NCBI GenBank assembly: GCA_903906315.1
Contig: CAIVJW010000054.1
Span: forward strand, 1-64,000
Reading direction: 5' to 3'
Length of the DNA stretch: 64,000 nt
Origin: an uncultured delta proteobacterium
GTDB taxonomy: Bacteria > Myxococcota_A > Polyangia > Polyangiales > Polyangiaceae
The number at the start of each line of letters is the position of its first letter. The first letter of the stretch is position 1. Under the pieces are notes generated by a model. That model searched no databases. It saw nothing but the letters and a program-made list of their open reading frames with translations, and had not been told where the DNA came from. Of this stretch, positions 1-64,000 are shown piece by piece. Position numbers and translations under genes: made by a program.

Positions 1-1
1 G

Positions 2-106
2 GGCAAGCCCGTCGACATGGGCGGCTACTACCACCCGGACCACGCGAAGACCGACGCGGCGATGCGCCCGAGCGCGACGCTGAACGCGATCATCGCGGCG
101 ATCTGA
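2..106 (+). CDS. icd: Monomeric NADP-dependent isocitrate dehydrogenase, C-terminal tip (partial)
   Basis: Only the last 34 codons and the TGA stop are inside the window; the gene enters from the left. The peptide carries [13 protein letters not shown] followed by [11 protein letters not shown], which I recognise as the conserved C-terminal end of the monomeric (about 740 aa, IDH-II type) NADP-isocitrate dehydrogenase. That enzyme converts isocitrate to 2-oxoglutarate in the TCA cycle and makes NADPH in the cytosol. The match rests on family memory of a short tail, so the identification is good but the integrity of the rest cannot be judged. The stop is followed by TC, giving the TGATC context common in this window. 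Confidence 0.8.
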
Positions 107-243
107 TCCCCCTACCCCATCGGTGTTAGCCGGCGAGGCGCCCGGCGCGCCTGGGATCGGGGGCCTCCCGCCCGGATGCGGGCCAGAGACCCGCGGTCCC
201 GGCGCCACCCCGGCACCCGGAGTCGTTGGCTGACACCCAGGAC

Positions 244-288
244 CCCCTCCCCGGCCCGCTTCCCCCGACTCCGGGGAAGCGGGAGGGG
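244..288. terminator. Strong GC-rich hairpin in the intergenic region
   Basis: An 11-bp perfect inverted repeat, CCCGCTTCCCC at 255-265 and GGGGAAGCGGG at 273-283, encloses a 7-nt loop. A second, overlapping pairing is possible between CCCCTCCC (244-251) and GGGAGGGG (281-288). It lies between the convergent ends of the icd gene and the PLP enzyme gene. There is no T-tract, so it could be a bidirectional terminator, an mRNA-stabilising structure or a dispersed intergenic repeat. The rest of 107-361 shows no coding signal. Confidence 0.5.
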
Positions 289-361
289 ACGAGAGATCCG
301 ACGCGCGCCCGGAGCCGAGCCCTTCTCCCCGGAAACTCGGGGGAATGGGGCCGCTCCGCGC

Positions 362-1852
<1,491 letters not shown>

Positions 1853-1930
1853 CGCGCGGAGCCTACCAGAAGGCGCCAGCCGCCCGCGGCGTCCCTTGCG
1901 AGCGGCGCCCCGGCTTGCTACCCGAGGGGG

Positions 1931-2539
1931 ATGACTTCACCGCGTTTCTTCGGCTTCGCTCGCCGCGCTGCGGCCCCTGCACTCGCCGTGATCGCGATCG
2001 GTGCGCTCTGGCCCGCCACCGCCCGGGCGGACGACGTCCCCGCGAACGGGAAGGTCGAGGTCAAGAAGGTCAAGGTCGACGGCAGCGAGACGCCGAAGTT
2101 CGTCGTGCGCGCCGTCGTCGAGCAGCCGCCGAAGAAGGTGTGGGCCGTGGTGTCCGACTGCGCCCACTACAAGGATCGGCTGCCGCGCGTCGCCGCCTCC
2201 GAGCTCCTGAAGAAGGAGGGCAACGTCCACACGTGCCGGGTCACGATCAAGATGCCCTTCCCGTTCGCGAACCTGACGGCGACGACGGAGGCGACCCACG
2301 AGGAGAGCGACCGCGCGATGAAGCGCAGCTGGAAGCTCGTCCAGGGCGACTACAAGCTCAACACGGGCAGCTGGGAGGTGAAGGCGCTCGACGATGCCGG
2401 CACCAAGAGCCTCGTGACGTACACCGTGCACGCCGAGCCGAACACCTCGGTGCCGGACTGGATCCGCGAGAGCGCGCAGGCGAAGGCGCTGCCCGAGATG
2501 ATCGAGCGCGTGCGCACCGAGTCGGCGAAGATGCCCTGA
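1931..2539 (+). CDS. Secreted START/SRPBCC-like protein
   Basis: The protein is 202 aa. Residues 1-34 form a typical signal peptide (basic start, hydrophobic core, cleavage near TARA-DD). The rest resembles the START/polyketide-cyclase (SRPBCC) lipid-binding fold, with VVEQPPKKVWAVVSDCAHYKD, an AxxxLxKEG strand and a long C-terminal helix ending PEMIERVRTES. Such domains bind hydrophobic ligands; in the periplasm it may carry or sense a lipid. The frame is open far upstream, but ATG 1931 is chosen because the signal peptide starts there and a GAGGGG lies just before it. The next gene starts 9 nt after the stop, so the two are probably co-transcribed. Confidence 0.65.
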   Translation: MTSPRFFGFARRAAAPALAVIAIGALWPATARADDVPANGKVEVKKVKVDGSETPKFVVRAVVEQPPKKVWAVVSDCAHYKDRLPRVAASELLKKEGNVHTCRVTIKMPFPFANLTATTEATHEESDRAMKRSWKLVQGDYKLNTGSWEVKALDDAGTKSLVTYTVHAEPNTSVPDWIRESAQAKALPEMIERVRTESAKMP

Positions 2540-2547
2540 GCGCCCGC

Positions 2548-3738
2548 GTGCGCTCCTCCGTCGCGCTGGCCGTCGCGGCCGCGATCGCCGGCAGCTGCGG
2601 CGACGACGGCCCCGAGGCCGCGCGCGCGATCGAGCTGCACGCGCCCGTCGCGCGGGCGACGGCGATCCCGGCCCCCGCGATCGCGCCGGCGGCCCGCCCG
2701 CAGCTCGACGGCCGCGACTTCCCCGACAAGGTCCTCGCGCTCACGTGGGACGACGGCCCCGACCGGCACACGCTCGAGCTCGCGCGCTACCTCCACGATC
2801 AGCGCGTGCGAGGGACGTTCTTCGTCGTGCGCGCGTGGGTCGACGGCGTGTCCGCGGACCCCGGCGCGGGCGACGGCGTGTTCTCGACCGGCTTCGCGGC
2901 GCTGCCCATCCTCGGCGATCTCGTGCGGCTCGGGCACCGGCTCGGCAACCACACGGGCAATCACGTCCTGCTCACGGCCGTCGCGCCGAGCGAGGCGGCG
3001 CGCCAGCTCCGCGAAAACCAGGCCGCGATCGCGCCGTTCGTGGGATCGGGCCCCCGCATGTTCCGCGCACCGGGCGGCGCGTGGGGCGCGGCGGCCTCGG
3101 CCGCGATTGCGGAGGACGCCGACCTCCGCGAGGCGTGGGGGCCGTTCCGGTGGGACCTCGACGGCAAGGACTGGGAGGGCTCGCGGTGGTGCCGGTCGGA
3201 CGCGCCGGCGACGGAGTGCGAGGCCGGCGCGCCGGGCGGCGAGCGGCGCGTGAAGCCCTCGGTGGTCGCGGCGCGCTACCTCGCGCAGATCGAGCGCGCG
3301 AGGCACGGCATCGTGCTCTTGCACGACCGCGTCGGGCACGTCGGGTCGCGCTACGCGGTCGACGTCGCGCGCGCGCTCGTCCCCGCGCTGCGCGCGCGCG
3401 GCTACGTGTTCGCGGCGCCGCGGCTCCACTTCCAGACGCCCGCGCCCGCGGCAGGCCCGTTCGCGCCCAAGGCGCCCGCCGCGGACGGCGCCGCCCACGG
3501 CGACCTCAACGGCGACGGGCACGCCGACCGCTGTGATCGCAGCGCGCGCGGCGTGGTCTGCGCGCTGGCGACGCCCGCCGGCCTCACGAGCGAGAGCCTG
3601 TGGCTCGATCGCGACGACCCGGGAGCCTCCGCGATCGTCGACGCTTCGTCGATCGCGCTCGAGGACCTCGACGGCGACGGGCGCGCCGACCTCTGCGCGC
3701 CCGCCGGCGCCGACCGCGTCTGCGCGCGCGCGCCGTGA
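2548..3738 (+). CDS. Polysaccharide deacetylase lipoprotein with C-terminal calcium-loop repeats
   Basis: The 396-aa product starts at GTG 2548 with a short hydrophobic leader ending AGSC (C17), a probable lipobox. The NodB/CE4 domain shows all main motifs: TWDDGP with the catalytic and metal aspartates D68-D69, the metal pair in HTGNH (H135, H139), RAPGGAWG, DLDGKDW and GIVLLHD. It should therefore remove acetyl groups from a GlcNAc-type polysaccharide such as peptidoglycan, chitin or exopolysaccharide, at the cell surface. The C-terminus has two DxDGDG-type loops (DLNGDGHAD and DLDGDGRAD) like FG-GAP/VCBS or dockerin calcium loops. These are unusual for this family and may bind calcium or mediate attachment. 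Confidence 0.85.
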   Translation: MRSSVALAVAAAIAGSCGDDGPEAARAIELHAPVARATAIPAPAIAPAARPQLDGRDFPDKVLALTWDDGPDRHTLELARYLHDQRVRGTFFVVRAWVDGVSADPGAGDGVFSTGFAALPILGDLVRLGHRLGNHTGNHVLLTAVAPSEAARQLRENQAAIAPFVGSGPRMFRAPGGAWGAAASAAIAEDADLREAWGPFRWDLDGKDWEGSRWCRSDAPATECEAGAPGGERRVKPSVVAARYLAQIERARHGIVLLHDRVGHVGSRYAVDVARALVPALRARGYVFAAPRLHFQTPAPAAGPFAPKAPAADGAAHGDLNGDGHADRCDRSARGVVCALATPAGLTSESLWLDRDDPGASAIVDASSIALEDLDGDGRADLCAPAGADRVCARAP

Positions 3739-3764
3739 TCGCTCGCTCGCCCTCGCGGGCGGGC

Positions 3765-3770
3765 TATGCT
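3765..3770 (+). promoter_or_regulatory. Candidate -10 element, GT2 gene
   Basis: TATGCT ends 11 nt before the ATG at 3782, and no Shine-Dalgarno is visible between them. If transcription starts about 7 nt downstream of the hexamer, the mRNA leader would be only a few nucleotides. The same arrangement recurs before several genes in the window. No convincing -35 is seen. Confidence 0.4.
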
Positions 3771-3781
3771 GCGCCCCGACC

Positions 3782-4492
3782 ATGGCCGTCGCCGTCCTGA
3801 TGCCCGTCTTCGACGAGGTGGCCGCGCTGCGGCGCACCCTCGCGGGCCTGCGCGACGTCGCCGCCGAGCTCGGCGGCGTGACGGTCTTCCTCGTCGACGA
3901 CGGCAGCGAGATCCCGGTCGCACCGGACGCGCTGCCGCCTCCCACGCCTTCGTTCCGCATCGTCGTCGCGCGCCACGGGGTCAACCTCGGGCAAGGCGCC
4001 GCGATCGAGACGGCGCGGCAAATCGCGCTAGCGGACGGCGATTTCGCGGCGTACGTGACCATGGACTCGGACGGTCAGCACGGCGCCGAGGACGCGGTCG
4101 CGCTCGCCCGCGCCGTCGAGGGAGGAGCGGACGTGGCGTTCGGCAACCGCTTCCTCGGCGGCTCGCGCGTGCCGTTCGTGCGCGCGATCGTGCTGGCGGC
4201 GGCGCGCACGTTCGAGCGCCACCTGACCGGGCTCCGCCTCGCGGACGCGCACAACGGGCTGCGCGCCTTCAGCCGTCGCGCGCTCGAGCGCGTGCCCATC
4301 CGCCAGAATCGCATGGCGCACGCGACCGAGATCAAGCAGCGCGTCGCGCGCGCGGGCCCGCTCGCGGTCGTCGAGGTGCCGGTGACGGTCCGCTACACGG
4401 CCGAGACGCTCGCGAAGGGGCAGAGCTCGCTCGGCGCGGTCGTGATCCTGCGCGACCTCGCGCAGCAGTACCTCTTCGGAGAGGCCGAGTGA
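3782..4492 (+). CDS. Family 2 glycosyltransferase
   Basis: The 236-aa protein is a GT-A fold family 2 transferase of the dolichyl-phosphate mannose/glucose synthase type. It shows the start motif MPVFDE, the nucleotide-binding FLVDDGS (D39, D40) and the metal-binding MDSDGQHG (D95, D97). It likely transfers a sugar from a nucleotide sugar to a polyprenyl phosphate or to a surface glycan at the inner face of the membrane. It has no membrane segments of its own. The next gene, a small DUF2304 membrane protein, overlaps its stop by 4 nt (GTGA), so the two are translationally coupled. The frame is open upstream, but only ATG 3782 gives the family N-terminus. Confidence 0.85.
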   Translation: MAVAVLMPVFDEVAALRRTLAGLRDVAAELGGVTVFLVDDGSEIPVAPDALPPPTPSFRIVVARHGVNLGQGAAIETARQIALADGDFAAYVTMDSDGQHGAEDAVALARAVEGGADVAFGNRFLGGSRVPFVRAIVLAAARTFERHLTGLRLADAHNGLRAFSRRALERVPIRQNRMAHATEIKQRVARAGPLAVVEVPVTVRYTAETLAKGQSSLGAVVILRDLAQQYLFGEAE

Positions 4493-4839
4493 CGCTCGCG
4501 TCCGCCGCGCTCCTCGCGCTCGTGCTCGGGCTGCTCGCGTACGACGTCGCCACGATCCGCGGCAAGCGCGGGCGCTATCTGCTCGTCGAGGCCGCGGCGT
4601 TCCTCGTCGGGGGGTTCTTCATCGCGTTCCCGGAGCGGGCCACGGCGATAGCGCACCTCGTCGGCATCGGGCGCGGCGTCGACTTCTTCCTCTATCCGAT
4701 CGTGATCTGGCTGGTCCGCGAGTCGCTCCTGTCGCGGCGCCGCCGCCTCGAGGACGCCGAGCGCCTGACCCAGGCCGTGCGAGCGCTGGCGGTCGCCGAA
4801 GCGCGAGCGGTCGAAGCCCGCGAGCCGCGCGATCGCTGA
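4489..4839 (+). CDS. DUF2304 small membrane protein
   Basis: This 116-aa protein starts at a GTG overlapping the previous stop. It has about three membrane segments: residues 2-19, the stretch around VEAAAFLVGGFFIAF, and the stretch around VDFFLYPIVIWLV. A charged C-terminal tail follows, rich in Arg, Glu and Ala and probably helical or coiled-coil. This matches DUF2304, a family regularly found directly after GT2 glycosyltransferases. It is thought to help anchor them or to act in polyprenyl-linked sugar handling. The biochemical role is unknown. The stop context is TGATC, and a convergent gene ends a few bases away. Confidence 0.75.
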   Translation: MTLASAALLALVLGLLAYDVATIRGKRGRYLLVEAAAFLVGGFFIAFPERATAIAHLVGIGRGVDFFLYPIVIWLVRESLLSRRRRLEDAERLTQAVRALAVAEARAVEAREPRDR

Positions 4840-4846
4840 TCCGCGA

Positions 4847-6361
4847 TCACTCGATCGGGCGAAAGCCCTCGCAATCGCCCGGCTCCTGCGCCTCCTTGAG
4901 CGCGTACCGCCGGCCGTGGAAGCGCGCCGCCCAGAGCAGGGCCCACGGCTCGCGCTTCGTGCAGACCCTGTCGCCGTCGCGCACGCCCGCGAGCGCGCCC
5001 TCGGGGACCTCCTCGCGCACGAGGTCCGCGAACGAGGTGCCGGACGGATAGGCGTAGCCCGCGCGCGTGACCGCGAGGACGACGCCGAGCGCCGCGACCG
5101 CGACGACGCCGAGCGAGCGCGGCCCGAGGAGCGCGTCGAGGACGCTCGCGCGCGGCGCGTCGACGCCCACGCGGGCGCGGTCCTCGGCGGCCGCGCACGC
5201 GAGCCACAGGCAGATCGCGACGAGGACGATCATCCAGTCGAGGTAGTAGCGGAGCTCGTGCGACTGGGGCAGCACCGAGGTCACGACGGTGATCAGGCCG
5301 AAGCCGGCCGCGGCCGCGCGGGCGCGCCGATCGCGCCGGCCGCGCGCGACGAGCGCCCCGAAGGCCGCGAGGAGCGCGACGACGTATCCATTGAAGAAGC
5401 CGCCCACGCGACTGCCGTCGTCGTCGTCCATCCACTGGTCCACCGTCCAGCGGCGCCGGCTCGTGAACGGGCGTATCCGCAGCTCGAGCAGCGAGGCCGC
5501 GAACCGCACCGGGCGCGGCGCGCGTTCGAGCCACGCGGGCGACGCGGCGTAGGGCGTGTCGGCGCCCGGCAGGACGTGGCCCGCGACGCGGAGCTCCACG
5601 GGGTAGAACGGATTGCCGTGCCGGACGACGTTCTTGAGCGGTGTCGCGAACACGATCGGCAGCGCGAGGACGATCGCCACCGCGAGCCTACGCGCGCGCG
5701 CCCGATCGGCCCCCGGGCCGGCCCGGAGCGGGCGGACGAGGCGCGCGCCGATCGCCGCGAGGGCGACGATCAGCACGGGGTGCGTCTGAAACTTCATGTT
5801 GGCGGCGACGGCGGCGCAGCCGATCGCGATCGCGAAAGTCCTCGCGTCGGGGACCTCGACGCGCGCGTGCGCCTCGATCGCCAGCAGCACCACGACGGAT
5901 GCCGCCACGTTCGCGGGCAGGTCGACGTAGGCCGACGTCGCGTGCACGTGCACGAGCGGGATCGCGAGCAGCCCGAGGATCGAGGGCGCGAGGGGCACGC
6001 GGAAGCGCGCGCGCAGGAACCAGGCGAAGAGCGGGACGGCCGCGAACGCGACCAGGTTCACGCTCTCGGCGCGACCGGTGATCCGCCAAAGCACACCCTG
6101 CGCGAGCTCGGCGAGCAGCGGAAAGCCCTCGAAACGTGCCTGGTTCATGCGGTGCAGCGCGTACTCGTCCGGGCCGATCACGCCGCCGAGCCGCGCGGCG
6201 AAGGGCAGGTGGTAGTAGCCGACGTCCCACGCGCGCGACATGTCGTGCAGCGCCGCTCCGAGCATCGGGACCAGGACCGACGCCGCGGCGACGGCGAGCA
6301 CCGCGTCCAGCACGCGCCCGAGCGCGCTCGCGGTGGGTTGCTGGGCCTTCGGCGCGATCAT
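4847..6361 (-). CDS. Polytopic membrane protein, GT-C glycosyltransferase-like
   Basis: The 504-aa product is a multi-pass inner-membrane protein with roughly ten or more hydrophobic segments. Near the first outer loop it has DMSRAWDVGYYHLPF. An acidic residue followed by a tyrosine/histidine patch after the first membrane helix is typical of GT-C enzymes, which use polyprenyl-phosphate sugars. A long hydrophilic stretch precedes the last helices, and the C-terminal 60 residues are soluble with two cysteines. It may use the product of the neighbouring GT2/DUF2304 pair as donor. The acceptor is unknown, and the family could also be an oligosaccharide repeat-unit polymerase. ATG 6361 is preferred over upstream in-frame starts because those would add about 80 Arg-rich residues. 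Confidence 0.65.
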   Translation of the reverse strand: MIAPKAQQPTASALGRVLDAVLAVAAASVLVPMLGAALHDMSRAWDVGYYHLPFAARLGGVIGPDEYALHRMNQARFEGFPLLAELAQGVLWRITGRAESVNLVAFAAVPLFAWFLRARFRVPLAPSILGLLAIPLVHVHATSAYVDLPANVAASVVVLLAIEAHARVEVPDARTFAIAIGCAAVAANMKFQTHPVLIVALAAIGARLVRPLRAGPGADRARARRLAVAIVLALPIVFATPLKNVVRHGNPFYPVELRVAGHVLPGADTPYAASPAWLERAPRPVRFAASLLELRIRPFTSRRRWTVDQWMDDDDGSRVGGFFNGYVVALLAAFGALVARGRRDRRARAAAAGFGLITVVTSVLPQSHELRYYLDWMIVLVAICLWLACAAAEDRARVGVDAPRASVLDALLGPRSLGVVAVAALGVVLAVTRAGYAYPSGTSFADLVREEVPEGALAGVRDGDRVCTKREPWALLWAARFHGRRYALKEAQEPGDCEGFRPIE

Positions 6362-6636
6362 GGGCGCAGACTCTAGAGCGCGCGCAGGAATTGGTGAAAC
6401 ATGAACGCGAGAAGGACGCGGAGGCGACCTCGGACTCGCTGCCTCCTCGCCTTCTTTGGAAGGCCACTCTTCGTTGTGCGCGGGCCCTTCGCCGAGGCCC
6501 GGGCGCCGGCGGGCTCGTCGCGCGGCGGCGGTTCCGTGCCGGCGGACGGAACGCGCTTCAGATCTCGACTGGCGCGCGCTAACTAACACCGGGTGGCGCA
6601 CGCGCCACGCAGGTCGCCTCCCCCGAGACCCCCTCC

Positions 6637-8037
6637 TTGGCCCGCCGCCTCCTCTCCCTCGCCGCGCTCGGCTCCGCGATCGCCCTCGGCGGTCCGGCGC
6701 GCGCCGAGGACGCGCTGGCAGCGAAGGTCGCAGCGCCCGCGGAGGCGCCCCTGGCCGAAGCTCGCCCGATCTCGCCCCCCGCGGCTGCCGCGCGACCTCC
6801 CGCGATCCCCACGAGCGGCCTCGATCGCGCGCCCGTCGAGCCCGGCGACCCGGCGCGCGGCGCCGCGAGCGTGCTCCTCTACCCGCCGCGTCGCATCGTC
6901 GAGCTCGTGTTCGTGGCGACGGGCACCGCCGCCGGCCTCGTGCGCGACGAGCAGTTCGTGCCCCGCATCGACGAGATCCTGTCGCCGAAGCCCGGCGAGG
7001 TCAGCGTCTTCCCGTTCATGTTCTTCGAGTCCGGCCGGGCCCCGAGCCTCGGCGCGAAGATGATCGCCGTCGGCCAGAACGCCGCCGCCAGCTTCGCGGC
7101 CGGCTACGGGCCGCCGCAGGACGGCCTCGCCGAGGGCCGCATCCGCATCGCCGCGCCGCGCCCCCTGCCCACCGTGGGCAGCCTCGAGGCGCTCTTCGAC
7201 CGGCGCACGCAGCTCACCTACCTCGGCGTCGGCCAGAGCCCGGCGAGCGACCGACGCAACCAGTTCACGCCCGGCCTCGAGGGCGGGAGCGCGCGCTACC
7301 TCGAGCAGCGCGTGCGCGTCATCGGCAGCCTGGGCGTGCGCGCCGCCGCCGACCTGTCCGTCTTTCTCTCGACGAGCTACGTGCACAGCCGCACCGACGA
7401 GTCGCCCTACGACGACGAGCTGTCGCTGAAGGACGTGTTCGTCGCCGGCACGGTCCCTGGCGTCGGCAGCACGAACCTCGTCTACTCGGAGCTCGCGACG
7501 CGGCTCGACACGCGCAAGACGCTCGGCCGCCCCTCGCCCGGCGCGCTCATCGAGGGCTACGGCGGCGTCGGCAAGGCGCCGGACTCGCGCGTCGCGTACT
7601 TCCGCGCAGGCGCCGTGTTCGGGGGCTACCTGCCCGTCGTGCGGCGGTCGAACATCCTGGGGATCCGGCTCGTCGTCGACGGGCTCGCGACCCTGTCGAG
7701 CGAGCCCATCCCGTTCGCCTCGCTCCTGCGCCAGCCCGAGTTCCGAGGCATGGACAACCGCCGCGATCGCATGTCGGCGGTCGCGTCGATCGACTACCGC
7801 TGGGCCTTCGCGCGCTACGTCGGCGCGCGCCTGTTCGTCGACGGGGCGACGGTCGGCGAGGGCCCGATCCAGCTCGTCACGGTCGCGCCGCGGCCGGCGT
7901 TCGGGTTCGGCATCGACCTCTTCAGCCGGGCGACCGAGATCGGCCAGGCCGCCATCTCGTGGAGCCCCGACGGCGTTCGGCTGCTCCTCTCGTTCGGCGT
8001 CTCCACCTCCACGCACGACCGCCAGCACAGCTACTGA
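6637..8037 (+). CDS. Omp85/BamA-like outer-membrane beta-barrel protein
   Basis: The 466-aa protein probably starts at TTG 6637 and has a signal peptide ending near PARA-ED. A Pro/Ala-rich linker (residues 30-75) is followed by a segment with PPRRIVELVFVATGTAAG. The C-terminal two thirds alternate short aromatic/hydrophobic strands and loops, typical of a 16-strand surface-antigen (Omp85) barrel. The C-terminal end is Tyr, as expected for an outer-membrane sorting signal. No clear POTRA repeats are present, so it is a short family member rather than the essential BamA. The next lipoprotein gene begins 1 nt after the stop, indicating one operon. Substrate and function are unknown. Confidence 0.55.
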   Translation: MARRLLSLAALGSAIALGGPARAEDALAAKVAAPAEAPLAEARPISPPAAAARPPAIPTSGLDRAPVEPGDPARGAASVLLYPPRRIVELVFVATGTAAGLVRDEQFVPRIDEILSPKPGEVSVFPFMFFESGRAPSLGAKMIAVGQNAAASFAAGYGPPQDGLAEGRIRIAAPRPLPTVGSLEALFDRRTQLTYLGVGQSPASDRRNQFTPGLEGGSARYLEQRVRVIGSLGVRAAADLSVFLSTSYVHSRTDESPYDDELSLKDVFVAGTVPGVGSTNLVYSELATRLDTRKTLGRPSPGALIEGYGGVGKAPDSRVAYFRAGAVFGGYLPVVRRSNILGIRLVVDGLATLSSEPIPFASLLRQPEFRGMDNRRDRMSAVASIDYRWAFARYVGARLFVDGATVGEGPIQLVTVAPRPAFGFGIDLFSRATEIGQAAISWSPDGVRLLLSFGVSTSTHDRQHSY

Positions 8038-8038
8038 C

Positions 8039-9652
8039 ATGCGCCCCCTCCGCCTCGCCCACACGATCTCGGTCGCGATCGCGATCGTCGCCGGCACGCC
8101 CGCGTGCACGCGCCTGCCGGCCCGGTTCACCGACGCGCCGCCGGTGCGAGACGCTGGCGACGACTCGCCGATCCCGCAGCCGAAGCCGCTCGAGCCGCTC
8201 GACGCCGTCTACATGACCGAGGCGTACCTCCGCCGGCCGCTCGTCGAGGCGCTCGAGCCCGAGCGCATTCCCGACGCGCGCGACGTCAACGCACAGGACG
8301 AGGTGCCGCGATCGAGCTGGTTTCGCCCCACGGCCCCGGACGCGCCGGGCGAGCCCCTCCACGCGCCCACGCACGGTTCGCCGGTCTCGCCGCTCGCGGC
8401 TCCGGCGACCGACCTCGCCGACGACGCGCTGACCGTGCGCGACGCGCGCGGCGTCGCGTACCTCCTCGTGCGCGATCCGCCCGATCGCCCCGAGATGGCC
8501 ACGGGCGCGTCGGTCGTGGCGAGCCACCTCCTGCGCGCGCTCGGCTGGCGCACGGCCGACACGACGATCCTCGAGATCGGGCGCAAGGACGTCGTGCCCA
8601 CGCCGCCGGCGCCGCGCGCGAGCGCGCCCGTCTCCGCGGCGCCGTACGAGGCCGCGGTAGAGGCGTTCTTCCACCCGCCGAAGGGCCCGGCCGCGGACCG
8701 GCTGCGCGTCGCGGCGATCGAGTGGCCCCCCGGGGTCGATCTCGGCCCGACCCCGGCGCTCGGCACCCGCGCGGACGACGCGAACGACACGGTCGCGCAC
8801 ACCGATCGTCGCACGCTGCGCGCGCTCGGCACGGTCGGGTCGTGGCTCCGGCTGCGGCGATTCGGGCCCTCCACGCTGCGCGACGTGTACGTCGGCGCGC
8901 CCGGCCAGGGGCACGTCGTCCACGCCCTGGTCCGCCTCGACGCGGCGCTCGGCGCCAGGTCGGTCGTGCGGCCGCAGGATCCGAACGAGCACGACCCCGA
9001 GGAGTTCGACTCCGTGCGCGACTTCTTCACGCTCGGCCTCGCGTCGCCGGTGCGCGCCCCGACGCAGACGCGCTGGCCGGCCCTCGGTGACCTCGACGAC
9101 CGCCTCCTGCCCCAGGACGCGCGCCCCTCCCCTCCCCTCGATCCCGTCGACCGCGCGCTCGCCCCCGACGCATACTGGGCGGCCAAGCGGATCGCCGCGC
9201 TCCCGACCGCGACGATCGCCGCAGCGATCGACGCGGGGCGATACCACGACCCGCACGTCCGCGCCGAGCTCCTGCGCCTGCTCGAGGCGCGCCGCGCGCT
9301 CGTCGTCGCGCGCGCCATGGCGGCGGTGACCCCGTGCGAGGTCGACCGCGTCGAGCCCCGCCGCGCCGTCCTGCGCGACGAGGCCCTGCTGCACCGGGCC
9401 GCCGACGCCGCGTCGACGGCGTATTCCGTGACCGTGCTCGACGGGGCGGGCCACGCCCTCGCGCCCGCGGTCGGGGCGCGCGCGGAGGCGGCGCGCGTCC
9501 TCGTCGATCTCGGCCCCGCAATCGACGCGCGCGCTCCCTACTTCGTGGTCGCGGTCGTCGCGTTCCGCGCGGGCAAGGCCGCGCCGCGGCGCTTCGAGGC
9601 CCACTTCACCGGCGGCCCGAGCGGTCCGCGCCTGATCGGCGTCCGGCATTGA
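8039..9652 (+). CDS. Hypothetical lipoprotein
   Basis: The 537-aa protein has a lipoprotein signal with TPAC (C23). I cannot name the family firmly. The segment VNAQDEVPRSSWF, followed by a beta-rich stretch ending GVAYLLVRDPPDRPEMAT and then VVASHLLRALGW, resembles large uncharacterised proteins in Acidobacteria and Myxococcota whose core has a kinase-like (HipA-like) look. No catalytic aspartate/DFG pair is evident here. The C-terminal 100 residues are beta-rich. It is co-transcribed with the upstream barrel protein gene, which suggests a shared envelope role. Start ATG 8039 follows the previous stop directly. Confidence 0.6.
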   Translation: MRPLRLAHTISVAIAIVAGTPACTRLPARFTDAPPVRDAGDDSPIPQPKPLEPLDAVYMTEAYLRRPLVEALEPERIPDARDVNAQDEVPRSSWFRPTAPDAPGEPLHAPTHGSPVSPLAAPATDLADDALTVRDARGVAYLLVRDPPDRPEMATGASVVASHLLRALGWRTADTTILEIGRKDVVPTPPAPRASAPVSAAPYEAAVEAFFHPPKGPAADRLRVAAIEWPPGVDLGPTPALGTRADDANDTVAHTDRRTLRALGTVGSWLRLRRFGPSTLRDVYVGAPGQGHVVHALVRLDAALGARSVVRPQDPNEHDPEEFDSVRDFFTLGLASPVRAPTQTRWPALGDLDDRLLPQDARPSPPLDPVDRALAPDAYWAAKRIAALPTATIAAAIDAGRYHDPHVRAELLRLLEARRALVVARAMAAVTPCEVDRVEPRRAVLRDEALLHRAADAASTAYSVTVLDGAGHALAPAVGARAEAARVLVDLGPAIDARAPYFVVAVVAFRAGKAAPRRFEAHFTGGPSGPRLIGVRH

Positions 9653-9668
9653 CCTCGCGCGCACCTGC

Positions 9669-9674
9669 TACGCT
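9669..9674 (+). promoter_or_regulatory. Candidate -10 element, phosphodiester glycosidase gene
   Basis: TACGCT ends 7 nt before ATG 9682. No ribosome-binding site is visible, so the transcript may be leaderless. The element suggests an independent promoter within the 6637-10764 gene group. Confidence 0.4.
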
Positions 9675-9681
9675 CACTGCC

Positions 9682-10764
9682 ATGCTGCGACGTCGCGCCA
9701 GCGCCGCCCTCGCCGGCGTCCTCGCCGTCGCCCTCCCCGCCTGCGGCGCGCCCCCTCGCGAGCCCTCTCGACCGACCGCGCCGCCGAGCGCCGCGCCGCC
9801 GCCCGCGCCCACGGTCGTCCCCGCGGCCGCGCCCGAGGCGCCTGCCGCGATCCCGTCCGTCACGCCCACCGCGCCGCCCGCGCCCGACCCTGGCGCCGAC
9901 GCCTTCCCCCCGAAGCGCGTCCCGCCCTTGCACGCGCGCACCGCGAGGGCCGGCGACGGCGAGTGGGCCCCCTTCTTCGAGGGCGCCCCCGGGTCCCCTC
10001 CCGTCGGCGTGCGCACGACCGTCCACCCCGACCCGATCAAGCCGCAGGTCTACGTCACGGTCGTCGCCCTCGATCTGCGCCGCGTCGCGATCCACCTCGT
10101 CTCCGGCACGATCGAGCCCGCGTCGACCGGCGTCCCGCCCTCGCACCGCGTCGGCCGCGTCCCGTCCGAGGACCAGCCTGAGCTGCTCGCCGTCTTCAAC
10201 GGCGGGTTCATGGAACGGCACGGCCACTGGGGCATGCGCCTCGGCCCCGACGTCTACGTCCCACCCCGCGACGAGGGCTGCACGGTCGCGCTCTACCCCG
10301 ACGGGGCCGTGCGCATCCGCCCCTGGCCCGATCTCGCCGCGACCGAGGCCACCGCGACCGCGTGGCGTCAGACCCCGCCCTGCCTCGTCGACGCCGGGAC
10401 GCCGCACCCGACGCTCCTCGCGGAGCCCAAGACGCGCGCGTGGGGCGGCGCGGTCGGCGGTGCGCAGGACATCCGCCGCTCGGCGATCGGCGTCGACCCG
10501 ACCGGCCGCGTCCTCTTCTACGGCAGCGGCGAGTGGACGTTCGCGCGCGACCTCGCCGCCGCGATGAAAGCCGCGGGCGCAGCCAACGTCGCCGAGCTCG
10601 ACATCAACTGGTCGTACACCAAGTTCCTCACGTTCGGCCGCCCTGCCCCGGGTGCGCCGCTCGAGGTCACGGGCACGCTCGTGCCGAAGACGAAGCACAC
10701 TCGGTACGGGTACGTCGAGAAGCCCGCCGAGCGCGATTTCTTCTACGTCACCCGCCGAAGGTGA
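9682..10764 (+). CDS. Phosphodiester glycosidase (NAGPA/DUF2233) family lipoprotein
   Basis: The 360-aa product has a lipoprotein signal ending LPAC (C21), then a Pro/Ala-rich spacer to about residue 85. The globular domain carries the family signature LLAVFNGGFMERHGHWGM, the paired segment GGAVGGAQDIRRSAIGVD, and near the end ELDINWSYTKFLTF. These match the phosphodiester glycosidase fold (human uncovering enzyme NAGPA, bacterial DUF2233), which hydrolyses sugar-phosphodiester bonds in wall or surface polymers. It should be anchored in the cell envelope. The frame is open well upstream, but only ATG 9682 gives a signal peptide. The gene may form a transcription unit with the two upstream envelope genes or use its own promoter. 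Confidence 0.75.
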   Translation: MLRRRASAALAGVLAVALPACGAPPREPSRPTAPPSAAPPPAPTVVPAAAPEAPAAIPSVTPTAPPAPDPGADAFPPKRVPPLHARTARAGDGEWAPFFEGAPGSPPVGVRTTVHPDPIKPQVYVTVVALDLRRVAIHLVSGTIEPASTGVPPSHRVGRVPSEDQPELLAVFNGGFMERHGHWGMRLGPDVYVPPRDEGCTVALYPDGAVRIRPWPDLAATEATATAWRQTPPCLVDAGTPHPTLLAEPKTRAWGGAVGGAQDIRRSAIGVDPTGRVLFYGSGEWTFARDLAAAMKAAGAANVAELDINWSYTKFLTFGRPAPGAPLEVTGTLVPKTKHTRYGYVEKPAERDFFYVTRRR

Positions 10765-10794
10765 GCCGCCGAAGCGGCGCGCCTCCTTGACTCA

Positions 10795-10811
10795 GGCCGC
10801 GATACGCGGCC
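10795..10811. terminator. Short GC-rich dyad
   Basis: GGCCGCG (10795-10801) and CGCGGCC (10805-10811) are perfect inverted repeats around the 3-nt loop ATA. The dyad sits between the phosphodiester glycosidase stop and the transporter start. It is either a terminator without a T-tract or an operator for the transporter operon. A weak TTGACT lies just upstream at 10787-10792. Confidence 0.35.
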
Positions 10812-10858
10812 CTATTCGGGCGGATCTTCCGCCCACTCTCGCCGAGGTCAAATACGCC

Positions 10859-13771
10859 GTGGTCCTTCAAGCGCTCGCTCGGCTCGTGGTCAAGAGGTCG
10901 GTCGCGTGGGTCATCGTGGCCCTCACGCTCCTGCTCACGATCGTCTCGTCCGCGGGGGCGGCCCGCGTCGATCGCGACGACGACCTCCTGGCCTTCCTCC
11001 CGGCGGCGAACCCGGACATCAAGGCGTTCAACGACGTCAACAAGCGCTTCGGCAGCCTCGACGTCGCCCTGGTCGGCATCGCCACGGACGACCCGTTCTC
11101 CACCGACTTCCTCGGCCGCCTCCAGACGCTGACGAAGAAGCTCGACACCACGGGCGGCGTGCAGGCCGTGATGAGCCTCTCGAACGTGGAGGACTTCGCG
11201 CCCGACCTGCAGAAGGGCGGCATCCGCATCGACTACCTCGCCGGCACGATCCCGCGATCGCCCGCGGAGTCGGCCGCGCTGCGCGAGAAGGTGATGTCGC
11301 GCGACCAGGTCGTCGGAAACCTCGTCTCGGCCGACGGCAAGGCCGCGCTGCTCTACTGCTTCGTCGCCTACGGCGCGGACCCGAAGGGCGTCGCAGCCGA
11401 GATCCGCCGATCCGTCGAGGGGGTCTTCCCGAACGAGCAGAAGTACTGGGGCGGTGCCCCCTTCGTGCAGAGCTACATCTTCGGCGTGACGGAGCAGGAC
11501 CTCCGCCGCCTCGCCCCCTGGGCGTGCGTCGTCATCGTGCTGCTGACCATCTGGTCGTTCCGCGACGCGATCGGCACCGTGCTCGCGCTCTTCTCCACGG
11601 GCATCGGCATCACGAGCGCGCTCGGCCTGATGTACGCGTGCGGGCAGAAGACGAACCTCGTCGTCGGCTCGATGCCGATCATCCTCTTCGCGCTCGGCAG
11701 CGCGTACCCGATCCACATCCTGACGCGCTACTACACCGTCGCCGGCCACATGGGCCGCGACAAGGCCGTCGCGCACACCATCACGTACCTCGGCCCGACG
11801 GTGATCGCGTCGGCGCTCACCACGATGGGCGGCCTGTTCTCGCTCGTGGCGATGGACGTCGAGCCGATCCGGTCCTTCGGCTTCTTCACGGCCTTCGGCG
11901 TGCTCGTGACGCTGGTGCTCACGTTCACCTTCGTCCCGGCCGTGATCGTGCTCGCCGACCTCAAGGGCAACCTCTCCCTGGCGACGCCGACGAGCCAGAC
12001 GATGGTGCGCTTCTGCACGCAGGCGGCCACCCACCGCGTCGCGTACGGGGCGGTGCTCGGCGTGCTCGCGATCGGCGGCGCGCTCTTCCTCGGCCGCCTC
12101 GACAGCCGCATCGACAACTCCGCGTTTTACTCGGCGACGAGCCCCCCCGCGAAGGCCGAGGCCTTCATGCGGCAACACTTCGGCGGCTCGCAGTTTCTCC
12201 AGCTGCACGTCGAGGGCGACATGGACGACCCCGACGTCCTGCGCGAGGTGCGCGCGCTCGCCGACCGCATCGCGGTGCTCCCCCACGTCGCGTCGGTCAG
12301 CCACGCCGCCATCGTGATCGCCAAGATCAACGACGCCATGGACGGCGACGAGCGCGTGCCCGACACCGCCGCGCGCGTGAAGCTCCTCTACGGCTTCCTG
12401 AGCGGCAAGCAGGCCGTGCGGCAGTTCGTCACCGACGATCGCAAGCACACCCTCCTGCACGTGAAGATCGACACCGATCACGCGGCCGACCTCGACGCCG
12501 TCGTGGCCGAGGTCGAGCGCCTCGCGGCCGAGACGGTGCCGAAGCGCTTCGTGTCGACCGCGGTCTCCGGCCCCCGCGCCGCCGAGGCCCGCGCGACGCT
12601 CGCCAAGATCGTGACCGCCCGCGTGCTCGCGCTCACCGCCCAGTACGCCATCCCGACCCCGCCTGACGCGCGCAGCGCGATCGACCGCGGCCTCGCGCTC
12701 CCCGTCGCGGCCGACCCCGCCGCCGTCAAGGCCGCCCTCCTCGCGTTCCTCGCCTCCGACGAGTTCGCCGGCGATCTCCCCAAGACGCCCGCCGACGCCG
12801 CCGATCGCATCGCCGGAGCGCTCTCGACCCTCGGGCCCGCCCCCGCGCGCCCCGCGGTCGAGGCCGCCATCGCCGCCGCGATCGATCGCCCCGCCGCCGA
12901 CGAGGCCGTCGCCGATCTCGGCGCCACGCTGCACTCGACCGTCCTCGCGATCGCGCGCCGCCAGGGCGCGCTCGCCGGCGCGCGCAAGCTCGCCGCCGAC
13001 GCCGGCCTCGCCGTCCCCGCCGGCGCCCGCGGGCAGCGCTTCACGACGCTCCTGGCGAGCGCGCTGATGGACCTCGACGCCCCGACCGCCGCGATCGACC
13101 CGCCCGGCGGCGCGGCCGACGGCGCGCGCGCGCTCGCCGTGCACGTGACGGGCACCCCCGTGCTCAACCGCGGCCTCTCCCGCAGCACCGAGTCCAACCA
13201 GCTCCGCAGCTTCTTCCTCGCGATGGGCCTCGTCCTCGCCGTCACGCTGTGGCTCTACCGATCGCTCACGAGCGCGCTGCTCGCGATGACGCCCGTCGTC
13301 CTGACGCTGGTCGTCGTGTACGGCGGCATGGGCCTGCTCGGCGTTCACCTCGACATCGGCACGTCGATGCTCGCGAGCCTGACGACCGGCGCGGGCGTCG
13401 ACTACGCGATCCACCTCCTCGCCGCGTGGAAGGCCGAGCGGGACGGCCAGCTGAAGGACGCAGCCGCCTACGCCGCCTTCCTCGTCGGCCGCGCGATCTG
13501 GACCAACGCGCTCGTCGTGTCGGCCGGCTTCGTCGTGCTCACGATGGGCGAGGCGCGACCGCTCCAGAACGTCGGCGGCCTGACCGCGACCGCCATGATG
13601 GTCGCAGCGTTCGCGACGTTTGCGGCGATCCCCGTGCTCGCGCGCCGCCTCGCCTACGACCACCGCCCGCGAATCGAAGGGCTCGTCCCTCCGTCTGACG
13701 TGGGAGCCGCCGTCCTCGGTCCGTCCGAGCTGACCGACGAGCCCTTGACCCCGAGCGTGGGCGGGCGGTAA
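10859..13771 (+). CDS. RND-superfamily (MMPL-type) transporter
   Basis: The 970-aa protein has the classical RND layout: one membrane helix near residue 10, a large periplasmic domain, five helices (about 220-400), a second long periplasmic domain (about 410-820) and a final group of helices. It belongs to the MMPL/HpnN-like branch, which moves hydrophobic compounds such as lipids, hopanoids or sterols. The membrane block with MPIILFALGSAYPIHILTRY is characteristic. The second periplasmic domain is long and Ala-rich. GTG 10859 is the best start; the upstream frame is non-coding in style. It is followed within 50 nt by genes for a LolA-like carrier, an outer-membrane protein and a thiolase, which suggests lipid traffic across the envelope. 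Confidence 0.85.
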   Translation: MVLQALARLVVKRSVAWVIVALTLLLTIVSSAGAARVDRDDDLLAFLPAANPDIKAFNDVNKRFGSLDVALVGIATDDPFSTDFLGRLQTLTKKLDTTGGVQAVMSLSNVEDFAPDLQKGGIRIDYLAGTIPRSPAESAALREKVMSRDQVVGNLVSADGKAALLYCFVAYGADPKGVAAEIRRSVEGVFPNEQKYWGGAPFVQSYIFGVTEQDLRRLAPWACVVIVLLTIWSFRDAIGTVLALFSTGIGITSALGLMYACGQKTNLVVGSMPIILFALGSAYPIHILTRYYTVAGHMGRDKAVAHTITYLGPTVIASALTTMGGLFSLVAMDVEPIRSFGFFTAFGVLVTLVLTFTFVPAVIVLADLKGNLSLATPTSQTMVRFCTQAATHRVAYGAVLGVLAIGGALFLGRLDSRIDNSAFYSATSPPAKAEAFMRQHFGGSQFLQLHVEGDMDDPDVLREVRALADRIAVLPHVASVSHAAIVIAKINDAMDGDERVPDTAARVKLLYGFLSGKQAVRQFVTDDRKHTLLHVKIDTDHAADLDAVVAEVERLAAETVPKRFVSTAVSGPRAAEARATLAKIVTARVLALTAQYAIPTPPDARSAIDRGLALPVAADPAAVKAALLAFLASDEFAGDLPKTPADAADRIAGALSTLGPAPARPAVEAAIAAAIDRPAADEAVADLGATLHSTVLAIARRQGALAGARKLAADAGLAVPAGARGQRFTTLLASALMDLDAPTAAIDPPGGAADGARALAVHVTGTPVLNRGLSRSTESNQLRSFFLAMGLVLAVTLWLYRSLTSALLAMTPVVLTLVVVYGGMGLLGVHLDIGTSMLASLTTGAGVDYAIHLLAAWKAERDGQLKDAAAYAAFLVGRAIWTNALVVSAGFVVLTMGEARPLQNVGGLTATAMMVAAFATFAAIPVLARRLAYDHRPRIEGLVPPSDVGAAVLGPSELTDEPLTPSVGGR

Positions 13772-13812
13772 ACCGGCGCCCGCTCAACTTCCTCAGCCAG
13801 CCGAGGTTTCGC

Positions 13813-14562
13813 ATGCGAGACGTCATTTTGCCGGGGCTCTTCGTGGCCACGATCGCCGCAGCCCTGATTGTTCCCGGCGGCGCGGCGCGCGCCGACGACC
13901 CCGGCGACAAGGTACTCGGGCTCGTGGACGCGGCCATGAACCGCGCTCAGACCCAGTACTTCGAGTACGAGGCCGTCAACGCGGCGCCGGGCAAGGGCGA
14001 CACGACGGTCGGGCTCACCGTCCGCATCAAGGGCGACAAGCGCCTGACCCAGTTCACCGCCCCCGCGGACATGAAGGGGACCAAGGTCCTCGTCTTGTCG
14101 CCGACCGAGACGTACGTCTACCTGCCCGCCTTCGGGAAGGTCCGCCGCATCGCCAGCAGCGTCGGCGACCAGGGCTTCATGGGCATGACCTACAGCCAGG
14201 ACGACTTCGTCACGGCCTACGCCCCGCAGTACACCGCCGCGGTCGCGTCGCAGGACGACAAGCAGGTCAAGCTCGTGCTCACGCCCAAGCCGGGCAAGAC
14301 GCCGCCCTACGCCAAGATCGAGATCACGGCGAGCAAGGACAAGTACCAGGCCTCCGAGCTCAGGTACTTCAACGCCGAGGGCAAGAACGTCAAGACGGAG
14401 ATTCGCACGGGCTACAGCTGCCAGGGCGACGTCTGCGCGCCCGCCGAGCAGACGATGACCGACAACACCAAGAACCAGTCGACGAAGCTCGCGCGCAAGG
14501 TGTGGAAGGTCAACGAGGCGATGTCCGACGACCTCTTCTCGAAGCGCGCCCTGGAGAAGTGA
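13813..14562 (+). CDS. LolA-like outer-membrane lipoprotein-sorting family protein
   Basis: The 249-aa protein has a signal peptide (cleavage near ARA-DD). Its all-beta body shows the LolA_like pattern: an initial helix with GLVDAAMNRAQTQ, alternating strands, VLSPTETYVYLPAFGKVRRIA, and YSQDDFVTAY in the middle. In the LolA/LolB-type half-barrel fold, this family carries acyl chains in the periplasm. Members encoded beside MMPL transporters are thought to shuttle lipids rather than sort lipoproteins in general. Its position between the RND pump and the DUF1302-like barrel supports that role. The next gene starts 4 nt after its stop. Confidence 0.75.
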   Translation: MRDVILPGLFVATIAAALIVPGGAARADDPGDKVLGLVDAAMNRAQTQYFEYEAVNAAPGKGDTTVGLTVRIKGDKRLTQFTAPADMKGTKVLVLSPTETYVYLPAFGKVRRIASSVGDQGFMGMTYSQDDFVTAYAPQYTAAVASQDDKQVKLVLTPKPGKTPPYAKIEITASKDKYQASELRYFNAEGKNVKTEIRTGYSCQGDVCAPAEQTMTDNTKNQSTKLARKVWKVNEAMSDDLFSKRALEK

Positions 14563-14566
14563 TCGC

Positions 14567-16342
14567 GTGCGAATGACGTCTCGCCGGCTGCCCTCCTGGG
14601 CGGGCCTCGGCATCCTCGTCTCTCTCGTCACCGCAGGCAGCACGGTCGGCAGCACCGCGCGAGCCGAGGGGCTCGAAACGGAGTGGAGCGGCAAGATCCA
14701 GACGGATCTGCGCTTCCGCGTCGAGGACAAGAGCATCGGCTCCGTCTACGACAAGGCCAGCCTGCCGGCCGGCGTCGAGCGCAATCAGAACCTGCTGAAC
14801 CTCAAGTTCAAGGCCACGTACGGCCAGTTCCGCGGGGTCGCGGACGTCGAGCTCTACCTCAACGGCTACCAGGCCGCGCCGAAGAGCTTCGCGGACCTGT
14901 CGCAGTTCGACAAGACGCAGCCGTACAGCATCGAGGCGCAGTCCCTCTACATCGAGGCGAAGGACCTCTTCACGAAGGGGCTCGATCTCCGCATCGGCAA
15001 CCAGGTCGTCGCCTGGGGCGTCGGCGACCAGTTCAACCCGACGAACAACCTGAACGCCGACGATCTCCGCGATCCGCTGCTCTTCGGCCGTCAGCTCGGC
15101 AACTTCATGGTCAAGGCCGACTACTGGCTGACCGACGACCTGTCGTTCTCCGGCGTGCTCGTGCCCATCTTCCGGCCCGCGCTCCTCCCGCGCTCGGCCG
15201 CGCTCGGCGTGGGGGCCGTCGACCGCCTTCCCTTCACGTCGACGGCCGCGCGCAACCGCGTCGAGGCCGAGAGCGGCTTCGGCGCGTACTACGGCGTCCC
15301 GACCGTGGTCTCCACCGTGACGCCGAACCTGCCCGAGCCGCGCGCGGAGAACATGCAGTTCGCCTACCGCATCGCGGGCACCCTCGCCGAGCAGGACGTC
15401 GCGATCTCGTACTACAACGGTCGCACCGACTTCCCGCAGCCGGTCAGAAACCACACGCGGCAGACGACGGCCCCGGTGTGCAACCCGGAGAACTCCAGGG
15501 ACTGCACGCAGGGGATGCTGCAGACGGACGTCACGCTCGAGTACCCGCGGATGCACGTCTACGGGCTGAACGTCGCGGGCGAGATCAACCCGTTCAAGTG
15601 GATCAAGGACACGATCCGCGGCATGGGCTATCGCCTCGAGGCCGCGCTCGTCGTGCCGCGCGCGCAGGGCATCACCCTGACGAACGACGCCCTCATGCTG
15701 GGCGGGCTGCCGCAGGCCGCCGGCGAGTACGACTACGCCGGCAACGGCCAGCCAGGCAGCGGGACCCGCCCCAACGTCGTCGAACAGACCCCCTTCATGA
15801 AGTGGACGCTGGGGCTCGACTACGCCTTCGGCGACAAGGTCTACACGAACGTGATGTGGGTGCACGGCCTGGCCGACGAGTACGGCGCGGGCGACTGGAT
15901 GCACGAGGGCTGGGCCGTGCGGCAGAGCGGCGTCTCGACGAACAAGTCCGACACGCTCGGCAAGTGCATCTTCCCGAAGCGCGACGGCACGCAGTGCGCG
16001 ACCGAGATCCTGCACCCGCGCCTCGGCGACTACCTCGTGCTCGGCGCGGACTACAAGATCACCGACGCGGTGCTCGCTCGCCTGTTCACGATCTGGGACC
16101 TGGCCGGCTACACGTTCGAGTCGTACGACAAGTCCACGAAGCAGCGCGAGCAGGGCCACTACGGCCTGTTCACCAAGGAGGGCTTCTCGGCCGTGATCTT
16201 CCCGGAGCTCGACTACAACGCCGGCAACGGCCTCGAGCTCGCCGTGGGCGCGCTGTTCCTCCTCGGCCGCGACTACACGAAGTTCGGCGATCCCGCGGCC
16301 GGCGGGTCGCAGTTCTGGACGCGCGCGCGCTACTCCTTCTAG
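14567..16342 (+). CDS. DUF1302-like outer-membrane beta-barrel protein
   Basis: The 591-aa protein starts at GTG 14567 or at ATG 14573 two codons later. It has a signal peptide ending near ARA-EG. The mature part is made of amphipathic strands with many Tyr/Trp/Phe, and it ends in Phe (RARYSF), the usual outer-membrane assembly signal. LRIGNQVVAWGVGDQFNPTN is a hallmark of DUF1302/alginate-porin-like proteins, which are found with RND pumps and LolA- or DUF1329-type partners. It likely forms the outer-membrane channel or receptor of the lipid transport unit. Four Cys occur in two outer-loop pairs. It is coupled to the upstream gene and lies 9 nt before the thiolase. Confidence 0.75.
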   Translation: MRMTSRRLPSWAGLGILVSLVTAGSTVGSTARAEGLETEWSGKIQTDLRFRVEDKSIGSVYDKASLPAGVERNQNLLNLKFKATYGQFRGVADVELYLNGYQAAPKSFADLSQFDKTQPYSIEAQSLYIEAKDLFTKGLDLRIGNQVVAWGVGDQFNPTNNLNADDLRDPLLFGRQLGNFMVKADYWLTDDLSFSGVLVPIFRPALLPRSAALGVGAVDRLPFTSTAARNRVEAESGFGAYYGVPTVVSTVTPNLPEPRAENMQFAYRIAGTLAEQDVAISYYNGRTDFPQPVRNHTRQTTAPVCNPENSRDCTQGMLQTDVTLEYPRMHVYGLNVAGEINPFKWIKDTIRGMGYRLEAALVVPRAQGITLTNDALMLGGLPQAAGEYDYAGNGQPGSGTRPNVVEQTPFMKWTLGLDYAFGDKVYTNVMWVHGLADEYGAGDWMHEGWAVRQSGVSTNKSDTLGKCIFPKRDGTQCATEILHPRLGDYLVLGADYKITDAVLARLFTIWDLAGYTFESYDKSTKQREQGHYGLFTKEGFSAVIFPELDYNAGNGLELAVGALFLLGRDYTKFGDPAAGGSQFWTRARYSF

Positions 16343-16351
16343 GCGAAGCGC

Positions 16352-17506
16352 GTGGCGGAGGCTTACATCGTCGACGCCGCGCGCACCGCGGTCGGGCGCC
16401 GCGAGGGCGCGCTGTCGGCCGCGCACCCGGCCGACCTCGCGGCCCACGTGATCGGCGCGATCGCGCGCCGGAGCGGCCTCGACCCGGCGCTCATCGACGA
16501 CGTGATCCTCGGCTGCGTCGACGCGGTCGGCCCCCAGACCGGCGACCTCGCGCGCACCGCGTGGCTCGCGACCGGCCTCTCCGACGAGGTCCCCGGCGTC
16601 ACGATCGATCGCCAGTGCGGGTCGTCGCAGCAGGCCGTGCACTTCGCCGCGCAGGCCGTCATGAGCGGCACCGCCGACCTCGTGATCGCGGGCGGCGTCC
16701 AGAACATGAGCATGATCCCGCTCGCCGCGTCCGGGTACTGGGCGATGGATCGCGGCATGCCCGACCCGTTCACGTCATCGAAGGGCTGGCAGGCGCGCTA
16801 CCCGGGCAAGATCCCCGACCAGTTCGCCGCGGCGGAGCGCATCGCCGAGCGCTGGGACATCACGCGCGAGGCGATGGAGGCGTACGCGCTCGAGAGCCAC
16901 CAGCGCGCGGTGCGGGCGGCGTCCGAGGGGCGCTTCACCCGCGAGATCCTGCCGTACGAGGGCTTCGCGGTCGACGAGGGCCCGCGCAAGCACGCCTCGC
17001 TCCACAAGATGAGCGCGCTCGATCCGATGATCGACGACGGCCGCATCACCCCCGCGCTGGCGAGCCAGATCTCCGACGGCGCCGCGGCGCTCCTCATCGC
17101 CTCCGAGCGCGCGGTGAAGGAGCACGGCCTCGTGCCGCGGGCGCGCGTGCACCACATGACGGTGCGGGGCGACGACCCGATCTGGATGCTCACCGCGCCC
17201 ATCTCCGCGACGCGACGCGCGCTCGCGCGGACGGGGCTCCGCCTCGACGACCTCGACCTCGTCGAGATCAACGAGGCCTTTGCGTCGGTCGTGCTGGCGT
17301 GGCAGCGCGAGCTCGGCGCCGACCTCGCGCGCGTGAACGTGTGCGGCGGCGCGATCGCGCTCGGCCACCCGATCGGCGCCACCGGCGCGCGCCTGATGAC
17401 GACGATGATCCACGAGCTCGAGCGCACCGGCGGCCGCTACGGCCTTCAGACAATGTGCGAGGGCGGCGGCCAGGCGAACGTGACCATCCTCGAGCGCCTC
17501 GGCTGA
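16352..17506 (+). CDS. Thiolase (acetyl-CoA acyltransferase)
   Basis: The 384-aa enzyme is a full-length thiolase starting at GTG 16352. The nucleophilic cysteine lies in DRQCGSSQQ (C89), the active-site histidine in GHPIGATG (H339), and the second cysteine in CEGGGQAN (C369). NEAFA, a further signature, is also present. It cleaves 3-ketoacyl-CoA with CoA, or runs in reverse. Placement behind a lipid transporter, a LolA-like carrier and an outer-membrane protein suggests degradation of an imported fatty acid or steroid side chain. In sequence style it resembles the FadA5/FadA6 group. The exact substrate cannot be read from sequence. Confidence 0.9.
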   Translation: MAEAYIVDAARTAVGRREGALSAAHPADLAAHVIGAIARRSGLDPALIDDVILGCVDAVGPQTGDLARTAWLATGLSDEVPGVTIDRQCGSSQQAVHFAAQAVMSGTADLVIAGGVQNMSMIPLAASGYWAMDRGMPDPFTSSKGWQARYPGKIPDQFAAAERIAERWDITREAMEAYALESHQRAVRAASEGRFTREILPYEGFAVDEGPRKHASLHKMSALDPMIDDGRITPALASQISDGAAALLIASERAVKEHGLVPRARVHHMTVRGDDPIWMLTAPISATRRALARTGLRLDDLDLVEINEAFASVVLAWQRELGADLARVNVCGGAIALGHPIGATGARLMTTMIHELERTGGRYGLQTMCEGGGQANVTILERLG

Positions 17507-17538
17507 GGGCGGCGAGGGTGCGCGCGAACGCTGCAGCG

Positions 17539-17556
17539 GCGCCCTCGCGAGGGCGC
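17539..17556. promoter_or_regulatory. Perfect 18-bp palindrome in front of the helicase gene
   Basis: GCGCCCTCGCGAGGGCGC is a perfect, loop-free palindrome ending 5 nt before GTG 17562. It overlaps the place where a ribosome-binding site would be. It may be an operator for a dimeric regulator or an RNA hairpin that hides the start. As a terminator it would be atypical, since it has no loop and no T-tract. Confidence 0.4.
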
Positions 17557-17561
17557 GGTCC

Positions 17562-19223
17562 GTGACGGCGCCCACGCTGAGGCCCTACCAGCGCGAGGCG
17601 GTGGCGGCCGTCGTGTCCGGGAGGCGCGCGGGCCTCCGCCGCATGGTCGTGTGCCTGCCGACCGGCGCCGGCAAGACGGTGATCTTCGCCGAGCTCGCGC
17701 GGATCGCCCGCAAGCAGGTGCTCGTGCTCGCGCACCGCGAGGAGCTCGTCGCTCAGGCCAAGGACAAGCTCGACCACGCGCTCGCCGCGAGCGGCGGAGG
17801 GCGCGTGGTGGCCGTGGAGCGTGGCGCCGCGCGAGCGCCCGAGGCGGCGCACGTCCTCGTGTGCTCGATCCGATCGCTGCACGAGGCGCGGCTCGCGCGC
17901 GTGATCGCCGGGCGCGACCTCGGGCTCATCGTCTACGACGAGTGCCACCACGCCGCGGCGGAGGACAACCTGCGCGTGCTGCGCCAGCTCGGCGCGTTCG
18001 ACCCCGCGTGGACCGGGACGCTGCTCGGCTTCACGGCGACGACGCAGCGAGGCGACGGCAAGGGCCTCGACGAGGTCTTCGAGCGCATCGTGTACACGCG
18101 CACGCTCCCCGAGATGATCGCCGACGGCTACCTCTGCCGCCTGCGCGGCTTTCGAGTCTCGACGAGCGCCGACCTCACGCGCCTCTCGGGCCAGGGCCTC
18201 GACTTCCGCGAGGAGGAGCTCGCGGAGGCCGTCGACATCGAGGAGCGCAACGCCCTCGTGGCGCGATCGATCCAGGAGCTCGCGCGCGACCGGCGCACGA
18301 TCGCCTTCTGCGTGACCGTGAGCCACGCGAGGAACCTGGCGCGATCGCTCAACGCCCTCGGCGTCCCCGCCGGCATCGTCCACGGCGCGATGGCGAGCGA
18401 CGTGCGCGCCGCCGCGCTGCGCGATTTTCGCGAGGGCAAGACGCGCGTCCTCACCAACGTCGGCGTGCTGACCGAGGGCTTCGACGACCCTGGCGTCTCG
18501 TGCATCGCGATGGCGCGCCCCACGCGGTCGGAGGGCCTCTACGCCCAGTGCGTCGGGCGCGGCACGCGGCTGCATCCCGACAAGCCCGACTGCCTCGTGC
18601 TCGACTTCGTCGATGTCTCGACGCTGAGCCTGTGCACGCTGCCGTCGCTCCTGGGCGCGCCTCGGGACCTCGACCTCCTCGGCGGCGACGCGAGCGACGC
18701 GCGGCGCGCCTGGGATCAGGTGGTCTTCGATCGTCCCGGCTTCGAGCTCGAGGCCGGCGCCGTGACGCTGCGAGAAATCCAGGACCGCGCGGCCGCGTTC
18801 GATCCGCTGACCCTCCGCGTCGACGCCGAGGTCCGCGCGATCTCGGCGAACGCCTGGTTCTCGCTCGGTCGCCACGGCCTCGGCCTGCACTGGGAGCGCG
18901 GGCGCGGCCACGTCGGCGAGGCGCTGGTGCTGCGGCGCCGGGGTCGCGGCAAGGTCTGGGAGGTCGTCGTCGACGGGCGCGAGGTCGGCCGCTTCTCGCG
19001 CGTCGAGGAGGCCGTCGAGGCCGTGGACTACGAGGTCTGCCGCACGGGCCGCGGCGCCGTGGCCTCTGCGCGCGAGGAGGCGCCGTGGCGCCGAGAGGAC
19101 TGCCCACCCGCCGTCGCAGCGTCGCTCGCCCCGACGAAGCGCCCGGCTTCGCCGCCGCTGCGCCACGCCGAAGCGCTCGCGCTCGCGGTGTTCCTCCGCG
19201 TGAACCAGCCGTCTCGCGGCTGA
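17562..19223 (+). CDS. Superfamily 2 DEAD/DEAH-type helicase
   Basis: The 553-aa protein has the Q-like LRPYQREAV start, motif I PTGAGKT (33-39), motif II DECH (126-129), motif III-like TATTQR, and a second RecA domain with TNVGVLTEGFDDP and the motif VI region QCVGRGTRLHPD. It belongs to the SSL2/RAD25-like helicases (COG1061 type), ATP-driven translocases on nucleic acid. Residues 380-553 form an extra C-terminal part with short beta strands and a Trp-rich patch, without a nuclease or zinc motif I can name. It is a single gene with no evident operon partner; the next gene starts a different system. GTG 17562 is the first plausible start. Confidence 0.85.
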   Translation: MTAPTLRPYQREAVAAVVSGRRAGLRRMVVCLPTGAGKTVIFAELARIARKQVLVLAHREELVAQAKDKLDHALAASGGGRVVAVERGAARAPEAAHVLVCSIRSLHEARLARVIAGRDLGLIVYDECHHAAAEDNLRVLRQLGAFDPAWTGTLLGFTATTQRGDGKGLDEVFERIVYTRTLPEMIADGYLCRLRGFRVSTSADLTRLSGQGLDFREEELAEAVDIEERNALVARSIQELARDRRTIAFCVTVSHARNLARSLNALGVPAGIVHGAMASDVRAAALRDFREGKTRVLTNVGVLTEGFDDPGVSCIAMARPTRSEGLYAQCVGRGTRLHPDKPDCLVLDFVDVSTLSLCTLPSLLGAPRDLDLLGGDASDARRAWDQVVFDRPGFELEAGAVTLREIQDRAAAFDPLTLRVDAEVRAISANAWFSLGRHGLGLHWERGRGHVGEALVLRRRGRGKVWEVVVDGREVGRFSRVEEAVEAVDYEVCRTGRGAVASAREEAPWRREDCPPAVAASLAPTKRPASPPLRHAEALALAVFLRVNQPSRG

Positions 19224-19369
19224 TCCGCGGGCGCCATCGCGGCCCCCGCGCACGCACATTGCCCCTCACCGTGCGCGCGCGCCTGCGTGACGCCCGCCAC
19301 GCTCGCCGCGCTTCTCCGCTATCAGTGAGCGGAAGACTGCCCTACCATTGTCGGCTTGGAGGCGTGCGG

Positions 19370-21388
19370 ATGGCCCTTCTGAATCTGACCTGCGCGATCG
19401 GCAGCCCCTTCGAGATCCGGCGCTTCGCCGTACGCGAAGCCCTCAGCGATCTCTTCACGGTGGAGCTGACCACCACGGCGCCGGACCCGAATCTCGACCT
19501 GCAAGCGGTGGTGGGCCGCGCGGCGACGTTCGAGCTGCAAACCGGCTACGCCAACTCGACCCGAGGACGGCGCGCGTGGACGGGCGTCTGCAGTCACGTG
19601 CAGCAGGTGCACGGCATGCAGGCGGCCGGCGGCATCCGGCAGGTGTCGACCTACCAGGTCCGCATCGTCCCGCTGCTCTGGGTCCTGACCCAGCGGACCA
19701 ACCACCGCGTCTTCCAGCGCCTGAGCATCCCCGACATCGTCGAGAAGATCCTCGGCGAGTGGAGCGTGCCGCTGTCGTGGAAGATCACGCGGTCGAGCTA
19801 TCCGAAGCTCGAATACAAGGTCCAGTACGGGGAGTCCGACTTCCATTTCGTCTCGCGGCTGCTCGAGGAGGCCGGCATCGCGTATGCGATCACCGACGTC
19901 GACGACGGCGGGCAGGTCGTCTTCTCGGACGAGCTCCACGCGACCCCGCTCAAGGACGGGCAGACGCTCGTCTACGAGGACGCGCCGACCGAGGCCGCGG
20001 AGCGCGAGTACGTCACGCGCGTGACCGCGATGCACGACGTCCGGCCGGGCGCGCATCAGCTCGTCGACTTCAACTTCCGGAACCCGGGATTCCGCCTGTT
20101 CGGCGAGGCGCCGAAGGCCGAGGCGCCCGAGAACCGCTACGAGCACTACGAGTATCGGCCCGGCTCCTTCGTCATCGAGGGCAAGAAGGACGGATCGACG
20201 CCGAACGCGGACGACAAGCTCGCGTGGCGCGCGGAGGCCTCGTACGGCACGGGCCGCGCGCAGCGCTCCCTCGAGGCCGCGCGCACGGGACGCCGCACGC
20301 TGTACTTCGACACCAACGTCCCGCAGCTCACGCCGGGCACGGGCATCAAGATCGAGCAGCACCCGAGTGACACCATCGGCGAGCCGCTGCTCGTGATCGG
20401 CTTCGAGATCAGCGGCACTCGGGACGCTAAATGGGAGATGAGCGCGCAGGCCGTCTACCGCTCCGAGCCCTTCCGCCCCGCGATGCGGTCGTCGAAGCCG
20501 CGCGTGCACGGCGTGCAGACCGGCACCGTGATCGGGCCCAAGGGGCAGGAGATCCACACCGACGAGTTCGGCCGCGTGCGCGTGCAGTTCCCGTGGGACC
20601 GCGAGGGCAAGAACGACGACGACGCATCGTGCTGGATGCGCGTCTCGCAGGGCTGGGCCGGCACCGGCTTCGGGATGATCAACATCCCGCGCGTCGGCCA
20701 GGAGGTGCTCGTCACCTTCCTCGACGGCGACCCGGACGAGCCCGTGGTGGCCGGCCGCGTCTTCAACGCGCTAAACCCGGTCCCGTACAAGCTGCCCGAG
20801 AACAAGACGGTCAGCGGGTGGAAGACGAACTCGTCGCCGAACACCGGCGGGTACAACGAGATCAAGCTCGAGGACAAGGCGCACAAGGAGCTCATCTACG
20901 TCCAGGCGCAGAAGGACCGGCACGAGCTGGTCAAGCGCGACGAGATCGAGCGCATCGAGCGCAAGCACCGGCGCACCGTGCTCGACGATCAGCACTTCAT
21001 CGTCCGCAAGGTGAAGAAGGAGCTCATCGAGAAGGACGACCACCTGCACGTCAAGGGCGACCGCTTCCAGAAGGTCGACAAGAGCACCTCGCTCACGATC
21101 GGCGTCGATCAGGACGAGAAGGTGGGCAACAAGCACGCGCTCGAGGCGGGCAAGGAGATCCACCTCAAGGCCGGCAAGAACGTCGTCATCGAGGCCGGGT
21201 CGAGCCTGACGCTGAAGGGCCCCGGCGGCTTCGTGCACATCCACGCGGGCGGCATCGACGTCGTCGGCACGATGGTCAAGATCAACAGCGGCGGGTCGGC
21301 CGGAGCCGGCTCCGGCGCGAAGCCGACCGAGCCGAAGGACGCCGAGGAGGCGCTACCGAAGGACTCGTCCGACCAGATCGAGGACTGA
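19370..21388 (+). CDS. vgrG: Type VI secretion tip protein VgrG (first copy)
   Basis: The 672-aa protein has the gp27-like N-terminal base domain (about 1-390; note YGESDFHFVSRLLEEAGI). The gp5-like OB-fold (about 400-490) contains [13 protein letters not shown]-type wording ([16 protein letters not shown]) and INIPRVGQEVLVTF. A charged beta-helix needle (about 520-645) follows, then a 25-residue acidic tail. It forms the trimeric spike tip of the T6SS tail tube and carries the downstream PAAR protein into target cells. A clear ribosome-binding site GGAGG (19358-19362) fixes the start at ATG 19370. The open frame upstream belongs to the shadow of the helicase gene. It heads a six-gene cargo operon. 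Confidence 0.95.
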   Translation: MALLNLTCAIGSPFEIRRFAVREALSDLFTVELTTTAPDPNLDLQAVVGRAATFELQTGYANSTRGRRAWTGVCSHVQQVHGMQAAGGIRQVSTYQVRIVPLLWVLTQRTNHRVFQRLSIPDIVEKILGEWSVPLSWKITRSSYPKLEYKVQYGESDFHFVSRLLEEAGIAYAITDVDDGGQVVFSDELHATPLKDGQTLVYEDAPTEAAEREYVTRVTAMHDVRPGAHQLVDFNFRNPGFRLFGEAPKAEAPENRYEHYEYRPGSFVIEGKKDGSTPNADDKLAWRAEASYGTGRAQRSLEAARTGRRTLYFDTNVPQLTPGTGIKIEQHPSDTIGEPLLVIGFEISGTRDAKWEMSAQAVYRSEPFRPAMRSSKPRVHGVQTGTVIGPKGQEIHTDEFGRVRVQFPWDREGKNDDDASCWMRVSQGWAGTGFGMINIPRVGQEVLVTFLDGDPDEPVVAGRVFNALNPVPYKLPENKTVSGWKTNSSPNTGGYNEIKLEDKAHKELIYVQAQKDRHELVKRDEIERIERKHRRTVLDDQHFIVRKVKKELIEKDDHLHVKGDRFQKVDKSTSLTIGVDQDEKVGNKHALEAGKEIHLKAGKNVVIEAGSSLTLKGPGGFVHIHAGGIDVVGTMVKINSGGSAGAGSGAKPTEPKDAEEALPKDSSDQIED

Positions 21389-21394
21389 TCGGCC

Positions 21395-22450
21395 ATGCCC
21401 CCCGCAGCGCGCATCTCCGACTTCCACACGTGCCCGATGGTCAACCCCGGGCCCGTCCCTCACGTGGGCGGGCCGGTGTCCGCCGGCAGCTCGGACGTCC
21501 TCATCGGCTTCATGCCGGCGGCGCGGGTGGGTGACTCGGCGGTCTGCGTGCCCGCGATGGACACGATCTCGGCGGGCGCGTCCAACGTGCTCATCAACAA
21601 CAAGATGGCCGCGCGCCTCGGCGACTCGACCTCGCACGGCGGCGTGATCGTGGTCGGCTGCCCGACCGTGATCATCGGCACCTCGCCGCAGTCGTTCGCG
21701 CTCACCGGCGCGGCGGCGAGCGGCGCGCCGTTCTGCGAGGAGTGCGAGAAGGCCAAGAAGGCCGCCGAGGCCGAGGCGAAGAAGCAGGCGACGCCGGCGC
21801 CCGAGTCGGTGACGGCGCCCCCCGCGCCGCCCGAGCCCACGCCGACCGACAAGAAGCTCGACGAGCTCTACCGCAAGGCGGCCGTCGCGAAGACCGAGAT
21901 CGACGACGCGGCGGACGCGGTCGCCAAGGAGCACGGCGGCACCGTCGCGAAGGCGCCGCTGAAGAGCCGCGCGCGCGTGATCGAGAAGGCGAACAACGAC
22001 TACGACGGCGACGTGACGCGGGTGAAGGACTTCGCGCGCAACACCATCGTCGTACAGGGCGGCAAGGAGCTCACTGCGCTCGAGTCGCTGAAGAAGCTGT
22101 TCCCGAGCACGCCCGAGAAGAGCATCAAGATCGTCGACGCGGCGAAGGATCCCTGCGGCTACTCCGGCATCAACGTCTCGGTGCCGACGAAGTCGGGCAT
22201 GCCGGGCGAGATGCAGATCAACTCGCCCGAGATGATCTACGCCAAGGAGAAGCCCGACGACGCGCGGCGCGTGCTCGGCGACGCGAAGTACGAAGAGACG
22301 AAGAAGAAGCTCGGCGGCATCGAGGGAGGCAAGGGGCACACGCTCTACGAGACCTTCCGGTCGACGAGCGACCCCCAGGCGAAGGCCACCGCCGCCGCGG
22401 AGAGCCGCGCGTACTACGACTCGGTCCGCGCCGCGTCGGGGAGGGGCTGA
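21395..22450 (+). CDS. PAAR-domain T6SS effector with RelA/SpoT-like C-terminal domain
   Basis: The 351-aa protein has an N-terminal PAAR spike cap (1-100; two repeats with AARVGDSAV and AARLGDSTSHGG), an Ala/Glu/Pro linker (110-155) and a C-terminal domain (160-345). That domain has KDFARNTIVV (K211, D212), CGYSGINVSV (254-263) and GEMQI (E272). These line up with RelA/SpoT-family landmarks: the KD..R strand, GYxSxHxxV, and the catalytic ExQI glutamate. RSH-fold T6SS toxins exist (Tas1 makes (p)ppApp), so a pyrophosphokinase or nucleotide/tRNA-modifying toxin is inferred. The His of GYxSxH is replaced by Asn. It begins 6 nt after vgrG and is followed by a tiny gene that may encode immunity. 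Confidence 0.75.
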   Translation: MPPAARISDFHTCPMVNPGPVPHVGGPVSAGSSDVLIGFMPAARVGDSAVCVPAMDTISAGASNVLINNKMAARLGDSTSHGGVIVVGCPTVIIGTSPQSFALTGAAASGAPFCEECEKAKKAAEAEAKKQATPAPESVTAPPAPPEPTPTDKKLDELYRKAAVAKTEIDDAADAVAKEHGGTVAKAPLKSRARVIEKANNDYDGDVTRVKDFARNTIVVQGGKELTALESLKKLFPSTPEKSIKIVDAAKDPCGYSGINVSVPTKSGMPGEMQINSPEMIYAKEKPDDARRVLGDAKYEETKKKLGGIEGGKGHTLYETFRSTSDPQAKATAAAESRAYYDSVRAASGRG

Positions 22451-22453
22451 TCC

Positions 22454-22663
22454 ATGGTCGCGATGGAGGCCTTCCTCAAGGGCGACGTCTTCCTCGACTA
22501 CCCCTTTGAGGACGCGAAGTTCCGCTTCGAAAAGGAGACTGGCAAGGTCTTTCGGCGCTTCTACGGCCAGCCCGAGAAGGAGATCGATCCGAGCTCCGCG
22601 CTCTACAACGAGGCCATCTCGGCCGGTCAGACCATCAGCCGCGAAGACTACCTCCGCGGTTGA
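22454..22663 (+). CDS. Small protein, candidate immunity protein for the PAAR toxin
   Basis: This 69-aa protein is cytosolic, acidic and aromatic-rich, with no signal peptide and no recognised domain. Notable segments are FRRFYGQPEKEIDP and AISAGQTISREDY. It starts 3 nt after the stop of the PAAR/RelA-SpoT-like effector, exactly where T6SS immunity genes usually sit. Its small soluble form fits an inhibitor of a cytoplasmic enzyme toxin. The role is inferred from position only; it might instead be an accessory factor. It uses the same GC-rich codons as its neighbours. Confidence 0.55.
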   Translation: MVAMEAFLKGDVFLDYPFEDAKFRFEKETGKVFRRFYGQPEKEIDPSSALYNEAISAGQTISREDYLRG

Positions 22664-22675
22664 GATGGCCAGCCC

Positions 22676-23650
22676 GTGACGACGCCCACGCCCGGAGCGC
22701 ACGGGTCCCCGTCGGGGGCGACCGGCCTCGAGGCGTCGCCGGGGCCTCGGCCGCGCCGCGGGATCGCCCGCATCCTGTACGCGCCCGCCGACCGGTTCCG
22801 CACCATCGTCTTCGATCCGGGTCAGTCGCGGAGCTTCGGGCGCGACGACCGGGCCGACGTGCAGCTGCGCGATCCCGAGCTGCGCGGCGCGCACTTCGAG
22901 CTGCTCTTCGACGGCGAGTGCTTCCACGCCTGGCTCCTCTCGGGGTCGACCGGGCTCGCGATCGACGGCCTCCCCGCGCCGTTCGGCGAGGTCGCGAGCG
23001 GCGGCTTCCTGGTCGCGGGTCGCACGACCTTCGGGCTCCACGTCGAGGGCGCGGCCTCGAGCGCCCCCCCCGCTCCGCGGTCCGACGAGGCCCTGCGCGC
23101 GCTCGCCCCCTCGCGCGCGGCGGGGCGGCTCTACGGGGTGCTCGACCAGGCGCGCAGCCCGCGCGTCGGCGCGCTTCTCGCGGCCTCGGTCGACGAGCAG
23201 GCCTCGCTCTACGACGGCGCGCCCGCGGCGGCGCTCGATGACGTGGCACCCTACCTCGTCCGCTTCGACCCGAGCTCGCGCCTGCTCGAGCGGGTGCTCC
23301 ACGCGGGCTGGGGCGACGCCTTCGGCGTGTTCCTCGCGAGCGGAGAGCCCTTCCGCCAGGTTCGACGACACCTGCGGCGCTTCCTCATGATCGAGGAGGT
23401 CCCCTCGCGCGAGCGCTACTACTTCCGCTTCTACGATCCGCGCGCGCTGCGCGAGTTCTGGCCCATCGCGACCCCGCGCCAGCGCGGCGAGATCCTCGGG
23501 CACGTCGAGCGCGACGCGCGCGAGGGATCGGTCGTCGATTCGCTCTACTGGGAGGCCGAGGACGGCGGCGTCGACCGCGCGGACGCGGTGCCGGACGCGC
23601 ACGTCGACCGACCGGCGCCGGAGGGGAGGGCTCATGTTCCGCATCCATGA
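22676..23650 (+). CDS. FHA-DUF4123 T6SS adaptor/chaperone
   Basis: The 324-aa protein starts at GTG 22676. Residues 38-125 look like an FHA domain: FGRDD (G55, R56), a strand ending in LRGAHF (H73), and a final FLVAGRTTFGLHV. The phosphothreonine-contacting Ser before His is replaced by Arg, so phosphopeptide binding is uncertain. Residues 150-280 match DUF4123 (LYGVLDQAR, SLYDGAP, APYLVRF, HAGWGDAFGVFL, RRHLRRFLMI, YYFRFYDPR). DUF4123 proteins are effector adaptors (Tap/TEC) that load cargo on VgrG. Fusion to an FHA domain suggests control by or docking to a phosphorylated partner. It overlaps the next gene by 17 nt. Confidence 0.8.
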   Translation: MTTPTPGAHGSPSGATGLEASPGPRPRRGIARILYAPADRFRTIVFDPGQSRSFGRDDRADVQLRDPELRGAHFELLFDGECFHAWLLSGSTGLAIDGLPAPFGEVASGGFLVAGRTTFGLHVEGAASSAPPAPRSDEALRALAPSRAAGRLYGVLDQARSPRVGALLAASVDEQASLYDGAPAAALDDVAPYLVRFDPSSRLLERVLHAGWGDAFGVFLASGEPFRQVRRHLRRFLMIEEVPSRERYYFRFYDPRALREFWPIATPRQRGEILGHVERDAREGSVVDSLYWEAEDGGVDRADAVPDAHVDRPAPEGRAHVPHP

Positions 23651-24023
23651 GGAGCAGATGGCCTCCCTCGGGGCGCGGTCGCGGGCCCGCTTCGTGTCGA
23701 TGATGGCCGGCTACATCGACGAGAACTTCGCGTACTCGGTCGACACGACCACGCGCGAGGAGCTCGAGGGGTGGGTGAGCGCCGCCGTCGCGACGGCCGA
23801 GCGCCACGACGTGACGACCGAGCCCGAGACGGCGCAGCTCGTGCTGCTGCTGCTCGTCCTCGGCGCAGACGCGGACCGGTCGACCCCGTGGGTCGCCGAC
23901 GTGCTCGGCGACCGCGACCTCGCGGCCGTCGGCAAGGTGCGCAAGCTCGCCCGCCTCGCGCGCGAGCAGGCGGTCGAAGGCATCGAGGACGTTCTCGTCG
24001 TGAAGGAGGTTTGCGAGGAATGA
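23634..24023 (+). CDS. Small T6SS-associated protein of unknown function
   Basis: The 129-aa protein appears all-helical, with no signal peptide or membrane segment. It opens MFRIHEEQM, contains ARFVSMMAGYIDENF, and has a leucine run LVLLLLVLG in the middle, probably a buried helix. Similar small helical proteins sit next to DUF4123 adaptors in other VgrG loci, where they are assumed to assist cargo loading. No catalytic motif is seen. It overlaps the adaptor gene upstream by 17 nt and the next gene downstream by 4 nt (ATGA), so it is tightly coupled within the operon. Confidence 0.65.
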   Translation: MFRIHEEQMASLGARSRARFVSMMAGYIDENFAYSVDTTTREELEGWVSAAVATAERHDVTTEPETAQLVLLLLVLGADADRSTPWVADVLGDRDLAAVGKVRKLARLAREQAVEGIEDVLVVKEVCEE

Positions 24024-25810
24024 CTTCCCCCGGAGCCCAGAAGCAGCCGCCGCCGACGCAGAGCCAAAAGCAGGTCGCGAAGCCGGTCCAGCAGTGCCCC
24101 TACCTCGCGCAGAAGCCCTGCGACGTGGACAAGCTCGAGGTCATCGTCGACATCCTCGGCGAGGACGAGACCACGCGCGACGGCGAGAGCGGGCCGCGCA
24201 AGCTGTCGACGACCAAGGTGCGGACCCTCGAGGCCGTGTCCGACGTCAAGAACAAGGACGTGCTCGCGCTGCTGCGCCGGTACGACCTCGTCATCGACGC
24301 GATGGCCGGGTACGTGTCTCGCGAGGACGCCTATCCGAAGAACCGCCTGAAGATCACCGCGAAGTCGCAGCCGCACGGGACGGCGTGCCCGGTCCAGCTT
24401 CACCCGATGATCGTCGTGAAGCCGTTCACGGCGTCCGCGGACAAGAAGGCCAAGAAGATGGACGAGCTGCCCCCGGAGGGCGTCGTCCAGAAGGGCACAG
24501 CGTGGGGCCCGAAGAACTTCCTCGCGCTGTCGTTCGGGCCGGACGGCGGCATCGAGGGCGGCCAGATCGGGATGATCTTCGGCATCATCCGGTCGCTCTG
24601 GCCGCTCGCGAACCCGAAGGTCATCGAGATCCGCGCCGACTCCTGCGGCCGCAAGGCCAAGGGCGCGAACACACCGCCGAACCGCACCCTGACGGCGCTG
24701 GTCCGCATCTACCGCAAGGACGTCTTCTCGATCGGGATCAAGCTGCCTCCGCTCGGCAAGTACAAGCACTCGCGAAGCGGCACGGTCACGGGCGAGAAGG
24801 AGTTCGAGAAGAAGACCGAGTACTCCGCGGGCTTCGGCTACGCCTCGGGCGAGAGCAGCACCAAGCAGAGCGGAGTCGGGCGCCACGCGAACATCGAGAC
24901 CTCGGACGAACGCTGGCGCGGCGCGACGGGCACGAAGAACGAGACGACCCGCGAGGACCACGGCTGGGTCAAGAACACCGAGAGTCACCAGTACTCGGAC
25001 CGGCAGGGCGCCAAGCTCACCACCTACAGGGGCAACTTCGCGCTCGAGGTGCAGGAGGAGCTGAAGAAGAAGGGCCCCATCGCGTTCGTCATCAAGCGCA
25101 ACGATCGCGAGTTCGAGAAGGAGCTGTTCGGCGAGAAGAAGGCGATGATCGACACGATCATCGCCGGCCTCGTGGCCGGCGTCGAGGCGATCTCCGCGGG
25201 CATCGAGGCGCTCAAGAAGATGCCTCAGCTCGGGTGGAAGTTCGAGCTCTCGCTGTCGCTGCTCGCGGGCACGATCGCGCTCGAGTGGCAGCCTCGCTAC
25301 CTGAAGGGGCCGCTCGCGAACGGCCGCTACTACCCGGTCGGTCTGCGCGCCAACGGCAAGATCGGCATGGAGATCATCAACCTCTCCGCGTCGATCTCCT
25401 TCGGCATCGAAGCCGTCGCGCTCGGGACCGGCATCATCGTGAAGGTCACCGGCTCGGCCAGCCTCAAGGTCCCGGTCGACACGGAGATCACGCTCGAGGC
25501 GTGGAAGCCCAAGGTCGAGGTGTTCCTCAAGCCCTCGGCCTCGTTCGAGGCCGTCGCCAAGGGGTACGCGTCGGTGCTCGGCTTCAGCTTGGTCGACGCG
25601 CAGGTGAGCGCGGCGCTCGCGTTCTCGATGGACGACGGCAAGCTCGAGATCAGCGCGGAGCACGCGCTCGAGCTCAAGGGGCACCTCAAGCGCGAGGACG
25701 TCGAGATCAAGGGGTACCTCGACGTGCCGGTCGCGTTCTGGACGAAGCGCAAGCGCATCGACCCGCCGATCGTCGTGTACAAGGGCGCCATCATCCACAC
25801 GTTCGGGTAG
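24020..25810 (+). CDS. Large T6SS-operon protein of unknown function, possible second effector
   Basis: The 596-aa protein is not recognised as a known family. It begins with a Gln/Pro-rich leader and CPYLAQKPCDVDKLEV. The middle (180-240) has a hydrophobic patch around GMIFGIIRSLWPLA, then a charged Lys/Glu/Ser-rich stretch with DRQGAKLTTYRGNFALEV. Around 375-395 a hydrophobic helix (TIIAGLVAGVEAISAGIEAL) precedes a beta-rich C-terminal 200 residues with repeated hydrophobic strands. This might be a membrane-active or beta-structured effector, or a cargo carrier. No secretion signal is present, as expected for T6SS cargo. It starts at ATG 24020, overlapping the previous stop, and is followed 5 nt later by a 272-aa gene that could be its partner. 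Confidence 0.6.
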   Translation: MTSPGAQKQPPPTQSQKQVAKPVQQCPYLAQKPCDVDKLEVIVDILGEDETTRDGESGPRKLSTTKVRTLEAVSDVKNKDVLALLRRYDLVIDAMAGYVSREDAYPKNRLKITAKSQPHGTACPVQLHPMIVVKPFTASADKKAKKMDELPPEGVVQKGTAWGPKNFLALSFGPDGGIEGGQIGMIFGIIRSLWPLANPKVIEIRADSCGRKAKGANTPPNRTLTALVRIYRKDVFSIGIKLPPLGKYKHSRSGTVTGEKEFEKKTEYSAGFGYASGESSTKQSGVGRHANIETSDERWRGATGTKNETTREDHGWVKNTESHQYSDRQGAKLTTYRGNFALEVQEELKKKGPIAFVIKRNDREFEKELFGEKKAMIDTIIAGLVAGVEAISAGIEALKKMPQLGWKFELSLSLLAGTIALEWQPRYLKGPLANGRYYPVGLRANGKIGMEIINLSASISFGIEAVALGTGIIVKVTGSASLKVPVDTEITLEAWKPKVEVFLKPSASFEAVAKGYASVLGFSLVDAQVSAALAFSMDDGKLEISAEHALELKGHLKREDVEIKGYLDVPVAFWTKRKRIDPPIVVYKGAIIHTFG

Positions 25811-25815
25811 ACGCC

Positions 25816-26634
25816 ATGGCCCTCGATCGCGTCCTCCACGCGCAGCTCCACGTCGAGCGGTGCACCGCCGAGCTCTTCCTCAACGGCATCCCGATCGTTC
25901 ACATCGACCCGAAGCGCCGCACCGCGTTCGAGTCGCGCGCCGTCGAGCAGTTCATCGTGCCGGGGAAGAACCGGGTCGAGCTGCTGGTCGAGCCCGGACC
26001 GCACCCGTCGGTCGCGCGCACCGAGCTTCGGCAGATGAAGCTCGGCGATGCCTGGGCGGTCGCGCGGCTCGTCAGCTTCCCGGACGGCGTGTTCACCGAG
26101 CCCGAGAACGGCACGGTGCTCGGCGAGGTCCGCTTCGAGCGCCTGCCCGATCAGGACGAGTCGCGGACCATGCCGGCGAGCCTCGTCGGCGAGGTGGAGC
26201 TCGCCTCGGCGAACGGCCGGTGGGCGTGGCAGGACGCGCCCGTGCTCGATCCGGGCGACGCGCTCGTCGCCGAGGCGCGTGCGGTGCTCGAGGAGCTCGC
26301 GGCGGCGTACCGCGTGGGATCGGCGCCCGCGATCTGGAAGCTCTTCGAGGGGCCGACGAAGGACCTCGCGCGCGCCTACCCGGCCTTCACCGAGGCGATG
26401 GCGAAGAGCGAGCTCGAGCTCCTGACCGCCCACTTCACGAAGATCCCGGACCGCGTGATCCCCTTCAAGCCCGAGGAGCACGACTTTCGCATCGTCGGCG
26501 GCGGACGGCTGATCGAGTGCGTCGACCGCGACTGGAAGGGCAGCCTCCGGATCAAGGACCCCGACGACGGGAGCGAGACGCCGGTGACGCACCTGCTCGC
26601 GCGCCTCGACGGGCGGCTGCGCGTCGTGCGGTAG
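25816..26634 (+). CDS. T6SS-operon protein of unknown function
   Basis: The 272-aa protein has no signal peptide. Residues 1-70 look like an all-beta module with LFLNGIPIVHID and FIVPGKNRVELLVEPGP, resembling a carbohydrate-binding-like sandwich. The middle holds an Ala-rich helix (AVLEELAAAYRV), and the C-terminal 70 residues are again beta-rich (FRIVGGGRLIECVDRDW). It is the last gene of the vgrG operon and lies 5 nt after the 596-aa protein, so it may be immunity or adaptor for that protein. It ends in TAG, just ahead of a strong hairpin. No function can be assigned. Confidence 0.6.
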   Translation: MALDRVLHAQLHVERCTAELFLNGIPIVHIDPKRRTAFESRAVEQFIVPGKNRVELLVEPGPHPSVARTELRQMKLGDAWAVARLVSFPDGVFTEPENGTVLGEVRFERLPDQDESRTMPASLVGEVELASANGRWAWQDAPVLDPGDALVAEARAVLEELAAAYRVGSAPAIWKLFEGPTKDLARAYPAFTEAMAKSELELLTAHFTKIPDRVIPFKPEEHDFRIVGGGRLIECVDRDWKGSLRIKDPDDGSETPVTHLLARLDGRLRVVR

Positions 26635-26639
26635 GGACG

Positions 26640-26667
26640 CGCGCGGCCCTCGTGCAGGGGCCGCGCG
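26640..26667. terminator. Hairpin between convergent T6SS operon and npdG-like gene
   Basis: A 10-bp perfect stem, CGCGCGGCCC (26640-26649) with GGGCCGCGCG (26658-26667), and an 8-nt loop begins 6 nt after the TAG of the T6SS operon. It precedes the end of the convergent reductase gene. It lacks a T-run but is well placed to end transcription from both sides. Confidence 0.6.
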
Positions 26668-26678
26668 GCGCCGTGGGG

Positions 26679-27341
26679 TCAGGCCTTCGGCTTGGGCGTG
26701 AGGTTCGTGAAGCGCACGCCCGCGCCGCTCGATCCGTAGCGCTTCGTGAGGTGGAGCAGGACGGGCGTCAGCGACTCGAGCGCGATCGAGTTGCGCAGCG
26801 GGCCCGCGTCGAGCGGGTTCAGGCCGAGATCCTGGATGAGGCGCATCACGGTCTCGCGCGCCTTCAGGTCGTCGGCGACGACCAGCACGTCGGCCTCGAT
26901 GGCGCGCGTCGGGTCGGCGAGGTGCGCGGAGCTGACGTGGTGCATCGCGGCCACGACGGACACCCCCGCGCCGAGGATCTCCTGCGCCTCGAGCGCAGCG
27001 GATTGCCCGGCGGGCAGGTGCACCTCGGCGAACGCCGGCGGCGCGAGCGGCACGGTGATGTCGATGAGGATGCGGCCTTGGAGCGCGTCGCGCAGCCCGC
27101 GGAGCGTCGCCCCGTGCGCGCCGTAGGGCACGCTGAGCAGCGCGATCTCGGACGTGGCGAGGATGGCCTCGTTCGAGCCGCCCTCGATGGGGCCGAAGCC
27201 GGCCTGGCTGAGCTCGACCGCGCGGTCGCGAGCCCGCTGCTCGTCGCGCGAGCCGATCGAGACGCGATGCCCGGCCTTCGCCCAGCGCAGCGCGAGGCCC
27301 TTGCCTTCCCTCCCCGTGCCCCCGATGAGTCCGATACGCAT
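26679..27341 (-). CDS. npdG: F420-dependent NADP reductase (NADPH:F420 oxidoreductase)
   Basis: The 220-aa protein has the N-terminal Rossmann motif GLIGGTGREGKG (5-16) and the NADP-specificity stretch VSIGSRD. The following blocks (LSVPYGAH, LIDITVPL, VAAMHHVSS) are characteristic of Fno/NpdG, which passes hydride between NADPH and the deazaflavin F420. The length is normal. The nearby cofE, cofD, cofG and cofH genes strongly support the F420 assignment. The start ATG 27341 has an excellent ribosome-binding site (GGAGGAGG about 8 nt upstream on the minus strand). A -10-like TATGCT lies about 60 nt upstream. It is transcribed toward, but separately from, the T6SS operon end. Confidence 0.88.
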   Translation of the reverse strand: MRIGLIGGTGREGKGLALRWAKAGHRVSIGSRDEQRARDRAVELSQAGFGPIEGGSNEAILATSEIALLSVPYGAHGATLRGLRDALQGRILIDITVPLAPPAFAEVHLPAGQSAALEAQEILGAGVSVVAAMHHVSSAHLADPTRAIEADVLVVADDLKARETVMRLIQDLGLNPLDAGPLRNSIALESLTPVLLHLTKRYGSSGAGVRFTNLTPKPKA

Positions 27342-27398
27342 CGCGACCTCCTCCTCATCCGTTCATCGCCCGCGCCACCACGGGCGCGCGGCGCGAGC

Positions 27399-27404
27399 AG
27401 CATA
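27399..27404 (-). promoter_or_regulatory. Candidate -10 element, npdG-like gene
   Basis: On the minus strand the hexamer reads TATGCT within CTGCTATGCTGCTCG. It implies a leader of about 50 nt that includes the strong Shine-Dalgarno of the reductase gene. No clear -35 box is visible. Confidence 0.4.
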
Positions 27405-27558
27405 GCAGACGGCGCCATGCGATCCGCCGCGGCACGCCGGCGCGGCCGATCCTGGCGGGGTCCGATCGCGTCGGCGAGGCGCGCGCCGGCGAGAATGCCG
27501 TCCACGCGCGCGTCGGTCGACGAAGCGAGCCTTCGGCAGGTCGCGCACGCCTTCGTTC

Positions 27559-27572
27559 CCGCCGATCGGCGG
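27559..27572. other. 14-bp palindrome after the ATPase gene
   Basis: CCGCCGATCGGCGG is a perfect palindrome lying 5 nt beyond the stop of the minus-strand ATPase gene. It may be part of a terminator or a protein-binding site. The remaining 27342-27558 shows no credible coding signal. Confidence 0.3.
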
Positions 27573-27577
27573 CGCGT

Positions 27578-28498
27578 TCAGGCCCCGTCGAGGGCGATTC
27601 GGTGCGCGGGATGCGCGGCCGCGAGCAGCTCCGGCGAAGCCGACGCGAGCACGAGCTGGTTGTCCGGGCCGAGCGCGCGAAGCCCGGCGACGAACGGCGC
27701 GAGGCCCGACGGGTCCGCGAAGAGATCGGGCCGATCGACGAGCACGATCGATCGCCCGAGGCCGATCAGCGTGGCCGTCGCCGCGAAGATCACGGCGTCG
27801 GCCTCGCCGTCCGAAAGCTCCGTCGGCGTGACGGGCGCGCCTCCGCGGCTCGTGAAGCAGCGCGGGACGCCGTCCGCCGCCGTGGGACGCACGTAGCGCA
27901 CGGTCGGCGAGAGCGCCTCGAGGCGCCCGGCGAACGCGCGGACCGCGCCCGGGCTGGCCCGCAGCTCGCCGAGGAATCGCGTCACGAAGGCGTACTTGCG
28001 CGCCTCCTTGCCGGGTCGGAGCGCGCGCTGCTCGACCGCGCTCGTGCCGTGGAATGGCGGGTAGACAGGCAGTCGCCGCGTGGAGGGGAAGTACTCGACC
28101 TTGCCGCGATCGGGCCGGTGATCGTAGCGCTCGAGCACCGCGACGAGGCCCTCGTCGGCGTCGGAGGCGCCCCGCTGCGGGCTGAACGTGACGTCGGCCT
28201 CCAGCACGGAGGCCCCGGTGCCGGCGTAGGTGCGCTCCTCCTCGTCGAGCCAGAAGGCGAGGGAGACGCGCGCGCCCACGCTGCCCGACGCGACCCACGG
28301 CGCGCCTGCCTGGAGCAATCCATAGGGCGCGATGGCCTCCTTGGCGGCGACGACCGCCTCGAGGAAGCGGGTCTTGCCCGACGCGGTCGGGCCGGTGACG
28401 ACGACGAGATCGTGGGGGACACCGCTCGGCCCCACGAGATCGTAGGTGGCGTCCGCGAGCCCACGAACGCCGAGGAACGAGACGCGGGCGAGCTTCAT
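27578..28498 (-). CDS. VgrG-linked AAA/ABC-type ATPase with altered catalytic residues
   Basis: The 306-aa protein is a RecF/OLD-like ABC-class ATPase without a long coiled coil. It has a Walker A GPTASGKT (36-43), an ABC signature TELSDGE (226-232) and a Walker [11 protein letters not shown] (251-260). The usual catalytic Glu after the Walker B Asp is Arg (R256). The normal switch His in LxxxHSPEL is lost in [10 protein letters not shown]. It should therefore bind ATP but may hydrolyse it poorly. It starts 7 nt after the second vgrG, in the same direction, so it is probably a partner of that spike: chaperone, effector or immunity. Confidence 0.7.
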
Positions 28499-28505
28499 CG
28501 GGCGT

Positions 28506-30476
28506 TCACTCCGAGGGGGGCGAGGCCGGCCCGCCCATCGCGGCGGAGGCGGCGGTGTCCTCGCCGGGATTGAGCAGGACCTTGGGGGATTGGATGATGA
28601 TGGAGTCCGGCCCGATGTAGATCATCGACGCCCCAACCGTGATGGTCGTGCCGACCTCGCTGGTGATCTGGTGCGAGAGAGCCTGCGAGACGGACGACCC
28701 CGTGGTGGTCTGCAAGCGCTCGCCGCCGGCGTTCGAGACCATGCTGCCGAGCACGTTCAGGATCTTGTCGGCGCCGACCGAGCTCATGAGCTGTCCGGCG
28801 ATCTGGCTCGTGACCTTGCCGCCGACCGTCTGCTTGCGGTCCTTCTCGACGTGCTCGTGATCGAAGCCCTCGATCGTGGCCTTGCGGTCCGCGCCGATGC
28901 TCATGTCGTGGTTGCGGTTGACCCGCGTCGTGAAGTCGCGCTCAGCGCGCATGCGGATCTGCTCGCCGCCGGCCGAGTCCTCGAACATCAGCTCGTTGTA
29001 GCCGCCGGTCTGGGGCACGCTGGCGCTGCGGAAGCCGTTCTGCGTCTTGGCCTGCGGGAGCGGGAACGGCGGGCGCAGGAGGTTCGTGAACAGGCGCCCC
29101 ACGATGATGGGCTCCTCCGGGTTACCGGCGAGGAAGCCGACGACGACCTCCTGCCCGACGCGCGGCACGTTGATGCCGCCGAGGCCGTCGCCCGCCCACG
29201 GCTGGCTCACGTGCACCCAGCACGAGCTGTACTGGTCGTTCTTGCCGTAGCGGTCCCAGTGGAACTGCACGCGCACGCGGCCGAACTCGTCGCAGTGGAT
29301 CGTCTGCCCCGCCGGACCGACCACGCTCGCGCACTCGACGCCCTGGACGACCGGCATCGCCGTCACGGCCTCGGGCGCGTAGGGCTTGGCGGCGTCGACG
29401 GCCTCGACGAGCAGCGTCGGCTCCTCGTCGTGGCCGCCGGAGACGCTGAGGTCCGTCACGAGCAGGCGAGGGTGCTTCTCGCAGCGCGCGTGGCCGACCA
29501 TGCGCACGACGTGGCCCACGCCGAGATCGAGCGCGTTCGACTCGAACGAGAAGCGCTGACTCTTGGCGAAGAGGGACGCCGCGACCTGCGCGGTGATGCG
29601 CTGCCCCTCGTCGCGATCGGTGCGGGTGCGCCCGCGATCGTCGGCGTTCGGCGTGTCGGCGGGCCCCTTCGCGCCGAAGCGAAACGCGCCCGGATCGTAG
29701 ACGAAGCGCTCGAGCGGCGCCTCGACCGGGTGCGCGCCCGTCTCCGAGGCCGCGGTCAGCGGGTCGTTGGGCAGCCGGTGGTCGTGGTCCGCGAAGGTGA
29801 CCTTGCCGTGGCGCAGGCGGCGGGTGGCGCGCAGGCGGCGGGCCCAGACGGTGCCGAGGACCGGCTCGCCGACGTGCTCGAGCGTCTCCTTGCGCGGCTC
29901 GACCTGCTCGGGCGAGTCGATGAGCACGAGCTTCGACTCGTCGCCGACCTGCGTGTGGAGGAACGTCACCCCGGAGGCCTCGAGCAGGCGCGACAGGAAG
30001 GTGAAGTCGCTCTCCTGGTACTGCACGCGGTACTTGCGGCTCTTCTGCGGCCTTCGAGCGAGGAGCGTGGGCTCGATCTGCCACTCGCGGAGCATCTCGA
30101 GGACGATCTCGAGGTCCGTCATCTGCTGGTAGACGCGGCAGTTGGTGCGGTGCTCGAGCAGCCACAGGCGCGGCACGATCGAGATCGCGTAGGTCGAGAG
30201 GCCGGCCTCCTCCTCGCCCGTCTGGTGGATCTCCGCGACGATGCCCTTCCACACGCGGCTCGGCGTCGAGGCCTGGAGCCGGTGGTGGACGTCCAGACGA
30301 AAGAGGGCGCTCTGGCCCACGATCGTCTCGAAGTCGACGGCCGGGTTGCGGCTGGTCGCGACGATCTCGACGCGGAAGAGCCGCGAGAGGCCGTCGGCCA
30401 CGTGGAAGTGGCGGACGTCGAAGCGGTCGGCGCAGTCGATGTCGAGCGCGATGCCTGCGTTGCCTACGAGCTTCAT
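28506..30476 (-). CDS. vgrG: Type VI secretion tip protein VgrG (second copy)
   Basis: The 656-aa protein again has the gp27-like base ([18 protein letters not shown]), the gp5 OB-fold ([30 protein letters not shown]) and a beta-helix needle. Its needle and tail differ from the first copy: the needle is Thr/Ser-rich ([11 protein letters not shown]) and the end is a short Ala/Gly/Pro tail with no fused effector domain. No PAAR or DUF4123 gene lies beside it; the only linked gene is the ATPase 7 nt downstream. It is divergent from cofE. Start ATG 30476 is chosen since upstream residues in frame are Arg-rich and unlike VgrG. Confidence 0.93.
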
Positions 30477-30716
30477 CGGCGATCGGACCTCCGGGCTCAC
30501 AGGACAGCACGCGCCGTGCCGAGATGCGAGCAGGGAGGGCGCGGTGCGAAGGAGGCTCGGCGCGGTCGACCGCCGGCGGACATGGTTCAATGGAGATCCA
30601 GGTCCGCGATCCACGCGCGCGCCGGGCGTGGCCTGGGCAGGCGAGGCCTTGTGGGATCCGAAGTGCCGCGGTACGAGGGCGACCCTGCGGCCGCTGGCGC
30701 GCCGCCGAGAGCCCCC

Positions 30717-31553
30717 ATGTCGCCTCGAACACCCTCCGGGGTCGCCTGCGCCCCGCGCCTCGAGATCGTGACCGTGCCCGGGCTGCCCGTGATCGCACCC
30801 GGCGACGATCTCGGCGCTATCGTCGGGCGCGCGCTCGACGCCGCGGACTTCGCGCTTCGGGACGGCGACGTCGTCGCGGTCGCGTCCAAGCTCGTGTCGC
30901 GGGCGGAGGGGCGCTTCGTCTCGCTCGCGTCGGTCGTGCCGTCGGCGCGCGCCGAGGCGATCGCGACGCGCGCCGGCAAGGATCCGCGGATCGCCGAGCT
31001 CGTGCTGCGCGAGGCGATCGAGGTCTCGCGCGTCACGCGCGGCGCCATCATCGTCCGGCACCGCCTCGGCTTCATCTCGGCGAACGCCGGCATCGATCAG
31101 AGCAACGCGGGCCTGCCCGGCGCGTCCCCCGACGAGGGCCCGTGGGCGCTGCTCCTGCCGCTCGATCCGGACGCGTCCGCTTCGCTGCTGCAGCGCGCGC
31201 TCACGATCGCGTCGGGCGCGGCGATCGGCGTCGTCGTGACGGACTCGTTCGGGCGGCCGTTCCGCCTCGGGACGGTCGGCGCGGCGATCGGCGTCGCGGG
31301 GCTGCCCGCGCTCTGGGATCAGCGCGGTGGCGTGGACCTGTTCGGGCGCGTCCTCGAGCAGACGGTCACGGCGCTCGCCGATCAGGTCGCGGCCGCGGCC
31401 GATCTCGTGCTCGGCCAGGCCGACGAGGCGCGCGGCGCCGTGGTCGTGCGAGGCCTCCGCTTCCCGGTCGGCGCGCACTCCGCGCGCGAGCTCGTCCGCC
31501 CCACCGCCGAGGACCTCTATGCCCGATCACGAGACGACGACCCCGACGCCTGA
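30717..31553 (+). CDS. cofE: Coenzyme F420-0:L-glutamate ligase
   Basis: The 278-aa protein matches CofE/FbiB N-terminal domain: [12 protein letters not shown] at the start, [48 protein letters not shown] and [16 protein letters not shown]. It adds glutamates to F420-0 using GTP. It lacks the nitroreductase-like domain fused in actinobacterial FbiB, so it is the archaeal/proteobacterial single-domain form. ATG 30717 is preferred; GTG codons at 30651 and 30663 are in frame alternatives. It overlaps cofD by 35 nt, a tight coupling. Confidence 0.9.
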
Positions 31554-32493
31554 TCTGCCCCGCCGGCGCGTGGTGGTGCTCTCGGGCGGCGTCGGCGGCG
31601 CGCGCTTCCTGCACGGCGTCGCGCGAGCGCTGCCCGCCGACGACGTGACCGCGATCGTGAACACGGGCGACGACCTCGCGCACTGGGGCCTGTCGATCTC
31701 GCCCGATCTCGACACGGTGATGTACACGCTCGCGGATCTTGCGGACGAGGCGCGCGGCTGGGGGCTGCTCGGCGAGACGTTCGGCGCGCTCGAGATGATG
31801 CGCCGCTACGGCGGCGACGCGTGGTTCAGCCTCGGCGATCGCGACCTCGCGACGCACCTCGTCCGCACGCAGGCCCTCGCCGCGGGCGCCACGCTGAGCG
31901 AGGTGACGCGGAGGCTGTGCCTCGCGGTCGGCGTCCCGCAGCGCGTGCTGCCGATGACCGACGGATCGTGCCGCACGAGGATCGACACGGCCGATCACGG
32001 CGCGCTCCCGTTCCAGGACTGGTTCGTGCGGCTGCGCACGGCCCCCGAGGCGCGGCGTGTGTGGTTCGACGGAGACCCGCCGCCCGCGCCCGAGGTGATC
32101 CCGGCGATCCGCGCGGCGGACCTCGTGCTGTTCGGGCCGTCGAATCCGTACGTGTCCATCGATCCGATCCTCGACCGGCCCGGCGTACGAGAGGCGATCG
32201 CCGGCAAGCCCGTCGTCGCGGTGAGCCCGATCGTCGGCGGGCAGGCCGTGAAGGGGCCGCTCGCCGCGATGATCGCGACGATCGAGGGCGAGCCTGCGTC
32301 CGCCGCGGCGGTCGCGCGACACTACGGCGGCCTGATCGCGGGCATGGTCGTCGAGCGCGGCGACGAGGGCGCCTTCGCCGACGACCCCGCGCTGCGCGGG
32401 ATCCGCGTCCTCGCGACGGACACGATCATGGGCGACGAGGCGGGGCGCCTCCGGCTCGCGCGCGAGACGATCGCGTTCGCTGCGACGGTCTGA
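31519..32493 (+). CDS. cofD: 2-phospho-L-lactate transferase (F420 biosynthesis)
   Basis: The 324-aa enzyme has the CofD/FbiA signature [13 protein letters not shown] (SGGVGGAR at 22-29), [21 protein letters not shown] and [15 protein letters not shown]. It joins the deazaflavin Fo to a phospho-lactate-type (or phosphoenolpyruvate-derived) moiety activated as a guanosine diphosphate, giving F420-0 or its dehydro form. The start ATG 31519 lies inside the end of cofE. It converges with cofH; the two genes' stops share one TGATCA. No CofC/FbiD guanylyltransferase, which would make its substrate, is seen in the window. Confidence 0.92.
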
Positions 32494-33768
32494 TCAGTCG
32501 ATCGCCGGCTTGCGGCGGAGCTGGAAGCGCAGGCCCTCGTCGGCGGCGAGCGCTCGGTAGCTGCCGAACGTCGCGTCGGGGTCGGCGACGCGATCGAGCG
32601 GCTCGAGCGGCTCGCCCTCGGGCGGGCGCGCGAGAGGGAAGGTCCGGAGCGCGCGGTAGCCGGTGTCGCGCTCGACGGGCACGCGGCCGGCGTCGCGGAT
32701 CGCGCGGCGAAGCGAGGCCGGGCCCTGGAGCTGACCGTGCGCCGCGCCGGCCGTCGTCGAGATGCTCTCGTTCATGAGCGTGCCGCCGAGATCGTCGGCG
32801 CCCGCGGAGAGCAGGAGCTCGGCCTGGCGCAGGCCCTCCTTGACCCACGACGCCTGCAGGTGCGGGATGCTCTTGCCGAGCATGAGGCGCGCGATCGCGA
32901 AGAGGCGCACGACCTCGTGGCCCGTCGGCCCGGTGCGCAGCTCGGGGATCTCGGCGCGCGCGAACATGGGCGCCTCGGCGTGCACGAACGACAGCGGCAC
33001 GAATTCGGTGAAGCCGCCGGTCTCGCGCTGAATCGATCGCAGGAGGTCCAGGTGGCGCATGCGCTCGGCGTCCGTCTCGACGTGGCCGAACAGGATCGTC
33101 GACGTCGTCGGGAGGCCGACCTCGTGCGCCGCGCGGACGACCTCGATCCACTCGGCGGTGGAAATGCGCCCGGGCGCGATGCGCGCGCGCACCGCGTCGT
33201 CGAGGATCTCGGCGGACGTGCCCGGAAGCGATCCGAGCCCGGCGTCGCGCAGCTCCTCGAGGTAGGCGCGGTAGGGCACGCGGCAGATGTCGGCCGCGTA
33301 CTTGATCTCCTCGGGCGAGAAGGCGTGCAGGTGCAGCGCGGGCGCGGCGGCCTTGATCGCGCGCACGAGCCGGAGATAGAGGCGCCCGTCCATCGCGGGC
33401 GGCAGGCCCGCCTGCAGGCAGATCTCGGTCGCGCCCATCGCCTGCGCCTCGATCGCGCGACGCACGATCTCGTCCTCGGGCAGCCAGTAGGCCTCCTCCG
33501 ATCGGTGACCGCGCGCGAACGCGCAGAAGCGGCAGGCCTTCACGCACACGTTCGTGAAGTTGACGTTGCGGTTGACGACGTACGACACGCGGTCGCCGAC
33601 CTGATCGCGCCGCAGGCGGTCCGCAGTCGCGACGAGCGCGTGGAAGGAGGGCCCACGCGCGCCGGAGAGCGTGACGCCCTCCTCCCAGGTCGGCTCGCGG
33701 CCCTCGAGGCACGCGCCGAGCACGCGCCGGATCTCGCGGTCGACCCCATCGAACAGCGGCGAGATCAT
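32494..33768 (-). CDS. cofH: Fo synthase subunit 2 (radical SAM, 5-amino-6-(D-ribitylamino)uracil:tyrosine transferase)
   Basis: The 424-aa protein is a radical SAM enzyme with NFTNVCVKACRFCAF (CxxxCxxC at C75, C79, C82) binding the 4Fe-4S cluster. Further CofH landmarks are GATEICLQAG, HAFSPEEI, GSLPGTSAEIL and LQASWVKEG, with GGTLMNESIS. It couples tyrosine to a ribitylaminouracil in Fo formation. It overlaps cofG by 4 nt (ATGA) and is translated after it, so the two subunits are separate, not fused as in FbiC. Start ATG 33768 is set by that overlap. Confidence 0.92.
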   Translation of the reverse strand: MISPLFDGVDREIRRVLGACLEGREPTWEEGVTLSGARGPSFHALVATADRLRRDQVGDRVSYVVNRNVNFTNVCVKACRFCAFARGHRSEEAYWLPEDEIVRRAIEAQAMGATEICLQAGLPPAMDGRLYLRLVRAIKAAAPALHLHAFSPEEIKYAADICRVPYRAYLEELRDAGLGSLPGTSAEILDDAVRARIAPGRISTAEWIEVVRAAHEVGLPTTSTILFGHVETDAERMRHLDLLRSIQRETGGFTEFVPLSFVHAEAPMFARAEIPELRTGPTGHEVVRLFAIARLMLGKSIPHLQASWVKEGLRQAELLLSAGADDLGGTLMNESISTTAGAAHGQLQGPASLRRAIRDAGRVPVERDTGYRALRTFPLARPPEGEPLEPLDRVADPDATFGSYRALAADEGLRFQLRRKPAID

Positions 33769-34946
33769 GCGTTCTCCCTCGCCTCGAGCGCGCGCCACGT
33801 CGACCGGGCGCTCGCCGCGCGCACCGCGCCGCCGAGGCGCGGGTCGACGAAGCCCTCGACGTCCGTGAAGCGGTCGTAGATGCAGAGCCGCGGCCCGAGG
33901 TCGTAGCCTTCGGCGCGCACCGCCTCGCGCAGCGCGCCGAGGTGCGGCCAGGGGTGCGACGGGTTGATGTAGTCGGGCGTCACGGGGGAAATCCCGCCGA
34001 AATCGTTGATGCCCGCGCCGATCAGCGCCGCGGTCGCGCCGGGCGAGAGGTTCGGCGGCGCCTGCACGCTGACGGGCGAGTCGAGCACCAGGCGCGCGAG
34101 CGCGATCGTGCGGACGAGATCGATCTCGCCAGGCTCCGGCGCGTCGGCCATCACGACCTCGGGCCGCGCGCGGAAGTTCTGCACGATGACCTCCTGGACG
34201 TGGTGATGCTCGCGGTGGATCGCGCGTATCGCGAGCAGCGCCTCGACGCGCTCGCGCGGCGTCTCGCCGATGCCTACCAGGATCCCCGTCGTGAACGGGA
34301 TGCGCAGCCGCCCCGCCTCGGCGATCATCGCGAGCCGCTTCTCGGGGCGCTTGTCGGGCGCGCGGTGGTGCGGCATCCCGGGCTCGCAGAGGCGCGCGCT
34401 GGCGCTCTCGAGCATCAGGCCGAGGCTCGCGTTCACCTCCTTGAGGTGCGCCATTTCGTCGCTCGTGAGGAGGCCTGCATTGGTGTGCGGCAGGATCCCG
34501 CGGTCGATCGCCATCCGGGCGACCTCGACGAGGTAGTCGACCGTCGTGGCCTGACCGAGGCCCGCGAGCGTCTCCCGGTACGCGGAGAAGGCGACCTCCG
34601 GCTTGTCGCCCAGGCAGAGCAGCGCCTCGAGGCAGCCGGCGTCGCGCGCGCCGTCGAGCGCGGCGGCGACCTCGTCGGGCGTCATCGTCCACTCCCCTGC
34701 ATCGCCGGGCGACCTGCGAAACGAGCAGTAGTCGCAGCGGTTGCGGCAGAGGTTCGTGACGGGCAGAAAGACCTTCGGAGAGAACGTCAGCCGGCGGCCC
34801 CAGCGGAAGTCGCGCTGCGCCGCGGCCGACCGGATCAGCGCGCCGAGGTCGGCGCCGTGCGCGTCGGCGAGCGCGATCGCGTCGGCGTCCGCGAGGGCCT
34901 CGCCGCTCGCGGCCCGTTCGAGCGCGCACGCCAGGGTGGATTCCAT
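33765..34946 (-). CDS. cofG: Fo synthase subunit 1 (radical SAM, 7,8-didemethyl-8-hydroxy-5-deazariboflavin synthase)
   Basis: The 393-aa protein carries the radical SAM motif LPVTNLCRNRCDYCSF (C67, C71, C74). CofG landmarks include CLGDKPE, HTNAGLLTSDEM, SLGLMLESASARL, TTGILVGIGET and GINDFGGISPVTPDYINP. It performs the second radical step that closes the deazaflavin ring of Fo. An AGAGGAG sequence lies about 9 nt before ATG 34946 on the minus strand. It is first in the cofG-cofH operon, divergent from an esterase gene with a 143-nt gap. Confidence 0.92.
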   Translation of the reverse strand: MESTLACALERAASGEALADADAIALADAHGADLGALIRSAAAQRDFRWGRRLTFSPKVFLPVTNLCRNRCDYCSFRRSPGDAGEWTMTPDEVAAALDGARDAGCLEALLCLGDKPEVAFSAYRETLAGLGQATTVDYLVEVARMAIDRGILPHTNAGLLTSDEMAHLKEVNASLGLMLESASARLCEPGMPHHRAPDKRPEKRLAMIAEAGRLRIPFTTGILVGIGETPRERVEALLAIRAIHREHHHVQEVIVQNFRARPEVVMADAPEPGEIDLVRTIALARLVLDSPVSVQAPPNLSPGATAALIGAGINDFGGISPVTPDYINPSHPWPHLGALREAVRAEGYDLGPRLCIYDRFTDVEGFVDPRLGGAVRAASARSTWRALEARENA

Positions 34947-35073
34947 CCGAGCCGTCTCCTCTCGTCGCCGCCGACGGCCGCGCAGGGTAGCGCGCGGTCG
35001 GCCGGCCCATAAGGGCGTCCTGCGGCGACGCGCGGCGCAGGCGACCGGCCTCCGCGACGAGCGGTCGCGATGC

Positions 35074-35079
35074 TACGCT
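35074..35079 (+). promoter_or_regulatory. Candidate -10 element, esterase gene
   Basis: TACGCT within GATGCTACGCTGCAACG ends 10 nt before ATG 35090. There is no Shine-Dalgarno between the two, so a leaderless or near-leaderless transcript is possible. It lies in the divergent space between cofG and the esterase gene. Confidence 0.4.
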
Positions 35080-35089
35080 GCAACGCGCC

Positions 35090-36394
35090 ATGGCGCCCTG
35101 GCTCCTCTTCGCGGTCGGCCTCCTCGGCGCGGTGTTCACGGTGAACGCGCTGCACCCGGTGCGCCATGTCGGCCTGGTGGCGCCGAGCTTCTTCGCGGGG
35201 TGGCTCACCGCCGAGCTCACGCTCTACCACCTCGTCTGGCAGGTCCCCGCGGCGGGCACGCTCGTCGTCGCGGGCGGGCTCCGCACGTGGCCGGGCGAGG
35301 TCGGGCTCGCCGTCGCGCTCGCGTCCTGGGTGGGGCTCGGCGTGCTGCAGGCGAAGGCCGCCGGGGCCGCGCGCGCCGTCGAGGAAGCCCTGCGCGCCGG
35401 CCTCGGCGAGGGCTACCGCGCCCGCATCGCGGCGCCGCTCGCGGCCGGCCTCGACGCGCCCGTGCCGCTCGGCAAGCTCTTCTTCCCGCTGCGCTTTCGG
35501 GACTCGCGCGTGCGCGTGAAGCGCCACCTCGAATACGCCCCGGGCGCCGGCAAGCGCCGACAGCTCGATGTCTGGCGGCCGCGCGAGCCCGTCGTTCGCG
35601 CCCCCGTGCTGCTGCAGATCCACGGCGGCGCGTGGGTGATCGGCGACAAGGGGCAGCAGGCGCTGCCGCTCATGGTGCACCTCGCGGCGCGCGGCTGGGT
35701 GTGCGTCGCGGTGAACTACCGGCTCAGCCCGCGGGCGAAGTTCCCCGACCACCTGATCGACTGCAAGCTGGCCCTGAAGTGGGTGCGCGAGCACATCGCG
35801 GAGCACGGCGGCGACCCGGACTTCGTCGTCGTCACGGGCGGATCGGCGGGCGGGCACCTCGCGTCGCTCGTCGCCCTCACGGCCAACGACCCCGCGTACC
35901 AGCCGGGGTTCGAGGACGTGGACACGTCCGTCGCCGGGTGCGTGCCATTCTACGGCGTCTACGACTTCACCAATCGCTTCGGCATCCGCGGACGCGGCGA
36001 CGCGATGGGGGGCTTCCTCGCGCGCCTCGTGATGAGGGGGACCGTCGACACCGCGCGAGAGGCCTACGACCGGGCGTCGCCGATGAGCCGCGTCCACGCG
36101 GGCGCGCCGCCCTTCCTCGTCGTGCACGGCACGCACGACAACCTCGCCCCCGTCGAGGAGGCGCGCCGGTTCGCCGCCATGCTGCGAGAGGCGTCGCGCG
36201 AGGCCGTGGTGTACGCGGAGATCCCGGGCGCGCACCACGCCTTCGAGGTGTTCTACTCGCTGCGCGCGATCCACGTGGTGCACGGCGTGGAGCGCTTCCT
36301 CGCCTGGCTCCGGAGCACGCGGCGGGCGAGCGGAGCCGGGGAGTCGCGGAGCCCGGCGCCCGCGATCGCCGAGGTCGGCGCCGACTCCCATTGA
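35090..36394 (+). CDS. HSL-type alpha/beta hydrolase with N-terminal membrane segments
   Basis: The 434-aa protein starts with about three hydrophobic segments (residues 3-20, 27-47 and 52-85), then a soluble alpha/beta-hydrolase domain. The oxyanion motif HGGAW starts at H178, and the nucleophile lies in GGSAGGH (S252). The acid is likely in HGTHDNL and the final His in GAHHAFEV. This is the hormone-sensitive-lipase/carboxylesterase family IV pattern, acting on esters of short or medium acyl chains or on lipids near the membrane. It is transcribed alone, convergent with a lipoprotein gene across a strong terminator hairpin. Confidence 0.85.
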   Translation: MAPWLLFAVGLLGAVFTVNALHPVRHVGLVAPSFFAGWLTAELTLYHLVWQVPAAGTLVVAGGLRTWPGEVGLAVALASWVGLGVLQAKAAGAARAVEEALRAGLGEGYRARIAAPLAAGLDAPVPLGKLFFPLRFRDSRVRVKRHLEYAPGAGKRRQLDVWRPREPVVRAPVLLQIHGGAWVIGDKGQQALPLMVHLAARGWVCVAVNYRLSPRAKFPDHLIDCKLALKWVREHIAEHGGDPDFVVVTGGSAGGHLASLVALTANDPAYQPGFEDVDTSVAGCVPFYGVYDFTNRFGIRGRGDAMGGFLARLVMRGTVDTAREAYDRASPMSRVHAGAPPFLVVHGTHDNLAPVEEARRFAAMLREASREAVVYAEIPGAHHAFEVFYSLRAIHVVHGVERFLAWLRSTRRASGAGESRSPAPAIAEVGADSH

Positions 36395-36443
36395 GCGGGA
36401 CCGCGGGCGCGAAGTGGCCCGGGATCGGCCGTTCGAAAAGGCG

Positions 36444-36481
36444 ACGGGGAGGCGGCGCCCCTCGGCGACCCGCCTCCCCGT
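36444..36481. terminator. Strong bidirectional terminator hairpin
   Basis: A perfect 12-bp stem, ACGGGGAGGCGG (36444-36455) with CCGCCTCCCCGT (36470-36481), has a 14-nt loop. It lies between the convergent esterase and lipoprotein genes. On the minus strand an AT-richer stretch (CTTTTCGAAC) follows close by, which favours use as a terminator there. Confidence 0.65.
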
Positions 36482-36498
36482 GACCCGCGACTACGTCG

Positions 36499-37050
36499 TC
36501 ACTTCGAGGGCGCGATGCCCACCGGGCGGCCGACCGGCGGGGGCGGCACGCGCGACGAGGGCTTCGTCACCTGGGGAGCGATCTCGGGGAAGAGCTGCTC
36601 GGCGTGGGCGCCGGCGGCGTTGTTCGGCATGCGGGCGTCGAGCACGACCTTGATCTGCTGACCGAGGCCGAGCTTGCTGCCGAGGCTGACGCGGAAGACG
36701 CGCGTGGTCTCGCCCGTCGGGATGGAGGCGAAGGCCTCGGACTCGTTGCCGGAGACGAGCTTGGCGCTCGTCGGCAGGAGCACCTTGAGGGCGCCGGGGA
36801 CCTTGAACTCGTGCGGCGCCGTGATCTTCACGACGAGCTCGATCTCGCCCGAGTCAGGGAGCGTGTCGGGCCCCTTGACGGTCATGACGAACGGGACGCT
36901 GGCCTCGCCGGGATCGACGAGCTTGGGCTTGTCGGCGGTCTTCTCCGCGGCGACGTCCTGGGCCGGCTTGTCCGAGGACTGGGCCGGGCTCTGGTTGCAG
37001 CCGGCGAGCGCGGCGGCGACGACGAGGATGCTTAGCGCGTGACGATGCAT
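36499..37050 (-). CDS. Hypothetical lipoprotein
   Basis: The 183-aa product has a clear lipoprotein signal, with LAGC giving C18. After a Lys/Ala/Ser-rich spacer, residues 50-145 form a beta-sandwich-like domain with FVMTVKGPDTLPDSGEIEL and an Ig-like VVLDARM strand. It ends in a Pro-rich tail. Its function is unknown; it may be a surface adhesin-like or assembly protein. It follows the metalloprotease lipoprotein gene by 23 nt in the same direction, so both are probably one operon. GAGAGAGG before ATG 37050 serves as the ribosome-binding site. Confidence 0.7.
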   Translation of the reverse strand: MHRHALSILVVAAALAGCNQSPAQSSDKPAQDVAAEKTADKPKLVDPGEASVPFVMTVKGPDTLPDSGEIELVVKITAPHEFKVPGALKVLLPTSAKLVSGNESEAFASIPTGETTRVFRVSLGSKLGLGQQIKVVLDARMPNNAAGAHAEQLFPEIAPQVTKPSSRVPPPPVGRPVGIAPSK

Positions 37051-37073
37051 GTCGGTGCCTCTCTCTCCGCCGC

Positions 37074-38810
37074 TCACTGGCAGATTTCCTGGTTGTCGTA
37101 GGGGAACTGGACGGGGGCCACGACGGCGGCGATCTGCTCGGCCGTGGCCTGCTGCTCGCACTTCAGCGCGTCGAGGTAGTCGACGACGTCGACGGTCATG
37201 TAGCCGCGGTTCAGGTCGCCCGTGAGGCGCGATCCGGGGAGCACGGCGAAGAGCGGCGCGTCGCCGAGGTTCTGCGGAGCCTGCGCGTTGCCGCCGGCCC
37301 AGAGCGACCACATCATCGCGGAGACGATGTTCTCGTTGATCTCCTGATCGAGCGGGCCGTTCGGGTCGGCCAGCTGGATGTCGCCCTCGGACCACTTCAT
37401 GGTGCTGAGATCGACCCAGAAGGTCGTGCCCTGCGACTTGCGGAAGGCGATCGGCTCGTTGTTCACGTTGTCGGTCGAGATGTTGGTCTGGCCGACGAAC
37501 GTGGCCCAGCCCTCGCTGTAGGCGAGGCCCGGACGCGACGGCGCGTCGACGTAGTGCGCCCCGCCTTCGCCCGGCGATCGCGAGTAGCTCTGCATCTGCC
37601 AGTGGCCGAACTCGTGGTTGATCGTCGTGCGCGACCAGTGGTGAGGGCTCTTCACCGAGCCGCTGATGTTCAGGCTCGAGTCGTAGTGGTCGGCGAGCTG
37701 ATTGGCCGCGTCGAACACCACGCTCGCGCCGCCCATCTGCGGGGGGGCGAAGCAGCTGCCGCAGTCGAACTGGTTGTCCGGATTCCAGAACACGCCGACG
37801 GTGAGCGGCTGGATGGCCGGGAGCAGGCTCTCGACGCGGAAGATGCCGTAGTCGATCCACTGGAAGATGTGGATGGCGCCCGCGCCGCTGGCCTCGTCGA
37901 CGAGCAGCGCGCCGAGATCGATGTCGTTGCCCGCGCACTTGTCGGCCGGGGCGCAGGTCTCGAAGCCGAAGCTCCAGTATTCGTCCGACTGCTGGTAGTC
38001 GGCGGCGTCGCTCTTGGCCTTGGCGATCGCCATGCGCGGGTTGCCGGTCTGGTCGAAGAGCATCGGCCAGAAGTAGATGTACGACTTGGCGGTCGGCTGC
38101 TTGGTGACCTCGAACGAGAAGTCGCCCGGGTTCGTCCCGTTGCCACCGACGCTCGTGAGGCCCATGCCGATGAGCTCACCGTCCTCGAAGGCGGTGATGA
38201 ACATGTCGACGGCGCCCTCGTTGCCGGTCGTCTCGAAGTCGGTCAGCCCGGCGTTCGGCTTCTTCACCTCGTAGTCGAGGTGGCCGCGGATCGTGACGCC
38301 CGCGCCCTGGTCCTGCTGCGTGCACGCCGCGCCCTTGCCGGGCGACTGGACGCACTTGGCGCCGGTGCACGGGGAGTCGACCCACGCGCCGCCGCTGCAG
38401 ATCTGCAGGTTGTCGACGTCCTTGCACTGCGTGTCGCCCGCGAAGCACGCGCCCGTCGGACGGCACGCGGCCGAGCCCTTCCACATCTCGCAGGCCGTGC
38501 CCTTGTCGCACACGGTGTCGACGATCTTGGGCGCCTGGCCCGCCTCTTCCGAGACGAAGCAGCTCTGAATCTTGGTCTTGTCGGCCGAGCACGCGCCCAT
38601 GACGGGGACGCCATTGCACGCGTCCGCGGCCGCGCCGCCCTGCCCCTGGCCGCCCGCGGCCCCGCCGCCCTGCCCCTGACCGCCGACGCCGGAGCCGGTC
38701 GTGGTCCCGCCGGTCGTCCCGGTCTTGCTATCGGCCTCCGTCACCGTGCAGCCCGACGTGGCGGCCGCAATCCCCAAGCCCACAAGCAGTAGCCCGATGT
38801 TCGAGCGCAT
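37074..38810 (-). CDS. Zinc metalloprotease-like lipoprotein
   Basis: The 578-aa protein has a lipoprotein signal with TSGC (C21), then a Gly/Gln-rich flexible linker (30-63). A Cys-rich module (about 65-165, roughly a dozen Cys, probably disulfide-bonded) and a beta-rich region follow. A zincin core lies at 395-435. The zinc site is HEFGH (H399, E400, H403), with E433 in SEGWATF as likely third ligand, about 30 residues on, in the gluzincin style. It is likely an exported protease on the cell surface, for example for predation or matrix turnover. I do not recognise the exact peptidase family. The next gene downstream encodes a small lipoprotein. Confidence 0.7.
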   Translation of the reverse strand: MRSNIGLLLVGLGIAAATSGCTVTEADSKTGTTGGTTTGSGVGGQGQGGGAAGGQGQGGAAADACNGVPVMGACSADKTKIQSCFVSEEAGQAPKIVDTVCDKGTACEMWKGSAACRPTGACFAGDTQCKDVDNLQICSGGAWVDSPCTGAKCVQSPGKGAACTQQDQGAGVTIRGHLDYEVKKPNAGLTDFETTGNEGAVDMFITAFEDGELIGMGLTSVGGNGTNPGDFSFEVTKQPTAKSYIYFWPMLFDQTGNPRMAIAKAKSDAADYQQSDEYWSFGFETCAPADKCAGNDIDLGALLVDEASGAGAIHIFQWIDYGIFRVESLLPAIQPLTVGVFWNPDNQFDCGSCFAPPQMGGASVVFDAANQLADHYDSSLNISGSVKSPHHWSRTTINHEFGHWQMQSYSRSPGEGGAHYVDAPSRPGLAYSEGWATFVGQTNISTDNVNNEPIAFRKSQGTTFWVDLSTMKWSEGDIQLADPNGPLDQEINENIVSAMMWSLWAGGNAQAPQNLGDAPLFAVLPGSRLTGDLNRGYMTVDVVDYLDALKCEQQATAEQIAAVVAPVQFPYDNQEICQ

Positions 38811-38950
38811 GGTTCCTCCTCGAAGAAGCGCCTAGACCGCGCCCACGGCGCAGGTTCGGCGAACAGCATACGAGCGCGCGCCCCGGGAGCTTCCCAGTGC
38901 GCGCCGGGGAGGCGGCGCGGCGACCCGAGGCCGCCGACGCCGCGCACCGG

Positions 38951-39373
38951 TCACTTGGTGCCAGGCTTCGGGCGACCGCCCGGCGGGGCGGGAATGCCGC
39001 GGCCGACGGTCTGCGCGCCCGTGCCGGCCGGCGGCGTCGCCTTCGTGGCGGGCGCGCCCGTGGCCGGCGGGGCGACGAGGGCGGCCGTGGTGCCGGGAGC
39101 GGCGGTGGTCGGCGGGTTCGCCGCGGGGGGCGTCGCGCCGGGAGCCACGGTGCCCGGCTGCGTGCCGGCGACGCCGGTCCCGGGGACCTGCTTGACGGTG
39201 CCCGGCAGCCCCTGCGGGTAGTTCACGGGGACCTGCGTGTTCGGGTTCTGCTGCGGGGTGGCGGGCGCGGCGGCGGCCGTCTGAGACTCCCCGGACGCGG
39301 CAGGCGCGCTGTCCTTGCTACAGGCCGCGGCAGAGAGACCAAGTCCGAGAACGAGCGCGACGTGAAAACGCAT
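38951..39373 (-). CDS. Low-complexity Pro/Ala/Thr-rich lipoprotein
   Basis: The 140-aa protein has a lipoprotein signal ending AAAC (C18). The mature part is almost entirely low-complexity Ala, Pro, Gly and Thr, with a QNPNTQVPVNYPQGLPG patch. It has no recognisable fold and may serve as a surface spacer or be glycosylated. In-frame codons upstream of ATG 39373 encode Arg-rich residues without a signal, so this start is preferred. It lies divergent from the FHA gene and is downstream, in the same direction, of no close partner (140-nt gap to the metalloprotease gene). Confidence 0.65.
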   Translation of the reverse strand: MRFHVALVLGLGLSAAACSKDSAPAASGESQTAAAAPATPQQNPNTQVPVNYPQGLPGTVKQVPGTGVAGTQPGTVAPGATPPAANPPTTAAPGTTAALVAPPATGAPATKATPPAGTGAQTVGRGIPAPPGGRPKPGTK

Positions 39374-39610
39374 GAACCCTCCAACGTGGAATGAAGACGA
39401 AGCAGCGCGCAGCGAGCGCCGGCACGAGCGCCGTGCGGGCGCGCACATTCTCGGGAACAACCCTCGGCGAGTCAATGGAGCGCCCGGCCTGCGGGCGCTT
39501 CGGCTCGTCGTCGGGTGCGAGCCCGCATACGTGCACCGCCGGGGGAGCCTACGCACGGCGGTCCGCCGAGCTTCCCGGCCGCGAACTTCCTACGGGCGGA
39601 GGCGACGCGG

Positions 39611-39616
39611 TACGCT
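39611..39616 (+). promoter_or_regulatory. Candidate -10 element, FHA/zinc-ribbon gene
   Basis: TACGCT lies 42 nt before ATG 39659, in the divergent intergenic space with the low-complexity lipoprotein gene. It would give a leader of about 35 nt, including the weak purine-rich GCAGAGGA before the start. Confidence 0.3.
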
Positions 39617-39658
39617 GCGCGCCGCGCGGCCCACGCCGTGGCGAGCAGCAGAGGACCG

Positions 39659-40495
39659 ATGCCGATCTTCATCATTCACGCTCTCGGACAGCCCCCTCAA
39701 AAGGTGCGCGTCGACACGCCCCCGGTGCGAGTCGGGCGCGAGGCGGGCAACGACATCGTGGTCCACGACAAGACGGTGTCGCGCGACCACGCGATGTTCC
39801 TGGTCGACTCGGCCGGGCGCTGGGTCGTGAGCTGCGTCTCGGACACCAACGGCGTGGTCGTCGACGGGAAGCTGACCCGCAGCGGCGCGGTGCTGAAGGA
39901 GGGCAGCCAGATCCTCATCGGCGCCGAGCACATGGTCATCTTCAGCGAGAACGAGGTGACCGCGAAGGAGTACCTCGGCTCGGCGGGCGCCTACAGCCGG
40001 GGCGAGTGCGGGACCTGCCACTGGAAGGGCATGATCAGCACGCTGCGCAAGAACATGGCGTGCCCGCGCTGCGGCGGTCACGAGTTCCTCGGCCTCGATC
40101 ACTACGAGAGCTCGGAGGCGCCGCAGTTCCCGGTCGACTCGCCGACCCGCACGACGAGCGTGCAGGAGGTGAAGGAGATCTGGACGCGCCTGAACCAGGC
40201 GAAGCGAAGCGCGATCGAGCGCGTCGACGGCCGCACCGAGCTCGGCGACCGCGTCGGGCTGCAAGAGGCCACCATCTATGAGATGGGCCGCGGCGCGAAG
40301 GCGCACCTTCGGCTCGCCGGGATCGTGATCGGGCGGGCGCGGGTCCTGTGGAGCGGGGACTGCTGGCTCGTCGAGAGCGAGCTGACGTACCCGGCGTGCC
40401 GCGTCAACGGCGAGAAGGTCAAGAGCGCGACGCTCAAGAACGGGGACCAGATCGAGATCGGCTCGAACCGCTTCAAGTTCACCGTCGCGAGCTGA
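39659..40495 (+). CDS. FHA - zinc ribbon - FHA protein
   Basis: The 278-aa cytosolic protein has an FHA domain at 20-98 with the canonical VGRE (R27), SRDH (S41, H44) and SDTNGVVVDG. A zinc-ribbon-like knot follows, C117-x2-C120 and C135-x2-C138. A second, more divergent FHA-like domain (about 190-278) has VIGRARVLW and AEL..PACRVNG-type wording, ending IEIGSNRFKF. FHA domains bind phosphothreonine, so this protein may bring phosphorylated partners together, with the ribbon binding nucleic acid or protein. A Ser/Thr kinase is encoded 2.7 kb downstream. The second FHA lacks the SxxH pair, so phosphobinding there is doubtful. Confidence 0.75.
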   Translation: MPIFIIHALGQPPQKVRVDTPPVRVGREAGNDIVVHDKTVSRDHAMFLVDSAGRWVVSCVSDTNGVVVDGKLTRSGAVLKEGSQILIGAEHMVIFSENEVTAKEYLGSAGAYSRGECGTCHWKGMISTLRKNMACPRCGGHEFLGLDHYESSEAPQFPVDSPTRTTSVQEVKEIWTRLNQAKRSAIERVDGRTELGDRVGLQEATIYEMGRGAKAHLRLAGIVIGRARVLWSGDCWLVESELTYPACRVNGEKVKSATLKNGDQIEIGSNRFKFTVAS

Positions 40496-40539
40496 CGGCC
40501 CGGCGATCCGCGGAGGGGGGCGGCGGCCCCGGGTGGTGC

Positions 40540-40545
40540 TACCGT
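40540..40545 (+). promoter_or_regulatory. Candidate -10 element, Kelch gene
   Basis: TACCGT ends 10 nt before ATG 40556, with no Shine-Dalgarno between. It fits the TAnnnT/near-leaderless pattern of this window. Confidence 0.35.
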
Positions 40546-40555
40546 CGTCGGCCCC

Positions 40556-43237
40556 ATGGCAGGATCTCGGCGAAGGCGGGTCGGACGCGGCACGGTGGCC
40601 GGGGTGATCGCGCTCGCGATCGGCGGCGCGGGCGCAGCGGACGGGGCGGGCGCGCAGGGCCCCGCGATCGAGTCGTCGACGCCGGCCGCGGGGCCGGCGG
40701 CGGTCGCGGACGTCGCGCTGCCCTCGCGAGCGGGCGAGGCGTTCCGGGTGACGGACCGGGCGTCGGGGCTGTGGATGGCGGCGCGGCTCGTCGGCGCGCG
40801 CGACGTCCCGCGCGAGGACCAAGCAGGACGGACGCGCTACCGCGGCGTGCTCGCGGGCGGCGCGGACGAGGTTCACGTCGCGCGCGCCGACGGCACCGAG
40901 GACCTCGTCGTGGTCCCGGCGCCCCTGGCCGAGCCCGCGCTTTCGTACGAGCTGTGGTTGAGCGACGGGGTGGCCGGGCTGCGGGCGGTCGGCGGGGCGA
41001 TCGAGCTGCTCGACCGGGGCGGCGCGCCTCGGCTGCGGGTGACCGCACCGTTCGTCGTCGACGCCGGCGGGGCGCGCCACCCTGCGACGATCGCGGTCTC
41101 CGGCTGCGCGGCCGACACGAGCCCGCGCGCGCCGTGGGGGCGACCGGTGACGCCGCCGGCTTCGCGCCTGTGCGCCGTCACGGTGCGCTGGCAGGCCGGC
41201 CTCGCGCACCCGATCGTCGTCGACCCGCTGTGGAACCTGGCGGGCACGATGGCGTTCTGGCGAAGCGGGCACACCGCGACGCGCCTCGCGAACGGCCGCG
41301 TGCTCGTGGCCGGGGGCTACGTCGAGGACGGCACCGACAACAGCTACGGCATCACCGCGGAGCTGTTCGACCCGACGACGAAGACGTGGGCGGTGACGGG
41401 GCCGCTGGCCCTCGGGCGCGAGGGGCACGACGCCGCGGCGATCGGAGATGGCCGGGTCTTGATCGTCGGCGGCAACGTCTACGCAGGAGACGACACGGAC
41501 GAGACCGAGGCGTACGACCCGGTCAAGGGCACGTTCGAGGTCGTCGGCGCGATGAAGCGGGCGCGCTACGTGATGACCGTCACGGCCCTGCCCGGCGGGC
41601 GCGCGCTCGCCGTGGGCGGCAGGTCGAGGACGGCAAACTCCGACGCCTTCGTGGCCGACGTCGAAGCGTTCGATCCGAAGAGCAACACGTGGCAGCCCGT
41701 CGCGCCCCTCGCCGCCGCGCGAGGCGAGCACGGCGCGGTGGCGCTCGCGGACGGCCGCGTCGTGGTCGCCGGCGGGGCGACGTACGACGCGCTGCTCGCT
41801 TCGGCGGAGATCTTCGACCCGGGGACGGATACCTGGAAGGACGCGGGCCACCTCGGCGAGGCGCGCGGCGGGTTCGCGATGGCCCTCGCCGGCGACGGGC
41901 GTGTGGTCGTGGCGGGCGGCTACGGGATGGCGCCGAGCTACGTGAAGACGGCCGAGGCGTTCGACCCCGGCACGGGCGCGTGGTCGTCGCTGCCCGACCT
42001 GTCGGTCGCGCGCGCCTTCCTGCGCGCGGTGACGCTGCAGAACGGCGCCGTGCTGGTCACGGGCGGCGAGGACAAGGACAGCGTGTACCGGACGACGGAG
42101 GCCTTCGCGACGGGCGACGAGGCCTGGCAGATCCTCCCGTGGATGAGCACCCACCGGACGGCCTTCTCGCTGACGCCGCTGCTCGACGGGACGGTGCTCG
42201 CCGCCGCCGGCGACAACGGCCAGATGCGGATCGACTCGTCCGAGCTGCTCACGCTGCTCCCGACGGCGTCGCCGTGCGACGTGTCGGCCGCCTGCACGAC
42301 GGGCTTCTGCGCGGACGGGGTGTGCTGCGACGCGAGGTGCGGCGAGGCGTGCGTGGCCTGCACGGCGGCGAAGCGCGGCGGTGGGGTCGACGGGCAGTGC
42401 GGCCCGGTGCCGAAGGACACGAACGCGCGCGGCAAGTGCAAGGACACCGGATCGCCGGCCTGCGGCGACGACGGCGTGTGCGACGGCGCGGGCGCGTGCG
42501 AGAAATATCCCGCGGGCGGCGGGTGCACTCCGCGCCCTTGCGAGGATGGCATCGAGTGCGCGAGCCGCCACTGCGCCGATGGAATCTGCTGCGACGCCAC
42601 GTGCGACGGCCCGTGCGAGGCGTGCACGGCCGCGAAGAAGGGACACGGGGTCGACGGGACGTGCGCCCAGGTCACGCGCGGCACCGATCCGGACGGCGAG
42701 TGCAAGGGCGACGAGTCCGGCAGCTGCGCCGCGCTCAAGCTCTGCAACGGCGTCGGCTCCTGCGCCGTGGCGACGGAGGTCTGCGCGCCGTACGTCTGCG
42801 CGGCGCCGACCGGCTGCGCGTCGAGCTGCAGCTCGAACGACGGGTGCGCGGAGGGCTTCCGCTGCGAGAAGGGCGCGTGCGTCGCGACGACGACGGGCTG
42901 CGACGGCGATCACACCGTGACGACGCCGGCGGGCGACCGGGTCGACTGCGCCCCGTTTCGCTGCGGCGCGGACGGCGCGTGCAAAGGGACGTGCGCGTCG
43001 GTCGACGACTGCGCCGAGCCGAGCGTCTGCGATCGCGGGGGTCGCTGCGTGAGCCCGCCGTCCAAGCCGGACGACGCCGCGGACCGTTGCACGTGCCGCG
43101 CGCCGGGCGGGGCCGACGCGCCACGCCCCGTCCCGATCGCGGCGGCGATCCTCGCGGCGATCGCGATCGGGGCGCGCCGGCGCCCGACCCAGCCGCGCCC
43201 GCGGCGGCCCCGGAGCGCGCGCTTCTTGGTAGGCTGA
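40556..43237 (+). CDS. Kelch-repeat, Cys-rich surface protein with MYXO-CTERM-like tail
   Basis: The 893-aa protein has an Arg-rich signal peptide. A beta-rich N-terminal domain (35-225) is followed by about six or seven Kelch/galactose-oxidase-like repeats (230-560; unit like TAxRLANGRVLVAGG...AELFDP), predicting a propeller. Then comes a Cys-rich region (565-840) with CTTGFCADGVCC-type units in two copies. The end has RCTCRAPGG (C845, C847), a short hydrophobic helix (about 861-873) and an Arg-rich tail, a MYXO-CTERM-like sorting signal that should anchor it to the surface. Adhesion or polysaccharide recognition is likely. The kinase gene starts 6 nt after its stop. Confidence 0.8.
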   Translation: MAGSRRRRVGRGTVAGVIALAIGGAGAADGAGAQGPAIESSTPAAGPAAVADVALPSRAGEAFRVTDRASGLWMAARLVGARDVPREDQAGRTRYRGVLAGGADEVHVARADGTEDLVVVPAPLAEPALSYELWLSDGVAGLRAVGGAIELLDRGGAPRLRVTAPFVVDAGGARHPATIAVSGCAADTSPRAPWGRPVTPPASRLCAVTVRWQAGLAHPIVVDPLWNLAGTMAFWRSGHTATRLANGRVLVAGGYVEDGTDNSYGITAELFDPTTKTWAVTGPLALGREGHDAAAIGDGRVLIVGGNVYAGDDTDETEAYDPVKGTFEVVGAMKRARYVMTVTALPGGRALAVGGRSRTANSDAFVADVEAFDPKSNTWQPVAPLAAARGEHGAVALADGRVVVAGGATYDALLASAEIFDPGTDTWKDAGHLGEARGGFAMALAGDGRVVVAGGYGMAPSYVKTAEAFDPGTGAWSSLPDLSVARAFLRAVTLQNGAVLVTGGEDKDSVYRTTEAFATGDEAWQILPWMSTHRTAFSLTPLLDGTVLAAAGDNGQMRIDSSELLTLLPTASPCDVSAACTTGFCADGVCCDARCGEACVACTAAKRGGGVDGQCGPVPKDTNARGKCKDTGSPACGDDGVCDGAGACEKYPAGGGCTPRPCEDGIECASRHCADGICCDATCDGPCEACTAAKKGHGVDGTCAQVTRGTDPDGECKGDESGSCAALKLCNGVGSCAVATEVCAPYVCAAPTGCASSCSSNDGCAEGFRCEKGACVATTTGCDGDHTVTTPAGDRVDCAPFRCGADGACKGTCASVDDCAEPSVCDRGGRCVSPPSKPDDAADRCTCRAPGGADAPRPVPIAAAILAAIAIGARRRPTQPRPRRPRSARFLVG
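43230..43235 (+). promoter_or_regulatory. Candidate -10 element, kinase gene
   Basis: TAGGCT ends 8 nt before GTG 43244. It overlaps the last codons of the Kelch gene and would give a near-leaderless mRNA. Read-through from the Kelch gene is an alternative source of kinase transcript. Confidence 0.3.
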
Positions 43238-43243
43238 CCCGCG

Positions 43244-44800
43244 GTGCTGACGACCCTCGGCGACAAGTACCGGATCGTGCGGGAGCTCGGCGCGGGCGGC
43301 ATGGGTGCCGTGCACGAGGCGGTGCACCTCCGCACGGGTCGGCACGTCGCGGTGAAGACCCTGCGCGGAGGGGCGCTCTTCGACGCCGCCGCGCTCGCGC
43401 GGTTTCAGCGCGAGGCGCGCGCGGTGGGCGCCATCGACACGAAGCACATCGTCCAGGTGCTCGACGGCGGCTTCGATGACGCCTCCGGGCAGCACTACAT
43501 GGTGATGGAGCTGCTCGCGGGCGAGGATCTCGCGCACCTGATGGACCGGGTCGGGCCGCTGCCACGCGACGCGGCGCTCCGCATCGCGGCGCAGGCCGCG
43601 GCCGGGCTGGTGAAGGCGCACGAGGCCGGCGTCGTGCACCGCGACATCAAGCCCGCGAACATCTTCCTCGCGCACCAGGAAGGCGGCGAGATCGTCGTCA
43701 AGCTGCTCGACTTCGGCATCGCGAAGACGACCGACCGGCTGGCCGACGTCGAGTCCGCCGCCCTGACGCGGACGGGGAGCATGATCGGCACGCCGCTCTA
43801 CATGTCGCCCGAGCAGGCGAAGGGCCTCCGATCGATCGATCACCGCACGGACGTGTGGTCGCTCGGGGCGGTGCTCTTCCAGATGCTCACCGGGCGCTCG
43901 CCGCACCACTCCGTCGAGCACACGATGGGGCAGCTCATCGTGGCGATCGTGACCGAGGAGCCACGCTCGCCGCGGGAGATCGCCCCGTGGATCGACCCCG
44001 AGGTCGCGACGGTCGTGACGCGGGCGCTGCAGCTCGATCCGGGCGCGCGGTTCGCCACGGCGCGCGCGATGCTCGAGGCGCTCCGCGGGTGCCTGCCCGA
44101 CGGGATGGACCTCCGGCCGGAGGCGCTCGTCGGGGTGCCCACCGATCAGCGGGCGATGGCGCCGCGCGCGGTGGTGTACTCGACCGAGACGCCGCCGTCG
44201 CGGCGGTCGATCGAGGAGGCCGGCGTCGCCTCGACGACCTGGCAGGGGACGACGAGCGGATCGGCGCTGGTCGGGGACGCGGCGGCCCGGCGCCGGCGGC
44301 GCGGGATCGTGGCGGGCGGCGTCGCGATCGCGGCGGCGGTCGCGGCGATCGGGGTCGCCTCGATCGGGCGGCGAGGGACGGCGGTGCCGGTCCCGATCGG
44401 GAGCGCGGCCGCGACGATGCCGCTGACGAGCGCACGACCGGTCCTCCTCGCGGTCCCCGAGGGCGCGACGGTCGAGGTCGACGGCGCGCGCGCCGAGGTG
44501 AGCGGCGGCGCGGTCGAGATCCGCGGCGAACCGGGATCGACCCACCGCGTGACCGTCCGCCTCGGCGAGCTGCGCGTCACCGAGTCGGTCGTGATCGCGA
44601 AGGAGGGGGCCTTCCCGCCGAGGATCGATCTGGCGCCGACCGCCGCCCGGGCGACGGCGGCGCCGATCGCCGGGGCCGGTGGCCAGGGCGCGCCGGCCCG
44701 ACCCCGCCCGGTCGAGAGCGCCGCGGCGAGCCCGAGGCCCGCGCCCCCCAAGGCAGCGGCGCCCGCGGCGGTGCCCGCGCACGCCACCACGTTCGAGTGA
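43244..44800 (+). CDS. Transmembrane Ser/Thr protein kinase (PEGA-like outer domain)
   Basis: The 518-aa protein starts at GTG 43244. Its Hanks-type kinase domain (8-285) has the Gly loop GAGGMG (16-21), the ATP lysine VAVK (K38), HRDIKPAN (catalytic D134) and DFG (156-158), plus SPEQ at 188-191. All key residues are present, so it is probably active. A juxtamembrane linker leads to one membrane helix (about 354-375). The outer region holds a PEGA-like module (PEGATVEVDGARAEV) and a Pro/Ala-rich tail. It may sense envelope state and phosphorylate FHA-containing partners. The next gene, 18 nt downstream, encodes another PEGA protein. Confidence 0.9.
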   Translation: MLTTLGDKYRIVRELGAGGMGAVHEAVHLRTGRHVAVKTLRGGALFDAAALARFQREARAVGAIDTKHIVQVLDGGFDDASGQHYMVMELLAGEDLAHLMDRVGPLPRDAALRIAAQAAAGLVKAHEAGVVHRDIKPANIFLAHQEGGEIVVKLLDFGIAKTTDRLADVESAALTRTGSMIGTPLYMSPEQAKGLRSIDHRTDVWSLGAVLFQMLTGRSPHHSVEHTMGQLIVAIVTEEPRSPREIAPWIDPEVATVVTRALQLDPGARFATARAMLEALRGCLPDGMDLRPEALVGVPTDQRAMAPRAVVYSTETPPSRRSIEEAGVASTTWQGTTSGSALVGDAAARRRRRGIVAGGVAIAAAVAAIGVASIGRRGTAVPVPIGSAAATMPLTSARPVLLAVPEGATVEVDGARAEVSGGAVEIRGEPGSTHRVTVRLGELRVTESVVIAKEGAFPPRIDLAPTAARATAAPIAGAGGQGAPARPRPVESAAASPRPAPPKAAAPAAVPAHATTFE

Positions 44801-44818
44801 CGGAAGGATCCGGCGACC

Positions 44819-46582
44819 ATGCAACGCTACGAGCCCCGCGGGCGCGCGACGCGACTCCGGTCCGCGACGGCGATGGCCCTGTGCACCGCGCTGTCCGTCG
44901 GGGCGCCCGCCAGCGCGGCGCCGCGCGGCCCCGCGGCCGAGGCCGAGGCCGAGGCCGACGGCGCGAAGGACGCGGCGCGCGCACACTTCGAGAAGGGGCT
45001 GCGGCTGCTCGAGGAGCGCGCGTTCGACGGGGCGCTCGCCGAGTTTCGCCTGTCGGACAAGCTCTTTCCGACGCGGTCGGCCGCGGAGAACGCGGCGATC
45101 TGCCTGCGTGAGCTGCACCGCTTCGACGAGGCGCTCGAGGCCAACGAGGCGTTCGTGCGCGCCTACCCCGATCTGCGCGCCGACGTGCGCGCGCGCGTCG
45201 ACCGCGCGATGGCGGAGCTCGGCGGCCTCGTCGGCACCCTCGACGTGCGCGCGGCCGAGGCCGGCGCGTCGCTGGTGGTCGACAGCCGCGACCGCGGCGC
45301 GACGCCCCCGCGCGGGCCGATCCGCGTGTCCGCGGGCACGCACGTCGTCCGCGTGTACAAGCCGGGCTTCGTGCCGTTCGAGGTGCGCGTCGAGGTCGCA
45401 GGCGGCCAGACCGTCGCGATCCAGCCGCGCTTCGACGCCCTGCCCCGAGCCGGCAGCTTGCGCGTGACCGAGCGCGACGGGCGCGTCGTCGACGTGGTCG
45501 TCGACAACGTCGTCGTCGGCAAGACCCCGTGGAAGGGCGTGCTCGCGCCGGGCGAGCACACGGTCCTGCTGCGCGGATCGTGGAACGACGGATCGCCGCC
45601 CTCGCTCGTCCGCGTGGAGCTCGACCGCACGACGGAGGTCCCGCTCGGCGTCGTCGACCTCGAGGGCGCGCTGCACATCGCCCCCGAGCCGCTCGAGGCG
45701 ATGGTGGCGGTCGACGGGGTGCCGGTCGGGCGCGGCCGCTGGGAAGGCCGCCTCGCGAAGGGCGAGCACCGCGTGACCGTGAGCGCGCCCGGCTTCGCGA
45801 GCGCGGAGCGGAGGGTGACGCTCGACGCCCGCAAGCCCGCCGCGATCGCCGTGGCGCTCGCGCCGGTCGCGACCGCGCCGCAGGGCCCGACGGGCCACCT
45901 CGCGATCGAGGTCTGGGGCGCCGGCACGGTCGCGCCGACGCTCGGCGGCGAGGTCGCCGGCGCGTGCGCGAAGCCTTGCACGTCGACGTTCGCGGGCGGC
46001 GAGGCGGCGAGCGCGACGATCGGCTGGCAGACCGGGAGCGGCTTCGGCATCGGCGTGACGGCCGGCACGCTGCGCCTCGTGCAGGAGGCGACCGCGCGCG
46101 GCGGCGAGCTCGTGCCCGTCGGAAAGCCCGCGAACCCAGGCAAAATCGATGACCGCCTGGTCTTGCACGGGGTGACGATCGGGCTCGCCGGATCGTACAG
46201 GTTCGGCCCGCACCGGCGCGTCCCCGTGATGGTTCGGCTCGGCGCCGGCGCGCTCCTCGGCGAGGTCGTCGACACCCGCGCGGGCACGTTCCGCTCCAGC
46301 AAGGGCACCGCGTACGACCCTGGCGTGCTCGTCGACAGCCCGGCGGCACGCTACGTCCACGTCACGCCCGAGGTCCGCGTCGGCGTGCGACTGACTGACC
46401 AGATCACGATCGAGGCGGGCCTGCAGGCCCTGGTCCTCCTCGCGCTGACGCAGCCGCGCTGGACGAACGACCGCGCGCTGCTCGCGGCCCAGGACGGGCT
46501 CACGAGCTACCCGGGCGAAGCGCTCACGGCGAAGGTGATGCTCGTGATCTCGCCCGGGGCGGGCCTGCGCTACGAGTTCTGA
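44819..46582 (+). CDS. TPR - PEGA - outer-membrane barrel-like protein
   Basis: The 587-aa protein has a signal peptide (cleavage near ASA-AP). A TPR-like helical region (45-135; FEKGLRLLEERAFDGALAEF) is followed by several PEGA-type beta modules (145-350; GTHVVRVYKPGFVPFEV, GEHRVTVSAPGFASAE). The C-terminal part (390-587) has beta-strand periodicity and ends in RYEF, an outer-membrane assembly signal. It likely sits in the outer membrane with TPR/PEGA parts in the periplasm. The layout is recurrent among myxobacterial envelope proteins, but its function is unknown. It follows the kinase gene by 18 nt, so the PEGA domains of kinase and barrel may interact. Confidence 0.65.
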   Translation: MQRYEPRGRATRLRSATAMALCTALSVGAPASAAPRGPAAEAEAEADGAKDAARAHFEKGLRLLEERAFDGALAEFRLSDKLFPTRSAAENAAICLRELHRFDEALEANEAFVRAYPDLRADVRARVDRAMAELGGLVGTLDVRAAEAGASLVVDSRDRGATPPRGPIRVSAGTHVVRVYKPGFVPFEVRVEVAGGQTVAIQPRFDALPRAGSLRVTERDGRVVDVVVDNVVVGKTPWKGVLAPGEHTVLLRGSWNDGSPPSLVRVELDRTTEVPLGVVDLEGALHIAPEPLEAMVAVDGVPVGRGRWEGRLAKGEHRVTVSAPGFASAERRVTLDARKPAAIAVALAPVATAPQGPTGHLAIEVWGAGTVAPTLGGEVAGACAKPCTSTFAGGEAASATIGWQTGSGFGIGVTAGTLRLVQEATARGGELVPVGKPANPGKIDDRLVLHGVTIGLAGSYRFGPHRRVPVMVRLGAGALLGEVVDTRAGTFRSSKGTAYDPGVLVDSPAARYVHVTPEVRVGVRLTDQITIEAGLQALVLLALTQPRWTNDRALLAAQDGLTSYPGEALTAKVMLVISPGAGLRYEF

Positions 46583-46599
46583 CCGGGGCGGCCGTTGGC

Positions 46600-47706
46600 C
46601 TACTTCGGCGTCGGCGGCTGAATGGGCGCGAGGGTCGTGACGCCCGCGCCGGAGAACTTGTCGGCGGCATAGGCCTGCACGAGGCAACCCGTGCCATCGA
46701 CGGTGTCGATCTCGACCAGGTTGCCCGAGCGGGAGAAGCCGTAGACCTTCTTGTCCCAGGCGGCGATGCCGTACATGTTCCCGTAGTCGCCCTGGGTCGC
46801 GTCGTTGCAGCCCTTGCGCTTGACGATCTGGCCGCGCACCGCCTTCGTGACGGAGCCGGTGCTCGCCGATCCCAGCTTACCGACGTCGATCTCGATGAGC
46901 GTGTTCACCGGGTTGCAGCCATTGGTCGAGGGCGGGCTCGGACAGTCGCGCACGGTGGCGAACCCGACCGGGTTGCCGGCGTTGGCCAGGAACACGACGT
47001 CACCCGACAGCTCCCAGGCCTTGCCGACGTTCGCCTGGTCGTAGGCATTGCCATTGCCATCGTCGTTCGGGACCTTGCCGAAGGTGCCGTGCTGCGAGAG
47101 CGCGCCGTTGCCGTCGATGGCCCAGAGCTCCCCCGCGGTGTTGCCGGCGACGAGCACCTCCTTCGCCGGGTCGAGCACGCCCTTCGGCGCGAACGTGAGC
47201 GCGTAGAACGAGACGTCCTTCGACGCATCGAGCGGGATGGGCGTGCCGCAGTGGACGCTGCCGTTTTGCACGGTCAGCGGGTGGACCGCGGTCCTGCTGA
47301 CGCCCCACAACGTGAGCGCCTTGTCGACGGCGAAGTCGGTGATCGCGGGATCCTGCCCGGCGCCGCCGACGCAGTCGAAGTCGCCGAGCTCCTTCAGCGC
47401 GAGCTGGGGCGAGGTCGGGTCGAGCTCGAAGAGCGTCGTGTCGGTGTGGGCGTAGATGATCGGCGGGCCGGCGGGCTCGGTGCCAGTGCCACCGCCCGTG
47501 CCGATGAGCGTGCCGCCGCTACCGCCGGCACCGGTCGACGACCCGCCCTGACCGCCGGTGCCCGTCGTCACCAGCGTGCCGCCCGAGCCCTGGGTGCCCG
47601 AGGTCGTGGCGTCGTTCGTGAACGTCGACGTCGGCGCGGTGGCGGCGCACGCGACGAGCGCGGCGGAGAGCATGGCGAGCGAGGAAGCGACGAGCGGAGT
47701 CTTCAC
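46600..47706 (-). CDS. Hypothetical propeller-like lipoprotein
   Basis: The 368-aa protein begins at GTG 47706 with a lipoprotein signal ending LVAC (C20). A Gly/Ser/Thr-rich linker (25-68; GGSSTGAGGSGGT) leads to a domain of repeated short strands with WAIDGNGALSQHG, DVVFLANAGNPVGF and YGIAAWDKKVYGFSRSG, predicting a beta-propeller. Four or more Cys suggest disulfides. It is a surface-anchored protein of unknown role. Purines (GAAGGGA) directly abut the GTG, so an internal start at the ATG 11 codons on is possible, but it would truncate the signal. It converges with the barrel gene, 17 nt apart. Confidence 0.7.
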   Translation of the reverse strand: MKTPLVASSLAMLSAALVACAATAPTSTFTNDATTSGTQGSGGTLVTTGTGGQGGSSTGAGGSGGTLIGTGGGTGTEPAGPPIIYAHTDTTLFELDPTSPQLALKELGDFDCVGGAGQDPAITDFAVDKALTLWGVSRTAVHPLTVQNGSVHCGTPIPLDASKDVSFYALTFAPKGVLDPAKEVLVAGNTAGELWAIDGNGALSQHGTFGKVPNDDGNGNAYDQANVGKAWELSGDVVFLANAGNPVGFATVRDCPSPPSTNGCNPVNTLIEIDVGKLGSASTGSVTKAVRGQIVKRKGCNDATQGDYGNMYGIAAWDKKVYGFSRSGNLVEIDTVDGTGCLVQAYAADKFSGAGVTTLAPIQPPTPK

Positions 47707-47831
47707 TCCCTTCGAGGTAGCGCCGCGAAGCCCACGAAACAAGCCGAGCCGGGGGAATTCGAAGCGGCCCGAACCCCCGCCTCCGCCGGACGGGATGAAA
47801 GCACGGACGCAGGGCCGAACGGCGGCGCGCT

Positions 47832-48237
47832 TCAGCCGGGATCGCCGATCAGGACGAGCGACTCGGCGATCGCGAGCGCGGCGACGCCCCAGAGCTCGGT
47901 TGGGGCGCGGGTGGAGGGCGCCGACGGCGCCGAGCGCGCGGCAGCTCAGGACCACGTCGGACCGGCGCAGGCGAACGGCGTCGCGCCCGTGGACCGCGCC
48001 GAGGAGCGCGCCGGCGATGGCGGCGTTCGGGTCCGTGTCGCCGCCCGCGATGACCGTCGCGACGACGCCCTCCTCGAGGACCGGGGCGCGTAGCAGGCGG
48101 TAGAAGGCGTTCTGCAGCGCGACGAGCACCCAGCCCGAGTGCTTGCCGTGGAAGCGCTCGGGAGGCGTCTCCGCTGCATCGATAACGGCAACGAGCGCGC
48201 CGTTGCGGCGGAGCGCCCACTCGGCCGTTGCCCCCAC
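47832..48237 (-). pseudogene. Decayed ADP-ribosylglycohydrolase fragment
   Basis: The minus strand reads GVGATAEWALRRNG, then HSGWVLVALQNAFYRLL, EEGVVATVIAGGDTDPNAAI and AGALLGAVHGRDA, and VVLSC. These are hallmarks of the C-terminal third of ADP-ribosylglycohydrolases (GGDTDxNA binds magnesium). The expected family end, TELWGVAALAIAESLVLIGD, is present but in the +1 frame: the shift lies between VVLSC (about 47940) and 47905, and the shifted frame stops at 47832-47834. The N-terminal two thirds are missing because addB begins in the opposite direction at 48263. The remnant is therefore truncated and frameshifted and should be inactive. Confidence 0.75.
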
Positions 48238-48262
48238 CCCCTCCCCCTGGTTGCATGCGCGC

Positions 48263-51200
48263 ATGCCCGCCGAGCTCGTCGTCTCTCCCTCGGCCCGAGC
48301 GCGGGTGGCGCGCGCCGCGGCGTGGCTCGTGGCCGAGGCCTCGGGGCGGCCCGCGCTGGTGATCGGGGCGAGCCACGAGGCGGCGAGCGAGCTGGCCCGG
48401 GCCGCGGCGACGGGCGCCCGAGGCGGCGCGACGTTCGGGTGGCACCGCGCGACGCTCGGGCAGGTCGCCGCGCGGCTCGCGCTCCCCGCGCTCGCGAAGC
48501 GCGGGGTCGCCGCGGTCGGGCCGCTCGCGCTGGAGGCGATCTGCACGCGCGTGACGACGCGGCTCGCGGCGCGCGGCGCGCTCGGGCGGCTCGCGGCGGT
48601 AGCGGAGACGCCCGGCCTGCCGCGGGCCCTCGCGCGCACGTTGCGCGAGCTGCGGCTCTCCGGGGTGGGGAGGGCCAAGCTCGCCGAGGTCGCGCCCGAG
48701 CTCGAGGCCATCGCCGCCGAATACGAGGCCGAGCTCGCGCACGCCGGGCTGGCGGACCGCGCGCTCGTGATCGCGCTCGCGATCGAGGCGGCGCGCGATC
48801 GAGGCGCGGCGCACGAGCTGTTCGGGCTGCCGCTCTGCCTGCTCGACGTGCCGCTGACCAGCGCGTTCGAACGCGACCTCGTCGCGGCCCTCGCCGCGCG
48901 TGCGCCCGTCGCGATCGTCACCGTGCCCGCGGGCGACCGACGCTCCGCGGCGCTGGCGATCGAGGCGATCGCGACCGCGACGCCGGCGCGCTCGCAGAGC
49001 CGTGGAGCCGCGACCGCGCGCGGGGCCGCGCCCGCCGCCGACGCGATCGCCTCGCCGGCGGCGACGCCTACGCCTGCGCCCACGACCTCGCTGGATCGCC
49101 TGCAACGCGGCCTCTTTGGTGACTCGGCCGAGGGCGACGCGCCGCTCGACGAGGACGTGGTGCTGATGAGCGCGCCCGGCGAGAGCCGCGAGTGCGTCGA
49201 GATCGCCCGCCACGCGCGCCGCTTCGCCGAGACGCGCGGGGTGCGCTTCGACCGCATGGCCATCCTGCTGCGGGCGCCTGGGCCCTACCGTCCGCACCTC
49301 GAGGAGGCGCTGCGAAGGGCCGGGATTCCTGCCCATTTCGCGCGCGGCACCGTGCGCCCCGACCCGGCCGGGCGCGCGCTCCTGGCGCTGCTCGCGTGCG
49401 CCGCCGAGGGCCTGTCCGCGCGCGGCTTCGCCGAGTACCTGTCGCTCGGCGAGGTGCCGGCGCCGACTCCCGAGGGCGCGCCTCCGCCGCCGAACGGCCC
49501 CGCTGCGCGCTGGGTGCCGACCGACGACGAGCTCGCGCCGACCGCGACGGCGCACGCGGACGGTGACGACACCGACGACGCGATCGAGGACCCCGCGGGG
49601 CCCGCGGATCCGCTCGCGACGCCCGCGGTCGCCGGCACGCGCCGCGCGCCCCGGCACTGGGAGCGCCTGATCGTCGAAGCCGCCGTCATCGGAGGCCGCG
49701 ATCGCTGGGCGCGACGCCTCGACGGCCTCGACGACGAGCGCCGGCTCGACCTCGCCGAGCTCGATCCCGGCGACGCCGGGCGCCCGCGGCTCGATTGCGA
49801 TCGCGCGGCCATCGCGGCCCTGCGCGCCTACGCGCTGCCGCTCCTCGACGCGCTCGCCGCGCTCCCCCGCGCCGGGACGTGGGGCGAATGGATCGACGCG
49901 CTCTCGTCGCTCGCCACGCGCGCGCTGCGCAGGCCGAGGCGCGTGCTCGCGGTGCTCGGCGAGCTCGCCCCCATGGCCGCGGTCGGGCCGGTCGATCTCG
50001 CGGAGGTGCGCCTCGTGATCGGGCCGCGGCTGACCGAGCTCGTCTTGCTGCCCACGGAGCGGCGCTTCGGGCGGATCTTCGTGGGCCCGATCGACGCGGC
50101 GCGCGGGCTCGACTTCGACGTCGTGTTCGTCCCCGGCCTCGCCGAGAAGCTGTTCCCGCCGAAGGTCGTCGAGGATCCGATCCTCCCCGACGACGCGCGC
50201 CGCGCGCTCGACGCCGGGCTCGAGCAGCGCGCCGATCGGGTCGAGGCCGAGCGCCTCGCGCTGCGGCTCGCGGTCGGGGCCGCGAGCCAGGCCGTCGTGC
50301 TCTCGTACCCGCGCGTCGACCTGGACCAGTCGCGCCCGCGGGTCCCTTCGTTTTATGCGCTCGAGGCGCTGCGCGCGGCCGAGGGCCGGCTGCCCGGCTT
50401 CGACGAGCTCGCGCGGCGGGCCGAGCGCGGCGGCGCGGCGCGCATCGGCTGGCCCGCGCCCGACGATCAGGCCGACGCGATCGACGAGGCCGAGCACGAC
50501 CTCGCGCTGCTCGCCGAGCTCTTCCGCGGCAGGCGCGAGGGCGACCAGAAGGGCACCGCACGCTACCTGCTCACCGTGAACCCGCACCTCACGCGGGCGC
50601 TGCGCTTCCGGGCGCGACGGTGGACGATCCCCCGCTTTTCGCACGCCGACGGCCTCGTGCTCGACGACAAGTCGCTGCCCGCGGCGAAGGCCGCGCTCGC
50701 CGCCCACGCGCTGTCGGCGCGCTCGTACTCGCCGACCGCGCTGCAGAACTTCGCGGGGTGCCCGTACCGCTTCGTCTTGCAGGCCGTGCACAAGCTCGCG
50801 CCGCGCGAGGAGCCCGAGGCGATCGAGGAGCTCAACGCCCTGCAGCGAGGCTCGCTCGTGCACGCCATCCACTACGCGTTCCTCGTCGAGCTGCGCGCCG
50901 AGGACCTGCTGCCCGTGCGCGCCGATGGCCTCGACCGAGCGCGCGCGCTGCTCGACGCCGTCGCGACGCGCGTCGCGGGCGATCACCGCGAGATCTACGC
51001 GCCCGCGATCGCGCGCGTGTGGGACGACGGCATCGCCGGCATCAAGGCGGATCTGCGCGAGTGGCTGCGGCGCCTCGCCGACGAGCCCGACTGGGCGCCG
51101 TGGAAGTTCGAGCTCTCCTTCGGCCTCGCGGACCGGCGCGACCAGGACCCGGCCAGCCTCGCGGCCCCCGTCCGGCTCGACTGCGGCATCTCGCTGCGCG

Positions 51201-51637
51201 GGTCGATCGACCTCGTCGAGCGGAGCGGGCGCGGCACCGTGCGCGCGACCGACTACAAGACCGGCAAGGTGCGCGCAGAGGCCGGCGACGTCGTCAGCGG
51301 CGGCGAGACGCTGCAGCCGGTGCTCTACGCGCTCACGCTCGAGAAGCTCCTGCCGGGCACGATCGTCGAGGCCGGGCGCCTCTACTACTGCACCTCGACG
51401 GGCGGCTTCGAGTCGGTGGCGATCCCGCTCGACGACAAGGCGCGCCGGGCCGCCGACCTCGTGGCCCGCACGATCGGCGACGCGATCGACCGCGGCTTCT
51501 TGCCCGCGGCGCCCGCCGAGAGGGCGTGCGAGTGGTGCGACTACCGCGTCGTCTGCGGCCCGCACGAGGAGCTGCGCCTGCGAAAGAAGTCGAAGAAACC
51601 GCTCGAACCGCTGCTCGAGCTGCGGAGGTCCTCGTGA
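48263..51637 (+). CDS. addB: AddB-like ATP-dependent nuclease subunit
   Basis: The 1124-aa protein is an AddB/RexB-type partner of AddA. It begins LVVSPSARARVARAAAW. The usual Walker A of AddB is not visible, as the equivalent stretch reads VIGASHEAASELAR. The inactive helicase-like core has IDAARGLDFDVVFVPGL. The C-terminal PD-(D/E)XK nuclease contains TALQNFAGCPYRF (C833), ATDYKTGK, and ACEWCDYRVVC (C1089, C1092, C1098). The four Cys can bind the 4Fe-4S cluster known in AddB. It processes DNA ends for RecA-dependent repair. Its stop overlaps the addA start (GTGA). Start ATG 48263 follows a gap of 25 nt to the pseudogene limit. Confidence 0.85.
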   Translation: MPAELVVSPSARARVARAAAWLVAEASGRPALVIGASHEAASELARAAATGARGGATFGWHRATLGQVAARLALPALAKRGVAAVGPLALEAICTRVTTRLAARGALGRLAAVAETPGLPRALARTLRELRLSGVGRAKLAEVAPELEAIAAEYEAELAHAGLADRALVIALAIEAARDRGAAHELFGLPLCLLDVPLTSAFERDLVAALAARAPVAIVTVPAGDRRSAALAIEAIATATPARSQSRGAATARGAAPAADAIASPAATPTPAPTTSLDRLQRGLFGDSAEGDAPLDEDVVLMSAPGESRECVEIARHARRFAETRGVRFDRMAILLRAPGPYRPHLEEALRRAGIPAHFARGTVRPDPAGRALLALLACAAEGLSARGFAEYLSLGEVPAPTPEGAPPPPNGPAARWVPTDDELAPTATAHADGDDTDDAIEDPAGPADPLATPAVAGTRRAPRHWERLIVEAAVIGGRDRWARRLDGLDDERRLDLAELDPGDAGRPRLDCDRAAIAALRAYALPLLDALAALPRAGTWGEWIDALSSLATRALRRPRRVLAVLGELAPMAAVGPVDLAEVRLVIGPRLTELVLLPTERRFGRIFVGPIDAARGLDFDVVFVPGLAEKLFPPKVVEDPILPDDARRALDAGLEQRADRVEAERLALRLAVGAASQAVVLSYPRVDLDQSRPRVPSFYALEALRAAEGRLPGFDELARRAERGGAARIGWPAPDDQADAIDEAEHDLALLAELFRGRREGDQKGTARYLLTVNPHLTRALRFRARRWTIPRFSHADGLVLDDKSLPAAKAALAAHALSARSYSPTALQNFAGCPYRFVLQAVHKLAPREEPEAIEELNALQRGSLVHAIHYAFLVELRAEDLLPVRADGLDRARALLDAVATRVAGDHREIYAPAIARVWDDGIAGIKADLREWLRRLADEPDWAPWKFELSFGLADRRDQDPASLAAPVRLDCGISLRGSIDLVERSGRGTVRATDYKTGKVRAEAGDVVSGGETLQPVLYALTLEKLLPGTIVEAGRLYYCTSTGGFESVAIPLDDKARRAADLVARTIGDAIDRGFLPAAPAERACEWCDYRVVCGPHEELRLRKKSKKPLEPLLELRRSS

Positions 51638-54600
51638 CGACGACGGAGGCGCGGCCGCTCGTGGACGCCGAGGCGCGCCGCGCGATCCGAGAGGACCTCG
51701 GCGCGACGCTCGTGGTCGAGGCGGCGGCGGGCACCGGCAAGACCACCGAGCTGGTCGCGCGCGTGGTCGCGCTGCTGCGCGGCGACGCGGCCCGGCTCGG
51801 GGCCATCGTCGCGGTGACGTTCACCGAGAAGGCCGCCGGCGAGATGAAGCTCCGGCTGCGCGGCGAGATCGAGCGCGCGCGCACCAGCGCCGCCACGACG
51901 CAAGACGAGCGCGCGCGCTTCGACCTCGCGCTCGCCGAGCTCGAGGTAGCGCGCATCGGCACGATCCACTCGCTCTGCGCGGACGTCCTGCGCGAGCACC
52001 CGGTCGAGGCCGGCGTCGATCCGCTGTTCGAGGTCGCCGCCGGCGACGAGGCCGAGGCGCTCTACGCGAGCGCGTTCGATCCCTGGTTCCAGGCCGCGCT
52101 CGCCGACCCGACCGAGGGCGTGCGGCGCATCCTCCGGCGCCGCCCGCGCGGGCGCGACGCCACGGGGCCACGGCAGCTGCTCTACAAGGCCGGGATCGAC
52201 CTGCTCGACCACCGCGACTTCGACGCGGCGTGGAGGCGCGATCCGTTCGATCGCGTCCGGGCGATCGACGACGCCGTCGACGCGCTGCGGGCCGTGGGAG
52301 GCGACGCCGGCCTCGCGTACAAGAGCGACGACTTCCTCGCGCAGAACCTCGCCGAGGTGGCGCGCTTCCTCGACGACCTCGACGGGCGCGAGCGCGTGCG
52401 AGGCCGCGACCACGACGGCCTCGAGGCCGAGCTTCGCGAGCTCGTGAAGAAGCGATCCTTCCACTGGAAGGGCGGCGGTCGCTGGTACGGACACGGCATC
52501 GCGCGCGGCGACGTGCTCGCTCGACGCGACGGCGCCCGCGACCGCGTCGAGGGCGTGCTGCGGCGCGCCGACGCGGACCTCGCCGCGTGCCTCTCGGCCG
52601 AGCTCGCCCCGCTCGTCCGCGCCTACCAGGCCCTGCTCGAGAAGGCCGGGAAGCTCGACTTCCTCGACCTGCTCGTCCGCACGCGCGACCTCCTCGCGAA
52701 CGACGCGGCGGTGCGCGCCCGGTTGCAGGACCGCACGAGCCGCGTGCTGGTCGACGAGTTCCAGGACACCGACCCGCTCCAGGCCGAGATCCTGCTGCTG
52801 CTCGCCGCGGAGGACCCCGCCGTGACCGACGGCCTCACGGCGACGCCCGCCCCCGGCAAGCTCTTCGTCGTCGGCGACCCGAAGCAGTCGATCTACCGCT
52901 TCCGCCGCGCCGACGTGGCCCTCTACGAGGCCATCAAGCGACGCCTCGTCGCCGCGGGCGCGCGCGTCGTGAACCTGTCGACGAGCTTCCGCAGCGCGCC
53001 GTCGATCCAGGCCGCGGTGAACGCCGCGTTCGCCCCGCTCATGAGGGGCGCCGCCGACGGCAGCCAGGCCGCGTACGTCGCGCTCGAGGCGTTCCGAGGC
53101 GACCCCGAGGGGCGCCCCACGGTGATCGCGCTGCCCGTCCCCGCGCCGTACGGCGACTACGGCAAGGTCGTCAGCTGGCGCGTGGAGGCCTCGCTCCCCG
53201 ACGCGGTCGGCGCGTTCGTCGACTGGCTCGTCCGCGAGAGCGGCTGGCGCGTGACCGAGCGCGAAGGAGCGGGGGGCGCGGTGCCCGTCGAGCCGCGGCA
53301 CGTGTGCCTCCTGTTCAAGCGCTTCCAGGCGTTCCGCGAGGACGTCACGCGGCCGTACGTGCGAGCGCTCGAGGCGCGCGGCGTGCCGCACGTGCTCGTC
53401 GGCGGGCGCTCCTACCACCAGCGCGAGGAGGTGCTCGCCGTGCGCAACGCGCTGGCCGCGATCGAGCGCCCCGACGACGAGCTCCGCGTCTACGCGACGC
53501 TGCACGGGCCGCTCTTCGCCTTCTCGGACGACGTGCTCCTCGCGCACCGCGCGGCGTTCGGCGGCCTGCACCCCCTGCGCACGCACGACGCGACGCGCGC
53601 CACGGCCGACGGCCTCGACGAGGTCGTCGACGCGCTCTCCCTGCTCGCGCGCCTGCACGCGGGCCGCAACCGCAGGCCGATCGCCGACACCCTCTCGCGC
53701 CTGCTCGGGGCGACGCGCGCGCACGCGGGCATCGCGATCTGGCCCACGGGCGAGCAGGCCCTCGCCAACCTCCTGCGCGTGATCGACCTCGCGCGGCGCT
53801 TCGAGGCGGCCGGGGCGACCTCGTTCCGCGCCTTCGTCGACAAGCTCGAGGGCGACGCCGAGAGCGGCAACGTCGCCGAGGCGCCGGTCGTCGAGGAGGG
53901 CACCGACGGCGTGCGCCTCATGACCGTGCACCGCGCGAAGGGCCTCGAGTTCCCCGTCGTGATCCTCGTCGACCCGACGGCGCAGTCCGCGCAGAGGAAC
54001 CCCTCGCGCTGGGTCTCGCCCCCGGATCGCCTGTGGTCGATGCCGCTCGCGCAGTGCACGCCGGTCGAGCTCGACGAGCACGCCAGCGAGGTCGTCCGGG
54101 CCGACGGCGCCGAGGCCGTGCGCCTCGCCTACGTCGCGGCGACGCGCGCGCGCGACCTGCTCGTGGTGCCGACGTGCGGCGACGAGCCCCTCGCGGGCTG
54201 GCTCGACGTGCTCGCGCCGATCGTGACGCCGCACCCGGCCGCCCGGCGCAAGGCGCGCCCAGCGCCGGGGTGCCCGGCGTTCGGCCCCGACAGCGTGAAG
54301 GACCGGCCCGCGAACGTCGACCGAGGCGCCGAGGGATCGGTGGCGCCGGGCCTGCACCGACCGCAGGTGGGCACGCACGAGGTCGTGTGGTGGGACCCGA
54401 GCGCGCTCGATCTCGGGCGCGAGAGCGACGCGGGCCTCCGACAGCAGCGGATCCTCGAGGCCGACGAGGGAGGGGCTACCGCGCTCGCGAGCGAGCAGGC
54501 GCACGCCGCGTGGCAGGCGCGGCGCAGCGCGACGATCGAGCGCGGGTCGGCCGCGAGCGTCGTCGTCCGCACGCCGACCGATCTCGCGGCCGACGCCGCT

Positions 54601-55119
54601 CCGGCCGAGGGGGGCGCGGCGGTCGTCGTCGTCGATCACACCGACGCGGACCGCGCCGGCCGCCCGCGCGGCAAGCGCTTCGGCACCCTCGTGCACGGCG
54701 TCCTGTCCGAGGCGCCGTTCGACGCGGATCGCGCGGCGATCGACCTCTTGGCGCGCGCGATCGCCCGCCACGAGGACGCCCCGGAGGCCGAGGTGCTGGC
54801 CGCCGTCGACGCCGCGATCCACGCGCTCGCCCACCCGCTCCTCCGCCGCGCGGCCGCCGCGTCCTCGCGCGGGGAGTGCCGCCGCGAGGCGCCGATCACG
54901 CAGGCCCTCGAGGACGGCGCGATCGTGGACGGCACCGTCGACCTCGCCTTCCGCGAGGCCGCACCGGACGGCGGCGCCGTGTGGACGGTCGTCGACTTCA
55001 AGACCGACGTCGAGATCGGCCCGGTCCTCGCGCGCTACGAAGCGCAGGTGCGGATCTACGCGCGCGCGATCACGGCGGCGACCGGCGAGCCCGCCCGCGC
55101 GGTGCTGCTCTCGGTCTGA
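51634..55119 (+). CDS. addA: AddA-like helicase-nuclease (UvrD family)
   Basis: The 1161-aa protein is the SF1A helicase/nuclease AddA. It shows VVEAAAGTGKTTEL (Walker A 31-38), AVTFTEKAAGEMK, VDEFQDTDPLQ, VVGDPKQSIYRFRRAD, MTVHRAKGLEFPVV and AYVAATRARDLL. The C-terminal nuclease (about 1030-1161) has GTLVHGVLSE, DGTVDLAFRE and VVDFKTD (K1123). Together with AddB it degrades and resects double-strand breaks for homologous recombination and also attacks foreign linear DNA. It starts at a GTG overlapping the addB stop, a coupled operon. The frame is open far upstream, but earlier residues are AddB shadow. A 146-nt gap follows. Confidence 0.9.
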   Translation: MTTTEARPLVDAEARRAIREDLGATLVVEAAAGTGKTTELVARVVALLRGDAARLGAIVAVTFTEKAAGEMKLRLRGEIERARTSAATTQDERARFDLALAELEVARIGTIHSLCADVLREHPVEAGVDPLFEVAAGDEAEALYASAFDPWFQAALADPTEGVRRILRRRPRGRDATGPRQLLYKAGIDLLDHRDFDAAWRRDPFDRVRAIDDAVDALRAVGGDAGLAYKSDDFLAQNLAEVARFLDDLDGRERVRGRDHDGLEAELRELVKKRSFHWKGGGRWYGHGIARGDVLARRDGARDRVEGVLRRADADLAACLSAELAPLVRAYQALLEKAGKLDFLDLLVRTRDLLANDAAVRARLQDRTSRVLVDEFQDTDPLQAEILLLLAAEDPAVTDGLTATPAPGKLFVVGDPKQSIYRFRRADVALYEAIKRRLVAAGARVVNLSTSFRSAPSIQAAVNAAFAPLMRGAADGSQAAYVALEAFRGDPEGRPTVIALPVPAPYGDYGKVVSWRVEASLPDAVGAFVDWLVRESGWRVTEREGAGGAVPVEPRHVCLLFKRFQAFREDVTRPYVRALEARGVPHVLVGGRSYHQREEVLAVRNALAAIERPDDELRVYATLHGPLFAFSDDVLLAHRAAFGGLHPLRTHDATRATADGLDEVVDALSLLARLHAGRNRRPIADTLSRLLGATRAHAGIAIWPTGEQALANLLRVIDLARRFEAAGATSFRAFVDKLEGDAESGNVAEAPVVEEGTDGVRLMTVHRAKGLEFPVVILVDPTAQSAQRNPSRWVSPPDRLWSMPLAQCTPVELDEHASEVVRADGAEAVRLAYVAATRARDLLVVPTCGDEPLAGWLDVLAPIVTPHPAARRKARPAPGCPAFGPDSVKDRPANVDRGAEGSVAPGLHRPQVGTHEVVWWDPSALDLGRESDAGLRQQRILEADEGGATALASEQAHAAWQARRSATIERGSAASVVVRTPTDLAADAAPAEGGAAVVVVDHTDADRAGRPRGKRFGTLVHGVLSEAPFDADRAAIDLLARAIARHEDAPEAEVLAAVDAAIHALAHPLLRRAAAASSRGECRREAPITQALEDGAIVDGTVDLAFREAAPDGGAVWTVVDFKTDVEIGPVLARYEAQVRIYARAITAATGEPARAVLLSV

Positions 55120-55265
55120 TCGGCTTGGACGCCCGGGGCATCGCGCCCCCGAGCCTCGCGGACGGCCGCGATCGAGGGCGACGATTCGCCCCTGTCCGGC
55201 CTGCGACTTCGCCGATACCCTCGCTCGGTGGCGCCGGACTCGACCGCCGCGCCCCCCACCGAGCG

Positions 55266-56558
55266 ATGAGCGAAACCGGAGCGAGCTCCCCATCCAGAAC
55301 GATCCGGGCCCGCGCGCACGATCGGAGAATCGTCGTCCCGAAGAAGCTCGCCGAGCTCACGACGTGGTCGCCCGCGCGCGAGGCGCGCCCCGAGGACGCC
55401 GGGCTGCGCGAGCCCGACGTACAGGCGATCTGGGCGGCGACCGAGGGCCTCTACCGCACCGGCCTGCACCCGGCGATCGCGCTCTGCGTGCGCCGCCACG
55501 GCCGCGTGGTGCTCGACCGCGCGATCGGCCACGTCGGCGGTAACGGCCCCGGCGACGCGCCCGACGAGCCGAAGGTCCTCGCCACGCCCGACACCCCGTT
55601 CTGCGTCTTCTCGGTCTCGAAGGCCGTGACGGCGATGCTCATCCACCTGCTCGACGAGCGCGACGAGCTCCGCCTCGACGACGCGGTCGGCGAGTACATC
55701 CCGGAGTTCTCCCGCCACGGCAAGCGGCGCGTCACGATCCGCCACGTGCTGACGCATCGCGCCGGCATCCCCACCGTGCCCGGCGAGCACGCCGACCTCG
55801 ACCTGCTCGCGGACTGGGACGGCATCCTCGCCCGCCTCTGCGACGCGGAGCCCACGTTCTCCGCCGGGCGCCGCCTCGCGTACCACGCGATCACGGGCGG
55901 CTACGTGCTCGGCGAGATCATCCGCCGCGTCACCGGCAAGGACGTTCGCACGTTCCTGCGCGACGAGATCAAGGTCCCGCTCGGCCTGCGCTGGTTCGGC
56001 TACGGCGTGAAGCCCGAAGAGCTGCCCTTCGTCGCGCGCAACTACACGACCGGCGGGCCCGTGCCGCCGCCGATCTCGACGCTCGTGCGGCGCGCGCTCG
56101 GCGTGCCGTTCGCCGCCGTGGCGGGGCTCTCGAACGACCCGCGCTACCTCACCGCGGTCATGCCCTCGGGCAACCTCGTCGCGACGGCCTCGGAGCTCGC
56201 CACGTTCTTCCAGGTGCTGCTGAACCACGGCGAGCTCGACGGCGTGCGCCTGTTCGCGCCGCGCACCGTGCGCCGCGCCCTCACCGAGAGCGCCTACCTC
56301 GAGCTCGATCTCACGCTCGCCCTGCCCCTCCGCTACGGCCTCGGCTTCATGCTCGGCGCGCCGTTCGGGAGCATCTTCGGCCCGTCGACGCCCCACGCCT
56401 TCGGCCACTACGGCTTCATCAACGTCATCTGCTGGGCCGACCCCGACCGCGACGTCTCCGTCAGCCTGCTCACGTCGGGCAAGCCGTTCCTCGGCCCGCA
56501 CCTCTACCGGCTGTTCGAGGTGCTGCGCACGATCGGCCACGTCTGCCGGCGCCGCTGA
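55266..56558 (+). CDS. Serine beta-lactamase-like hydrolase (class C/esterase family)
   Basis: The 430-aa protein has the serine nucleophile motif SVSK (S116, K119) in the family's FCVFSVSKAVTAMLIHLL setting. RHVLTHRAGIPTVPG follows, then Y206 in AYHAITGGYVLGEII as the probable Tyr of the second motif. The C-terminus has HAFGHYGFINVICWAD, where HxG-like wording replaces KTG, as in esterase-type members. No signal peptide is seen, so it is cytosolic, or membrane-associated by other means. It is likely an esterase or peptidase of the beta-lactamase (Pfam 00144) family rather than a resistance enzyme. It precedes the lnt gene by 11 nt and probably shares its transcript. Confidence 0.8.
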   Translation: MSETGASSPSRTIRARAHDRRIVVPKKLAELTTWSPAREARPEDAGLREPDVQAIWAATEGLYRTGLHPAIALCVRRHGRVVLDRAIGHVGGNGPGDAPDEPKVLATPDTPFCVFSVSKAVTAMLIHLLDERDELRLDDAVGEYIPEFSRHGKRRVTIRHVLTHRAGIPTVPGEHADLDLLADWDGILARLCDAEPTFSAGRRLAYHAITGGYVLGEIIRRVTGKDVRTFLRDEIKVPLGLRWFGYGVKPEELPFVARNYTTGGPVPPPISTLVRRALGVPFAAVAGLSNDPRYLTAVMPSGNLVATASELATFFQVLLNHGELDGVRLFAPRTVRRALTESAYLELDLTLALPLRYGLGFMLGAPFGSIFGPSTPHAFGHYGFINVICWADPDRDVSVSLLTSGKPFLGPHLYRLFEVLRTIGHVCRRR

Positions 56559-56569
56559 TCACGCCGGGC

Positions 56570-58174
56570 GTGATGGCTACGCCTCGCGGCATGGGAGCGA
56601 TCCGATCGCTCGCTCGCTGGGTCCCGCGGGTCGCGATGGCCGCGGGGTCGGGCGCGCTCCTCGCCGCCATCGCGCCGCCGCGAAACCTCCACGGGCTGCA
56701 CTGGGTCACGTTCGTGCCCCTCCTCGTCGCGCTGCGCCCGGGCGAGGCCCGGACGAGCGCGCGCCTGGCGTTCGTCGCCGGCTTCGCCGCGCAGGCGACG
56801 ATCTTCTGGTGGATCGTCGCCACCGTCGTCCGCTTCGCGAGCCTGCCGAAGCCGGTCGCCTGGCTCTTGCTCGCCGTCTTCGCGGCCGTCTTCGCGCTGC
56901 CGTACGCCGCGGCGTTCGGGATCGCGCCGTGGCTGCGCGAGCGCCTGGGCGTGGCGTGGGTATTCGCGCTGCCCGCGTGGCTGGTCGCCGTCGAGCGCCT
57001 CTCTCCGCAGCTCTTCCCCTACTACCAGGGTGTCAGTCAGTACCGCGTAGCATGGGTCTTCCAGCTCGCCAGCGTCCTCGGTGTAATGGGTGTCTCCTAC
57101 CTCGTCGTGATGGTCAATTGCGCCGTCGCCGAGGTCATCCTCCGGCTCCGCGAGCGCCGCCGGCTGCCGTGGCCTGCGTTCGGGGCCGTCGCGCTGATCT
57201 TCGCCGTGAACCTCGCGTTCGGCGCCGCCCGAACCGCCCGGGTCGACGCGCTGCTCGCGACGGCGCGCACGATCAAGGTCGCCCTGCTCCAGACGACGGC
57301 CATGCACCGCACGCCCTGGACCAAGCTCACGCGCCAGGTGATGCCCGAGCACCCCGACCTCGTGGTGTGGCCGGAGAGCGCCATTTCGCAGGACCCGACG
57401 GAGCCCGCGACGCGGACGCTCCTGTCGACGCTCGCGCGCGAGGGCCATTTCGATCTGTTCCTCGGCGGCGGCACGGTCGACCGCCCGGGGACGAAGGAGC
57501 GACGGGAGTACAACTCCGCGTACCATTTCGATCGCAACGGCGAGATCGCCGGCCGCTACGACAAGATGGTGCTGCTCCCGTTCGGCGAGTACATGCCTCT
57601 GTCGGACACGTTCCCTTCGCTGAAGCGGATCTCCGGGCCGAGCGACCTCGTCGCCGGCAAGGACCCGGTCGTGCTCCGCGCGGACGGCTACACCTTCACC
57701 GGCCCCATCTGTTACGAGGCGATCCTCGACGACCAGATGCGCAAGCTCTCGGGAGCCGACCTCATCGTGAACGTGACCAACGACGGCTGGTTCGGCGACA
57801 CCGCCGCGCCCCACCAGCACGCGATGCTCGCCGCCGTGCAGGCCGTGCAGATCGGCCGGCCGCTCCTGCGGGTCGCGTACACGGGCACGTCGTTCGTGGT
57901 CGAGCCCCACGGGCGGATCCTCTACGAGACCAAGCCCTTCACCGAGGTCGCCGAGGTGCGGCCGCTGCGCCTCGCGTCGGTGGACACGCTCTATGGCCAG
58001 GGCGGCTGGCTGTTTCCGTGGGCCTGCGTGGCCGCCGCGATCGGGGCCATCCTGAAGGCGCGCCGCGCCACTCCGAAGGTCGCGCCCGCCGCTCCCCCGC
58101 CGACGGCGACGCATCCGCCGGCGCCCCTGGTCGCGCCCCCTGCCCCGTCGCCGCCTTCGCCCCTCGTAGACTGA
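56570..58174 (+). CDS. lnt: Apolipoprotein N-acyltransferase
   Basis: The 534-aa protein has about seven membrane segments in the first 230 residues and a nitrilase-like periplasmic domain with the catalytic triad in WPESAI (E269), YDKMVLLPFGEY (K332) and ICYEAI (C381). It transfers an acyl chain to the N-terminal Cys of lipoproteins, the last step of lipoprotein maturation. Spacing matches E. coli Lnt (E267, K335, C387). A C-terminal Pro/Ala-rich cytosolic tail extends past the last helix. The start is GTG 56570 or ATG 56573. Many lipoproteins are encoded nearby, though Lnt is general housekeeping. Confidence 0.92.
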   Translation: MMATPRGMGAIRSLARWVPRVAMAAGSGALLAAIAPPRNLHGLHWVTFVPLLVALRPGEARTSARLAFVAGFAAQATIFWWIVATVVRFASLPKPVAWLLLAVFAAVFALPYAAAFGIAPWLRERLGVAWVFALPAWLVAVERLSPQLFPYYQGVSQYRVAWVFQLASVLGVMGVSYLVVMVNCAVAEVILRLRERRRLPWPAFGAVALIFAVNLAFGAARTARVDALLATARTIKVALLQTTAMHRTPWTKLTRQVMPEHPDLVVWPESAISQDPTEPATRTLLSTLAREGHFDLFLGGGTVDRPGTKERREYNSAYHFDRNGEIAGRYDKMVLLPFGEYMPLSDTFPSLKRISGPSDLVAGKDPVVLRADGYTFTGPICYEAILDDQMRKLSGADLIVNVTNDGWFGDTAAPHQHAMLAAVQAVQIGRPLLRVAYTGTSFVVEPHGRILYETKPFTEVAEVRPLRLASVDTLYGQGGWLFPWACVAAAIGAILKARRATPKVAPAAPPPTATHPPAPLVAPPAPSPPSPLVD

Positions 58175-58386
58175 CAATCACCGACTCCACGACTGGCCAC
58201 GACCGGCCGCGCGGATCGGGGGCGGGCGGCCGTCCGGCCACGACGGCCGGCGCGCGTCGCCGGGCCCCGCGACCGGACCTCGCAAAGTCCGCCGCCGGAA
58301 TGCGCGGCCCGTGGCAGAATGCCGGCGACACCACGGTCGGCGGTGGGTGGCGCCCGCCACGCCCCCCCCGCCTGGCGCCTGCCCCC

Positions 58387-60570
58387 ATGACCACGATCCC
58401 CGTCCTCGAGAGACCGTACGCCCGCGGGCCCCATACGACCGTCGACGACGATCCGCCGCCCGAGAGCGCCTTCAACCGCGCCGCGCGCGAGCTCGCGGCG
58501 ATCCCCGGCTGCGTCGACATGATCGAGGTGCCCGCCGGTTCGGTCGTCGTCGAGGAGGGCTTTCACGACCGCGACATGTATTTCGTCGTCTCGGGGCACG
58601 CGATGCTGCGGCGCAGCGGCATCGACCTCGGCCCGCTCGGGCCCGGCGACCACTTCGGCGAGCTCGCGCTCATCGCGGGCCGCCCGCGCGCCGCGTCCGT
58701 GTACGCGATCACGGATCTGCGCCTCGCGCGCCTGCCTCAGCAGCGCTTCCAGGACCTCATCGCGAGCCACCCCGCCGTCGCGCTGAGCTTCATCCAGGAG
58801 CTCGTGAGCGTGCTCGGCAAGGAGCTCGCGGACATGACCGACAGCGTCGCGCTGCTCCTGCGGGAGAGGTCGCTGCCGCGCCGCACGCAGGTGCGCGTCC
58901 GCGTGGGCGCGGCGCCGATCGTCGTGCGCACGGGCACACCGGCGGCAAACCTCCTGCCGACCGAGGTCAACGGCCGCCCGGTCGTCGCCGCGCTCATCGA
59001 TCGCAAGGCCGTGCCGCTGCTCACGCCGATCGCCTCCGAGGGATCCATCGAGCCGCTCACGACCGCGCACTGGGAGGGCCGCAAGATCTACCGCGCGAGC
59101 GTCGGCCTGCTCCTGCTCGAGGCCGCGCGCCGCGTCGAGGTGCGCCTCGACCTGCGCCTCGGCCCGTCGCTCGGCAGCGGCCAGATCGTCGAGGTGAACG
59201 GGTCGGGCGACCCACACGACCTGCCCGCGCTCGCCTGCACGCTCAGCGAGATGATGCGCACCCTCGCGATCGGCGACGCGCCCTGCCGGCAGGAGCTCTG
59301 GACGGCGGAGGAGGCGACCACGCACTTCCTCGAGCGCGGCTGGACGGACGCGGCCGCGCTGCTCCGCACCTGGCGCGACCCGACGGTGCCGCTCGTGAGC
59401 GCAGGCGAGGTGTACGCGCTCGCCCTCGGCCCGGTCGTGCCGAGCCTCGGCATGCTCCGCGGCTTCTCGGTCCAGGCGAACGACGGCGACCTCGTGCTCT
59501 CGTTCGGCGACGAGGATCTGCACGGCGCCCCCGGCCTCGAGGCCGCGCTCTCGATGCACGGCAGCTCGGCCCAGCGGCGGCGCGAGGCCAGCATGGCGCA
59601 CGACCACCGAGGCTGGCTCGACGCGTTCGGGGTCACGAGCGTCGGCGCCTTCAACGAGCTCTGCGTCTCGGGCAAGGTCTCCGAGCTCATCCGCATGAGC
59701 GAGGGCTTCCACGAGAAGCGCGTCGGCCGCATCGCCGACGAGATCGCGGCCCGCCGCGGCGACGTGCGCGTGATCTCGATCGCGGGCCCCTCGTCGTCGG
59801 GCAAGACGACGTTCATCAAGCGCCTCGTCGTCCAGCTGCTCATCGACGGCCTCGAGCCGCTCGCGATCTCGCTCGACGACTACTACCTCGACCGCGAGCG
59901 GTCGCCGCGTGACGAGAATGGCGAGTTCGATTTCGAGGCCTTCGAGGCGCTCGACATCCCGCTCCTCCAGCAGCACTTCGCGCGCCTGCTCACGGGCGAG
60001 CGGGTGAAGACGGCGCGCTACGACTTCCAGAGCGGCAAGAGCCAGTCCGCGGGCGGTCCGGAGCTCGAGATGAAGCCGGGGGTGGTGCTCCTGCTCGAGG
60101 GCATCCACGGCCTGAACCCGCGCCTCTGGTCGGGGCTCCTCGAGCCGCACCAGGTCTTCCGCATCTTCATCGAGCCCGCGACCGCGCTCGCGTTCGACCG
60201 CCTGACGCGCGCGTCGGTCGCCGACCTCCGGCTCATCCGCCGCATCGTGCGCGACCGCCACCAGCGCGGGCACACCGCCGCGGCGAACATCGCGCGCTGG
60301 CCGAGCGTCCGCGCCGGCGAGCGCAAGCACATCTTCCCCTTCGAGCCGCAGGCCGACGCGATCTACGACTCGTCGCTCATCTACGAGCCTGCCGTGCTCA
60401 AGGTCTTCGCCGAACGCTATCTGCTCGAGGTGCCCGAGACCGATCCGGCGTTCACCACGTCGTACCGCCTGCGGCAGCTCATCGATCGCTTCGTCGCGAT
60501 CTACCCGGACCACGTGCCGTCGACCTCGATCTTGCGCGAGTTCATCGGCGGCAGCGGCTGGGAGCGCTGA
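58387..60570 (+). CDS. Cyclic-nucleotide-binding domain fused to uridine-kinase-like protein
   Basis: The 727-aa protein has three parts. Residues 45-155 form a cNMP-binding (CAP_ED) domain with IEVPAGSVVVEEG, LGPGDHFGELALIAG and RPRAASVYA. Residues about 175-420 resemble the TGS/ThrRS-like region found before nucleoside kinases. Residues 455-727 are a P-loop uridine kinase, with GPSSSGKTT (467-475), ISLDDYYLDRERSPRDENG and LLLEGIHGLNP. Uridine/cytidine or a related nucleoside is the likely substrate. The attached cNMP domain would allow gating by cAMP or c-di-GMP, an unusual fusion. The RPRAAS phosphate-binding cassette has both the Arg and the Ala/Ser expected. Confidence 0.8.
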   Translation: MTTIPVLERPYARGPHTTVDDDPPPESAFNRAARELAAIPGCVDMIEVPAGSVVVEEGFHDRDMYFVVSGHAMLRRSGIDLGPLGPGDHFGELALIAGRPRAASVYAITDLRLARLPQQRFQDLIASHPAVALSFIQELVSVLGKELADMTDSVALLLRERSLPRRTQVRVRVGAAPIVVRTGTPAANLLPTEVNGRPVVAALIDRKAVPLLTPIASEGSIEPLTTAHWEGRKIYRASVGLLLLEAARRVEVRLDLRLGPSLGSGQIVEVNGSGDPHDLPALACTLSEMMRTLAIGDAPCRQELWTAEEATTHFLERGWTDAAALLRTWRDPTVPLVSAGEVYALALGPVVPSLGMLRGFSVQANDGDLVLSFGDEDLHGAPGLEAALSMHGSSAQRRREASMAHDHRGWLDAFGVTSVGAFNELCVSGKVSELIRMSEGFHEKRVGRIADEIAARRGDVRVISIAGPSSSGKTTFIKRLVVQLLIDGLEPLAISLDDYYLDRERSPRDENGEFDFEAFEALDIPLLQQHFARLLTGERVKTARYDFQSGKSQSAGGPELEMKPGVVLLLEGIHGLNPRLWSGLLEPHQVFRIFIEPATALAFDRLTRASVADLRLIRRIVRDRHQRGHTAAANIARWPSVRAGERKHIFPFEPQADAIYDSSLIYEPAVLKVFAERYLLEVPETDPAFTTSYRLRQLIDRFVAIYPDHVPSTSILREFIGGSGWER

Positions 60571-60925
60571 TCGGTCGAGGTCGACCGGCACGTCCGCCGC
60601 GTCGACCGCGGACACGCCGACGGCCTCGGCGCTCGGGTCGCCCGACCCCCGATCACCGCCCCGCGGTCGCACCGAGCACCCGCCCGACCGGCTCGAAGTG
60701 CGCAATGCGGAGTCGGACACGACCGCACGCGATGCGTGGAACTCCTGGCAGGCCGGGCGATGGCCCCTCCCACCAGAGCCATACGCGACGGGTCGCACTC
60801 ACTTTGTTGGTGCCGCTCGTCGGATTTCGTGACATTGCGAAGAGCGACATTCGGAGTCGACCCCGAGCACGCGCGCTCGCCGGCCTGGTGCCGGCGCCGG
60901 AGCGCGCCCTCGGCGGCGACCCGGA
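60571..60925. other. 355-bp non-coding region ahead of the winged-helix gene
   Basis: No credible gene is seen here; short open frames look like shadows. It contains a slightly AT-richer patch (CACTTTGTTGG, about 60799-60810). Two direct GACATT repeats occur at 60831-60836 and 60846-60851, 15 bp apart, in TCGTGACATTGCGA and GAGCGACATTCGGA. They could be operator half-sites on one face of the helix for a regulator of the downstream gene, but I cannot support a specific promoter. Confidence 0.35.
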
Positions 60926-61696
60926 ATGAGCGACCGGATGAGCATGAGCACGAGCACGACGCGAGCGATTGACGATCTGGTGGACCGGCTTGCCGGTGAC
61001 ATCCTGAACATCTTGGATCACGCACGGGAGGGACACCGCGCGCGAGTGCTCGCGACCGTGGCGACTCTGCTCGGCGGCCACGCGGCGGCCCTCGCGCCGA
61101 AGGCGACAAAGCCGGAGCGCGCGGCCCCGCGAACGCCGACGCCGGCGCCGAAGCCGAAGCAAGCGCCGAAGCCGAAGCAAGCCACTCTCCGCGCGGAAAA
61201 GCGCCCTGTCGAGCCGCCCAGCCCCGCGCCGGCGCCTATCGCTCCCGCGCCCGCCCCTGCGGCGCCCCCCTCTGCCGCGCGCAAGCCGCGGCCGATCCGG
61301 GCTCGCGTGATGCCGCTCGACAGGCACGTTGCTCCGGTGCCGGAGCCCGACGAAGAGCCGGTGTCGGAGCGGCGCGAGGGCGGGCCGTCCGCGTCGGAAC
61401 GCGAGACGGCCGTGCTCGAGGCGGTGCGCCTCGCCGTCCGCGCGACCGCGGGCGAGGTCGCCGAGCACTGCGGGCTGCCGAACGGCACCGCGTACGTGGT
61501 CCTGCGCGCGCTGTGCGCCTCGCGGCGCGTGGCCAAGACGGAGACCTCGCGAGGCATCGAGTACAGCCTCGTGTCGACGGGCGGAATCCAGCCTTTCAAG
61601 CGTTCCAAGGCCACCGCCCCCGGAGCGGAGCCGGCCTCCGAGACCGTGCCGGCGACGCACGGTGAAGCCGAAGCCGCGGCGCACCTGGTGGCCTGA
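60926..61696 (+). CDS. Winged-helix-like DNA-binding protein with Pro/Lys/Ala linker
   Basis: The 256-aa protein has an N-terminal helical segment (1-55; DLVDRLAGDILNILDHAREG). A low-complexity Pro/Ala/Lys linker (57-150) follows, including a duplicated 6-residue unit APKPKQ. The C-terminal winged-helix-like domain (155-222) has AVLEAVRLAVRATAGEVAEHC, LPNGTAYVVLRALCASRRVAK and a final wing strand GIEYSLV. The layout suggests a small chromatin-like or regulatory DNA-binding protein. No ligand-binding domain is present. ATG 60926 is chosen; further in-frame ATGs at 60938 and 60944 are alternatives. A terminator hairpin follows the stop. Confidence 0.7.
   Translation: MSDRMSMSTSTTRAIDDLVDRLAGDILNILDHAREGHRARVLATVATLLGGHAAALAPKATKPERAAPRTPTPAPKPKQAPKPKQATLRAEKRPVEPPSPAPAPIAPAPAPAAPPSAARKPRPIRARVMPLDRHVAPVPEPDEEPVSERREGGPSASERETAVLEAVRLAVRATAGEVAEHCGLPNGTAYVVLRALCASRRVAKTETSRGIEYSLVSTGGIQPFKRSKATAPGAEPASETVPATHGEAEAAAHLVA
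61145..61180 (+). repeat. Exact 18-bp tandem duplication inside the linker
   Basis: The 18-nt unit GCGCCGAAGCCGAAGCAA occurs twice in direct tandem and encodes the repeated APKPKQ linker of the winged-helix protein. It keeps the reading frame and probably arose by slippage. Confidence 0.85.
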
Positions 61697-61697
61697 T

Positions 61698-61721
61698 CGC
61701 GCCGCCCCGGCGGGGGGCGCG
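61698..61721 (+). terminator. Terminator-like hairpin after the winged-helix gene
   Basis: CGCGCC pairs with GGCGCG, with an inner CCCC/GGGG extension and one bulged G, starting 2 nt after the TGA. No T-tract follows. The rest of 61722-61980, up to the convergent antiporter gene, shows nothing else. Confidence 0.5.
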
Positions 61722-61980
61722 GTTGGCACCGACGCCGGGGATTCTGCGAGCAGGCCGCCGCCCGACGGGACCGAGGTGGCCACGAGCGCTCGGCGACGAC
61801 GGTAGACGGCGTTGCCCTGGTTGCGGGGGCCTCGGCGCCCTCACCAAGGTCGAAGCCGGCCAAAGCCTCACGCGGGCCGCATCACGAAGCGGGGTCATCC
61901 GCCGGGGTTGGCGCGCTCTCGCGGCCTCGGCGGCAGGTCCCGACCGGGCCCCTACCCCGAGCGCAGCAGGCGTGTCCGCA

Positions 61981-63309
61981 TCACGCGGCCCGCGCTTCGC
62001 TCCGACGGAGGCTCCACTTCAGCGCCGGCGGCGCCACGAACGTGGTCGCGATCACCATGACGACGATCGCCGAGTACGTGGCTCGATCGAACAAGGGCGC
62101 TCCGCCGAGCGTCAGGGTCATTCCCATGTTCGCGAAGATCAGCCCGACCTCGCCCCGCGGCACCATTCCGAGGCCGACGGTGATCCGATCGACGCCTTTG
62201 CCCGTCCCGAGCATCGCGGCCTGCTTGCCGACGATCGCGACGAACGTGAGCGCGGCGGCGAGCAGCGGCACGCCAGGGCCGAGGAAGGCGGCGAGGTCGG
62301 TCCGCAGCCCCATCATCACGAAGAACACGGGCGCGAGAAACGAGGTGATCGGCTCGACGAGGTCCTCGAGCCCGTGCTCGCCGCGGCTCGTGAAGTCCTG
62401 ATAGTGCACGTCCTCGAGCACGAGGCCGGCTGCGAACGCGCCGACGATGGGCGCGAGGCCGGCGGCGCCCGCGGCCCACGAGAACAGAAAGCAGATCGCG
62501 AGCCCCACCGCGAGCAGCACGCCGCGCGCCTTGAGGCGTGAGGCCACGCGCAGCAGCCGCGGTGACGCCCACACGCCGGTGACGAGCGCGGCGACGAGGA
62601 ACCCGGCCGCCTTCACGACGATGATCGCGATGCCCACGATCGAGGCGCTCGCGCCGCGGTCGGCCGCGGCGACCGCGCCGCCGACCACCGCGAGCAGGAC
62701 GAGGCCGAGCACGTCGTCGATGACGGCGGCGCCCAGGATGATGCGCGCCTCCGGGGTCTTGCTGCGGCCGAGATCGGAGAGCACGCGGGCGGTGATTCCC
62801 ACGCTCGTCGCGCTCAGCGCCGCGCCGAGGAACGCGTGTACGTAGGGACCGGATGCGGGCAAGAGCCAGGCGCCGACGAGCCAGCCGAGACCGAAGGGCA
62901 CGACCACGCCGAGCGTCGCGACGGCGAGCGACGCCCAGCCGACGGCGAGCATCTGCGCGACGGTCGACTCGAGGCCGACGCGGAACAAGAGCAGGATGAC
63001 GCCGAGGCGCGCGAGCAGGTCGAGCGCGGGATCGGCCTTCAGCGGCTCGAACCAGGGGACGCCCAGGATCACGGCGTTGCCGAGCACGACGCCCGCGACG
63101 AGCTCGCCGAGCACGGCCGGCTGGCCGACGCGCACCGCGAGGTCGCCGAAGAGCTTGGCGCAGAGCAGCACGACCGCGAGCGCGAGGGCGACGGCGGCGG
63201 TCGGGTCGACGTGGGCGCCCGCGTCGTTCGCGAGCGCGGGCGCGGCGCCGGCGAGGAGCACCGACGCGCCGAGGAGCACGGCGAGGCGGCGACGAGGCGG
63301 CAGGGTCAT
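61981..63309 (-). CDS. Cation/proton antiporter (CPA2, KefB-like)
   Basis: The 442-aa membrane protein has an N-terminal cleavable-looking hydrophobic segment (VLLGASVLLAGAAPALA) and about 12 further helices. It carries CPA2 hallmarks: GQPAVLGELVAGVVLG near the first helices, LFRVGLES, SVGITARVLSDLG, the paired aspartates in AAVIDDVLGLVLLA, and VPRGEVGLIFANMG. It should exchange Na+ or K+ for protons. It lacks the C-terminal TrkA-N nucleotide-binding domain of KefB/KefC, so it is the short form. ATG 63309 is used; an ATG 5 codons earlier is possible. It is convergent with the winged-helix gene. Confidence 0.88.
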   Translation of the reverse strand: MTLPPRRRLAVLLGASVLLAGAAPALANDAGAHVDPTAAVALALAVVLLCAKLFGDLAVRVGQPAVLGELVAGVVLGNAVILGVPWFEPLKADPALDLLARLGVILLLFRVGLESTVAQMLAVGWASLAVATLGVVVPFGLGWLVGAWLLPASGPYVHAFLGAALSATSVGITARVLSDLGRSKTPEARIILGAAVIDDVLGLVLLAVVGGAVAAADRGASASIVGIAIIVVKAAGFLVAALVTGVWASPRLLRVASRLKARGVLLAVGLAICFLFSWAAGAAGLAPIVGAFAAGLVLEDVHYQDFTSRGEHGLEDLVEPITSFLAPVFFVMMGLRTDLAAFLGPGVPLLAAALTFVAIVGKQAAMLGTGKGVDRITVGLGMVPRGEVGLIFANMGMTLTLGGAPLFDRATYSAIVVMVIATTFVAPPALKWSLRRSEARAA

Positions 63310-63343
63310 GTGCGCCGGGAGCATGGCCCGCGCGGTGAGCGCG

Positions 63344-64000
63344 TCAACGAGGAAGCACCGTGGCGCGCCCCGGGGGCAGCGGGTCCCACGCGAGCGCGTA
63401 CCCCTGCTGCTTCGAGATGCGGTGCGGGCGCCCGCCATCGACGCGCATGACGTAGAGGCCCGGCCCTTCGCCGCCGGCGCGCGTCGAGAAGAACGCGACG
63501 AGGCGGCCATCGGGGCTGCACGCGGGCACGCCGTTCGACCCCGCTCCGCGCGTGAGCCGCACGAGGCCGCCTCCGCGCTCGCCGGTCACGACGAGATCGG
63601 TCGCCTTGCCAGCGCCCGCGGCGAACACGACCTTCACGCCGTCGGGGTGATCGCAGAACGTCGGCGACGAGGCCTGGATCGCCTCCGGGGTGACGGGCTT
63701 GCCGTCGACGAAGACCCGCCGCCCCATCCTGCCCTGTCCGACGAAGGCCGTGCGCCCCCCGGGGCCGAACGCGGGCTGCATGGCGAGGTCGACCTCGGAA
63801 GCCTGCTTGACCGATGCGAGGTCCGGGCCCGTGAAGAGACGAAGGGTGTCGCGCACGCCAATCGTGGCGGCGACGGCGCCCTTGTCGGGGGAAAACGCGA
63901 GCCCGTAGACGGATCCGCCGACGGCGAGGGGCACGGCCTTGCCGCCGGGACCGAACACCTGGTACTCGCCGCGATCGACGCTGGCGGCGTAGTAGAGCTC
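63344..64000 (-). CDS. TolB/WD40-like beta-propeller protein (partial, 5' end outside window)
   Basis: The last 218 codons of a minus-strand gene are present; the frame continues past the right end. Repeats of the PD40/TolB type occur: VYGLAFSPDKGAVAATI, QPAFGPGGRTAFVG and GVPACSPDGRLVAFFSTRAGG, each with a Pro/Asp-Gly turn. The last blade ends LYVMRVDGGRPHRIS. Such propellers are usually periplasmic and bind proteins or sugars. Whether a signal peptide or another domain exists upstream cannot be seen. It lies 34 nt upstream of the antiporter gene in the same direction, so the two may form one transcript. Confidence 0.7.
   Translation of the reverse strand, partial: ELYYAASVDRGEYQVFGPGGKAVPLAVGGSVYGLAFSPDKGAVAATIGVRDTLRLFTGPDLASVKQASEVDLAMQPAFGPGGRTAFVGQGRMGRRVFVDGKPVTPEAIQASSPTFCDHPDGVKVVFAAGAGKATDLVVTGERGGGLVRLTRGAGSNGVPACSPDGRLVAFFSTRAGGEGPGLYVMRVDGGRPHRISKQQGYALAWDPLPPGRATVLPR

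Follow-up and report, generated by a model that had tools for sequence, protein, structure and literature searches.

Does a bacterial cyclic nucleotide act directly on an enzyme of the uridine-kinase fold, and on which reaction? The question is raised by one gene in a stretch of 64,000 nucleotides from an uncultured member of the Polyangiaceae (the window), in which a cyclic-nucleotide-binding (CNB) domain precedes a ThrRS-like region and a P-loop kinase. Direct action of a cyclic nucleotide on a fused catalytic domain has been described for few bacterial enzymes. The gene also offers a handle on the three-domain TGS/ThrRS/URK protein, an orphan for decades, whose one assayed member in the literature searched was inactive on uridine. 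If this three-domain family needs an activator, the fused version would point to cAMP as a candidate.

Four modules in a single reading frame

The open reading frame 58387-60570 on the forward strand starts with an ATG at 58387, closes with a stop codon ending at 60570 and encodes 727 amino acids. Its modules are arranged as follows, with the evidence given in brackets.

58387..60570, + strand: whole gene, CNB / TGS / ThrRS-N2-like / URK-like kinase (ORF, Pfam, AlphaFold model, GC3)
58468..58770, + strand: CNB domain, residues 28-128, beta barrel with flanking helices (PF00027, model, Foldseek to GlxR and MtbCRP with cAMP)
58771..58863, + strand: long C-helix, residues 129-159 (31 residues), with a clade-conserved M-T-[DE]-x-V at 150-154 (model, conservation)
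58864..58887, + strand: hinge RERSLPRR, residues ~159-166, flexible yet conserved (pLDDT dip near 150-165, alignment)
58888..59061, + strand: TGS-like (ThrRS N1) domain, residues ~168-225 (ThrRS profile match, model)
59071..59502, + strand: ThrRS-N2 (editing-domain)-like module, residues ~229-372, catalytic His/Cys lost (ThrRS profile, Foldseek, residue check)
59764..60369, + strand: P-loop kinase of the PRK/uridine-kinase superfamily, residues 460-661 (PF00485, UCK structures)
60370..60567, + strand: C-terminal extension, residues 662-727, ending in LREFIGGSG (typical of the three-domain family, absent from canonical Udk)

The GC content at codon position 3 is 0.95-0.97 alike in the CNB, middle and kinase parts. 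This uniformity indicates one coding sequence and excludes a chance juxtaposition. The AlphaFold model of the 727-residue protein is confident (pLDDT 88, pTM 0.77), with short low-confidence stretches at 379-381 and 392-395, and consists of the CNB barrel, the helix 129-159, the TGS-like and ThrRS-N2-like module and the kinase. Foldseek matches the modelled modules to GlxR and MtbCRP with cAMP, to ThrRS and its editing domain, and to UCK2 and Thermus UCK, respectively. The first-pass annotation had placed a CNB, a ThrRS/TGS-like region and a P-loop kinase in this one frame, and Pfam, the ThrRS profile and Foldseek agree with it. The architecture is thus real, and it is conserved. A direct fusion of CNB and enzyme is a plausible allosteric arrangement, and at that level the proposed direct control is supported. 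The protein is best read as a four-module variant, so far undescribed in the literature searched, of the known orphan TGS/ThrRS/URK family.

An intact cyclic-nucleotide cassette

PF00027 (cNMP_binding) matches residues 47-128 with 63.2 bits (cut-off 27.5, E=2.2e-17), above the gathering score. Two features of this domain bear on ligand binding.

58654..58698, + strand: phosphate-binding cassette FGELALIAGRPRAAS, residues 90-104 (PKA R alignments, conservation)
58567..58569, + strand: D61, at the PKA Gly169 position in the beta2-beta3 loop (PKA alignment, conservation)

An apparently intact cassette had been proposed from the motifs GELALIAG (residues 91-98) and RPRAAS (residues 99-104), and the alignment bears this out. 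E92, A94, R101 and A102 align with E200, A202, R209 and A210 of PKA RI-alpha, and all PKA-type phosphate and ribose contacts are present in the cassette FGELALIAGRPRAASV, which is near-identical to that of PKA RI. The canonical motif FGE[LIV]AL...R209 (Kannan et al. 2007, PMC2246266) is found here as F90-G91-E92...R101. In PKA, Gly169 of the beta2-beta3 loop co-varies with Arg209. Its place is taken by D61 in the window protein, and a Gly is found in 20 of the 64 members with an intact cassette; without this Gly, the coupling may differ from that in PKA.

Could the sensor instead read a nucleoside, or a pyrimidine cyclic nucleotide (cUMP or cCMP) of the kind sensed by Pycsar effectors? The latter would suit a uridine-kinase-like enzyme thematically, and the CNB matches PycTIR both in PADLOC (E=1.2e-14) and as structure 8jsk. 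However, these matches reflect generic CNB homology, those to PKA R are stronger, and the resemblance to PycTIR is confined to CNB residues 42-144, with the TIR domain of a Pycsar effector absent. At positions 202, 209 and 210, the nucleoside-binding CNBs of trypanosomatids have Glu, a polar residue (T or N) and Val, respectively (PMC10959531), instead of Ala202, Arg209 and Ala210. All three are retained in the window protein as A94, R101 and A102, of cyclic-nucleotide type, which rules out a trypanosomatid-like cassette and makes nucleoside sensing unlikely. We therefore regard a ligand of either kind as very improbable.

Likely source of the signal and gene neighbourhood

Four class III cyclase domains are found in the genome, so a source of cyclic nucleotide is likely. 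In the cyclase P0002 the metal Asp is conserved, and so are a Lys (LDKFMGDG) and an Asp (IGDVAN), two motifs expected of adenylate cyclases. The matches of the genome's cyclases to PycC are again generic class III homology and do not speak for a pyrimidine signal. The genome also holds 20 CNB matches, pointing to extensive cyclic-nucleotide signalling.

No conserved neighbour gene and no link to cAMP signalling was found among 80 loci, for which the ORFs in flanks of up to 4 kb were clustered by BLAST. Most of the clusters consist of the gene read antisense or out of frame, and the remainder is limited to a few loci. In the window, the gene is preceded by Lnt and followed by a Na+/H+ exchanger, neither with a functional link to it. 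Also upstream of the gene, a large frame at 49795-55119 carries a UvrD/AddA-like helicase motif (AAAGTGKTTELVARV).

A degenerate ThrRS module in the middle

The Pfam search left the middle region without any match, and TGS and tRNA_SAD were absent from 63 of 63 members. A profile built from the middle region of 23 relatives retrieved solely ThrRS from the PDB (1nyq, E=2.8e-20; 1tje, 2.1e-18). The region has lost both editing motifs of ThrRS: in HxxxH the two His residues are replaced by A237 and L241, and of CxxxH the Cys and His are absent. Residues 165-727 align with the unfused three-domain members, and the ThrRS N1-N2 homology lies upstream of the URK-like kinase, the order that defines this family. 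To be noted, the fold of the ThrRS-N2-like module (59071-59502) also resembles chains of the mitoribosomal large subunit in Foldseek (4ce4_c and others), which are probably mL39, another degenerate derivative of ThrRS.

The kinase and its reaction

PF00485 (PRK) matches residues 462-660 with 68.8 bits (cut-off 22, E=7e-19). Three positions are of particular interest.

59785..59811, + strand: Walker A GPSSSGKTT, residues 467-475 (columns invariant or nearly so)
59875..59877, + strand: D497, the catalytic Asp position of UCK (alignment to 3w8r/3asy; invariant in 112 relatives)
60034..60036, + strand: G550, replacing the base-reading residue, Tyr93 of Thermus UCK (UCK alignment; Gly in 112/112 relatives)

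Among the 112 fused and unfused relatives, K473, D497, F547, G550, R618, R619, R622 and R627 are invariant, and E517 is kept in all but one. Essentially no variation is seen in the YDF motif or the Arg-rich lid, both of which are intact. Tyr93 of Thermus UCK, changed to His in 3w8r, is the residue that sets base specificity, and the ribose-site Asp of UCK corresponds to Glu517 here.

Pyrimidine salvage had been the reaction first proposed to stand under cyclic-nucleotide control, and this part of the first-pass annotation is not supported. A uridine or cytidine kinase with a regulated salvage activity would agree with the UCK fold and active-site frame, and members of the family usually go by the name of uridine or nucleoside kinase. 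However, the protein falls far below the uridine-kinase equivalog cut-offs (TIGR00235 / NF004018; 71.3 vs 220.3 and 76.3 vs 180 bits), and a separate canonical Udk locus in the same genome passes both, with scores of 235 and 260, respectively. Furthermore, an unfused three-domain relative from T. maritima forms no UMP, either full-length or truncated, and hydrolyses ATP in the presence of uridine (PMC10248530). Together with the invariant Gly550, Glu517 and the loss of the ThrRS editing residues, these results make uridine salvage a poor guess, and we consider a salvage kinase quite unlikely. It is unlikely that the enzyme is an ordinary uridine kinase or that uridine itself is its substrate; a ribonucleoside-like ligand or one related to tRNA or translation is possible.

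Distribution and history of the fusion

The same architecture is observed in more than 80 distinct proteins with ~41-59% identity, and in ~20 of 59 near relatives. In a sample of 286 Myxococcota genomes, 65 carry a homologue at E<=1e-50, of which ~40 are fused as judged from query coverage; the searches were samples and the counts are indicative. Hosts of the fusion include Polyangium, Anaeromyxobacter, Archangium, Sandaracinus and Kofleriaceae. Outside Myxococcota, the 82 homologue-bearing genomes of Spirochaetota include three clear fusions and one case truncated at a contig edge. For the phylum to which a genome titled Cyanobacteria belongs the count of fusions is four of five, and for that of a Thermoanaerobaculia (Acidobacteriota) genome it is zero of 15. 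Open frames of 1165 aa in some Acidobacteriota homologues were considered as other fusions and turned out to be GC-rich spurious frames. The first-pass annotation had weighed its reading against widespread occurrence as a known regulated family. Widespread the protein is; a description of the CNB/TGS/ThrRS/URK fusion, or of the family as a regulated one, was absent from the literature searched, which returned nothing relevant.

A tree of the TGS-to-kinase core of 113 proteins separates the fused clade from the unfused proteins by one branch of length 0.68 and support 1.0. With this single well-supported branch, the simplest history is one fusion event, after which the gene was transferred to a few other phyla. 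The fusion is old and widespread in myxobacteria, a phylum rich in cyclic-nucleotide machinery. Outside Myxococcota it is sporadic, at L092, L144 and L145 in Spirochaetota and at L085, L156 and L157 in the phylum of the genome titled Cyanobacteria. L085, L092, L144 and L145 are nested within the fused clade, which suggests horizontal transfer; L156 and L157 are not part of the tree.

Some genomes carry more than one member. A metagenome-assembled genome of 8.4 Mb titled Riflebacteria, a title that may be wrong (G318, L080), has three unfused homologues besides two copies of the fusion. Genome G159 holds a fused and an unfused member (C342, C507), so the two forms are probably not redundant. 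One fused relative, L061, has an in-frame stop in the CNB region (1080-1500), with similarity from 1080 and an open frame only from 1500. Either this gene is decaying into a pseudogene or the assembly is in error here.

Is the pocket under constraint, or is the CNB mainly a structural or dimerisation module in which ligand binding is vestigial or minor? Both E92 and R101 are kept in 64 of the 83 fused proteins, nine keep the Arg only (mostly Archangium/Myxococcaceae), three the Glu only and seven neither. By parsimony, the intact cassette is the root state and ~9 changes follow, whereas shuffled labels need 17 on average. The concern that the contact residues might be lost in homologues thus applies to 19 of 83 proteins; the other 64 keep an intact cassette, which is ancestral. 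A structural role would be consistent with these ~9 independent losses, among them the change of Glu to Ser, Ala or Val throughout whole Archangium/Myxococcaceae lineages, and with the slightly higher identity of C-helix and hinge (44%) than of the CNB (39%) in pairwise comparison of intact members. L082, L095 and L098, members of the fused clade in which a CNB is undetected though upstream DNA is present, would fit it as well and suggest secondary loss of the sensor. On the other side, Glu and Arg persist in those 64 proteins at ~50% overall divergence. R101 ranks 7th and E92 14th in conservation among 125 CNB positions of the 83 proteins. This is far above the CNB average and argues for a constrained pocket in most lineages, and we regard a mainly structural CNB as unlikely. 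The kinase residues are invariant even in the members with a decayed cassette; with the cassette lost repeatedly and the kinase persisting, control by a cyclic nucleotide appears dispensable in some lineages.

Proposed mechanism

We lean, with moderate confidence, towards a cAMP-gated orphan kinase or ATPase, controlled through the CNB, C-helix, hinge and TGS/ThrRS module. Established here are the modular anatomy, a single ancient fusion, a cassette that is intact and has long been retained in most lineages, and a kinase active site that does not vary. In this mechanism, cAMP, a likelier ligand than cGMP, would bind to the N-terminal CNB. Its binding would reorient the long C-helix and the conserved hinge RERSLPRR, the presumed coupling element. 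A dimer interface may be altered in consequence and the TGS/ThrRS-like and kinase modules affected, as in the enzyme Bd1971, where cAMP activates the EAL domain by way of the fused CNB (PMC6717892). Phosphotransfer by the kinase, or hydrolysis of ATP, would thereby be switched, in either direction. A more far-reaching proposal is that myxobacterial cAMP directly gates an enzyme made of a degenerate ThrRS module and a uridine-kinase fold, linking cAMP with translation or tRNA chemistry in a way that has no known counterpart; we offer this broader link tentatively and consider it doubtful.

Comparison with known systems

The CNB shares with PKA regulatory subunits and CRP-type proteins the E, A, R and A at the positions that contact cAMP, the beta barrel and the C-helix. 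Unlike them, the window protein has D61 in place of Gly169, a single CNB and a kinase of small-molecule type as output instead of a protein kinase or HTH. In its arrangement it is like the cAMP-gated EAL phosphodiesterase Bd1971, in which an N-terminal CNB acts on a C-terminal catalytic domain. The acetyltransferase Pat of Mycobacterium is built in the same way, with an N-terminal CNB acting on a C-terminal catalytic domain. Bd1971 and Pat have other catalytic domains and their gating is biochemically shown, whereas the window protein is known from sequence and model.

The kinase and Udk/UCK2 have in common the P-loop fold of the PRK family, the Walker A, the catalytic Asp, the YDF motif and the Arg-rich lid. 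The window kinase differs by Gly550 for the base reader, Glu517 for the ribose-site Asp, the C-terminal extension and the equivalog scores below cut-off.

The closest counterpart is the three-domain "uridine kinase" (TGS, ThrRS-like and URK) of Thermotoga maritima and Treponema, as cited in PMC10248530 from Wolf et al. 2000. Compared by description, its ThrRS-like and URK-like organisation matches that of the window protein. The invariant kinase residues of the fused proteins are shared by unfused relatives in Spirochaetota, Acidobacteriota and Myxococcota. The T. maritima and Treponema proteins lack the CNB, whereas the proteins that carry it form a clade of their own with support 1.0.
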